DNA of 39,263 nt from Deltaproteobacteria bacterium. Lineage in GTDB: Bacteria > Myxococcota_A > Polyangia > JAAYKL01. The notes below the pieces were generated by a model, which saw only the letters and a program-made list of their open reading frames with translations, was not told the origin of the DNA and made no database searches. Positions 1 through 39,263 of the stretch are shown here, in pieces (within the stretch, counting starts at the first letter, position 1; each line of letters opens with the position of its first letter). The stretch covers positions 1 through 39,263 of the forward strand of contig JAQTNF010000038.1 in the NCBI GenBank assembly GCA_028713995.1, read 5' to 3'. The position numbers and the translations under genes are program-made.

Positions 1-3000
1 TCGCGAGGTCCCATGACGATCCCAACAAGCCTCGGTTCCGAGGTGCGGCTCGCGTTTCGCTACAAGGGGTACAACGCGGACGCGTGGTGGATCTACGAGC
101 TGTGCGCGCTCGACACAAACGGGACCGGCTACCCGGAGCCCACGGACTGCGGCCGCTTCTTTGAGGACTTCGAGACGATCACCTATCCCGGTCTGCCATG
201 CGGATGGGTGGTGCGGGACGGGAGCGGAGACCAGAGCTCGGTGGACTGGCAGACGGGCGAATCGGAGTACTTCTATCCCACGGTGTTCCACAACTGGGAC
301 CGCTACCACAACGTCGTCCAGTTCCTGCTCACGCCGCCTTTCAGCATCCACCCGAACGGGTGCTCGTCCGACGCGGACTGCGAGCCTTTTGTGGCCGAGT
401 GCGTGGGAGGCAAGTCGCGGGTCTACGCCGGCCAGTGCTCGTCCGGGACCTGCTCGTATTCCCACGCGGACACCGATTGCGCGACGCTCGCGGTGCCTAC
501 GTCCGACGCGTGCGACGGGGACGATATCACGACGTACGCGGGGCCCGCGACCTGTGCGGCGGGCGTATGCGAGTTCGCGAAGACGACGACGCACTGTGCG
601 AACGGCTGCACAGTGGACGGTGACGGGACTGGTTCGTGCCTGGGTGCGGCCACGGGCTGCGGCGCGGCGCTCGCGGCGATGTACGCGGCCACGGGCGCGC
701 CGGGCGGCGATGTTTGGAGCTGGTCTTCCGGCAACGAGGGCTGGGGCCTGGACTCGCAGTCGTCGCCCTCTGGAAAATGGAACCGCAAGACCATCGGCCG
801 GACCGACGGCAACTCGATCGGCTTCTCCACGTGCGGCGGGTATTCCGACAACGCGGACTGGCGCACGAAGCTCACGAGTTCGTACAACCTGTCCGCGTGC
901 GTGGCGTGCAACGTGAATGTTGGTTTCTGGGCGTACGGCGAGACCGAGGCTGGCTACGACAAGCTGTACGCGCAGTGCAGCGGCGACGGGGGAAGCCAGT
1001 GGCTCACGGCCGGGGAGACGTCCGGCCCCAAGACGACGTGGACGGAGCAGACCTGGACCCTGCCCGCCGGGTGCATGACGTCCAATTTCAGGATGTCGTT
1101 TGATTTCAAGAGCGACGGGTGGGTGACCGCGCAAGGTTACGATGTGGACGACGTGCGGATCTCCCCGAACAGCGGTCCGGGCGCTGGAGAGGTGGAGACG
1201 CTGTCGTTCGACCAGGCGACCGGGTGGGCGTGCCACAGCGGCAATGACAACGAAGCGCTCAAAGTGCACGTGTACTTCACCCGGCATAGCGGCGGCGCGC
1301 CTTGGGAGCGCGTGGTGACCGCGGACGTTTCGCGGGAGCAGGCCGTGGCGGACGCGTGCAACGGAGCGGCCGGGCACGGGTGGGTGCTCATGTACGACCC
1401 CGAACTCATGCGCTGGCTGGGGAGCGAGCCGTACACGGTGCGCGCCTTTTCCACGCCTCCGTCCGCGTGCGGCGGCGACGCGTGGGAGCTTCCGAAGAAG
1501 GGGAACACCAAGGTACTCTTCGTCGCCAATGGCAATTACACACAGGATGCCGATATCGAAAAGCACCTGGAGGATCTCGGAAATTACAGCGTAACCGTGA
1601 TGAAGGACTCGGAGCTGTGCTCTTACACCGACCTCAGCAGCTACGACCTCTTCATCCTTACGGGATTCGCGGGCGGCTTGTCCTCGGGTTCGCTTTCCGC
1701 CATCGAGAACACCGGCAAGCCGGTTCTCATCATCTCGTACCGTGGCCATCGATACGCTCAGGAATTCGGCCTTGTTGTTCCGGCGCTGGACTGCGATTCG
1801 TACCCGTCGCAGTGCAAGACCGATTGCGTGGACACCCTCTACGTCGGCGGCTCTGGACATCCGATTACATCCGGGTTGCCGAGCCCGCTGGTAGCGTACA
1901 ATCTGCCCGAGATCATGTACGATGTCGGCGTGGGGAACCTGACAAGCGGAGTGACGCCTCTCATATACTCCGACAGCGGGCACAACCGGGCCGTCGTCTG
2001 GGTGGACGATGCTCGGCACATCGTCGTCACGGGAGGATACGATACAGGGCATTACACCGCGGATGGGTGGGAGCTCTTCGACCGGTTGCTTGGCTATTTC
2101 TCTCCCGTGAGCGTCCAAGGGACATGGGTGGGTTCCCCAACAATGAATGATTCGATTTTCATCAACGCCGTGTCCGCACCCGGCGGGGGCCTCCTCGCAT
2201 CCACGAGCTTCGGCGACGTATACCGAGTGAGTGATACGGGAGCGACCTCGCTGCTCTTTGACGGAAACTCGGATGTCCCGCGACCCCGCGCCCTGTTGAA
2301 TCCGGCAGGCAACACCTTCATCGTACGGGATGCCGAGTCCATCTCGTTGTATGACGCGGACGGCACTCTTCTCGGAACGTCTGCGGTCGAGGGTGCGCAC
2401 TTTTCTCGACCTGTTACAAACACGGAGCTCATCTTTGTTCCGCAATGGAATGCTGATATAGGAGAAGGGGAGTCTGAAAATCCGGTCATCGGAGGAAGCA
2501 TCATCGACGCCGACGGAAACGTCCAATCTTCGTTTTCGGCTGAAGGTCTTAGGGGCCTGAATATCACTTCGGCCCGTATGATCTATCTGACACGCGATGA
2601 TATAGTGGTGCTGAACCTGCAAGGCGATGAGTTGTGGCGCGTTCCACAACGCGCCGAAAGCTTTGACGCCTCGGAGCAGGCGACGAAGCTCATTGTCGAA
2701 GATGGCCAAGACACCACGCGCGTGCTGCATTTCCACGGCGCGCTTCAGGCCCACGCCGTCAGCTTGGGGGGAGCTGTCTGGAACGTGGCCATGTCCCCGG
2801 ATGGTGTGTACTCCGCTGCAACGACGGAACAGGCCGTCCATATCTTCCACGACGGCGAGCTGCGCGTCTCAAAATCGCTGCCTGTAACCTACGCTGTATC
2901 TGTGGATGTTTCGAATCTTGGCGAGGTGGTTGTCGGAGGGCAAAACGCCGACGCGACGCCGCACCTTTTCCTTTTGGACAGGAACGGGAAGATCCTGTGG

Positions 3001-3129
3001 GAGGATCAGGGGACCAACGTCGACAGGTACGGGTGGCGGCCTGAGGTCAGGTTCCAGACCGGGGGCGAGGCCATCACGGCAAGGACGAAGAGCGGCATAG
3101 GCTTCTACCAAATCGAAAGGGGGTGGTGA
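1..3129 (+). CDS. Large exported Cys-rich multidomain protein, 5' end cut by window
   Basis: The frame is open from base 1. The first ATG (base 13) has no visible ribosome binding site, so the gene very probably begins upstream and its signal peptide is not seen. Counting from that ATG, residues about 115-210 hold Cys-rich repeats (for example CSSDADC and CANGC), probably disulphide-bonded outside the cytoplasm. A jelly-roll-like segment ending in a DVDDVRI motif follows, then a GWAC-type secreted module from about residue 400. Residues about 497-700 look like a flavodoxin/glutamine-amidotransferase-like (ThuA-like) fold, starting at TKVLFVANG. The last 300 residues resemble a beta-propeller. 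The architecture fits surface proteins of Myxococcota. No catalytic residues could be assigned, so the function is unknown. The next gene starts one base after its stop, so they are likely co-transcribed. Confidence 0.75.
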   Translation, partial: SRGPMTIPTSLGSEVRLAFRYKGYNADAWWIYELCALDTNGTGYPEPTDCGRFFEDFETITYPGLPCGWVVRDGSGDQSSVDWQTGESEYFYPTVFHNWDRYHNVVQFLLTPPFSIHPNGCSSDADCEPFVAECVGGKSRVYAGQCSSGTCSYSHADTDCATLAVPTSDACDGDDITTYAGPATCAAGVCEFAKTTTHCANGCTVDGDGTGSCLGAATGCGAALAAMYAATGAPGGDVWSWSSGNEGWGLDSQSSPSGKWNRKTIGRTDGNSIGFSTCGGYSDNADWRTKLTSSYNLSACVACNVNVGFWAYGETEAGYDKLYAQCSGDGGSQWLTAGETSGPKTTWTEQTWTLPAGCMTSNFRMSFDFKSDGWVTAQGYDVDDVRISPNSGPGAGEVETLSFDQATGWACHSGNDNEALKVHVYFTRHSGGAPWERVVTADVSREQAVADACNGAAGHGWVLMYDPELMRWLGSEPYTVRAFSTPPSACGGDAWELPKKGNTKVLFVANGNYTQDADIEKHLEDLGNYSVTVMKDSELCSYTDLSSYDLFILTGFAGGLSSGSLSAIENTGKPVLIISYRGHRYAQEFGLVVPALDCDSYPSQCKTDCVDTLYVGGSGHPITSGLPSPLVAYNLPEIMYDVGVGNLTSGVTPLIYSDSGHNRAVVWVDDARHIVVTGGYDTGHYTADGWELFDRLLGYFSPVSVQGTWVGSPTMNDSIFINAVSAPGGGLLASTSFGDVYRVSDTGATSLLFDGNSDVPRPRALLNPAGNTFIVRDAESISLYDADGTLLGTSAVEGAHFSRPVTNTELIFVPQWNADIGEGESENPVIGGSIIDADGNVQSSFSAEGLRGLNITSARMIYLTRDDIVVLNLQGDELWRVPQRAESFDASEQATKLIVEDGQDTTRVLHFHGALQAHAVSLGGAVWNVAMSPDGVYSAATTEQAVHIFHDGELRVSKSLPVTYAVSVDVSNLGEVVVGGQNADATPHLFLLDRNGKILWEDQGTNVDRYGWRPEVRFQTGGEAITARTKSGIGFYQIERGW

Positions 3130-3130
3130 G

Positions 3131-5425
3131 ATGAAACGGAATAACACCACATCGACCATCCTGGGCGTTCTGTGCGCGCTCGCGGCGCTTATGATCTCCG
3201 TCGACACGCTCGCCGGGGGCTACGAGCCTGCCAACAGTCTTGGATGGCCGTTATGGAACGCGGCGCAGAACCCGATGACGAGGCGGACACGCATCTGGAC
3301 TTCGCTCGGAGAGATACAAGAGACATGGCTCCATTCCGGGTACGACTTCCGCGGAAAGGTCGGCGATCGTGTCAAGACTATAGCAGGGGGATGGGTATTA
3401 TTCACGCATAATCTCCCGAATTGTAAGAGTTTAGACGGAGCCCCGAACGATTGCCGCGTCTACATTCAGGGGGTTCCAACGGACAGCAGCGGAAATGCCG
3501 TGAATGAGGCCAACGCAGATCATGAGTACGTCTATTATTATAGTCATCTCTGGTACGGAGATGACTTAGACGCAGCAACCACGCCTGATGGCGCGATCGT
3601 AAGTGCAGCGACCCGAAAGAAATTGGAGAACGCCGGTGGTAACGGACACCCAGTGCAGCCGAATACCGATGTCTCTGCCGGCACCGTCATTGCCCTCATT
3701 GCCGCTTTTCCCGATGCTGACGGCCCTTATGAAAACTGGGAACATCTGCACCTGGGCATCTTCGACAGGCTCGACAACTACAATGCCATTTCTTCGCTGA
3801 CTGCATTAATAAAAGGGAACGATCCCTATATGTACGATGCCGTGGACCCAACGGTACACGATATCTACCTGATGATGAATGAGGATGCCGATCCTGGCGA
3901 ATCTGCCAATTCCGTTCAACCGAGCGGGGAGTGTGGGGAAAGCCCACGCGATCATTACGACATCGTTGCCGAAGCGGATGATCGGTTCGAGCGAGCTGAG
4001 GATCTCAACTCTGGAGAGGAGGGGGACGATTGGTGGGTACCAGAAACGAGAGAAGGAGAACGGCTATCGGTGCACGAAGCGTGGTATAAAATTCAAAAAG
4101 TCGGGACGGGACTGCCTGAAGAGCCCACGGTGTGGTTTGATTTTGACAAAATGCCTTTCAACTGCATGAAGGATCCCTCAGAGTGGGGTTCGTGCCCGGA
4201 ATTCACCGATCAGAATTTCTGGGACCACTCCATCAACTTGGAGAGTGGTGCGGCGCATCCAGGATACAACTATTACAATATTATTTATAATGACAACAGT
4301 GACATGGCAAACGGAGGAATTGAATATGAGAATTACCTCATCCTCACGAACGCCTGGGGCATTGACGGAATGTGGGATGCCACCGATATGGATCGATATC
4401 CCGACGGACAGTATCAGATCACCGTCCGCGCTCTCGATCAGGCCGGTCGCATGGACCAGCGGAGTAAGTTGGTATACCTCGGGAATGGGGGCACGTGCAC
4501 GTGCGACAACCTGCCTCCGGCCATATATGTAAAGGACAATCCCGACGACGATGGCGCCATTCCATCCGAAAGTCCTCACTGGATAAGCTCCGATATTGTC
4601 ATTCTAGAACATACCCCCAATCCGGCGCGCCCTATTAACGAAGATATCTTCGGCGTCGCATCCGATGAGATCGATACAAACAAGCAATATGACGTCTGGG
4701 TGCGCGTGCATCGTTTGAATTGCGCGCCAACCGACGAGATCGAGGCCAAGGTCATCGCTCTTGACCCGGCGATGATCCTAAATCCGGACGATACAGCGGC
4801 GAATCCGGAATACATCACAAACGATCAATACGATCCCGGCGACAATGAATTTGTCGGATTCGGCACGGACAATAACATGTTTGAGTACATCGGCCCATTC
4901 CTTTGGGAGCCCAACCATACGGGGCATAGATGCTTGATTGCGCGTGTAAAGTTTGCCTCCGAGGGGGATCCCGCTGACGAATGGGGAGTGCCTGTACAGG
5001 AAGACAACCGTTATACGCAAAGGAACCTGCAAGCAGGTGGTAATAATTTCGAAATAAATAATCCGTATCAAACGGCGAAAAACATTGAAATCGAATTTGA
5101 CGCCCGCACCTTCCCAATAGAGAAGCCGGGCGCCAGTGTCACTCTTACCGTGGAGTATAACTCAGCGCTCTACAATGCATGGTCCAACGTTCCAGGCACG
5201 ACGCTCACCGTCAACTCCTCTGGGAAAATTGCACTTACATTGCACGGAAACAAGATTCGGCTGCCCGCGGCAACCTTGCCAGGGCTCATCCGTCTCGACG
5301 CTTCGGTAACTGGGGTTCTGCCGAGCGACATTCAGGGAACTTTCGTGGTGGACTTTTCCGAGTACGTCAACGGTGTTCTGTGGGGCGGGATGAGCTTTTA
5401 CATAGGCCAGGTGATACCAGAGTGA
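3131..5425 (+). CDS. Secreted M23 (LytM-type) metallopeptidase-like protein with long C-terminal region
   Basis: A Lys/Arg N-terminus, a hydrophobic stretch (about residues 9-27) and an LAG cleavage-like site make a signal peptide. The M23 peptidoglycan endopeptidase signature follows: HSGYD (His68, Asp72), GWV after a GD-type turn, YYSHL (His139) and HLHLGIFD (His205, His207). His68, Asp72 and His207 would bind zinc, and His139 and His205 would be catalytic by analogy with LytM. The core is stretched by insertions rich in Asp and Asn. The 550 residues after it carry no motif I recognise and look like Ig/beta-sandwich repeats with a CTC cysteine pair. M23 enzymes cut peptide cross-links in cell walls, so remodelling, predation or defence are possible roles. 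The gene starts one base after the previous stop. It is less GC-rich than its neighbours. Confidence 0.75.
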   Translation: MKRNNTTSTILGVLCALAALMISVDTLAGGYEPANSLGWPLWNAAQNPMTRRTRIWTSLGEIQETWLHSGYDFRGKVGDRVKTIAGGWVLFTHNLPNCKSLDGAPNDCRVYIQGVPTDSSGNAVNEANADHEYVYYYSHLWYGDDLDAATTPDGAIVSAATRKKLENAGGNGHPVQPNTDVSAGTVIALIAAFPDADGPYENWEHLHLGIFDRLDNYNAISSLTALIKGNDPYMYDAVDPTVHDIYLMMNEDADPGESANSVQPSGECGESPRDHYDIVAEADDRFERAEDLNSGEEGDDWWVPETREGERLSVHEAWYKIQKVGTGLPEEPTVWFDFDKMPFNCMKDPSEWGSCPEFTDQNFWDHSINLESGAAHPGYNYYNIIYNDNSDMANGGIEYENYLILTNAWGIDGMWDATDMDRYPDGQYQITVRALDQAGRMDQRSKLVYLGNGGTCTCDNLPPAIYVKDNPDDDGAIPSESPHWISSDIVILEHTPNPARPINEDIFGVASDEIDTNKQYDVWVRVHRLNCAPTDEIEAKVIALDPAMILNPDDTAANPEYITNDQYDPGDNEFVGFGTDNNMFEYIGPFLWEPNHTGHRCLIARVKFASEGDPADEWGVPVQEDNRYTQRNLQAGGNNFEINNPYQTAKNIEIEFDARTFPIEKPGASVTLTVEYNSALYNAWSNVPGTTLTVNSSGKIALTLHGNKIRLPAATLPGLIRLDASVTGVLPSDIQGTFVVDFSEYVNGVLWGGMSFYIGQVIPE

Positions 5426-5439
5426 TGGAGAGGTGCGCA

Positions 5440-6624
5440 TTGAAAAAAGTAGGCAAAACGAATGCATTTCGGATCGGTCTACAAATGTTGCTTTGTGTCG
5501 TTGTCACATCGTGGCCAGCCTGCTTCAAGGCGGGCAAGATTAACGCGGACGACAACGACACCGTTTCGGAAACCAACGATGGCACGGATTCCGACAGCGA
5601 TTCTGAATCCGGCAGTGGCGAGAGCACTGACACGGGAACCGGGACGCTTCATCAGGGTCAGCACCTGAGGGCGATCATGGGTACCGGCCCGAACGACATC
5701 TACGCGGCCGGCACGTGCGGGTTGTTGCTCCATTTCGACGGCAAGAAGTGGAACGAGGTAGACCTGGGGGTGGACGGAAGATTAAACGCCGTCTGGACCA
5801 TTGCGCAGGACAACGTCTTGGTCGGCGGTGAGAGCTTTGATGAATGTCATAGTGAAGATGTATCTGCCCACAAGGGTTTCATCCATCACTTCGACGGGTC
5901 ATCGTGGCAGAAAGTTTATGAGCGATCCGAGGACTATTCAGCCATACAATCCATTTGGGGCGCGTCCCCGAACGACATCTATGCGGGTGGCGATGACTAC
6001 CACCAATTGCATGGAAGTATAAATCATTTTGACGGTTCTTCTTGGTTGAACATATCCGCGGCTAACATTTATCCGGTTTGCAGTATTTGGGACGGTCAAC
6101 CTCAACACATTTGGGGATTTTCAAGCGGTGAACTATATATTTATTGTAGGGAACACGATGCTGATGATGTCTGGGCAGACCTCTTCTATTTCCCCGGTAG
6201 ATTCAACCAAGAATGTTCAATTATCAATCTGCCATCAGGCTATTCAAGCTTATCGGGAAGAGGAAGTGTTTGGGGCAGCTCGCCAGATGATGTCTTCGCG
6301 GTTAGAGACACAGGTCCAATAATATATCGATTTGACGGTATCAAATGGAGCGAGATGGCGACGGGTGGTGTAGAAGGGTTGCTGAGCATATGGGGTCTTG
6401 GTCCGAAAGACGTGTACGCCGTCGGTTTGGACGGACAGGTCCTCCACTACGACGGCGAGGCTTGGAATTCGATGAAAGCGAACATTGCTGGCGATCTTCT
6501 GGGCGTATGGGGAACAAAGGAGGCTATCTACGCGGTCGGCGACGACAACGCCAAGCTCCCCGATGAGGAGAGGAGCCCGGCCATCTACCGCTACGACGGC
6601 CAGAGTTGGAAGAGGGTGTATTGA
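5440..6624 (+). CDS. Lipoprotein-like beta-propeller protein, paralogue 1
   Basis: I prefer the TTG start at 5440 because GGAGAGG lies at 5427-5433. The ATG at 5425, which overlaps the preceding stop, is the alternative. The protein (about 394 aa) begins with KK, a hydrophobic core and a cysteine after SWPA, which suggests an exported lipoprotein, although Trp at -3 makes a poor lipobox. A low-complexity Asp/Ser/Glu/Thr linker ends in TDTGTGT. The rest is a series of repeats of the form GxxPxDIYAxG...HFDGxxW, typical of propeller proteins common in Myxococcota. Such proteins are usually surface-exposed binding scaffolds with no enzyme motif. The neighbouring downstream gene is a tandem copy. 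The middle part is AT-richer than the ends. Ligand unknown. Confidence 0.8.
   Translation: MKKVGKTNAFRIGLQMLLCVVVTSWPACFKAGKINADDNDTVSETNDGTDSDSDSESGSGESTDTGTGTLHQGQHLRAIMGTGPNDIYAAGTCGLLLHFDGKKWNEVDLGVDGRLNAVWTIAQDNVLVGGESFDECHSEDVSAHKGFIHHFDGSSWQKVYERSEDYSAIQSIWGASPNDIYAGGDDYHQLHGSINHFDGSSWLNISAANIYPVCSIWDGQPQHIWGFSSGELYIYCREHDADDVWADLFYFPGRFNQECSIINLPSGYSSLSGRGSVWGSSPDDVFAVRDTGPIIYRFDGIKWSEMATGGVEGLLSIWGLGPKDVYAVGLDGQVLHYDGEAWNSMKANIAGDLLGVWGTKEAIYAVGDDNAKLPDEERSPAIYRYDGQSWKRVY
6526..6605 (+). repeat. 80-base perfect direct repeat, copy 1
   Basis: Bases 6526-6605, near the 3' end of paralogue 1, are identical to 7737-7816 in paralogue 2, an offset of 1211 bases. The flanking coding sequence differs at many positions. 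Confidence 0.9.
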
Positions 6625-7835
6625 ATCCGAAAAAAGTAAAACGAGCCGCGGGAATGGAGGCGCTTCGAGCTGTCGCATCGATGTTGCTCTGTGTCATCGT
6701 CACGTCGTCATGGTCCGCCTGCTACAAGGCTGGCAAACCCGGGGAGGTCGATACCGATACGGCTTCAGGAACCGACAGCGACTCGGATTCCGACGGCGAT
6801 TCCGAATCCGATAGTGGCGAAAGCACGGACACGGGTACCGGGACACCTCACCAGGGCCAGCACCTGAGGGCGATCATGGGCACCGGCCCGGATGACATCT
6901 ATGCAGCCGGAACATGTGGCCTCCTGCTCCACTTCGACGGCAAGGAATGGACCGAGATCGATTTGGGCGCGGACAATACCTTTAATACGGTTTGGGCAGT
7001 TGCCAAGGAAAACGTGCTAGTCGGCGGCGCCGTCTATGACGAATGCAATAGCGAAGGGGCCTGTGGCCAAGGAATCATTTATCGTTTCGATGGAATGATA
7101 TGGCAAAGGGGGTTTGAACGAACGGAGGATTGTTCCGCCATTGTTTCCATATGGGGCGCATCTTCCGACAACATCTACGCTGTGGGAGGCTATAGCAGCG
7201 ATTCGCAGAGCGACATCAGTCATTTTGATGGTTCTTCCTGGTCGACCCTGTCCTCCTCTGGCATGGATCAGGTCTGCTATCTGGGGAGTGGTCATCGATG
7301 GAGTGACATTCCTCAAGCCATATGGGGATTTGCTAGTGCCGAAATATATATATATGCCGAATACTGCGGGGCAGACGAGATTATTTCCACGCTTTATTAT
7401 TTCCCACACATTTTCGATAAAACGTGTTCAATAATTGATGTAGCATCGGGATATTCGCACGGGCGGGGCATTGGGAGCATTTGGGGCAGTTCGCCCGAGG
7501 ATGTCTTCGCGGTCCGAGACACGGGGCCAGCGGTATATCGATATGACGGTACTGCATGGAGCGAGATGGAAACGGGTGGTGCGGAAGAATTGATGAGCAT
7601 CTGGGGTCTCGGCCCGAAAGACGTCTATGCCGTTGGTTTGAAAGGCAGAATCATACACTACGACGGCGATTCGTGGAAATCGATGAAGACGGGCATTGCC
7701 GGTGACCTCAGAGGCGTGTGGGGAACGAAAGAGGCGATCTACGCGGTCGGCGACGACAACGCCAAGCTCCCCGATGAGGAGAGGAGCCCGGCCATCTACC
7801 GCTACGACGGCCAGAGCTGGACGCGGGTGTATTGA
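6621..7835 (+). CDS. Lipoprotein-like beta-propeller protein, paralogue 2
   Basis: This is a tandem duplicate of the upstream gene, with the same order: a basic N-terminus, a hydrophobic core ending SWSAC, an acidic Asp/Ser linker ending TDTGTGT, then repeats of the GTGPDDIYAAG...HFDGKEW kind. I prefer the TTG at 6621, which overlaps the previous TGA (6622-6624) and has AGAGGG just upstream, giving about 404 aa. A start at 6606 would lie inside the previous gene. The 3' end shares an 80-base perfect identity with the upstream copy, while the central repeats have diverged. This suggests recent exchange at the ends and diversifying change in the middle. Probably a surface lipoprotein of unknown ligand, made with its neighbour. 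Confidence 0.8.
   Translation: MNPKKVKRAAGMEALRAVASMLLCVIVTSSWSACYKAGKPGEVDTDTASGTDSDSDSDGDSESDSGESTDTGTGTPHQGQHLRAIMGTGPDDIYAAGTCGLLLHFDGKEWTEIDLGADNTFNTVWAVAKENVLVGGAVYDECNSEGACGQGIIYRFDGMIWQRGFERTEDCSAIVSIWGASSDNIYAVGGYSSDSQSDISHFDGSSWSTLSSSGMDQVCYLGSGHRWSDIPQAIWGFASAEIYIYAEYCGADEIISTLYYFPHIFDKTCSIIDVASGYSHGRGIGSIWGSSPEDVFAVRDTGPAVYRYDGTAWSEMETGGAEELMSIWGLGPKDVYAVGLKGRIIHYDGDSWKSMKTGIAGDLRGVWGTKEAIYAVGDDNAKLPDEERSPAIYRYDGQSWTRVY
7737..7816 (+). repeat. 80-base perfect direct repeat, copy 2
   Basis: Second copy of the repeat at 6526-6605. Similarity continues past the stop codon: 7827-7841 matches 6616-6630 at 14 of 15 bases. The duplicated unit therefore ran through the intergenic junction. 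Confidence 0.9.
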
Positions 7836-7948
7836 GTCCGAGGGGTCGTCCAGCGGGCGAAAGCCCCCCGTCCGGTCGGAGCCGGGCCCGGCAGGCCGGA
7901 AGCGAGCCTTGCGACGGCAGCGGCAACGGGAACGCAACGGCAATGATA

Positions 7949-7978
7949 TTGACGAATCGGGCGGTTTGTAGGTAGGAT
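7949..7978 (+). promoter_or_regulatory. Putative sigma-70 promoter for the receiver-domain gene
   Basis: TTGACG (7949-7954), an 18-base spacer and TAGGAT (7973-7978) lie about 50 bases before the TTG start at 8027. The rest of 7836-8026 shows no gene. Confidence 0.4.
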
Positions 7979-8026
7979 TTCCTAACTTTTTGCTCGTTCC
8001 CCACAGGCGGGACCACGGAGGCGCCC

Positions 8027-9019
8027 TTGCCGAACAAGACGATCCTCTTTACCGACGACAGCGAGACCATGCGGCAGATCATGACGAAGGCCTTCGCGGT
8101 CGAGCCGTACGACGTGATCACGGTCCCTTCTGGCGAGGCTGCCATCATGAAGGCGCGCGAGCTCAAACCCGCCATCGTCATCGCCGACGCGGGCATGGCC
8201 GGGGTGACCGGCTACGACGTGTGCAAGGCCGTGCGCCAGGATCCGGCCCTCGGGCAGACGCCGGTCATCATCATGTCGGGCGTGTCGAACCCGTATGACG
8301 AGGCGCGCGGCAAGGAGGTCGGCGCCACCGAGCACGTGCGCAAGCCCTTCGACACCGCGCAGCTCATCGAAAAGGTGGGGATGCTGACCGCCGTGACCGC
8401 GGCCAGGCCCTTGGCCGCAACGCCGGTCCCACCAGCGCCCAGGCCGTCCATGCCGATCGCCGCGCCGAGGCCTCTCACTGAAAAGCCGATGGTCGCGCCG
8501 GCTCCGCCCGGGCCCATCGTGTCGCCCATCGTGTCCGCGCCTCCAGCGAGCGGGACCATGGAGTTCGGCAGGCCGAGCGTGAGGCCCGTACAACCGCGCC
8601 CGATGCCGGTACAGGCGTCGCAGCGTGCGCCCGAGAGACGGGAGCCCGAGCCCATCGAGCTCGGCCCGCAGGACGAGACGCACGACGAGGGGCAGTTCCA
8701 CGTGGGCACCCTGGCCGAGCTGGCCCAGATGGATCACAAGGCTCGCCCTCTGGAGCACGTCCACGAGGAAGAGGCCATCGACCTCACGATCGAGACCAAG
8801 CCCAAGCCCATCGTCCCGGCACCGGTCGCCGCGGTCCGCCGCGAGGCTGTCAAGGCGGGCGCCGACGTGGCCGCCCAGGTGGGCGGGCTCACGGCCGAGC
8901 AGGCCGCCGCCATCCAGGCGCTCACCGCGGACGTGGTCGAACGCGTGGTGTGGGAAGTGGTGCCGGATCTCGCCGAGACCATCATCCGTGAGGAGCTCGC
9001 CAAGCTGCTCAAGGAGTAG
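8027..9019 (+). CDS. Response-regulator receiver protein with Pro-rich linker and conserved-looking C-terminal helix
   Basis: The TTG start is supported by GGAGG at 8017-8021. Residues 4-120 are a CheY-like receiver domain: acidic pair Asp10-Asp11, phospho-acceptor Asp54, Ser84 and Lys106 in RKPF. No DNA-binding, GGDEF or kinase domain follows. Instead there is a Pro/Ala-rich linker (about 130-215), an acidic stretch, and a C-terminal helical segment of about 45 residues containing VERVVWEVVPDLAETIIREE. A phosphorylation-controlled scaffold or polarity protein, as known for receiver-plus-linker proteins of Myxococcus (RomR, FrzS), would fit, but that is inference. No partner kinase is present in the window. 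serS begins nine bases after the stop and could be co-transcribed. Confidence 0.88.
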   Translation: MPNKTILFTDDSETMRQIMTKAFAVEPYDVITVPSGEAAIMKARELKPAIVIADAGMAGVTGYDVCKAVRQDPALGQTPVIIMSGVSNPYDEARGKEVGATEHVRKPFDTAQLIEKVGMLTAVTAARPLAATPVPPAPRPSMPIAAPRPLTEKPMVAPAPPGPIVSPIVSAPPASGTMEFGRPSVRPVQPRPMPVQASQRAPERREPEPIELGPQDETHDEGQFHVGTLAELAQMDHKARPLEHVHEEEAIDLTIETKPKPIVPAPVAAVRREAVKAGADVAAQVGGLTAEQAAAIQALTADVVERVVWEVVPDLAETIIREELAKLLKE

Positions 9020-9028
9020 CTCCACCTC

Positions 9029-10297
9029 ATGTTGGACATCCAGCGCATCCGTAATGAGACCGACGCGGTCAAGCGCGGCCTCGCCACGACCGGGGCCGAT
9101 CCCGCGGTCATCGACGCGGTCCTCGAGCTCGACGCGGTTCGCCGCGAGCTGCAGCGCGAGGGCGACGCCCTGCGAGGGGAGCTCAACGCGCGCTCCAAGC
9201 AGATCGGCTGCGAAAAGGACAAGGAGCGCAGGGCCGCGCTCATCGCTGACGTGGGCGATCTCAAGCGCCGCATCAAGGAGAACGAGGCGCGCGTGCCCGA
9301 CGTGGAGCGCGAGCTCGACACGATCATGCTCGCCATCCCCAACGTACCCCTTGCCGAGGTGCCGACCGGGCCCGACGACTCGGCCAACGTGATCGAGAGC
9401 GTGTCCGGCGCGCCCCCGGTTCTCGCCTTCGAGCCGAAACCGCACTGGGAGCTCATGGAGCGCCTCGGCATCATCGACTTCGAGCGCGGCCAGAAAATCT
9501 CGGGGTCGCGGTTCTACATTCTCAAGGGAGACGGCGCGAGGCTGCAACGCGCGCTCATCACGTTCATGCTCGACGTGCACACGAAACAGCACGGCTACGA
9601 AGAGATCTACCCGCCGTGCATGGTGCGCTCCGAGTGCCTCGTGGGCACGGGCAACCTGCCCAAGTTCGGCGAGCACCTCTACCACGACGCGGAGGAGGAT
9701 TACTGGTTCGTGCCCACGGCCGAGGTGCCGGTGACCAACCTGTACCGCGACGAGATCCTCGACGGCGAGAAGCTCCCCATCCGGCACGTGGCCTACACGC
9801 CGTGCTTCCGCCGCGAGAAGATGAGCCACGGCAAGGACACGCGCGGCATCAAGCGCGGCCACCAGTTCGACAAGGTCGAGGTCGTGCAGTTCGTGCACCC
9901 CGACAAGGCGCGCGCGGCCCTCGACGAGCTCATCGGCCACGCCACGCGGATCCTCGACCTGCTCGGGCTCCACCACCGGCGCGTCAAGATGTGCACCGGC
10001 GACCTGTCGTTCGTCTCGTGCATCAAGTTCGACCTCGAGGTGTGGGCGCCCGGATGCAAGGAGTGGCTCGAGGTGTCGAGCTGCAGCCTGTTCGGCGACT
10101 TCCAGGCGCGCCGCGCGCGCATCCGCTTCAGGGACGAGTCCGGAAAGAACCGCTTCGTGAACACGCTCAACGGCTCGGGGCTCGCCCTGCCGCGCACGCT
10201 CATCGCTGTCGTCGAGAGTTACCAGGACGACGACGGTTCGATCCGCATCCCCGAGGTTCTGCGCCCGTACATGGGCGGCCAGGATCGCATCGGCTGA
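9029..10297 (+). CDS. serS: Seryl-tRNA synthetase
   Basis: Charges tRNA-Ser in the cytoplasm. The 422-aa length is normal for bacterial SerRS. Residues 1-100 form the antiparallel coiled-coil tRNA-binding arm, rich in Arg, Glu and Lys. The class II catalytic core follows, with PTAEVPVTN, motif 2 (FRREK...GHQFDKVE), EVSSCS and motif 3 (NGSGLALPRTL). The motif 2 loop reads KMSHGKD where many SerRS have an AGSAGRD-type sequence; I think this is a known sequence variant, not damage. AAGGAG before the ATG overlaps the end of the upstream gene. The stop lies one base from the stop of the convergent coaBC, with no visible terminator between them. Confidence 0.98.
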   Translation: MLDIQRIRNETDAVKRGLATTGADPAVIDAVLELDAVRRELQREGDALRGELNARSKQIGCEKDKERRAALIADVGDLKRRIKENEARVPDVERELDTIMLAIPNVPLAEVPTGPDDSANVIESVSGAPPVLAFEPKPHWELMERLGIIDFERGQKISGSRFYILKGDGARLQRALITFMLDVHTKQHGYEEIYPPCMVRSECLVGTGNLPKFGEHLYHDAEEDYWFVPTAEVPVTNLYRDEILDGEKLPIRHVAYTPCFRREKMSHGKDTRGIKRGHQFDKVEVVQFVHPDKARAALDELIGHATRILDLLGLHHRRVKMCTGDLSFVSCIKFDLEVWAPGCKEWLEVSSCSLFGDFQARRARIRFRDESGKNRFVNTLNGSGLALPRTLIAVVESYQDDDGSIRIPEVLRPYMGGQDRIG

Positions 10298-10298
10298 T

Positions 10299-11501
10299 TC
10301 ACTCTCTCGCGGCGCGGCCGAGGCGGGCTGCGACGAGAGAGAGGATGAGCTCGGCGAGCGCGCTCTTCGTGACCGGTCCGGTGCTCTCGCGCAGGCCCGC
10401 GTCGTCCACGATCACGGCCTCGTTCCTGTCGCCGCCGAACGCGTCGCGCGCCAGGTTGCCGACGATGACGTGAGCGCCCTTTGTTTTCAGCTTCGATACC
10501 GCCGCGGCCTCCACATCCTCGGTCTCGAGCGCGAAGCCCACGAGCACGGGCCGCCGCGCGCCCGCGAAGCGTTTGCCGAGACCCGCCAGGATGTCGGGGT
10601 TGCGCACGAGCCGCACCACGCGCTCCTCCTCGGCTTTCCCCTTCTTGAGCTTGTGGTCGCTCGGCTCGGCCGGCCGGAAGTCTGCCACGGCCGCGGTCAT
10701 CACGATCACGTCGCACGAGCCGGCGCGCTCGCCCACCGCGCGCTCCATGTCGAGGGCCGAACGCGCGGGCACGAGCCTCGCGCCCTGCGGGCAGGGCAGG
10801 GACACGGGCCCCGAGACGAGCGTCACGTCCGCGCCGCGCCGGGACGCGGCCTCGGCGATGGCGTAGCCCATGCGGCCGGAAGATCGATTCGAGATGAAGC
10901 GCACGGGATCGATGTCCTCGACCGTGGGTCCTGCGGAAACGAGAATCTTCAGCCCTTCGAGATCGCGGCGTAGCAACTGCTTGGCGGCCACCAGGATCTC
11001 CCCCGGTTCGGCCATGCGCCCGGGGCCGGTTGAGCCGCACGCCAGCTCGCCCGAGCCGGGCTGCACGAACTGCCAGCCGAGCAGCGACGAGAGCGCGTCC
11101 ATGTTGCGCCGTGTGACCGGGTTCTCCCACATGTTCGTGTTCATGGCCGGCGCGGCGAGCACCTTTCCCTTGAACGCCAGGGTCACGGCCGCGATGAGGT
11201 CGTTCGCCCGTCCCGCGGCGCAGCGCGCCAGGTAGTCGGCCGTGGCCGGCGCCACCACCAGCAGGTTGGCCTGCGCGCCCAGCTCCACGTGCTCCACGCG
11301 GCTTCGGGGGCTGCCGAACATGCGCACGTGCACCGGCCGTCCGGACAGGGTCTCGAGCGTGAGGGGCGTGATGAATCGGGTCGCGGCGCGGCTCATGACC
11401 ACCTGCACCGCGTATCCCTCCTTCACGAACAGGCGGCACAGCTCCGCGCTCTTGTACGCGGCGATGCCGCCCGTGACCCCGAGCAGAACGAAGGGCTGCA
11501 T
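10299..11501 (-). CDS. coaBC: Bifunctional phosphopantothenoylcysteine decarboxylase / phosphopantothenate-cysteine ligase
   Basis: Carries out two steps of coenzyme A synthesis: joining cysteine to 4'-phosphopantothenate (CoaB) and decarboxylating the product (CoaC). The N-terminal CoaC flavoprotein half shows GVTGGIAAYK, EHVEL with the catalytic His, APATADYL, PAMNTNMW and the GELACGSTGPGRM lid segment with its active Cys. The CoaB half starts at about residue 185 with LVSAGPTVEDIDPVR and SNRSSGRMG, then AAVADFRP and LKKGK. The 400-aa length is normal. AGGAGG (11508-11513) precedes the ATG. It is convergent with serS and divergent from the AMIN-like gene, with its own promoter candidate. 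Confidence 0.97.
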   Translation of the reverse strand: MQPFVLLGVTGGIAAYKSAELCRLFVKEGYAVQVVMSRAATRFITPLTLETLSGRPVHVRMFGSPRSRVEHVELGAQANLLVVAPATADYLARCAAGRANDLIAAVTLAFKGKVLAAPAMNTNMWENPVTRRNMDALSSLLGWQFVQPGSGELACGSTGPGRMAEPGEILVAAKQLLRRDLEGLKILVSAGPTVEDIDPVRFISNRSSGRMGYAIAEAASRRGADVTLVSGPVSLPCPQGARLVPARSALDMERAVGERAGSCDVIVMTAAVADFRPAEPSDHKLKKGKAEEERVVRLVRNPDILAGLGKRFAGARRPVLVGFALETEDVEAAAVSKLKTKGAHVIVGNLARDAFGGDRNEAVIVDDAGLRESTGPVTKSALAELILSLVAARLGRAARE

Positions 11502-11521
11502 GTGTGGCCTCCTCGCGCGCC

Positions 11522-11550
11522 ATTATAGCGATCGAACGGCCTTTCACCAC
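11522..11550 (-). promoter_or_regulatory. Putative promoter for coaBC
   Basis: On the minus strand the sequence reads TATAAT at 11527-11522, a perfect -10 box, with only a weak -35 (TGGTGA, 11549-11544). Transcription would start near 11515, just ahead of the AGGAGG, giving a very short leader. An inverted repeat (TCACCA 11544-11549, TGGTGA 11560-11565) overlaps the -35 region and could bind a regulator. Confidence 0.45.
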
Positions 11551-11575
11551 TGCCGGGAATGGTGATGTGGATTTT

Positions 11576-11604
11576 TTGACTACATCATCCCACCATGGTA
11601 CACA
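11576..11604 (+). promoter_or_regulatory. Putative sigma-70 promoter for the AMIN-like gene
   Basis: TTGACT (11576-11581), a 17-base spacer and TACACA (11599-11604) suggest transcription starting near 11611. That favours the ATG at 11647 over the ATG at 11611. Confidence 0.45.
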
Positions 11605-11646
11605 TCAGCCATGGACTGGTCGGAAGACGTTTTCACGGAGGGAGAC

Positions 11647-12864
<1,218 letters not shown>

Positions 12865-12959
12865 CGTTGCCCTCCCCGAATCCATTTTCCCCATGACAGC
12901 AGGCGCAATCGAGTGCAAGATTGCCGGACCCCGACACTCCCGGGGGCGAGGGGATCCCG

Positions 12960-13850
12960 ATGCTGCAGCGGCTGCTCTACAGTCCGTTCCTGGCCCAGGT
13001 CGTGGTGACCAGGCGGTGCAACCTGGCGTGCTCCTACTGCAACGAATTCGACAAGGTGTCCTCGCCGGTTCCGGGCGACGTGTTGCTGCGGCGGCTCGAG
13101 CATCTCAAGAGGCTCGGCGTGTTCGCGGTCGAGCTCACGGGCGGAGAGCCGCTCCTCCATCCCGACCTCGGGGATCTGGTCGCCCACGCGCGGGGCCTCG
13201 GGTTCCTCAAGGTGATGATGATCAGCAACGCGTTCCTGATGGACGAGCGGCGCATCGAGGAGCTGAACGCGGCCGGGCTGCACGAGGTGCAGATCAGCGT
13301 CGACGGCGTGGAGCCGACGAGCCGCACCGTCAAGGTGTTGCGTCACCTCGGGCCCAAGCTCGAGACCATGTCCAGGCTGGCACGCTTCCGCATCGTGCTG
13401 AGCGCGGTGCTCGGCAGCGCGAGCACGGCCGAGGCGCGCGAGGTGATCGCCTTCGCCGGCGCGCACGGCATGGCCGCGCGGGTGCTCGCGTTGCACGGCG
13501 CGGACGGCCAGTTCCGGCTCGAGGATGGGGAGCGGCAGGCGTACCTGGACATCAGTCGGGCCCTCGGGCACCGCTTCCGCGAGGCGCACGACTACCGCAC
13601 CCGGCTGCTTTCGGGCCGGCCGGCGCCCTTCAAGTGCCGCGCCGGGAGCCGCTACCTGTACGTGGCCGAGGACGGGATGGTGCACTGGTGCTCGCAGACG
13701 CGCGCCGACTTCGCCGTGCCGCTCGAGGACTACGACCAGGCCACTTTGCGCGAGCAGTTCCACACACCCAAGCGCTGCAGCGTGCACTGCACGATGGGCT
13801 GCGCGAGGACGTCGAGCGCGCCCGATCGGTGGCGGCCGCAGCATCCCTGA
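12960..13850 (+). CDS. Radical SAM protein with SPASM-like C-terminal cysteines
   Basis: The ATG at 12960 follows a GAGGGG element; an in-frame TTG at 12921 lacks one. The 296-aa protein has the radical SAM cluster motif CNLACSYC (Cys20, 24, 27), then ELTGGEP (about 59-64) for S-adenosylmethionine and QISVDG further on. The C-terminus has more cysteines (KCRAGS, HWCSQ, KRCSVHCTMGC) that would bind an auxiliary iron-sulphur cluster as in SPASM/twitch proteins. Such enzymes modify peptides, cofactors or sugars, and the substrate cannot be told here. No small precursor-peptide gene was found alongside. It stands alone between an AMIN-like gene and the convergent RNA-modification fusion, whose stop lies 13 bases away. 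Confidence 0.88.
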   Translation: MLQRLLYSPFLAQVVVTRRCNLACSYCNEFDKVSSPVPGDVLLRRLEHLKRLGVFAVELTGGEPLLHPDLGDLVAHARGLGFLKVMMISNAFLMDERRIEELNAAGLHEVQISVDGVEPTSRTVKVLRHLGPKLETMSRLARFRIVLSAVLGSASTAEAREVIAFAGAHGMAARVLALHGADGQFRLEDGERQAYLDISRALGHRFREAHDYRTRLLSGRPAPFKCRAGSRYLYVAEDGMVHWCSQTRADFAVPLEDYDQATLREQFHTPKRCSVHCTMGCARTSSAPDRWRPQHP

Positions 13851-13863
13851 CCGCGGCGCCGGG

Positions 13864-15633
13864 TCATTCCATGCGATCCGGAGCGTCCGAGCCCGCGCGC
13901 AGGGCCTCGAGCCTGTCGAGCGCCAGCACGAGCTCCGGGGCGAGCGGGCACTCGATGCGCACCGGGCCGTGGGGACCTTCGAACGCGAGCACCGCGAGGT
14001 GCAGGAACGGACGGGCGAGCAGGCAGGTCTCGGCCAGGAAGCGGTTGGTGCGCGCGTCGCCGTAGCGCTCGTCGCCCAGGATGGGGTGGCCGATGGAAGC
14101 CAGATGCCTTCGGATCTGGTGGCGCCGGCCCGTTTCCGGGAAGCAGCGCACGAGCCCGTAGCCGCCCTTCACGGCCTCGCGCTTGTACCGCGTGACCTCG
14201 TCGCCGCGTCCGCCCACGCGCCCGGCCTTGTGCGGCACGCCGCGCACCAGGGCCAGGTACTCCTTGATCATGGCGCGCGTCTCGAACAGGCGTCCCAGGT
14301 TGCGCAGGGCCTCGCCGCGGGCGAGCAGCACCGGGCCAGAGGTGCCCACGTCGAGGCGGTGAGCGGGCTGAAGATCCGCGAGCCCTGTGGCGGCGCGCGC
14401 GGCCGCGAGCAGCGACGGCTCACCCGGTTCCTGGGGGTGCGTGGGCAGGCAGGCGGGCTTGTACACGGCCATGGCGTCGCCCTCGCGCCACAGGATCTCG
14501 GGCTTCCACGGTGCGCGCTCGAGCAGGGCCACGCTCTCCACGTGCTCCGTGAGCGGGAACATGTCCACCGGCACGACGGCGTGCGTGGCGAGGCCCAACA
14601 CGGCGAGCACGTCGAGGTCGCGGGCCAGGCTGTCGGGCTCGCACGACACGTACGCGACCCGCGCCGGCGCCGCGCGTCCGATGGCGGAGAGCACGGACCT
14701 CGGCACGCCCCGGCGCGGCGGATCGAGCACGATCCGGTCGGCCTCGAGCTCTGCGGCCACGTCCTCGGCCGGCGCCTGTACCACGCGTACGGCCACCCCG
14801 TTCCGCATGGCGCTCGCCACCGCATCGTCGGCCGCGGTGAGAACACTCTCAACGGCCGTGACCGGGCCGGCCTCGCGCGCCAGCGCCACGGCGAACGCGC
14901 CCACGCCCGCGTACAGATCCGCCACGCCCTTGACCGGCCCTTCTGCGGTGTCGAGGAGCCAGGTGCGCACCAGCTCGTGGAGCAGCTCCGCGGCGGCGGG
15001 GTTCACCTGGAAGAACGCGCCCGGCGACAGGCGGAAGGACAGCTCTCCGATGCGCTCCTCGATGAACGCCTCGCCGGCGAGATTGTCGGTGACTCCCGCC
15101 AGCGCCCGGGACACGGGCGCGCGTGGCGCGACCCGCAAACCCACGCCGATCACCTCGGGCCGAACGGACATGAGCTCCTCGGCCAGCTTCCGGAAATGTC
15201 CCTGCGCGGCAGGCCCAGCCGCCACGAGCGTGACGTGGATGCTCGACGTCGCGCGCGACCAGCGCAGATCCACGTGGGGCACCTTCGGGTCGGACGTGGC
15301 GAGCAGCCTTCGCAGCTCCTCCACACACGGCAGGAGCTCCGGCGGAACGACCAGGCAGCCCGGGATGTCCACGACGCGGTGTGTGCCCGGTGCGTAGAGC
15401 CCGATGCGGGCACGATTTGTCCCGGGCGCCGGCTCCACGGCCAGCTTCACCCGCGTCCGGTAGCCCACGGACGACGGCGCCGGCCGGCAGGCCCTGATCT
15501 CCGCGCGGGCGAGGGCAGGAAACCGGGCCAGGGCCGAGGCCACCTTCCGCTTCTTGAGCTCGAGCTGCTCGCTGAGCGGCAGGTCCAGCAAACCACAGGC
15601 GCCGCACAGGGGACGGTGGGGACAGGCGAGCAT
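13864..15633 (-). CDS. Fusion of RlmC/TrmA-type RNA m5U methyltransferase and RluA-type pseudouridine synthase
   Basis: I chose the ATG at 15633 because the [4Fe-4S] cysteines begin there; the open frame continues upstream to 15801 but runs under the LCP promoter. Residues 1-375 match the uracil-C5 methyltransferase family: CPHRPLCGAC (Cys4, 10, 13) plus Cys93, FFQVNP, DLYAGVGAF, DRIVLDPPRRG, nucleophile Cys331 in YVSCEPDSLARD, and Glu365 in the HVES motif. It lacks a TRAM domain, as RlmC does. Residues about 378-589 are an RluA-family domain with YKPACLPTHP and HRLDVGTSG, catalytic Asp428. All key residues of both enzymes are present, so both are probably active on RNA. E. coli RlmC makes m5U747 and RluA makes pseudouridine 746 in 23S rRNA, which suggests a joint target. 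No frameshift is visible at the junction. Confidence 0.93.
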   Translation of the reverse strand: MLACPHRPLCGACGLLDLPLSEQLELKKRKVASALARFPALARAEIRACRPAPSSVGYRTRVKLAVEPAPGTNRARIGLYAPGTHRVVDIPGCLVVPPELLPCVEELRRLLATSDPKVPHVDLRWSRATSSIHVTLVAAGPAAQGHFRKLAEELMSVRPEVIGVGLRVAPRAPVSRALAGVTDNLAGEAFIEERIGELSFRLSPGAFFQVNPAAAELLHELVRTWLLDTAEGPVKGVADLYAGVGAFAVALAREAGPVTAVESVLTAADDAVASAMRNGVAVRVVQAPAEDVAAELEADRIVLDPPRRGVPRSVLSAIGRAAPARVAYVSCEPDSLARDLDVLAVLGLATHAVVPVDMFPLTEHVESVALLERAPWKPEILWREGDAMAVYKPACLPTHPQEPGEPSLLAAARAATGLADLQPAHRLDVGTSGPVLLARGEALRNLGRLFETRAMIKEYLALVRGVPHKAGRVGGRGDEVTRYKREAVKGGYGLVRCFPETGRRHQIRRHLASIGHPILGDERYGDARTNRFLAETCLLARPFLHLAVLAFEGPHGPVRIECPLAPELVLALDRLEALRAGSDAPDRME

Positions 15634-15733
15634 GCGCGCACTATGCGCGAACGTTCGGCACGAGTCTACGAATCGCAGAATTTTCGCTGTGCAATTCCGC
15701 GTCGGGCGCGCCATGAAATCCGCGGCCCGTTTC

Positions 15734-15761
15734 TTGAAAAGCAAAGAGGTTCCGGTATATT
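15734..15761 (+). promoter_or_regulatory. Putative sigma-70 promoter for the LCP gene
   Basis: TTGAAA (15734-15739), a 16-base spacer and TATATT (15756-15761) lie about 65 bases before the GTG start at 15828. It is one of the better promoter matches in the window. Confidence 0.55.
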
Positions 15762-15827
15762 GCAGGACGAACGTGATGTTTTTCATGAATGGCCCGCCCA
15801 TTGCAACAATCCCGGGCGGAGGTGACC

Positions 15828-16847
15828 GTGAGAAAAACGCGAATCAACCTGATGGCCCTGGCCGTGCTGGTCTTTCCCGGCATGGCGGGCGCCGAGGAGC
15901 GCGACGACCTCGACGTCATGGACGGCGGGATCCCGGAGGGTGAAGCCGGGGAGGAGCGGTCCGAGCCGGACGGGGCGGCGAGCGTCAATTCCGGCGAGGA
16001 GGAGGTCTTCCTGCTGCTCGGCTTCGACAACAACAAGGGCGTGTGGGGGCGTTCCGACGCGCTCATGATCGTGGTGGCGAGGTACGGGGCGCGCGAGCTC
16101 GGGGCAATCAGCATTCCGCGCGATCTGTGGGTCGACGTTCCGGGCGCGGCGCCCTCGCGCATCAACGTGGTCTACCGGGCGGGCGCGCTCAACGGCGGAC
16201 CCGACGCGGGGCGCGACCTCATCAAGGGCGTGATCCGCGATCAGCTCGGCGTGAGCGCCGATCACGTGGTGGCCGTGGACTTCGGCGGGTTCGTGCGCAT
16301 CGTGGATCAGCTCGGCGGCATCCCGGTCGACGTGCCGTGCGCCATCGAGGATCGCTTCCTCGATCCCACGGCCGAGGGCGGCCGCGTGCCGCTCTCTTTG
16401 CCCGCGGGCCGCAGCGTGCTCGACGGGCGCACCGCGCTGCTCTACTCCCGCTCGCGCCACGGCCGCAGCGACTGGGATCGGGCGAGCCGCCAGCAGGCCC
16501 TGCTGATGGGCCTGCGCGAACGCGCCATGAGCTTCGGCGTGGTGCCCCGGATCCCGGCCCTGTGGGAGGAGATCCGCAAGGATCTCAAGACCGACATCGA
16601 CGCGCGCAGCGCGTTCCGCCTGGCCCGCCTGGCCCTCACCCTTCGCAGGGACAAGCTGCACGGCATCGTGCTGCGGGAGCCCGAGGTGGCCGAGTGGCGC
16701 ACGCCGGACGGCAAGCAGGTGCTCGTGGCCGACAAGGACATGGTCGCCCGCCGCCTGAAGGGCCTCTTTTCGGGCCCGCGACCCGGCACGCGGCGCGGCG
16801 TTTGCCAGCCCCCGGACGCGGCCCTCAGATGGCGTGAGCCGCGCTGA
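15828..16847 (+). CDS. LytR-CpsA-Psr (LCP) family protein
   Basis: The GTG start is preceded by GGAGGTG; an in-frame ATG at 15789 has no such site. A signal peptide (VRKTRINLMALAVLVFPG, cleaved near AGA) sends the protein out of the cytoplasm, followed by an acidic linker. The LCP domain shows GRSDALMIV (about 74-82), SIPRDLW (Arg98, Asp99), RINVVY (Arg111), GGIPVDVPC and SRSRHGRSDWDRASRQQ. These Arg and Asp residues bind the pyrophosphate of a polyprenyl-linked glycan in known LCP proteins, which attach glycopolymers to peptidoglycan or proteins. LCP proteins are best known from Gram-positives but also occur in some Gram-negatives. It may act with the YfhO-like gene that starts 61 bases later. 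Confidence 0.9.
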   Translation: MRKTRINLMALAVLVFPGMAGAEERDDLDVMDGGIPEGEAGEERSEPDGAASVNSGEEEVFLLLGFDNNKGVWGRSDALMIVVARYGARELGAISIPRDLWVDVPGAAPSRINVVYRAGALNGGPDAGRDLIKGVIRDQLGVSADHVVAVDFGGFVRIVDQLGGIPVDVPCAIEDRFLDPTAEGGRVPLSLPAGRSVLDGRTALLYSRSRHGRSDWDRASRQQALLMGLRERAMSFGVVPRIPALWEEIRKDLKTDIDARSAFRLARLALTLRRDKLHGIVLREPEVAEWRTPDGKQVLVADKDMVARRLKGLFSGPRPGTRRGVCQPPDAALRWREPR

Positions 16848-16908
16848 TTCGCGACTCCTGGTTGCGCGGCTTGCCGAGCGGGCATCCCCTTCGATATAGG
16901 AACGTTCC

Positions 16909-19173
16909 ATGGGCTTGTTGAAAAAGCGGTGGTTCGCCCCGCTGCTGCTCGCGCTCCTGACCCTCGCGCCGTTTCATCGACTGCTTGTCGGGGCGGAGCT
17001 GCCAGTGCCGGACGACGGGTTCATCTCCGACCTCGCCGACGGAGAGTTTCCTGTCCGGGTGGAAGCCGGGCGCCTGCTGCGCGCCGGCGAGGCACCGCTA
17101 TGGACCTCGCGCATCTGGACAGGCGTTTCCCTCTGCGGCTCCGGCGCCATCGATCCGCTGTCGCTCCTGCTCTACACGTCCCTCCCTCCAGCCCTGGCCC
17201 TGGGCTGGCACGTGGCGTTACTGCTCGCCGCGGCCGCGCTCGGCGCCTTCGCGCTGGCCCGTCAAATCGGCGCGAGCCGACCCGGAGCATTCCTTGCCGG
17301 ATTCGTTTTTGCCTGGTCCGGCTTTTTTGTCTGCCAACTTCGGCATCTGGGGGTGCTCGGCACGGTCGCCTTCTTTCCGGCCGCGCTCTTCTGCCTCGAA
17401 CGGGCCGCCTGCGGCAGCCACCATGCGGCGTCCGACGCTCGGATGGTTTCCTGGCGGAGCCGGGTTGCGTGGCTCGTTGCCTTTGCCGGCGTTTTCGGGC
17501 TCCAGATCCTGGAAGCGTTTCCGCAATCGGCTTACATCTCCGGACTTTGCTACGCGGCCCTGGTCTCGGCCCGGGGCGTTTGGCTGTATGCCGCGGGGAA
17601 AGATGTAGAGAGCCACGGCGTCCGTGTTCGGGCGGCCGGCGGCCTGGCGCTGGGGGCGCTGGGCGCCGCGATCGTCGGCCTGATGATCGGCGCGGTGCAG
17701 TTGCTGCCCCTGCACGATCTCGGCAGCTTCTCGGATCGCGGCAGCAGCGGATCTTACGAATGGGCGACCCATTTCAATTATTGGCCGCCCGACGTACTGA
17801 CCTTCTTCATTCCTTACATCAACGGCGATATCTCGGATCTCTCCTATCAGGGCACCGGTATCTTCTGGGAGGACTACGGCTACGTGGGGTTGTTGACCGT
17901 GTCGCTCGCGATCCTGGCCGCGTTGCGCATGACCACACGATTCGCCGTGGCTTTCTGGTCAGCGACGACGATCCTCACCTTCGGCTTGGTGCTCGGTCGC
18001 TACACTCCGCTCTTTCGCATGGCCCACGATATCCTTCCGGGGCTGTCGACCTTCCGTTTTCCGACCCGCTTTCTTTTCGTCGTCGAGCTGGGGCTGGCCT
18101 TGCTCGGCGCCCTCGGGCTGACGCTCGTCGAAAACCGGCTGGCCGGACGCTGGCACGGCCCTCGCTCGCACTGGCTGGCTTTCTGCCTGACCGGCCTGCT
18201 GGTGGCGGTGACCGTCGTCGATGTGGTTTGGCACAATCGCCGGCAGAATCCTTTCGCAGACGCCGCACGCTGGATGGCCGCCCCTCGAACGGCAAAGGCC
18301 ATCCTCGCCGAGGCCGTTCCGGGTCGCGTCTTCAGCCCATCTGTGACGCAATTGCATATGCAGGCTTTCGTGGCAGCCCGCGGCTGGAGTGACCTCGAGC
18401 CTTTCTATGCCCACCGTGAGTACCTGCAACCCAACGGCAACCTGCTGCACGGCGTCTCGACCGTGGACGGGTATTCCGGGATATCCCCGTGGTGGCTGGT
18501 CAATCTCCTCGGCGATCACAACCGGAACGGAGTCATGCAGCCGCTGTACAGCCTCCAGCCTTCCGGCCTCCAGGCGTCACCGGCGTTTTTCGCGCTGCTC
18601 GAGGCGCTCTCGGTCCGCTGGATGATCCTGCCTCGGCGAGTCGACAATCCGCACTTGAGGTTCGTGCTCGCCACTCCCGAGGCGGCGTTGCACGAGTTGC
18701 AAGGGACCCTGCCGCGGGCCAGGGTCATGACACGGGTTCGAGTCGTGGGCCCCGCCACCAACGTCGCTCGTGAGCTCCTCGAAGGGACAATCGACTTGCG
18801 TCGCGAGGTCTTGGTGGAAGATCCCGCCGTCGCAACAAGGATGCCCGGTGGCGAAGCGCATGGCGTGGCCCGCATCGTGCTCGACCGGTCCGATGAGGTC
18901 GTGGTCGATGCCAGCGCACCCCGGGGAGGGCTCCTGCTGCTCGCCGACACGTGGTACCCGGGCTGGGAGGCGGCCGTCGACGGACGCCCCGAGTCGATCC
19001 TGCGCGCCAACCTCGCGCATCGCGCCGTGCCCCTGCCGCCGGGAGATCATCGGGTCGTCTTTCGCTTCCAGCCCGCCAGCTTCTCCTTGGGCCTGGCGCT
19101 CTCCGGCTTGGGGGTGGCGCTCCTGTTGGGAGCCCTGATCTACGCCAGACGCCGGACGGCCTACCTGAAGTAA
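16909..19173 (+). CDS. YfhO-like polytopic membrane protein
   Basis: A 754-aa protein with about a dozen hydrophobic segments in the first two-thirds and one at the C-terminus. An early acidic loop (PDDGFISDLADG) resembles the DxD-type loop of GT-C glycosyltransferases. The soluble C-terminal part ends in the YfhO pattern: TWYPGWEAAVDGRPESI, then PPGDHRVVFRFQP before the last membrane span. YfhO-family proteins move sugars from polyprenyl carriers onto cell-envelope polymers, but the acceptor here is unknown. The start has only a weak AGGA. A 10-base palindrome GGAACGTTCC (16899-16908) touches the ATG. Its 3' end overlaps the rfbH stop on the opposite strand by 13 bases. Confidence 0.85.
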   Translation: MGLLKKRWFAPLLLALLTLAPFHRLLVGAELPVPDDGFISDLADGEFPVRVEAGRLLRAGEAPLWTSRIWTGVSLCGSGAIDPLSLLLYTSLPPALALGWHVALLLAAAALGAFALARQIGASRPGAFLAGFVFAWSGFFVCQLRHLGVLGTVAFFPAALFCLERAACGSHHAASDARMVSWRSRVAWLVAFAGVFGLQILEAFPQSAYISGLCYAALVSARGVWLYAAGKDVESHGVRVRAAGGLALGALGAAIVGLMIGAVQLLPLHDLGSFSDRGSSGSYEWATHFNYWPPDVLTFFIPYINGDISDLSYQGTGIFWEDYGYVGLLTVSLAILAALRMTTRFAVAFWSATTILTFGLVLGRYTPLFRMAHDILPGLSTFRFPTRFLFVVELGLALLGALGLTLVENRLAGRWHGPRSHWLAFCLTGLLVAVTVVDVVWHNRRQNPFADAARWMAAPRTAKAILAEAVPGRVFSPSVTQLHMQAFVAARGWSDLEPFYAHREYLQPNGNLLHGVSTVDGYSGISPWWLVNLLGDHNRNGVMQPLYSLQPSGLQASPAFFALLEALSVRWMILPRRVDNPHLRFVLATPEAALHELQGTLPRARVMTRVRVVGPATNVARELLEGTIDLRREVLVEDPAVATRMPGGEAHGVARIVLDRSDEVVVDASAPRGGLLLLADTWYPGWEAAVDGRPESILRANLAHRAVPLPPGDHRVVFRFQPASFSLGLALSGLGVALLLGALIYARRRTAYLK

Positions 19174-20462
19174 TCGTCGAACATCGCGGCCATGTAGTCG
19201 AGCTCGGCCTCGCCCAACCCGGGATAGACGCCGACGAAGAACGTACTTCTCATGGCGTGATCGGTATTTTCGAGATTTCCGACAATCCGACGGGGGATCG
19301 CCTGGTACGCCGGATGGCAAAGGATGTTGCCGGCGAAGAGAGGCCGCGTCTCGATGCCGCGATCCTCGAGAAAGTGGGTCAGATCGTCGCGTTCCACGCC
19401 CTGATCGGAGCGTACGGTGATGGCGAAGGCGAACCAGGACGGCTCCGATTCAGCTGTCGCTTGGTGCAAGACGAGCCGATCAGCGAACCGGGCGAGCCGG
19501 GAAAAGAGAAAGTCGTGGTTCAGGCGTCGTTTCGCGGTAAAGGCATCCAGGCGGTCCAGCTGAGCGCAACCGATGGCGGCCTGGATATCGGTCATCTTCA
19601 TATTGTAGCCGACGTGGGAGTAAACGTACTTGTGGTCGTAGCCCGGCGGCAGAGCTCCCCATGTCGTCTCGAAGCGCCGGCCGCACGTGCCGCTGCTCCC
19701 GGCCTCGCAATAGCAGTCCCGCCCCCAGTCGCGAAGAGAGCGCACGATGCGGGCGATCTCGACGTTGCTCGAGGCGACTGCCCCGCCCTCGCCGGTGGTG
19801 ATGTGGTGTGCCGGGTAGAAGGAAAACGAGGCGATATCACCGAAACCGCCGGTGGGGCGCCCCCGATAGAGGGAGCCCAGCGCGTCGCAGTTGTCCTCGA
19901 TCAGCCACAGGCCGCGACGTCGCGCCAAACCGGCGATACGATCCAGGTCGAACGGGTTGCCGAGGGTGTGGGCGAGCAGGATCGCCCTGGTCCGGGGGCC
20001 GATCGCCTCCTCGACGCGGTCGGGCAACGCGTTGTAGCCGCCGATATCGATATCCACGAAGACCGGTACGAGACGGTTCTGGATGATCGGCGCCACCGTG
20101 GTGGGAAAGGCCGCGGCGACGGTGATCACCTCGTCGCCCGGCTCGAGCCTCCGCTGTCCGAGGCACGGCGAGGTGAGCGCCGTGACGGCAAGCAGGTTGG
20201 CCGAGGAGCCGGAGTTGACCAGCGCCACGTCGGCGGCGCCGACTCTGCGGGCGAGCCGCTTCTCCATCTGTGCGGCGAAGCGTCCGGCGGTGAGGTTGAA
20301 CTCGAGCACCGCCTCCACCGCGGCGACGATCTCCTCGGCGCCGAACACCCTGCCCGCGTAATGCACCGGCGTCTTCCCGGGTGAGAACGGATCCGCCTGA
20401 GCGGCGCCGGCGAGATTTCGGACGAGATCGAGCATCTGTTTGCGAAGGTCCGCCTCGTTCAT
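19161..20462 (-). CDS. rfbH: CDP-4-keto-6-deoxy-D-glucose 3-dehydratase (E1)
   Basis: Removes the C3 hydroxyl of CDP-4-keto-6-deoxyglucose, the key step to 3,6-dideoxyhexoses of lipopolysaccharide. It is a DegT-fold enzyme using pyridoxamine phosphate. The usual catalytic Lys is replaced by His (HH before ITTGEGG, about residues 219-220), and the [2Fe-2S] cluster motif CX57CX1CX7C is exact (Cys192, 250, 252, 260). Both are hallmarks of this E1 enzyme. The 433-aa length is normal. The ATG overlaps the rfbG stop as ATGA (20459-20462), indicating translational coupling. The E3 iron-sulphur flavoprotein reductase that must supply electrons is not in the window. Confidence 0.96.
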   Translation of the reverse strand: MNEADLRKQMLDLVRNLAGAAQADPFSPGKTPVHYAGRVFGAEEIVAAVEAVLEFNLTAGRFAAQMEKRLARRVGAADVALVNSGSSANLLAVTALTSPCLGQRRLEPGDEVITVAAAFPTTVAPIIQNRLVPVFVDIDIGGYNALPDRVEEAIGPRTRAILLAHTLGNPFDLDRIAGLARRRGLWLIEDNCDALGSLYRGRPTGGFGDIASFSFYPAHHITTGEGGAVASSNVEIARIVRSLRDWGRDCYCEAGSSGTCGRRFETTWGALPPGYDHKYVYSHVGYNMKMTDIQAAIGCAQLDRLDAFTAKRRLNHDFLFSRLARFADRLVLHQATAESEPSWFAFAITVRSDQGVERDDLTHFLEDRGIETRPLFAGNILCHPAYQAIPRRIVGNLENTDHAMRSTFFVGVYPGLGEAELDYMAAMFDDYFR

Positions 20463-21544
20463 CTCGCCCACCAGTCTCCCCTGCGCCGCGCCGCGGCGAG
20501 GTATCGGCGGAGGTCGGCCGAGCACAGACGCGCCGCGCCCAACCCCTCCATATGGCGGCGGTACCACCCCGCGGTCAGGTGAACCGCCTCGTCGATGCCG
20601 AACACCGGGCACCAGTCGAGCATCGCGGCCGCCTTCTCGCAGCAAAGGCCGAGCGTTTCCTGCTCGCGCGAGGGGGTCGCCTGCCGCCGCACGACCCGGC
20701 TTCCGCAGCCCATTTCCCGGTGCAGCCGATCGACCATTTCGCCGACCGTGAGCCGCTGTCCGTGCTGCGGACCGAAGTTCCATGCGCCGCCGGTGGGACC
20801 GGGGCGTTCAAGGAGCCGGATCGCAAGACACATGTAGCCGGCGAGCGGATCGAGGACGTGCTGCCAGGGCCTCATCGCCGTGGGGCTGCGGACCACGAGA
20901 GCCCTCTTCTTCTCCAGCGCGCGGATCGCGTCCGGCACGATGCGGTGGGCGGCCCAATCGCCGCCGCCGATCACGTTGCCGGCGCGGGCCGTGGCCAAAC
21001 CCGGTGCGCCATCGACAAAAAAGAACGATCTTCGAAAGGCGGCGGTGGCGATCTCGGCGCACGCTTTGCTCGCGCTGTACGGATCGGATCCGCCGAGCGG
21101 GTCGCCCTCGCGGTGTGCGAGGATCGCCTCGTCGCGCTCGTAGCATTTGTCGCTCGTCACCACGACCACGGCACGCGTGGACGGCGAACGCCGCACCGCC
21201 TCGAGCAGGTTGACCGTGCCCTGGACGTTCGTCTCGAACGTTTCTCGCGGTCGCTCGAACGATTCGAGCACGATCGGCTGAGCCGCCAGATGGAAGACCA
21301 CCTCCGGTGAAAAATCGACGACGCTTCGCTCGAGCTGTGCGCTGTCGCGGACATCGCCTATCTGATGCTCCACATGGCGCTCGAGCTTAAGGAGGTCGAA
21401 CAGCGCCGGATCAGTGCCCGGTGAAAGGGCATAGCCGCGGACCCGGGCGCCGAGGCGGCAAAGCCAGAAGGCGAGCCAGCTCCCCTTGAAGCCGGTGTGG
21501 CCGGTGACGAAAACGCGCCGACCTCGAAAGGCGTCGTGGAACAT
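20459..21544 (-). CDS. rfbG: CDP-glucose 4,6-dehydratase
   Basis: Converts CDP-glucose to CDP-4-keto-6-deoxyglucose in the cytoplasm with bound NAD. It is an extended short-chain dehydrogenase: Rossmann motif VTGHTGFKGSW (about 13-23), TSDKCYE (about 130-136) typical of sugar 4,6-dehydratases, and YSASK (Tyr156, Lys160). The 361-aa length matches the family. The ATG at 21544 was chosen because the Rossmann strand begins ten residues later; an upstream in-frame extension to 21577 overlaps rfbF. It is the middle gene of rfbF-rfbG-rfbH, five bases after the rfbF stop and overlapping rfbH by four. Confidence 0.95.
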   Translation of the reverse strand: MFHDAFRGRRVFVTGHTGFKGSWLAFWLCRLGARVRGYALSPGTDPALFDLLKLERHVEHQIGDVRDSAQLERSVVDFSPEVVFHLAAQPIVLESFERPRETFETNVQGTVNLLEAVRRSPSTRAVVVVTSDKCYERDEAILAHREGDPLGGSDPYSASKACAEIATAAFRRSFFFVDGAPGLATARAGNVIGGGDWAAHRIVPDAIRALEKKRALVVRSPTAMRPWQHVLDPLAGYMCLAIRLLERPGPTGGAWNFGPQHGQRLTVGEMVDRLHREMGCGSRVVRRQATPSREQETLGLCCEKAAAMLDWCPVFGIDEAVHLTAGWYRRHMEGLGAARLCSADLRRYLAAARRRGDWWAR

Positions 21545-21549
21545 CGTGC

Positions 21550-22341
21550 CTAGTCCCCGTCCTTCCAGACGACCCACGGCGATCGGCCGGCGCTCCAGTG
21601 CTCCTCGAGCTCGAGCAGGTCGCGCAGCGTGTCGACGCAGCGCCAGTATCCGTCATGCTCGTACATCATCAGCTCGCCGTCCTGCGACAGCTTTTCGAGA
21701 GGCTCCTGTTCGAGCATGCATTCGGGGTAGAGACGGAGCACGTCGAAGATCTCCGGATTGAAGACGAAGAAGCCGCCGTTGATCCGTTCGACCTCCATTG
21801 ACGGTTTTTCGAGGAATCTCACGACGCGCCCGTTCTCCACCCAGAGCAGCCCGAAGCGGCCGGTCGGGATGACGCCGGTCACCGTTGCGATTCGACCGTG
21901 GGAACGGTGGAAGGCGAGCAGCTTCCCGATGTCCACGTCGGCCACGCCGTCGCCGTATGTGAGCAGGAAAGGCTCGCGGCCGAGGTGCTTCTCGACCCGC
22001 GCGAGACGCGTACCGGTGCCCGCCTCCTTGCCCGTGTCGGCGAGAGTCACCGTCCAGTCGACTTGGCCGGCGCCGCCGTGGTAGTCGACCCGGCCCGGCG
22101 AGCCCATGTGCAGCGTCAGATCGCTGTTCATCGCCTCGTAATGGAGGAAATACTCCTTGATGACGTGGCCGAGATGGCCGAGACACAGGACGAAATCGTT
22201 GTGACCGTGATGGGCGTAACCCTTCATGATGTGCCACAAGAGAGGTCGCCCGCCCACTTCGACCATCGGCTTGGGGATGGTGCCGGCCGTGGCGTCGTGG
22301 AGCCGGGTTCCCCTCCCGCCGCACAGGATCACCGCCTTCAT
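21550..22341 (-). CDS. rfbF: Glucose-1-phosphate cytidylyltransferase
   Basis: Makes CDP-glucose from CTP and glucose-1-phosphate, the first committed step of CDP-3,6-dideoxyhexose synthesis. The 263-aa protein begins with the nucleotidyltransferase signature LCGGRGTRLHDAT and PKPMVEVGGRPLLWHIMK, and later has TYGDGVADVD with the metal-binding Asp. The ATG at 22341 is preceded by a GGGAG element and is where the family begins; the upstream open frame has no homology-like sequence. It is the first gene of the minus-strand operon and lies back to back with the SDR gene, separated by 117 bases. Confidence 0.94.
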   Translation of the reverse strand: MKAVILCGGRGTRLHDATAGTIPKPMVEVGGRPLLWHIMKGYAHHGHNDFVLCLGHLGHVIKEYFLHYEAMNSDLTLHMGSPGRVDYHGGAGQVDWTVTLADTGKEAGTGTRLARVEKHLGREPFLLTYGDGVADVDIGKLLAFHRSHGRIATVTGVIPTGRFGLLWVENGRVVRFLEKPSMEVERINGGFFVFNPEIFDVLRLYPECMLEQEPLEKLSQDGELMMYEHDGYWRCVDTLRDLLELEEHWSAGRSPWVVWKDGD

Positions 22342-22404
22342 CGCCCGCTCCCGCCTTGCCCGAAGTCGAACAGCCCGTTCGCTGGTTTTGTCATCGCGTG
22401 TTCG

Positions 22405-22412
22405 ATTATACT
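22405..22412. promoter_or_regulatory. Overlapping divergent -10 elements between rfbF and the SDR gene
   Basis: The same eight bases contain ATTATA (22405-22410), which reads TATAAT on the minus strand toward rfbF, and TATACT (22407-22412) toward the SDR gene. Neither has a good -35 at 16-18 bases. Transcription in the two directions might compete. Confidence 0.35.
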
Positions 22413-22458
22413 GGGTTCGCAATGCCGAGGCCAGCGGACATCGGCGGCGAGGAGGGCA

Positions 22459-23520
22459 ATGATCGCGAGCGTGCAGCGTCGGGCTCAACCGGTTTCGAAA
22501 ACGGATCTCGACGAGGTGTTGGCGCTGGCGCGCGAGCCGCTCGCCGAGCTTCGCAACGAGCGGATCTTCATCTCCGGCGGCACGGGATTCTTCGGCATGT
22601 GGCTCCTCGAGACGTTGGTCCACGCCAACCGCGTGCTCGGGCTCGGCTGCCGGATCGCCGTGCTGACCCGTCGCCCCGAGGAGTTCGCCGCCAGAGCGCC
22701 GCACCTGGCCGGCCTGTCCGAGATCGCTCCGATCCGGGGCGACGTCCGCTCCTTCGACTTTCCCTCAGGGACGTTTTCCCACGTGATCCATGCTGCGGCC
22801 GAGTTGAGCACGCGGCAGAACGCCAACGAGCCCGGGGAGCTGCTCGACACGATGGTGGGCGGAACGGCGCACGTCCTCGATCTGGCCGAGCGTTCAGGAA
22901 CATCGCGTCTTCTTTTGGTCAGCTCCGGCGCGGTGTACGGTCGCCAGCCGCCGGATCTGGCGAGGATCCCGGAGGGATGGCCGGGCGGACCCGATCCCCT
23001 GGACCCGTGCTCGGCCTATGCCGAGGGCAAGCGGACCGCCGAGCTATTGTGCGCCATCCGTTCCCGGGGCAAGGCGCTCGAGGTGAAGGTCGCGCGGTGC
23101 TTCGCCTTTGTCGGGCCGCACCTGCCGCTCGACGGGCACTTCGCCGTCGGAAACTTCATCCGCGACGGGCTTCGCGGCGGACCGATCGAAGTGCGCGGCG
23201 ACGGCACGCCGCGGCGCTCCTACCTCTATCCGGTGGATCTCGTTTCATGGCTATTGAACATTTTCGCTCGCGGCCAAAGGCTCCGGCCGTACAATGTCGG
23301 TTCTCCGGACGATGTTTCCATTGCCGAGCTCGCGAATCTCGTGTCTCGGGCGTTTCCTTCGCCGCCGGAAGTGGTGGTGTGTGGGCAAACCGTGCCGGGC
23401 TCTCCTCCTGAGCGCTACGTGCCTGAGGTTTCTCGCGCGGCCGACGAGCTCGGGCTGAGGCCGACCGTAGGGCTCGAGGAGGGCCTGAAGCGTACGGTTT
23501 CATGGCATTCGAACCGATGA
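22459..23520 (+). CDS. NAD(P)-dependent epimerase/dehydratase (RfbJ-like SDR), nucleotide-sugar reductase or epimerase
   Basis: The ATG at 22459 follows AGGAGG (22450-22455) by three bases; a GTG at 22471 is possible. The 353-aa protein is an extended SDR with ISGGTGFFGMWLLE, HAAAE, SSGAVYG and the active-site pair Tyr/Lys in SAYAEGKR. The GFFGMWLLE variant is typical of proteins related to CDP-abequose synthase. With rfbF-G-H next door, it may reduce the 4-keto group of CDP-4-keto-3,6-dideoxyglucose to abequose or paratose. It could instead reduce a branched product, as YerF does in yersiniose synthesis. The exact substrate cannot be settled from sequence. It is the first gene of the plus-strand arm and overlaps the GtrA gene. 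Confidence 0.88.
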   Translation: MIASVQRRAQPVSKTDLDEVLALAREPLAELRNERIFISGGTGFFGMWLLETLVHANRVLGLGCRIAVLTRRPEEFAARAPHLAGLSEIAPIRGDVRSFDFPSGTFSHVIHAAAELSTRQNANEPGELLDTMVGGTAHVLDLAERSGTSRLLLVSSGAVYGRQPPDLARIPEGWPGGPDPLDPCSAYAEGKRTAELLCAIRSRGKALEVKVARCFAFVGPHLPLDGHFAVGNFIRDGLRGGPIEVRGDGTPRRSYLYPVDLVSWLLNIFARGQRLRPYNVGSPDDVSIAELANLVSRAFPSPPEVVVCGQTVPGSPPERYVPEVSRAADELGLRPTVGLEEGLKRTVSWHSNR

Positions 23521-23933
23521 TCGTCGCGAAGATAGAGCGGATCGCGCGGACTCTGCTTGGAAAACGCTTCGTGCGGTTTCTCCTTGTCGGCGGGTTGAAC
23601 ACCCTCTTCGGCTATGGAACGTTCGCCTTCATGATCTTCATCGGGTTGCACTACGCATTGGCGGCGGCGCTGTCGACCGTGGCGGGCATCATTTTCAACT
23701 TCTTTGCCACCGGATCTCTGGTTTTCAAGAACGCGAATCCAGTCCTCTTTTTTCGATTTCTTGCCGTTTACGGCGCCCTCTATCCCGTCGGTGTGGCCGA
23801 GCTCAGGGTCGGTCTTCTCCTCGGATCAAACCACTACCTCACGGCTGCGGTGTGCCTTCTGCCCAATGCCCTGCTGACGTACAGCCTGCAGAAGCGCTGG
23901 GTCTTTCGCTCTCCCAAAAGGGTTGGCAGTTGA
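23502..23933 (+). CDS. GtrA-family membrane protein
   Basis: A 143-aa protein with four hydrophobic segments and the family features FVRFLLVGGLNTLFGY near the N-terminus and LQKRWVF at the C-terminus. GtrA proteins are thought to flip or assist transfer of polyprenyl-phosphate-linked sugars made by GtrB. A GtrB-like glycosyltransferase lies at 31115-32074. The start is either ATG 23502 or ATG 23517; the second overlaps the SDR stop as ATGA, so translation is probably coupled in either case. Its stop codon overlaps a promoter candidate for the next gene. Confidence 0.87.
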   Translation: MAFEPMIVAKIERIARTLLGKRFVRFLLVGGLNTLFGYGTFAFMIFIGLHYALAAALSTVAGIIFNFFATGSLVFKNANPVLFFRFLAVYGALYPVGVAELRVGLLLGSNHYLTAAVCLLPNALLTYSLQKRWVFRSPKRVGS

Positions 23934-23959
23934 CAGGGTTGTCGACCAGAAACTACTAT
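23930..23959 (+). promoter_or_regulatory. Putative internal promoter before the NeuB-type gene
   Basis: A perfect -35 TTGACA (23930-23935) overlaps the GtrA stop codon. An 18-base spacer and TACTAT (23954-23959) follow. Transcription would begin only a few bases before the AAGGTG and ATG (23972), giving a very short leader. Confidence 0.4.
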
Positions 23960-23971
23960 CATTTAAGGTGC

Positions 23972-24844
23972 ATGATGAAACAGGTGAAAATCGGCGAAAG
24001 GATCATCGGTGACAATCAGCCCTGCTGGATTGTGGCCGAGGTTGGCATCAACCACAACGGTGACATCGATCTTGCAAAGAAGCTGATCGACATCGCCTCC
24101 ATCGCCGGCTGCAATGCCGTCAAATTCCAGAAGCGCACGATAGAAGTCGTCTATTCCCCCGAAGAGCTGGCCAAACCGAGAGAGAGCCCGTTCGGAACCA
24201 CCAACGGCGATCTGAAATACGGTCTGGAGTTCGGCGCGGCCGAGTACGACGAGATATCCCGCTACTGTCGCGAGAAAAAGATGCCTTGGTTCGCGTCGTG
24301 CTGGGACGAGGCCTCGGTCGACTTCATCGATGCCTATCGACCGCCGTGCTTCAAGATCGCCTCGGCCTGCCTCACGGATGACGCGCTGCTGCGCTACACC
24401 CGAGCCAAGGGCAAGCCGATCCTGTTGTCGACCGGGATGAGCACCATCGAGCAGATCGACCACGCGGTCGAGATCCTGGGCAAGGACGATCTCGTCATTC
24501 TGCACTCGTGCAGCACATATCCGGCGAGCTACGACGAGCTGAACCTCCGGGCCATCGGAACGCTCCATGCCCGATACGGAGTTCCGATTGGATACTCGGG
24601 ACACGAGACCGGATTGGCCTCGTCGGTCGCGGCGGTCGCGATGGGCGCCCGCGTGGTGGAGCGCCACATCACATTGGAGCGCTCCATGTGGGGAACGGAT
24701 CAAGCAGCATCTCTGGGGCCCAACGGCATGCTGCATGTCGTTCGCGACATCCGGCTCGTCGAGATGTCGTTCGGCGACGGGGTCAAACGCGTATTGACGC
24801 GAGAAGAGCCGATCATCAAGAAACTTCGCCGCGTGGGAGCTTGA
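23972..24844 (+). CDS. Short NeuB-type (N-acetylneuraminate synthase family) PEP-dependent sugar synthase
   Basis: Members condense phosphoenolpyruvate with an aldose to give a 2-keto-3-deoxy sugar acid. The TIM barrel is clear: AEVGINHNGD (about 22-31), KFQKR (51-55), LSTGMST, HSCSTYPA, GYSGHETG and VERHITLERSMWGTDQAASL with the metal-ligand His. The protein is only about 290 aa and lacks the C-terminal SAF domain that caps classical NeuB, so the substrate may differ from ManNAc. I recall shorter members of this type, so this is not obviously a truncation. AAGGTG precedes two ATG codons (23972 and 23975). Three bases separate it from the KdsC-ThDP fusion. No CMP-sugar synthetase is present in the window. 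Confidence 0.9.
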   Translation: MMKQVKIGERIIGDNQPCWIVAEVGINHNGDIDLAKKLIDIASIAGCNAVKFQKRTIEVVYSPEELAKPRESPFGTTNGDLKYGLEFGAAEYDEISRYCREKKMPWFASCWDEASVDFIDAYRPPCFKIASACLTDDALLRYTRAKGKPILLSTGMSTIEQIDHAVEILGKDDLVILHSCSTYPASYDELNLRAIGTLHARYGVPIGYSGHETGLASSVAAVAMGARVVERHITLERSMWGTDQAASLGPNGMLHVVRDIRLVEMSFGDGVKRVLTREEPIIKKLRRVGA

Positions 24845-24847
24845 TTC

Positions 24848-27199
24848 GTGCGCATGACGACACTTCCCGCGCTTGCCGAGCGCGCCCGCCGCATCCGTTC
24901 CATCGTATTGGACGTGGACGGCGTCCTGACCGATGGCTCGTTTTCATGGGAGCCGGACGGTCGAGAATCGAAACGCTTCTCCTTTCGCGACGTCATGGGG
25001 GTTTCCGTCGGCCGTCGCGCAGGGCTGGTCTTTGCCCTGGTGTCCGGTGAATCTTCCGAGCTCGTCGATCGGTATGCTGCCAAGCTGGGCATCGCGGCGG
25101 TCTTCAAGGGATGTCGCGATAAGGCGGAGGCGGTCCGCGTTTTCGCGTCCACCGAGGGCTTCGACCTGTCGGAAATCGCTTTCATGGGAGACGACGTCAA
25201 CGACGTTCCGGCCATGGCGTTGGTCGGGCTTCCGGCCGCACCGGCCGACGCCCACGAAGCAGCCATTAAGGCCGCGGTGTTCGTGTCGTCGCGTCCCGGA
25301 GGCGGTGGCGCCGTGCGTGAGCTGGTCGATCGAATTCTGTCTTGTGGACGTTCGTTGTCTCCATCACCCTCTCCCCAAGCAAACGGTCACGTCTCGGGCA
25401 CCAAGCTTTCGGACTACGTGGCCAGCTTCGTCGCGGAACAGGGCGTGCGGCATGTCTTTTTTTTCCCCGGCGGCGGCGCGATGCATCTCAACGACTCCTT
25501 CGGGCACACGGAAGGCCTGACGGCGGTCTGCACGCTTCACGAGCAGGCGGCGGCGATCGCTGCCGAGGCATACGCCCGCGTTACCGGGAATCTTGGCGTC
25601 TGCCTGGTGACCACCGGTCCGGGAGGCACGAACGCGGTGACCGGCGTGTCGGCGGCCTGGCTCGATTCGACCCCGTGTCTCTTTTTGTCCGGGCAGGTGA
25701 AGCGGCCCGACCTCATGACAGACCGGGGCGTGCGTCAGATGGGTTGCCAGGAAAACGACATCGTGTCGATTGTGCGCTCGCTCACCAAGTACGCGGTCAC
25801 GGTGACGGAACCGGAGCGCATACGCTTCGAGCTCGAAAAGGCCCTTCATCTGGCTCGCGACGGAAGACCGGGACCGGTGTGGCTGGACGTCCCGCTGGAT
25901 GTCCAGGCGGCCCCCATCGATGTTGCGGCGCTGGAACGTTTTGTTCCCGAACTTGAGCCGATGGCGAATGCAAAAGAGGCGCTCGCCTCGGCCGTCGAGG
26001 ACACGATTGCGTTGCTGAACGGCGCCGAGCGTCCGGTCCTTCTCGTCGGGAACGGCGTGCGGATCGCACGGGCCAACGAGTTGCTGACCCAGATCGTCGG
26101 GGCGCTGGGCGTGCCGGTGCTGACGACCCGCCTCGGCGTGGACCTCTTGCCCCACGACCATCCGTTGTGTTGCGGCATTCCGGGAAGCATCGCGTCCCGC
26201 GGCGCCAACTTCACGCTGCAGAACTGCGATCTGCTGCTGGCCGTCGGCGCGCGACTCGATCTCGCGTTCACCGCATACAATCACGAGGCGCTGGCGCGTG
26301 GAGCGCGCAAGATCATGGTCGACGTCGATCCGGCCGAGCTCACGAAGATGCAGACGCCCATCGACCTGCCGATTGCCGCCGATGCGCGTCTGTTTCTGCA
26401 AGGGGTGCTCGACCGGAGAAACCACATCGCTGCCAAGGATCGTGCGCCCTGGTTGGCTCGGTGCGCCGAATGGAAGACGCGCTACCCGTTCTGCCTACCC
26501 GATGAGCTGCGTCGCTGCGACGGGATCAGCATGTACGATTTCTCGAAGATCGTCTCACGGCAGCTCGTTCCCGACGACGTGGTGTTGCCGGGCAGCTCGG
26601 GTTTCGCCTGCGAGATTTTTCTCACGGTGCTCGAGGTCAAAGCGGGTCAGCGTGTTTTCCACAACAAGGGAACCGGCGCCATGGGTTTCGGCCAGCCGGC
26701 AGCCATCGGCGCTTGCCTCGCATCCGGCGGTCGAAGAACGATCTGCATCGATGGTGATGGGGGGTTTCAGCTCAATATCCAGGAGCTGGAAACGGTTCGT
26801 CGACTCGATCTTCCCATCAAGTTCTTCGTGATGAACAACGCCGGCTTCGCGTCGATCCGCGCCTCGCAGAACAACTACTTTCATCGGTTGACCGCGGCCG
26901 ATGCGACCAGCGGGCTGACCCTGCCCGACACGCTCGAGATTGCCAGGGCCTATCGCCTGCCTGCCCATCGCATATCGGATCCGAACAACCTCGCCGAACA
27001 GGTGTCGCAGGTCCTGTCTCAACCCGGTCCGTCAATCACCGAGGTCGTGCTGCTTGCGGACGAGCCGCGGGCTCCGCGCGTGGCCTCGACGCAGCGACCT
27101 GATGGCTCAATGGTTTCGAGGCCGCTCGAGGATCTCTGGCCGTTTTTGCCGCGTGACGAGTTTTACGCGAACATGATCGTTCCCCCTTTGCCGGACTGA
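24848..27199 (+). CDS. Fusion of KdsC-type HAD phosphatase and ThDP-dependent acetolactate-synthase-like enzyme
   Basis: The GTG start has GGGAG eight bases upstream. Residues 15-165 are a KdsC-type C0 HAD phosphatase: LDVDGVLTDG (Asp22, Asp24), SGESS, KGCRDK (Lys87) and GDDVNDV. A Ser/Pro linker (about 168-182) leads to a complete ThDP enzyme of the acetolactate-synthase family (about 185-783): FPGGGAMHL, catalytic Glu232 in LHEQAA, TTGPGGTNAVTG, QENDIVSIVR, a central domain with LLAVGARLD, and the ThDP/Mg motif from GDGGFQLN to NN (about 635-663). Both halves look intact. KdsC releases phosphate from 2-keto-3-deoxy sugar acids; the ThDP half could decarboxylate a keto acid or transfer a two-carbon unit, as YerE does. 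It sits between NeuB-type and GmhA-like genes, arguing for one pathway. Substrate unknown. Confidence 0.93.
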   Translation: MRMTTLPALAERARRIRSIVLDVDGVLTDGSFSWEPDGRESKRFSFRDVMGVSVGRRAGLVFALVSGESSELVDRYAAKLGIAAVFKGCRDKAEAVRVFASTEGFDLSEIAFMGDDVNDVPAMALVGLPAAPADAHEAAIKAAVFVSSRPGGGGAVRELVDRILSCGRSLSPSPSPQANGHVSGTKLSDYVASFVAEQGVRHVFFFPGGGAMHLNDSFGHTEGLTAVCTLHEQAAAIAAEAYARVTGNLGVCLVTTGPGGTNAVTGVSAAWLDSTPCLFLSGQVKRPDLMTDRGVRQMGCQENDIVSIVRSLTKYAVTVTEPERIRFELEKALHLARDGRPGPVWLDVPLDVQAAPIDVAALERFVPELEPMANAKEALASAVEDTIALLNGAERPVLLVGNGVRIARANELLTQIVGALGVPVLTTRLGVDLLPHDHPLCCGIPGSIASRGANFTLQNCDLLLAVGARLDLAFTAYNHEALARGARKIMVDVDPAELTKMQTPIDLPIAADARLFLQGVLDRRNHIAAKDRAPWLARCAEWKTRYPFCLPDELRRCDGISMYDFSKIVSRQLVPDDVVLPGSSGFACEIFLTVLEVKAGQRVFHNKGTGAMGFGQPAAIGACLASGGRRTICIDGDGGFQLNIQELETVRRLDLPIKFFVMNNAGFASIRASQNNYFHRLTAADATSGLTLPDTLEIARAYRLPAHRISDPNNLAEQVSQVLSQPGPSITEVVLLADEPRAPRVASTQRPDGSMVSRPLEDLWPFLPRDEFYANMIVPPLPD

Positions 27200-27211
27200 T
27201 CGAGGTTGACC

Positions 27212-27796
27212 GTGCAGCAGAGACTCGCCATGGACTCGGCCTCCCACTCGAAGGCGATTTCCATGATCGTCGAGCAGAGCGCCGACACGATGGAGGCGAT
27301 CGCCCGACATCTGATCGGTGTTTTCCGCGCTCATGGGAAACTCCTGCTGTGCGGCTGCGGCGGCAGCGCGGCTGACACGCAGCATATCGCCGGCGAGTTG
27401 GTCAATCGGTTTCGCTTCGACCGCCCGGCCCTGCCGGCCGTTGCGCTGACGACCGACGCTTCGGTTTTGACCTGCGTCGCCAACGACATCGCGTTCGAGT
27501 CGGTCTTTTCCAGACAGGTCGAGGCGCTCGGGCGTCAGGGGGACGCTCTTCTCGCAATCAGCACCAGCGGCCGCTCTCCCGTTGTCCTGCGTGCGCTCGA
27601 GACAGCCCGGACCATTGGCATGACGGCCATCGGTTTCACCGGGGTGGGCGGCGACGTGCCGATGCGTCCGCTTTGCGACTTTCTGCTCATAGCCCCCACC
27701 CCCGACACCGCGCGTATACAGGAGTGTCATCAATTCTGCTACCATGTGATTTGCGCGGAGATCGAGTCTGGGCTTTTTCCTGACGGAGCGAAATGA
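27212..27796 (+). CDS. GmhA-like SIS-domain phosphosugar isomerase
   Basis: GmhA turns sedoheptulose-7-phosphate into D-glycero-manno-heptose-7-phosphate. The 194-aa protein follows that family closely: CGGSAADTQH, GELVNRF, LTTDASVLTCVAND, STSGRSPVV and TARIQECHQFCYHVICAEIE. The GTG at 27212 has GAGG six bases upstream; TTG 27206 and ATG 27230 are alternatives. In this operon it may supply a heptose or other phosphosugar to the NeuB-type synthase, or it may replace GmhA for inner-core heptose, so the in vivo substrate is open. It begins 12 bases after the ThDP fusion and its stop overlaps the start of the FkbM gene. Confidence 0.88.
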   Translation: MQQRLAMDSASHSKAISMIVEQSADTMEAIARHLIGVFRAHGKLLLCGCGGSAADTQHIAGELVNRFRFDRPALPAVALTTDASVLTCVANDIAFESVFSRQVEALGRQGDALLAISTSGRSPVVLRALETARTIGMTAIGFTGVGGDVPMRPLCDFLLIAPTPDTARIQECHQFCYHVICAEIESGLFPDGAK

Positions 27797-28959
27797 TGGT
27801 TGCTACCACCAAGCCGAGCATTCACGGCGCAGCCGCCGATGTCGAGTCTCCCCTTTCTCCGGAGCTGATGCGCGTTCATATCGAAGCGCTGCTCTCTCGT
27901 CGAAAAAACTACCTTCAAGAAGTCAAGGATATCGTTGCCTGCCATGAGTTTGTCGTTTTCTACGGTTGTGGTGCGATACTTAACAGCATTGTCGAAACCT
28001 GGGATACTCACGTCGGGCGAAAGATCGATTTCGTCTGTGATAGCGATCGTGAGAAATGGGGCCACGTTTTCTGTGGCGCGACCTGTCTCTCTCCACAAGA
28101 ATTATTGGCTATCAAGCACAGATGTGCCGTATTTGTAACGATCGGAGACTTCAAGCCCGTTTTCGAGTGGCTCAAACAGAATGACTTCATCTCGGTAAAT
28201 CAGATTTTCAAATATGATCTCGAAACATCAAATTATTTAGCAACAGCAAGCATCGGCACAATTGCAGACAATCTCGTCAGCACATATAATCTCCTGTCAG
28301 ACAGGCATTCCGTTAGTGTTTTCAACGCAATTTTGAATCGTATTTTTTGTTCCCAAGAAGACATCGACGTCATGGCGAGAGTTTGTGACAATAATCAATA
28401 TTTCCCTTCTGAGATTATCCAGCTCCAGGCCGACGAAACGTTCCTCGATGTCGGAGGTTATGACGGGGATACTTTGAGGGATTTCGTTAGTCGCACTTCT
28501 GGTCATTTTTCGAGAATTTATGTGTTTGAGGTGGATAGGCATAATTTCGACCGACTTCGCGACAATGTCTCTCTCCTGCCATGTAGTGATAGAATATCGA
28601 TTTACAATCTAGGCGCCTGGGATAGCGAATGCGATATTTCCTACTCTATCGGTCATTCCCAAAGCACGGTTGGTATCGGAGAAGGTCACGGCCATGTGGC
28701 GCGACTGGACGATATTCTTTGTAACGAAAAAATCAGCTTCATCAAAATGGACATAGAGGGTGCAGAGCTTCGCGCGCTGGTCGGGGCGCAAGGAATCATC
28801 AGCTCACAACGTCCGCGCCTTGCGATTTGCATCTATCACAAATTCTCTCATCTCTGGGAGATCCCGCTTTATGTTCATTCGATTATGCCTGAATGCAAAA
28901 TATATCTTCGCCATTATACAACACTCGAATATGAAACAGTCTGCTATGCGGTTTCATAA
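27793..28959 (+). CDS. FkbM-family methyltransferase with N-terminal Rossmann-like domain
   Basis: A 388-aa cytoplasmic protein. Residues about 50-110 form a Rossmann-like unit (VVFYGCGAILNS, then FVCDSDREKWG), a module often joined to sugar-modifying methyltransferases. From about residue 220 is the FkbM domain: FLDVGGYDGDTLRDF binds S-adenosylmethionine, FEVDRHNFDRL follows, and FIKMDIEGAE is the usual acidic motif. FkbM enzymes O-methylate sugars or polyketides, so a role in decorating the surface glycan is likely. The ATG overlaps the preceding TGA as ATGATG. Base composition changes inside this gene from GC-rich to AT-rich, near 27.95 kb. Confidence 0.86.
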   Translation: MMVATTKPSIHGAAADVESPLSPELMRVHIEALLSRRKNYLQEVKDIVACHEFVVFYGCGAILNSIVETWDTHVGRKIDFVCDSDREKWGHVFCGATCLSPQELLAIKHRCAVFVTIGDFKPVFEWLKQNDFISVNQIFKYDLETSNYLATASIGTIADNLVSTYNLLSDRHSVSVFNAILNRIFCSQEDIDVMARVCDNNQYFPSEIIQLQADETFLDVGGYDGDTLRDFVSRTSGHFSRIYVFEVDRHNFDRLRDNVSLLPCSDRISIYNLGAWDSECDISYSIGHSQSTVGIGEGHGHVARLDDILCNEKISFIKMDIEGAELRALVGAQGIISSQRPRLAICIYHKFSHLWEIPLYVHSIMPECKIYLRHYTTLEYETVCYAVS

Positions 28960-28983
28960 GAACGAGCTGGGAGGCCATCGCTA

Positions 28984-30033
28984 ATGAACGAAAAAGATCT
29001 CGAAAACGCTAAACGGGAAAAACTCAGGCGAGAGAAGCCAGGTGTCTATGAAAAGGTCATGAAAATTGCGGATCGCCACGCTCGCGGCGTCGCCACGCCT
29101 ATCATCGATATAGGTTATAACTACTCTTGCAACATGAACTGTAGGCACTGCTGCGCGTCGCGTTTCGAGAAGAAAAACCGGCGCCTTGCTCCAGATGATC
29201 TTCAGAACCTCAGCAACCAGGCTCATGATCTCGGACTTTGTCAGTTTTGCATATCCGGCGGGGAACCACTTCTTTTCAAAGATTTGGATGACGTCCTTTT
29301 AGCTCTACAGCCGGAAAAATTTCACTTAACAATGAGCACTAATGCATATTTCATGACGAAAGAGAAGGCCAAACACCTAAAACAGCTTGGACTAGACAAG
29401 GTCAAGATAAGTGTTGACGATTTCGATTCTGCTCGGCACGACGAAAATCGAGGGAAACTGGGAGCATATTCAAGGGCAATTGAAGGACTAGAAAACGCTC
29501 GAGATGCCGGACTGAATGTTGTAATTCAGACTGTGGTTACACGTCAGAATTGTAAGTCAGAAGGCACAATAGCGATGGCAGAATTTGCAAAGAAGAACGG
29601 TTACATATTCGATGTTATGGTTGTTCGCGCCATAGGTGAGCTTGAGGGAAACTATGATGTCCTTATAAACGAAGAGGATTCTGCCTTTTTGTTAGAATTG
29701 CACGAGAAATATCCCAATATGCATCGCGATACGTTCCCAGCTTATGGGATGTCCAAAGGTTGTAGTTGTGTTAATTCGACTCTGCATCTCACACAGTTCG
29801 GTGATATATTGCCATGTGCATATATTCATATCAGTATCGGCGATTTCTTTTCTGAATCCCTGGAGGATATCATTTCGAGAGGACAGCGCATAAGACATTT
29901 TCGAAAATACAGTAAGCTATGCCTATCCGGTGAAGATCGGGCATTTATTCAGAAATACATGTCAAAATTCTACGGGAAGCCTTTGCCGATTCCTTGGTGG
30001 GAAGCTTTTGAGAAAGACGATTTTGAGGAGTGA
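28984..30033 (+). CDS. Radical SAM protein with SPASM-like C-terminus, polysaccharide locus copy 1
   Basis: A 349-aa protein with the radical SAM motif CNMNCRHC (Cys49, 53, 56; another Cys at 57), CISGGEPL for SAM binding, KISVDDFDS and a TIM-barrel core. C-terminal cysteines (KGCSCVNS, ILPCAY, KLCLSGE) would bind auxiliary iron-sulphur clusters. In lipopolysaccharide loci such proteins are thought to modify sugars or lipid-linked intermediates, but the reaction is unknown, and no peptide precursor gene was found around it. The ATG lies 24 bases after the FkbM stop, with GGGAGG upstream. It is AT-rich like its neighbours and precedes a second, divergent member of the superfamily. Confidence 0.9.
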   Translation: MNEKDLENAKREKLRREKPGVYEKVMKIADRHARGVATPIIDIGYNYSCNMNCRHCCASRFEKKNRRLAPDDLQNLSNQAHDLGLCQFCISGGEPLLFKDLDDVLLALQPEKFHLTMSTNAYFMTKEKAKHLKQLGLDKVKISVDDFDSARHDENRGKLGAYSRAIEGLENARDAGLNVVIQTVVTRQNCKSEGTIAMAEFAKKNGYIFDVMVVRAIGELEGNYDVLINEEDSAFLLELHEKYPNMHRDTFPAYGMSKGCSCVNSTLHLTQFGDILPCAYIHISIGDFFSESLEDIISRGQRIRHFRKYSKLCLSGEDRAFIQKYMSKFYGKPLPIPWWEAFEKDDFEE

Positions 30034-30051
30034 CATTTCAAACAATAGAAT
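30023..30051 (+). promoter_or_regulatory. Putative internal promoter before the second radical SAM gene
   Basis: TTGAGG (30023-30028), a 17-base spacer and TAGAAT (30046-30051) overlap the end of the first radical SAM gene. In AT-rich DNA such matches arise easily, so weight is limited. Confidence 0.3.
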
Positions 30052-30066
30052 AGTCATAAGATAGAT

Positions 30067-31110
30067 ATGAAGGCCATGACACCCTACACAAGCTTGCCTA
30101 TAACGAATCGCTATATTCTCAAGGACATACTGCCGTTGAAAAAGCCGTTTACCGTACTGATTGAACCTTCTAGCCTCTGCAATTTCAGGTGTATTCAATG
30201 TTTTCAGAGTATTAGGGGGGAAAGCTATTTTACTAGAAACAGGGGGAATCTGTCTCTGGAAGCGTTCGGAAAAGTAATCAGGCAGCTTGAAGGCTGGAAA
30301 GGAAACATAGTAAAAGTACTAAAGCTCAGTCTTTATGGTGAGCCGCTCATTAATGGTCATTTCTGCGAAATGCTCGAGATCGCAAGAAAGGCCAATGTCG
30401 CAGAGCGGATCGAAACGACAACAAATGCATTCCTCTTGGCGCGAAATATCGCGGATAAGATGGTTGAACAACAACTCGACTATTTGCGTGTTTCAATATA
30501 CGCGACGGCGCAAAAACGTCACGAAGAAATCACTGGTGTAAAAAAAGGCATGCGGATTATTCGAGAGAACCTAAGTGTGTTGCAAGATATAAAGAGAGAA
30601 CGTAGCTCACAGAGGCCATTTGTGAGCGCAAAAATGATGGATACCTATGGAGATGGGAACGAACGTTTCTTGGGAATGTATAGAGGAATTGTAGATGAGG
30701 CATATATTGACAAGCCTCACGGCTGGATCCGAAACGAACATGTTGACTTTATAGGGAAATATTATGGTGAACGTGTCTCCATGGCGAGGGAGGATATGGA
30801 GAAAGGTAGTACCGGAAGGATCGCCTGCCCCATGGCCTTTACGACAATGGCGGTGCGCAGCAACGGGGATGTGTCTCCATGTTGTGTCGACTACATCGGT
30901 GGTACCAATTTGGGGAATATATTTGAGAGGGACCTGAAGGAGATTTGGGAATCAAGAGAATGGTACGAATTCCAAAGGATGCAGCTTGAGGGCAGAAAGA
31001 ATGAGAGCCCATCATGTTCGAGATGTTCTATTTATCGAAGCGATTATTATACGCGTGACATCATCGATGGTTTCCCCATTGAAAAATTGATTACGCCGAA
31101 GGGGAGGTGA
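30067..31110 (+). CDS. Radical SAM/SPASM protein, polysaccharide locus copy 2
   Basis: A 347-aa protein with the cluster motif CNFRCIQC (Cys38, 42, 45). LSLYGEPL replaces the common GGEP motif. The SPASM domain is clearer than in copy 1: ACPMAFTTMAVRSNGDVSPCC, then TNLGNIFERDLKEIWES and CSRCSIY, giving the cysteines for auxiliary clusters. Sequence outside the motifs is unlike the other two radical SAM proteins nearby, so these are not recent duplicates. The ribosome binding site is weak. It begins 33 bases after the previous stop and is followed after four bases by a glycosyltransferase, suggesting a shared transcript. The substrate is unknown; a sugar or glycolipid is likely from context. 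Confidence 0.9.
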   Translation: MKAMTPYTSLPITNRYILKDILPLKKPFTVLIEPSSLCNFRCIQCFQSIRGESYFTRNRGNLSLEAFGKVIRQLEGWKGNIVKVLKLSLYGEPLINGHFCEMLEIARKANVAERIETTTNAFLLARNIADKMVEQQLDYLRVSIYATAQKRHEEITGVKKGMRIIRENLSVLQDIKRERSSQRPFVSAKMMDTYGDGNERFLGMYRGIVDEAYIDKPHGWIRNEHVDFIGKYYGERVSMAREDMEKGSTGRIACPMAFTTMAVRSNGDVSPCCVDYIGGTNLGNIFERDLKEIWESREWYEFQRMQLEGRKNESPSCSRCSIYRSDYYTRDIIDGFPIEKLITPKGR

Positions 31111-31114
31111 GGCG

Positions 31115-32074
31115 GTGAAGAAAAAGATAAGCATTGTTACCGGATGTTACAATGAGGAGGAGAACATTGAAGAGTTTTACAGAAGAGTTATCTCTGTCCT
31201 GGAAGACAGACCAGAATACGATTACGAGATTATTGTTGCCGACAACTATTCTCGAGACAAGAGTAGAGAGATCCTGAGATCGATTGCAGATCGCGACAAA
31301 AAGTTCAAGGTCATTTTCAATTCAAGGAACTTTGGCCCAATATGTTCTGGGTACAACGCGTTTATGCAGGCTGAAGGCGATGCCGTGATATTAATGAGTT
31401 TAGATCTTCAAGACCCGCCAGAGATTCTGAGTGATTTTGTCAGGAGATGGGAAGAGGGCTACGAAGTCGTCGTCGCCGTTAAAAAGTCAAGCAAAGAAAA
31501 TGCATTGATGAAAATTGTTAGAAAAGCTTACTACAGGATACTGTCACAGGCTTCCGAAGGAGACTATATCATAAAGGATTTTACAGGTTTTGGGCTTTAT
31601 GGACGTAAGTTTATGAATGCACTGAAACTATATAGAGATCCAATCCCATATTTCAGGGGATTTGTCAGTCAAATTGGGTTTAAGCGGGTAGAAATCGAAT
31701 TCGAGCAACCGAGGAGAAAACACGGCAAGACAAAACATAATTTATTGTCGCTCTATGACGTAGCGATAACTGGATTTGTAAATCATTCGCGATTCCCTTT
31801 GAAAATAGCCATGTTTTCGGGCTTTATGCTGGCAGCGGTTAGTTTCCTTGTAGCGCTGGGGTATCTTGTGTATAAAATCGCATGTTGGAATACCTTTACG
31901 CTCGGATTGGCGCCGTTAGTGATAGGAATGTTCTTCTTTTCGGCGGTGCAATTGATATTTATTGGAATAATTGGCGAGTACATTGGCGCCGTTTTGACGC
32001 AAGTGAAAAACCGTCCACTGGTTATAGAAGAGGAGAAAATTAATTTTCAAGAGAGAGAAGAAAGAAAAGAGTGA
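31115..32074 (+). CDS. GtrB/DPM1-like family 2 glycosyltransferase
   Basis: The GTG start is preceded by GGGGAGG (31101-31107). The 319-aa protein has an N-terminal GT-A domain: IVTGCYNEEENI, VADNYSRDKS, FNSRNFGP, MSLDLQDPPE with the metal-binding Asp motif, and RRKHGKTK. Two C-terminal membrane spans lie near residues 228-250 and 262-290. This layout is typical of GtrB/ArnC enzymes that load a sugar onto polyprenyl phosphate on the inner face of the membrane, for flipping by a GtrA-type protein such as the one at 23502-23933. The sugar donor is unknown. It is the last gene of the plus-strand run and faces the convergent C-methyltransferase gene across 41 bases without a clear terminator. Confidence 0.91.
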   Translation: MKKKISIVTGCYNEEENIEEFYRRVISVLEDRPEYDYEIIVADNYSRDKSREILRSIADRDKKFKVIFNSRNFGPICSGYNAFMQAEGDAVILMSLDLQDPPEILSDFVRRWEEGYEVVVAVKKSSKENALMKIVRKAYYRILSQASEGDYIIKDFTGFGLYGRKFMNALKLYRDPIPYFRGFVSQIGFKRVEIEFEQPRRKHGKTKHNLLSLYDVAITGFVNHSRFPLKIAMFSGFMLAAVSFLVALGYLVYKIACWNTFTLGLAPLVIGMFFFSAVQLIFIGIIGEYIGAVLTQVKNRPLVIEEEKINFQEREERKE

Positions 32075-32115
32075 GACATGTTCACAGCGCATTCCCGAAA
32101 GAATGAATACGCATT

Positions 32116-33270
32116 TTACTTATTATCCGGACTGGAGATTATTTCCAACCCAAAATCCCGAAGGACAGCAATATTCAGATACGCCGGAAAATCCTCTAGT
32201 AGAAGTCGGACGATTTCATCAGAATAGCTCGCCGCCATCACGATTATAGCGGAAACAGGATCGGAATGCAGCGTTTTGGGAGGGACGACGGGTAAATGTG
32301 TGGCGGGAGTATACTTGCCTTGTTTGAAGAGTGCGGAATCGACAACGTACCTTATTTTCCCTTCAATCCCGCTCAATGAGATAAAGGATAATGCCTGGTG
32401 GCCAGCTCCCCAAATGGCCACTCGCTTTTCTCCAAAGCGGTTAATGTATTCAGCGATGTCAGATACAAGTGCCATACGATGGTCGTGAAAGAGAGATATA
32501 TCAAGCCTGTCGCGCTTTTTCACGATCATGGATATGACATAGCCGTCTCGCAACTCATTGCAATCGACAACATCGAAACCATTGAATTGCAAAGTCCTTT
32601 GCAAAGTATCTTTTGAGAAATAGAAAAGATGATCGACAACAAATTCCGAAAAGAGTCCTTTCTCCAAAATCATATCAAAATTAGGGACCTCGATTAGGCC
32701 AACAGCTTCTTCTGTTACGTTGTTGTAAATCGCTTGTAGAAAAATATTGGGTTCCGGAATATGCTCAAGAAACATAAGCAAGAGAAAAGCATCAAAAGGT
32801 CCGCTTGCCAACGTCACGTTGTCGCGATCTGGGAATCCCTTTTCAACACGAAGCCCATTTTCTAGACAAAAAGCCACCGATGCGTCCGAATATTCCAGTC
32901 CGTATGCATCGACGTCGAAAAAAGGCAATAGGGAAAGAAACTCACCACGACCACATCCGATTTCAATAACCTTCTTTCCATGAAGGGAGTATTTGTCAAG
33001 AAAGTCATAGAGCTGGACCTCCTTAGAATCCAAGAGCAAGGGTGAAACAGCGGCGGATCGAATAACCTCGCGGTAATAAGGGACAGGCTCGTTGCTGAGT
33101 TGAACCAACCCGCAACCCGGGCACTGGAACACATCGATATCAATGCCAGTATCTAGAATCAGAGATTCGCTGTTTGGGAAAAACTGAGCAGCCTTGGGCA
33201 TATTTGGAAAATGTAGCAGAGGGAAATCGAATAGGTCATGACGGCAGACTCTGCATGTGTGATGTGACAT
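32116..33270 (-). CDS. Sugar C-methyltransferase-like protein (TylCIII/NovU family layout)
   Basis: The ATG at 33270 is preceded by AAGGAG at six bases. The 384-aa protein has three parts: an N-terminal zinc-binding pair of CxxC motifs (Cys6/9 and Cys50/53 with FPNMPKAAQ between), a SAM domain with VIEIGCGRGEFL (about 101-112), FLLLMFLEHIPEP and VVDHLFYFS, and a C-terminal Rossmann-like domain starting VAIWGAGHQALSF. This is the layout of enzymes that put a methyl on C3 of 4-keto-deoxy nucleotide sugars. The nearby rfbF-G-H route makes such a 4-keto sugar, though with C3 already reduced, so the exact substrate is uncertain. It is the second gene of a minus-strand pair, 59 bases after a radical SAM gene. 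Confidence 0.88.
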   Translation of the reverse strand: MSHHTCRVCRHDLFDFPLLHFPNMPKAAQFFPNSESLILDTGIDIDVFQCPGCGLVQLSNEPVPYYREVIRSAAVSPLLLDSKEVQLYDFLDKYSLHGKKVIEIGCGRGEFLSLLPFFDVDAYGLEYSDASVAFCLENGLRVEKGFPDRDNVTLASGPFDAFLLLMFLEHIPEPNIFLQAIYNNVTEEAVGLIEVPNFDMILEKGLFSEFVVDHLFYFSKDTLQRTLQFNGFDVVDCNELRDGYVISMIVKKRDRLDISLFHDHRMALVSDIAEYINRFGEKRVAIWGAGHQALSFISLSGIEGKIRYVVDSALFKQGKYTPATHLPVVPPKTLHSDPVSAIIVMAASYSDEIVRLLLEDFPAYLNIAVLRDFGLEIISSPDNK

Positions 33271-33329
33271 TCTATGCTCCTTAAAAGGTAAAGAAAGACA
33301 AGAAAGAAGTAAGCAAGAAAAGTGATGGA

Positions 33330-34475
33330 TTAAAAGGACAAAGTGTCTGTAATGCCGCAACAACGGAAACACATAGGGAAAATGCCGTAAGAACGAAGAG
33401 CTTCGAGGAAGTGTTTTCTGCGATCGCCATACCACGCTTGATGGATGTCGCCGTCGTGTAGATTGCCGATCGTGTAACCTCCCATGCAAAGAGTGATGCT
33501 GCCATCGGCAAGAATATCAACGCGATTGAAAGGCAATAAACACTTAGAATCACGACTGGGCATTGCGGGAGAATAGTAAGCATCGAGATCAATATCCCAA
33601 TTATAACATATTCTCATTCCGAGAGAACGTCCGTTGGAACGAACGCGAAGCAAGACATTTTTAAGCTCAGAAACTTGACCGGAGTCAAAATAGTTGTGAT
33701 CGCCGATGCGATCACCAACGATCAACTCGCCAATCCCGGTTGTTGATTCGAAAGATGCATGTTCGTCGAGAATATGGCTGGTGACAAACTGGTAATTATT
33801 AAGAATCCACTCCCGAACCCCCCATTCATGTATTAACATCTGAATGCTGTCAAGATGATGATAATTGTTCCGCGTAATGGTTGTGGCAACTCGGACAATT
33901 GGAGAAGGTGAATGGCCCTTGTGTGAAAGAATATGATGGATGCCATCGGCGATAATGTTGAAGGATCCGGGTACATTCCCTCGCGGGAGCTGTGATTCCT
34001 CGTCCCAGCCATCTAGGGAGACCTGGAGAATATTAACGCGGCCGCGAGTGAGAGATGCTGCACGTTTCATAACGAGCAATCCATTTGTCGTAACATAAGA
34101 AATGAGATTATTGCGGAGGATGACATCAAATACGTCGTCAAGCTGTTTGTATAGGAGAGGCTCACCGCCAAAAAGATTGAGTATGGCTCCATATCGGCGA
34201 GCTTCGAGGGCAAGCTTCTGGACCAGATCAATCGGGAGATCAGAAAAACCAGCATTAAGGTGAGCTCTTCGAGACTCAGCCATGGAGCACATCGGACAAG
34301 AGAAGTTGCATCGGTCCGTTAAATGAAGAACGAAAAAACGTGGGAAAGATGCATTCAGCTCTCCCCGAAACTTGTCTTTGAGGTTGCTATAAGCAAACCT
34401 TGGACTAACAAAAGACAAAGCAAGAGCCTCTCCAGGCGTCAAGAGACCCGAATGGCTAAGCTGCTTTTTGCTCAT
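33330..34475 (-). CDS. Radical SAM/SPASM protein, polysaccharide locus copy 3
   Basis: The ATG at 34475 is preferred over an in-frame TTG at 34508, because the promoter candidate would start the transcript near 34508. The 381-aa protein has CNFSCPMC (Cys56, 60, 63), FGGEPLLYK and VSLDGWDEE, and a SPASM-type C-terminus: CLLPFNRVDILADGSITLC, IGNLHDGDIHQAWY and PMCFRCC. SPASM proteins modify peptides or, in sugar loci, unknown substrates. It is co-oriented with the C-methyltransferase, so the two may act on the same sugar. The gene belongs to the AT-rich segment. The ribosome binding site is poor. Confidence 0.9.
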   Translation of the reverse strand: MSKKQLSHSGLLTPGEALALSFVSPRFAYSNLKDKFRGELNASFPRFFVLHLTDRCNFSCPMCSMAESRRAHLNAGFSDLPIDLVQKLALEARRYGAILNLFGGEPLLYKQLDDVFDVILRNNLISYVTTNGLLVMKRAASLTRGRVNILQVSLDGWDEESQLPRGNVPGSFNIIADGIHHILSHKGHSPSPIVRVATTITRNNYHHLDSIQMLIHEWGVREWILNNYQFVTSHILDEHASFESTTGIGELIVGDRIGDHNYFDSGQVSELKNVLLRVRSNGRSLGMRICYNWDIDLDAYYSPAMPSRDSKCLLPFNRVDILADGSITLCMGGYTIGNLHDGDIHQAWYGDRRKHFLEALRSYGIFPMCFRCCGITDTLSF

Positions 34476-34514
34476 TTTGATAAAAGTATCTTTCTGCTGC
34501 CATGGCAACGACTC

Positions 34515-34543
34515 ATAATCGCGCCGAGGACAAATCGCGTCAA
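34515..34543 (-). promoter_or_regulatory. Putative sigma-70 promoter for the radical SAM / C-methyltransferase pair
   Basis: On the minus strand TTGACG (34543-34538), a 17-base spacer and GATTAT (34520-34515) point toward the radical SAM gene. The 168-base divergent region up to the DegT-family start at 34644 shows no convincing plus-strand promoter. Confidence 0.5.
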
Positions 34544-34643
34544 GAATATAGACAAGGCAGTGAAAGATGGAGACAAGCCAGTGCCTCGGGAAAGGGACCG
34601 TTTTTCTGGTCGGCGGGTCTGAAACCGCGTAGATTCCGGTCTC

Positions 34644-35879
34644 GTGGAAAGCAAACTGCCCATAACGATACCCGAGCTCGGTCCCGAGGAGCAGAAGGCC
34701 GCGGCCGAGGCCATCGCTTCGGGCTGGATCCTACAAGGCCCACGCGTCGCAGCCTTTGAGGCGGCTTTTTCCCGCATGGTCGGCGCGCCGTACGCTTGCG
34801 CGGTCTCGAGTGGCACGGCGGCGCTCCACCTGGCCCTCCTGGCGGTCGGAACGCACCCCGGCGACGTGGTCCTCACGGTCAGCCACTCGTTCATCGCAAC
34901 GGCCAACGCCGTGCGCGCGTGCGGCGCCGAGCCGTACTTCGTCGACATCGACCTCGCCACGTTCAACATGGCTCCCGGGGAGCTGCGGGCCTCGCTTGAG
35001 CGCGACTTCGAGGCCAGGGACGGAGGCCTGTGGCTGCGCGAGGTGGATCGCTTGGCCGTCGGCGGGAGCCCTCTCGTCCGCGCACGAGAGCCGCGCGGCC
35101 GCTTGGCGGCCATCATGGTCGCGCACCAGGTTGGGCTGCCGGCGGATCTGGGCGCGATCCTGCCGCTCGCCCGCTCTTACGGCGTCCCGGTGGTGGAGGA
35201 CGCGGCGTGCGCGGTCGGCACCGAGGTGAGCCTCGACGGCGGCGCCACATTCGAGAACGTGGGACGGCCCCACGGCGCCCTGGCGTGCTTCAGCTTTCAC
35301 CCGCGCAAGGTCATCACGACGGGTGAGGGGGGCATGATCACCACGGCCGACGAAACGCGCGACGAGCACTGTCGGCTCGTGCGCCAGCACGGCATGGCCG
35401 CGGACCCGGCGCTCGGCTTCCTCGTCACCGGGCACAACTACCGCATGACCGACATCCAGGCGGCCATCGGGCTCGAGCAGCTCAAGCGGCTGCCCGGCAT
35501 CCTGGCCGCGCGGCGTCGCATCGCCGGGGCGTATCTCGACCGGCTGGCGGGCGTCCCGGGGCTGCGCGTGCCGATCGTCCCGGTCTATGCGCGCCACAAC
35601 TGGCAGAGCTTCATCGTTCAGCTCGAGGAGCCGGCGCGGCAGTCGGCGGTCATGCAGTCGCTGCTCGACGAAGGCGTGAGCACGCGCACGGGCGTCATGT
35701 GCGCCCACCGCGAGCTGCCGTACGCCGATGCGTGGCGCCGCGCGTCCTTGCCGAACAGCGAGCTGGCGCAGGACGCTGGAATCTCGCTTCCCATCTATCC
35801 GCGCATGACCGAAAAGGATGTGGAGCGTGTGGTATCGGCCTTGAGCCGCGCCTTGCACCGAAAGGATCCCGCACAATGA
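34644..35879 (+). CDS. DegT/DnrJ/EryC1-family sugar aminotransferase
   Basis: A 411-aa PLP enzyme that usually transfers an amino group to a keto nucleotide sugar. It has SSGTAALHLAL, VSHSFIATANA, VEDAACAVGTE and FHPRKVITTGEGG with the Schiff-base Lys222. Unlike rfbH in this window it keeps that Lys and lacks the iron-sulphur motif, so it should be a true aminotransferase. An insertion of roughly 25-30 residues (about 122-150, rich in Arg and Glu) lies before the VAHQVGLPAD segment. The GTG start has only a weak ribosome binding site. Its GC-rich composition marks the end of the AT-rich segment. The stop overlaps the gltX start as ATGA, an unusual pairing for a sugar gene. Confidence 0.93.
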   Translation: MESKLPITIPELGPEEQKAAAEAIASGWILQGPRVAAFEAAFSRMVGAPYACAVSSGTAALHLALLAVGTHPGDVVLTVSHSFIATANAVRACGAEPYFVDIDLATFNMAPGELRASLERDFEARDGGLWLREVDRLAVGGSPLVRAREPRGRLAAIMVAHQVGLPADLGAILPLARSYGVPVVEDAACAVGTEVSLDGGATFENVGRPHGALACFSFHPRKVITTGEGGMITTADETRDEHCRLVRQHGMAADPALGFLVTGHNYRMTDIQAAIGLEQLKRLPGILAARRRIAGAYLDRLAGVPGLRVPIVPVYARHNWQSFIVQLEEPARQSAVMQSLLDEGVSTRTGVMCAHRELPYADAWRRASLPNSELAQDAGISLPIYPRMTEKDVERVVSALSRALHRKDPAQ

Positions 35880-37267
35880 CCCCAATCCGCGTCCGTTTTG
35901 CACCGTCGCCCACCGGTGTGCTCCACCTCGGGGGCGCGCGCACGGCCCTGTTCAACTACCTGCTCGCGCGCCACGAGGGCGGCAGGTTCCTCCTGCGCAT
36001 CGAGGACACCGACAAGGAGCGCTCCACCGACGAGTCCACGCGCGCCATCATCGACGACCTCACGTGGCTCGGCATGTCCTGGGACGAGGAGCCGGTGTTC
36101 CAGTCGAAGCGCATCGAGAGGCACCGCGCCGCGCTCGACAGGCTCGTCTCCGATCGCCGTGTGTACAAGTGCTACTGCACACCCGAGGAGCGCGAGGAGG
36201 CGCGCAAGCGGGCCGAGGCCGAGAAGCGGACCTACCTCTACGACGGACGCTGCGACGGGCTCCCGGACAGGCCGGGCGCGCCGTTCGTGTGGCGCTTCCG
36301 CATGCCCAAGGAGGGCGAGACCGTGGTCGACGACCTCGTGCAGGGGCAGGTGGTCACGCCCAACGCCGAGATCGAGGATCTCGTCATCGCACGCTCGGAC
36401 GGCTCGCCGCTCTACAACTTCGTGGTCGTGGTGGACGACGCGGACATGGGCATCACGCACGTCATCCGTGGCAAGGACCACCTCACGAACACGCCCAAGC
36501 AGATCCAGATTTACAGGGCGCTCGGCCTGCCCGAGCCGCGCTTCGGCCACCTGCCGCTCATCCTGGGGCTTTCGAAGCGCCTGCGCTCGGCGGGAATCTC
36601 GAGCTACAAGGAGCAGGGCTACCTGCCCGAGGCGGTCAACAACTACATCGCGCGGCTCGGCTGGTCGCACGGAGATGAAGAGGTCTTCACGCACGACGAC
36701 CTCGTGGCCAAGTTCCGCATCGAGGACGTGAACCGCTCCGAGGGCGCGCTCAACCTCGAGAAGATGGAGTGGCTGAACCAGCAGCACCTCCAGATGAGCC
36801 CGCCAGAAAAGCTCGCCTCGCTCGTGGCGCCCTTCCTGTCCGCGGCAGGCGTGGCCGTGGACTCGGCTCACCCGCGCCTCGCGCCGGCGTGCGAGACGCG
36901 CAGGCAGAAAGCGCGTTCCCTCGTGGAGTTGGCGACGGAGATCCGCTTCTACTTCGTGCCGGACGAGGCCATCGCCATCGCGTCCGACGTGGCGGCCAAG
37001 CACCTGGCCGGGGAGGCGAAGGCGCGGCTCCTGGGGCTGGCCGGGGCGCTCGAGGCCGTGGGGACGTGGGAGACGGCCGCGGTCGAGGCGGCCACCAACC
37101 GCTTCTGCGAGGCCAAGGGTCTCAAGCTCAAGGAGATCGCCCAGAGCGCGCGCGTGGCGTTCACGGGCAGCGCCACCGGCCCGGGCCTGTTCGAGACCAT
37201 GATCGTGCTCGGCAAGCGCTCGACCCTGGCGCGCCTCAAGCGGGCGGCGGGCTCGTCCGCTCCCTGA
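35876..37267 (+). CDS. gltX: Glutamyl-tRNA synthetase, divergent KMSKS loop
   Basis: Charges tRNA with glutamate. The ATG at 35876 overlaps the previous TGA, and the family N-terminus follows at once: VRFAPSPTGVLHLGGAR (HIGH-type motif HLGG, about 17-20), FLLRIEDTD, YKCYC with a later Cys (possible zinc site) and LGWSHGDEEVF. The 463-aa length is normal. The KMSKS region is odd: LPLILG is followed directly by LSKR, without the usual four or five residues (such as PDRAK) before it, and then by LRSAGIS where most have HGAxSV. The rest of the catalytic core looks sound, so activity is likely, but a second gltX may exist elsewhere. Its 3' end overlaps the convergent ABC gene by 32 bases. Confidence 0.95.
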   Translation: MTPIRVRFAPSPTGVLHLGGARTALFNYLLARHEGGRFLLRIEDTDKERSTDESTRAIIDDLTWLGMSWDEEPVFQSKRIERHRAALDRLVSDRRVYKCYCTPEEREEARKRAEAEKRTYLYDGRCDGLPDRPGAPFVWRFRMPKEGETVVDDLVQGQVVTPNAEIEDLVIARSDGSPLYNFVVVVDDADMGITHVIRGKDHLTNTPKQIQIYRALGLPEPRFGHLPLILGLSKRLRSAGISSYKEQGYLPEAVNNYIARLGWSHGDEEVFTHDDLVAKFRIEDVNRSEGALNLEKMEWLNQQHLQMSPPEKLASLVAPFLSAAGVAVDSAHPRLAPACETRRQKARSLVELATEIRFYFVPDEAIAIASDVAAKHLAGEAKARLLGLAGALEAVGTWETAAVEAATNRFCEAKGLKLKEIAQSARVAFTGSATGPGLFETMIVLGKRSTLARLKRAAGSSAP

Positions 37268-39080
37268 CCTGCGCGGCCCAGGACGTCGCGTAATATCCGC
37301 CGCGCGCCACGAGCTCGGCGTGGGTGCCCGACTCCACGATACGGCCCTCGTCCATCACGTGGATGACGTCCGCCTGCATGGCCGTCGTGAAGCGGTGCGT
37401 GACGATGAGTGCGGTCTTGCCCGCCACGGCGCGTCTTAACCCGGCCATCCACTCGGCCTCGGCCCATGAATCCATGGCGCTCGTGGGCTCGTCGAGCAGC
37501 ATGATGGGCGCGTCGCGAAGGAACGCCCGAGCGAGCGCGAGCCTTTGCCACTCGCCCACGCTCAGCTCCGTGCCCTGCTCGAACCACTTGCCGAGCAGGG
37601 TGTCGTACCCCGAGGGCAGCCCGGCCGCGATGTGATCCGCGCCCGCGGCGCGCGCCGCCTCCTCGATCTGCGAGGGCGTGGCGTCCCGGCCGAGATCGCC
37701 GAGCTCGATGTTGCGCGCCACGGTCTCGAAGTAACCCACCGGCGTCTGGAACAGGACCGTGACGAGGCGCCGCAGCTTGGCCATATCGAGCGCGCGCAGA
37801 TCAACGCCGTCGAACCGGATCGCGCCCGCGTCGGGGTCGTAGAACCGGCACAGGAGCTTGAGCAGCGTGCTCTTGCCCGTGCCGTTGCGGCCCACGATGG
37901 CCGCCACGCTCCCGGCCGGGATCTTGAGGTTGAGGCCCTTGAGCGCCTGTCCGCCACTGCCCGGGTAGGCGAACGTCACGTCATCGATCTCGATTCCGAT
38001 GCGTGGCGCGGCGGGTGCGCGCGCGGGCTCGGCCGGATCCGTGACGGTGTTCTTGAGATCGAGGAATTCGAACAGGTTCCCGAGGAACAGCACCTGACGG
38101 AAGATGTCGCCCATCTGACCGAGCAGACCGCGCAGCATCTGCTGGCCCTGGCGGAACGCGAGGTAGAACTGGGCGAGCGCGCCCAGGGTGAGGGCTCCGG
38201 CCGCGACCCTGAGCCCGATCCACACGAGGCAGCCCGCCGCGGCTCCGAGCGCCGCGAGCCCGGCGCCGATCCCTCCCAGCTCCTGCCGACGAAGCAGCTT
38301 GAGGCGCGCGAGGCGCAGCCGCTGCTGGATTGTCCGGTAGCGGTCCCGGAAATGCGCGCCCAGGTCGAACAGGCGCACCTCGGCCGCGGAGCGCGCCGAC
38401 GTCAGGATGTCCTCGCAGTACCACGCGCGTCGCTCCTGTGGGGTCGACTCGAGCGCGAACGTGTGCTGCCGCACGGCCTGCCGGATCACAACCGCCAGCG
38501 CCGGGATGGTGGAGAGCAGCAGCACGAGGGGCGCAACCGCGCCGAACTGGAACAGGACCGCGCCCATGGCGAGGAGTGTGACGCCGCTCGACACGAGCCC
38601 GCCCACGGTGTCCACCATCTGGCGCGGGCGGTACCAGGCCTCGTTGCGTGCGCGGTGCAGGCGGTCGAAGTACTCGGGTGCGTCGTAGAACGCCATGTCC
38701 ACGGACGCCGAGCGCTCATGGATGAGCGACGAGATGTGTTCCTGGATGCGTGCGGAAAGGCCCTCGCGCAGCCAGCGGTCGAGCACCAGGAGCGCCTCGC
38801 CGAGCACGAGCACGGCCCCGAGGAGCATTGCGGGCAGGACGATCCCGCGGCGCAGAAGCTCGTCCACGCCTTGTCCCATGCCGCCGGCCAGAGCGTCCAC
38901 CAGATCGCGGGTGAGGTACACGGACGCCACCGGGAGCGCGCCGGACGCGGCCAGGATCGTGAGCCAGACCGCGACACCTCGACGCGCTTCGCGAGGCACG
39001 AGCTCCCACAGGCGCGGCGCGTGGCGCACTGCCGCGAGCCAGTCGCCGATCTTGGGCCGCAGGATTTTGGCCGTGCTCAT
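37236..39080 (-). CDS. ABC exporter, fused membrane and ATP-binding domains
   Basis: A 614-aa half-transporter that would work as a homodimer in the inner membrane. Residues about 35-330 hold the six-helix type I exporter domain. The nucleotide-binding domain has Walker A GRNGTGKST (about 397), signature LSVGEWQ (about 505), Walker B MLLDEPTSAMD (about 523) and the switch His in THRF. The signature has Val-Gly-Glu-Trp in place of the common Gly-Gly-Gln, seen in some exporters. The substrate is unknown: lipid, peptide or drug. No accessory gene is near, so linkage to the polysaccharide locus is uncertain. GGAG lies just before the ATG. The stop lies inside the 3' end of gltX. Confidence 0.93.
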   Translation of the reverse strand: MSTAKILRPKIGDWLAAVRHAPRLWELVPREARRGVAVWLTILAASGALPVASVYLTRDLVDALAGGMGQGVDELLRRGIVLPAMLLGAVLVLGEALLVLDRWLREGLSARIQEHISSLIHERSASVDMAFYDAPEYFDRLHRARNEAWYRPRQMVDTVGGLVSSGVTLLAMGAVLFQFGAVAPLVLLLSTIPALAVVIRQAVRQHTFALESTPQERRAWYCEDILTSARSAAEVRLFDLGAHFRDRYRTIQQRLRLARLKLLRRQELGGIGAGLAALGAAAGCLVWIGLRVAAGALTLGALAQFYLAFRQGQQMLRGLLGQMGDIFRQVLFLGNLFEFLDLKNTVTDPAEPARAPAAPRIGIEIDDVTFAYPGSGGQALKGLNLKIPAGSVAAIVGRNGTGKSTLLKLLCRFYDPDAGAIRFDGVDLRALDMAKLRRLVTVLFQTPVGYFETVARNIELGDLGRDATPSQIEEAARAAGADHIAAGLPSGYDTLLGKWFEQGTELSVGEWQRLALARAFLRDAPIMLLDEPTSAMDSWAEAEWMAGLRRAVAGKTALIVTHRFTTAMQADVIHVMDEGRIVESGTHAELVARGGYYATSWAAQVRERTSPPPA

Positions 39081-39123
39081 GGCCGCTCCATTGTGACCCC
39101 GCGCCCGGACGGCGTCGAGAGAG

Positions 39124-39263
39124 ATGTGCCCCGGACCGGTGGACAGGCCAACAGATCGTGACCCACCCCGGTGGCGGTTCGACGAGGTTCCTTCAAGGGC
39201 TGACGCCTGGGGTGCGATGAAGGCCGTCCTCGCGCTGATGGAGTTGGACGGTCTGCGCGTTTT
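39124..39263 (+). CDS. Possible start of a gene running off the right edge
   Basis: An open frame begins at ATG 39124 (in-frame GTG 39139 and ATG 39217 are alternatives) and stays open to the end. The last part reads like coding sequence (WGAMKAVLALMELDGLRV). It is divergent from the ABC gene. GAGAGAG before the ATG lies too close to be a good ribosome binding site. No family can be named from so few residues. Confidence 0.3.
   Translation, partial: MCPGPVDRPTDRDPPRWRFDEVPSRADAWGAMKAVLALMELDGLRV

Follow-up and report, generated by a model that had tools for sequence, protein, structure and literature searches.

A TruC-type pseudouridine-synthase domain fused to an iron-sulphur m5U methyltransferase: an ancient bacterial fusion with repeated loss of the second active site and a probable RNA-docking role

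The window, that is, the whole 39,263-nucleotide stretch of deltaproteobacterial DNA that was analysed (contig JAQTNF010000038.1 of assembly GCA_028713995.1), carries on its minus strand a gene whose product joins an Fe-S m5U methyltransferase to a pseudouridine-synthase domain. The gene and the features within it are as follows.

13864..15633, minus: fusion gene, 589 amino acids in a single frame, ATG at 15633, stop at 13864
14515..15633, minus: Fe-S m5U methyltransferase domain, residues 1-373, no TRAM (PF05958; TIGR00479 over its cut-off)
15595..15624, minus: Cys4-x5-Cys10-x2-Cys13 of the Fe-S cluster, kept in 99/102, 102/102 and 102/102 fused proteins, respectively
15355..15357, minus: Cys93, fourth cluster ligand, kept in 106/106 fused proteins
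14641..14643, minus: Cys331, catalytic nucleophile in YVSCEP, kept in 124/124 fused or truncated relatives
14536..14538, minus: Glu366, general base, kept in 124/124 fused or truncated relatives
13891..14499, minus: TruC-type pseudouridine-synthase domain, residues 379-581 (about) (PF00849; tree and AU test; model and Foldseek)
14335..14361, minus: HRLDVGTSG motif with Arg426 and the catalytic Asp428 (14350-14352), Asp kept in 81/106 and Arg in 57/106 full-length fusions
14104..14127, minus: RRHQIRRH motif, residues 503-510, with a TruC-like RRH (alignments)
14020..14091, minus: GHPILGDERYGDARTNRFLAETCL, residues 515-538, kept even in many relatives that have lost the active site

A CoaBC-like flavoprotein gene (window 10302-11501, minus) and a divergent LytR-CpsA-Psr gene (15789-16844, plus) lie nearby, and the fusion neighbours that were scanned include no other recognisable RNA-modification gene.

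The preliminary description of this DNA reported a fusion of an m5U methyltransferase and a pseudouridine synthase in one frame; the fusion is real and its coordinates were right, the strand, which had not been given, being minus. The frame has no internal stops, its homologues align end to end, and it matches both PF05958 (tRNA_U5-meth_tr, 51.2 bits; cut-off 23) and PF00849 (PseudoU_synth_2, 70.5 bits; cut-off 26.8). The same two-domain architecture is present in dozens of other genomes. A whole-genome search of 59 relatives yielded full-length fusions in three genomes of other genera (60%, 60%, and 51% identity) and a contig-cut homologue at 65% identity, and surveys of the class (318 genomes) and the phylum (379 genomes), most of them drafts, added dozens more, some in single-contig assemblies of 10-16 Mb. 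The source genome is itself a draft in 218 contigs, but recurrence of the architecture in so many related genomes, single-contig ones included, rules out an assembly artefact and leaves a negligible probability that a chimera or a frame-shift has joined two genes here. The viral contigs searched contained no relative of the fusion, and the architecture is not described in the literature searched, which consisted of open-licence papers, most subscription journals lying outside its scope. In three fusions, L148 (G298), L149 (G283), and L150 (G205), the methyltransferase part is longer by about 40-60 residues and a long C-terminal extension follows the pseudouridine-synthase domain. Two fused paralogues are present in each of G292 (L160/L161), G293 (L181/L180), G214 (L164/L165), and G218 (L129/L167); the members of these pairs differ in the state of the pseudouridine-synthase motif, which in G218 is HRLD in L129 and KIEA in L167.

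Among the individual residues named previously, Cys4, Cys10, Cys13, Cys93, Cys331, and Asp428 stand as numbered, but the general base assigned to Glu365 is residue 366, the equivalent of RlmCD E443 by family alignment (PMC5614603). The lack of a TRAM domain had also been read correctly: Pfam detects none, TIGR00479 is matched only from model position 57 onwards, and none was seen by eye in the in-frame stretch upstream of Met1. The window protein scores 207.6 against TIGR00479, a broad rumA model with a cut-off of 183.55, and with respect to the METHYLTRANSFERASE type this broad rumA model is the only one that it passes. In NCBIfam, the RlmD/RumA models (208 and 167 bits) score above the RlmC models (147, 128, and 90), and the curated RlmC equivalog cut-offs are missed (146.7 against 558, 127.6 against 553, and 90 against 429.5); for the fused proteins generally, the RlmD and RlmC model scores are close. 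The features of the RlmD/RlmCD type found in the window protein are the four cluster cysteines, the catalytic Cys and Glu, and the match to a curated model, but not the TRAM domain. The earlier reading of an rRNA-type Fe-S methyltransferase is upheld, whereas the term “RlmC-like” is weakly supported and fits less well than RlmD/RumA by score. An RlmC role becomes plausible by elimination, because TRAM is absent and the source genome encodes a second, RlmD-like enzyme (L003).

The fusion arose once and is ancient in this bacterial phylum. In the methyltransferase-domain tree (129 rows, rooted with E. coli RlmC), the 107 fused proteins occupy one side of one branch with an SH-aLRT value of 96; with other classes added the fused proteins still form one clade (SH-aLRT 98), and a single change between the unfused and fused states is needed. 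All trees come from “quick” searches in which SH-aLRT is the sole measure of support, and L003 and the E. coli rows form long branches. Unfused orthologues have an N-terminal extension that is missing from the fusions. In L169 this extension covers the TRAM part of the TIGR00479 model, the match beginning at its position 1, and in Pfam two of five unfused orthologues give sub-threshold TRAM matches (19.5 and 16.6 bits; cut-off 21) and the others none. The extension and its absence from the fusions therefore suggest that TRAM was lost at the N terminus and the pseudouridine-synthase domain gained at the C terminus.

The attached domain of the window protein contains the catalytic set of the RluA superfamily, Asp428 in HRLDxxTSG, Tyr459, and the basic RRHQIRRH (RKHQLRRH in E. 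coli TruC and RSHQLRVH in RluA), and the previous reading of intact catalytic motifs in both halves of this copy is upheld. The RluA-like identity proposed for the domain is not. NCBIfam ranks TruC (88.4) ahead of RluC (86.3) and RluA (49.6), the curated TruC cut-off being missed (88.4 against 328), as it also is by the stand-alone TruC-like genes of these genomes. A scan of contigs with two short conserved peptides yielded mostly ordinary RluA-family genes, of use only as tree references. In a 37-row tree, the fused domains form one clade that is the sister branch of a TruC clade containing E. coli TruC and the stand-alone TruC-like gene of the source genome, with a joint support of 99. A tree constrained to place the fused domains beside RluA is worse by 66.9 log-likelihood units (AU p = 0.00015), so that RluA orthology is rejected. 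E. coli TruC is the tRNA psi65 synthase, and RluA acts on 23S psi746 and tRNA psi32. With kinship to TruC, the main argument for position 746 falls, and the suggested pairing of positions 746 and 747 is left without support. The stand-alone TruC-like gene of the source genome (L002; G000:C5:67302-67982, minus) has an in-frame TAG between its halves, and a pseudogene and a sequencing error are here indistinguishable. In the structure model, the pseudouridine-synthase half has a pLDDT of about 95 and RluC and RluA as its nearest folds (Foldseek), but the methyltransferase half is modelled poorly because few relatives were usable in the alignment; since confidence is restricted to one half, the model does not give the orientation of the domains. 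Among the nearest relatives in the window clade, the pseudouridine-synthase domain is 67% conserved as compared with 56% for the methyltransferase. To judge from its sequence, the domain of the window copy is probably active on a uridine that it reaches while docked.

Within the phylum, the two active sites have had different fates. Cys331 and Glu366 of the methyltransferase are kept in 107/107 fused proteins and in 124/124 when truncated relatives are included, whereas the catalytic Asp is absent from about a quarter of the full-length fusions (present in 81/106), a loss that is if anything undercounted because some aligned Asp residues are doubtful, such as that of RRFAPDGGTSG in L178. Parsimony gives 13 changes of its state, and the well-supported branches taken alone give at least 7. 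Installation of both marks in one binding event, previously suggested as something that the fusion may do, cannot be its general purpose when the pseudouridine-synthase site has been lost repeatedly and the methyltransferase site never. In 12 relatives belonging to other families of the phylum (L300-L311, families f43, f45, f49, f51, and f52), the catalytic half of the domain is absent and the methyltransferase is followed by about 130-200 residues that carry GHPVAG...TxRFFxEKAGLVRPFVHV...APLHGDL and the strongly conserved FFAEKAGLVRPFVHV motif; this remnant shares homology with the domain's C-terminal half, E values running from 1e-7 to 5e-16 as compared with 0.16 for the best shuffled control. 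In two close motif-less pairs, purifying selection acts on the non-catalytic domain as it does on the methyltransferase: dN/dS is 0.057 in the domain and 0.071 in the methyltransferase for L167/L241 (Asp to Glu, VLKIEAGTSG), and 0.040 and 0.044, respectively, for L178/L269. Values are 0.10-0.17 in both halves for Sorangium-type pairs with HALD and are higher, reaching 0.505 (L156/L157), for Asp-less pairs of greater divergence, the confident estimates being those from a few close pairs.

The complement of m5U enzymes bears on the RNA target. TrmFO is present in the source genome (492 bits; cut-off 428.65) and in most of the fusion genomes searched, but was not found over the cut-off in G016, G024, G042, G026, G159, or G117-G119; TrmA was not found over the cut-off in the 17 genomes searched. 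The second enzyme of the source genome, L003, scores 240 and 218 bits with RlmD models as compared with 110 and 102 with RlmC models, which makes it clearly RlmD-like, and it has a TRAM domain (29.9 bits). A search of 32 genomes, some with the fusion and some lacking it, gave L003-like matches in 31, although in some of these the best match may have come from the orthologue of the fused methyltransferase, fused or not. The presence of TrmFO and of the TRAM-bearing L003 in the same genome makes rRNA a likelier substrate of the fused methyltransferase than tRNA, with 23S rRNA the most likely. RlmD/RumA produces 23S m5U1939, RlmCD/YefA both m5U747 and m5U1939, and E. coli RlmC 23S m5U747. U747 would then be the vacant known site, and is our best guess, by elimination, for the target. 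The rRNA sequence does not discriminate between targets, because every genome tested, whether it has the fusion or not, conserves U746, U747, and U1939, and the helix 35 loop GUUGAAAA together with U1939 is present in relatives regardless of it. The 23S search used E. coli 23S DNA as the query, with which the 23S rRNA of the source genome was not found; among 8 genomes with an intact and 3 with an Arg-lost synthase motif, a comparison of low power, no 23S uridine tracks the motif state. Several members of families f11 and f26 (the genomes of L201, L202, L203, L205, L206, and L211) have A rather than U at position 955 of 23S rRNA, a target of RluC in E. coli.

The reading that best joins these results, to which we give slightly better than even chances, is that the fusion is a conserved m5U methyltransferase whose TruC-derived domain docks RNA and, in this copy, probably also pseudouridylates. 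A TruC-derived domain at the C terminus of the Fe-S, S-adenosylmethionine-dependent methyltransferase would have replaced the TRAM domain of the unfused relatives. The conserved output would be m5U, likely in 23S rRNA (U747), with the separate RlmD-like enzyme serving U1939; the conserved job of the attached domain, as a substitute for TRAM, would be to bind the RNA and present it to the methyltransferase in the right orientation, and pseudouridylation would be an ancestral second activity that some lineages have retained. Docking of RNA is thus the probable role of the attached domain, with catalysis as an option; we infer this role from its conservation, and the domain could instead stabilise the protein. 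An evolutionary course that seems to us evenly balanced between right and wrong is that, after one early fusion, the domain took the role of the lost TRAM and became a “pseudo-pseudouridine-synthase” dock independently in many lineages, some of which, including that of the window, would be bifunctional.

Other explanations account for parts of the evidence. A true bifunctional enzyme of helix 35, making psi746 and m5U747 in one binding event with a TruC-type domain that has converged on the RluA site, would fit the two intact catalytic sites in the window, the UU at 746-747 of the relatives, the HRLD or HRID kept in many of them, and a synthase domain that is no less conserved than the methyltransferase in the window clade. 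It is nevertheless unlikely, as placement of the TruC-type domain with RluA is rejected, the repeated loss of Asp428 is hard to explain were psi746 the point, and the UU is equally conserved in genomes without the fusion. The TruC ancestry of the domain might instead indicate a tRNA T-arm enzyme forming m5U54 and, in line with TruC specificity, pseudouridine 65; archaeal tRNA m5U54 enzymes are RumA-like, and some related genomes (G042, G026, G159, G024, and G016) in which TrmFO was not detected may need another enzyme for m5U54, TrmA not having been detected over its cut-off in any of the 17 genomes searched. However, TrmFO exceeds its cut-off in the source genome and most fusion genomes searched, and a separate TruC-like gene exists beside the fusion in many genomes (the source genome's own copy with its in-frame TAG), which renders a T-arm role quite improbable. 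It is very doubtful that two independent activities, directed at unrelated RNAs or distant sites, were joined for dosage or co-expression: the motifs of both halves are intact and nothing found fixes a common substrate, but purifying selection has long maintained second halves that are not catalytic, which speaks for their serving the first.

If a methyltransferase with a docking, optionally catalytic partner is the correct reading, the fusions form a natural enzyme series running from the fully catalytic to the half-domain, in which a domain that modifies RNA becomes one that binds it and the contribution of a scaffold besides its chemistry becomes directly testable. The union of an m5U methyltransferase with a pseudouridine synthase would itself be an addition to the architectures in the literature searched. 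The fusions are also candidate rRNA m5U enzymes for the phylum, in which, to our knowledge, none has been assigned.

Among characterised enzymes, RlmD/RumA and RlmCD/YefA share with the window protein the Fe-S cluster of four cysteines, the SCxP nucleophile, and the Glu base, but the window protein differs in lacking TRAM and in having a TruC-type C-terminal domain. E. coli RlmC is, like it, a TRAM-less Fe-S enzyme with a methyltransferase part of similar length; however, the two are only 25.9% identical, and the window protein is fused and falls far under the RlmC equivalog cut-offs. E. coli TruC represents the nearest characterised clade and has the RRH and NR...LH signatures in common with the fused domain, which forms a separate branch, is fused, and has repeatedly lost its active site in relatives. 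With E. coli RluA, the fused domain has in common the superfamily fold and the HRLD motif, although the AU test rejects membership. Two-domain RNA-modification fusions with a C-terminal RluA-superfamily domain include Vibrio TrcP, a cytidine deaminase with a C-terminal RluA-family domain, in which the N-terminal part tethers the substrate for the C-terminal part (PMC9553926); TrcP differs in having a deaminase as the partner and tRNA-Tyr as the substrate, whereas what is conserved in the window fusion is the methyltransferase activity. E. coli RlmKL, a fusion of rRNA methyltransferases, provides a precedent for one domain helping the other by RNA binding (discussed in PMC4605293), but in that enzyme, unlike the window fusion, both domains are methyltransferases and there is no pseudouridine synthase.
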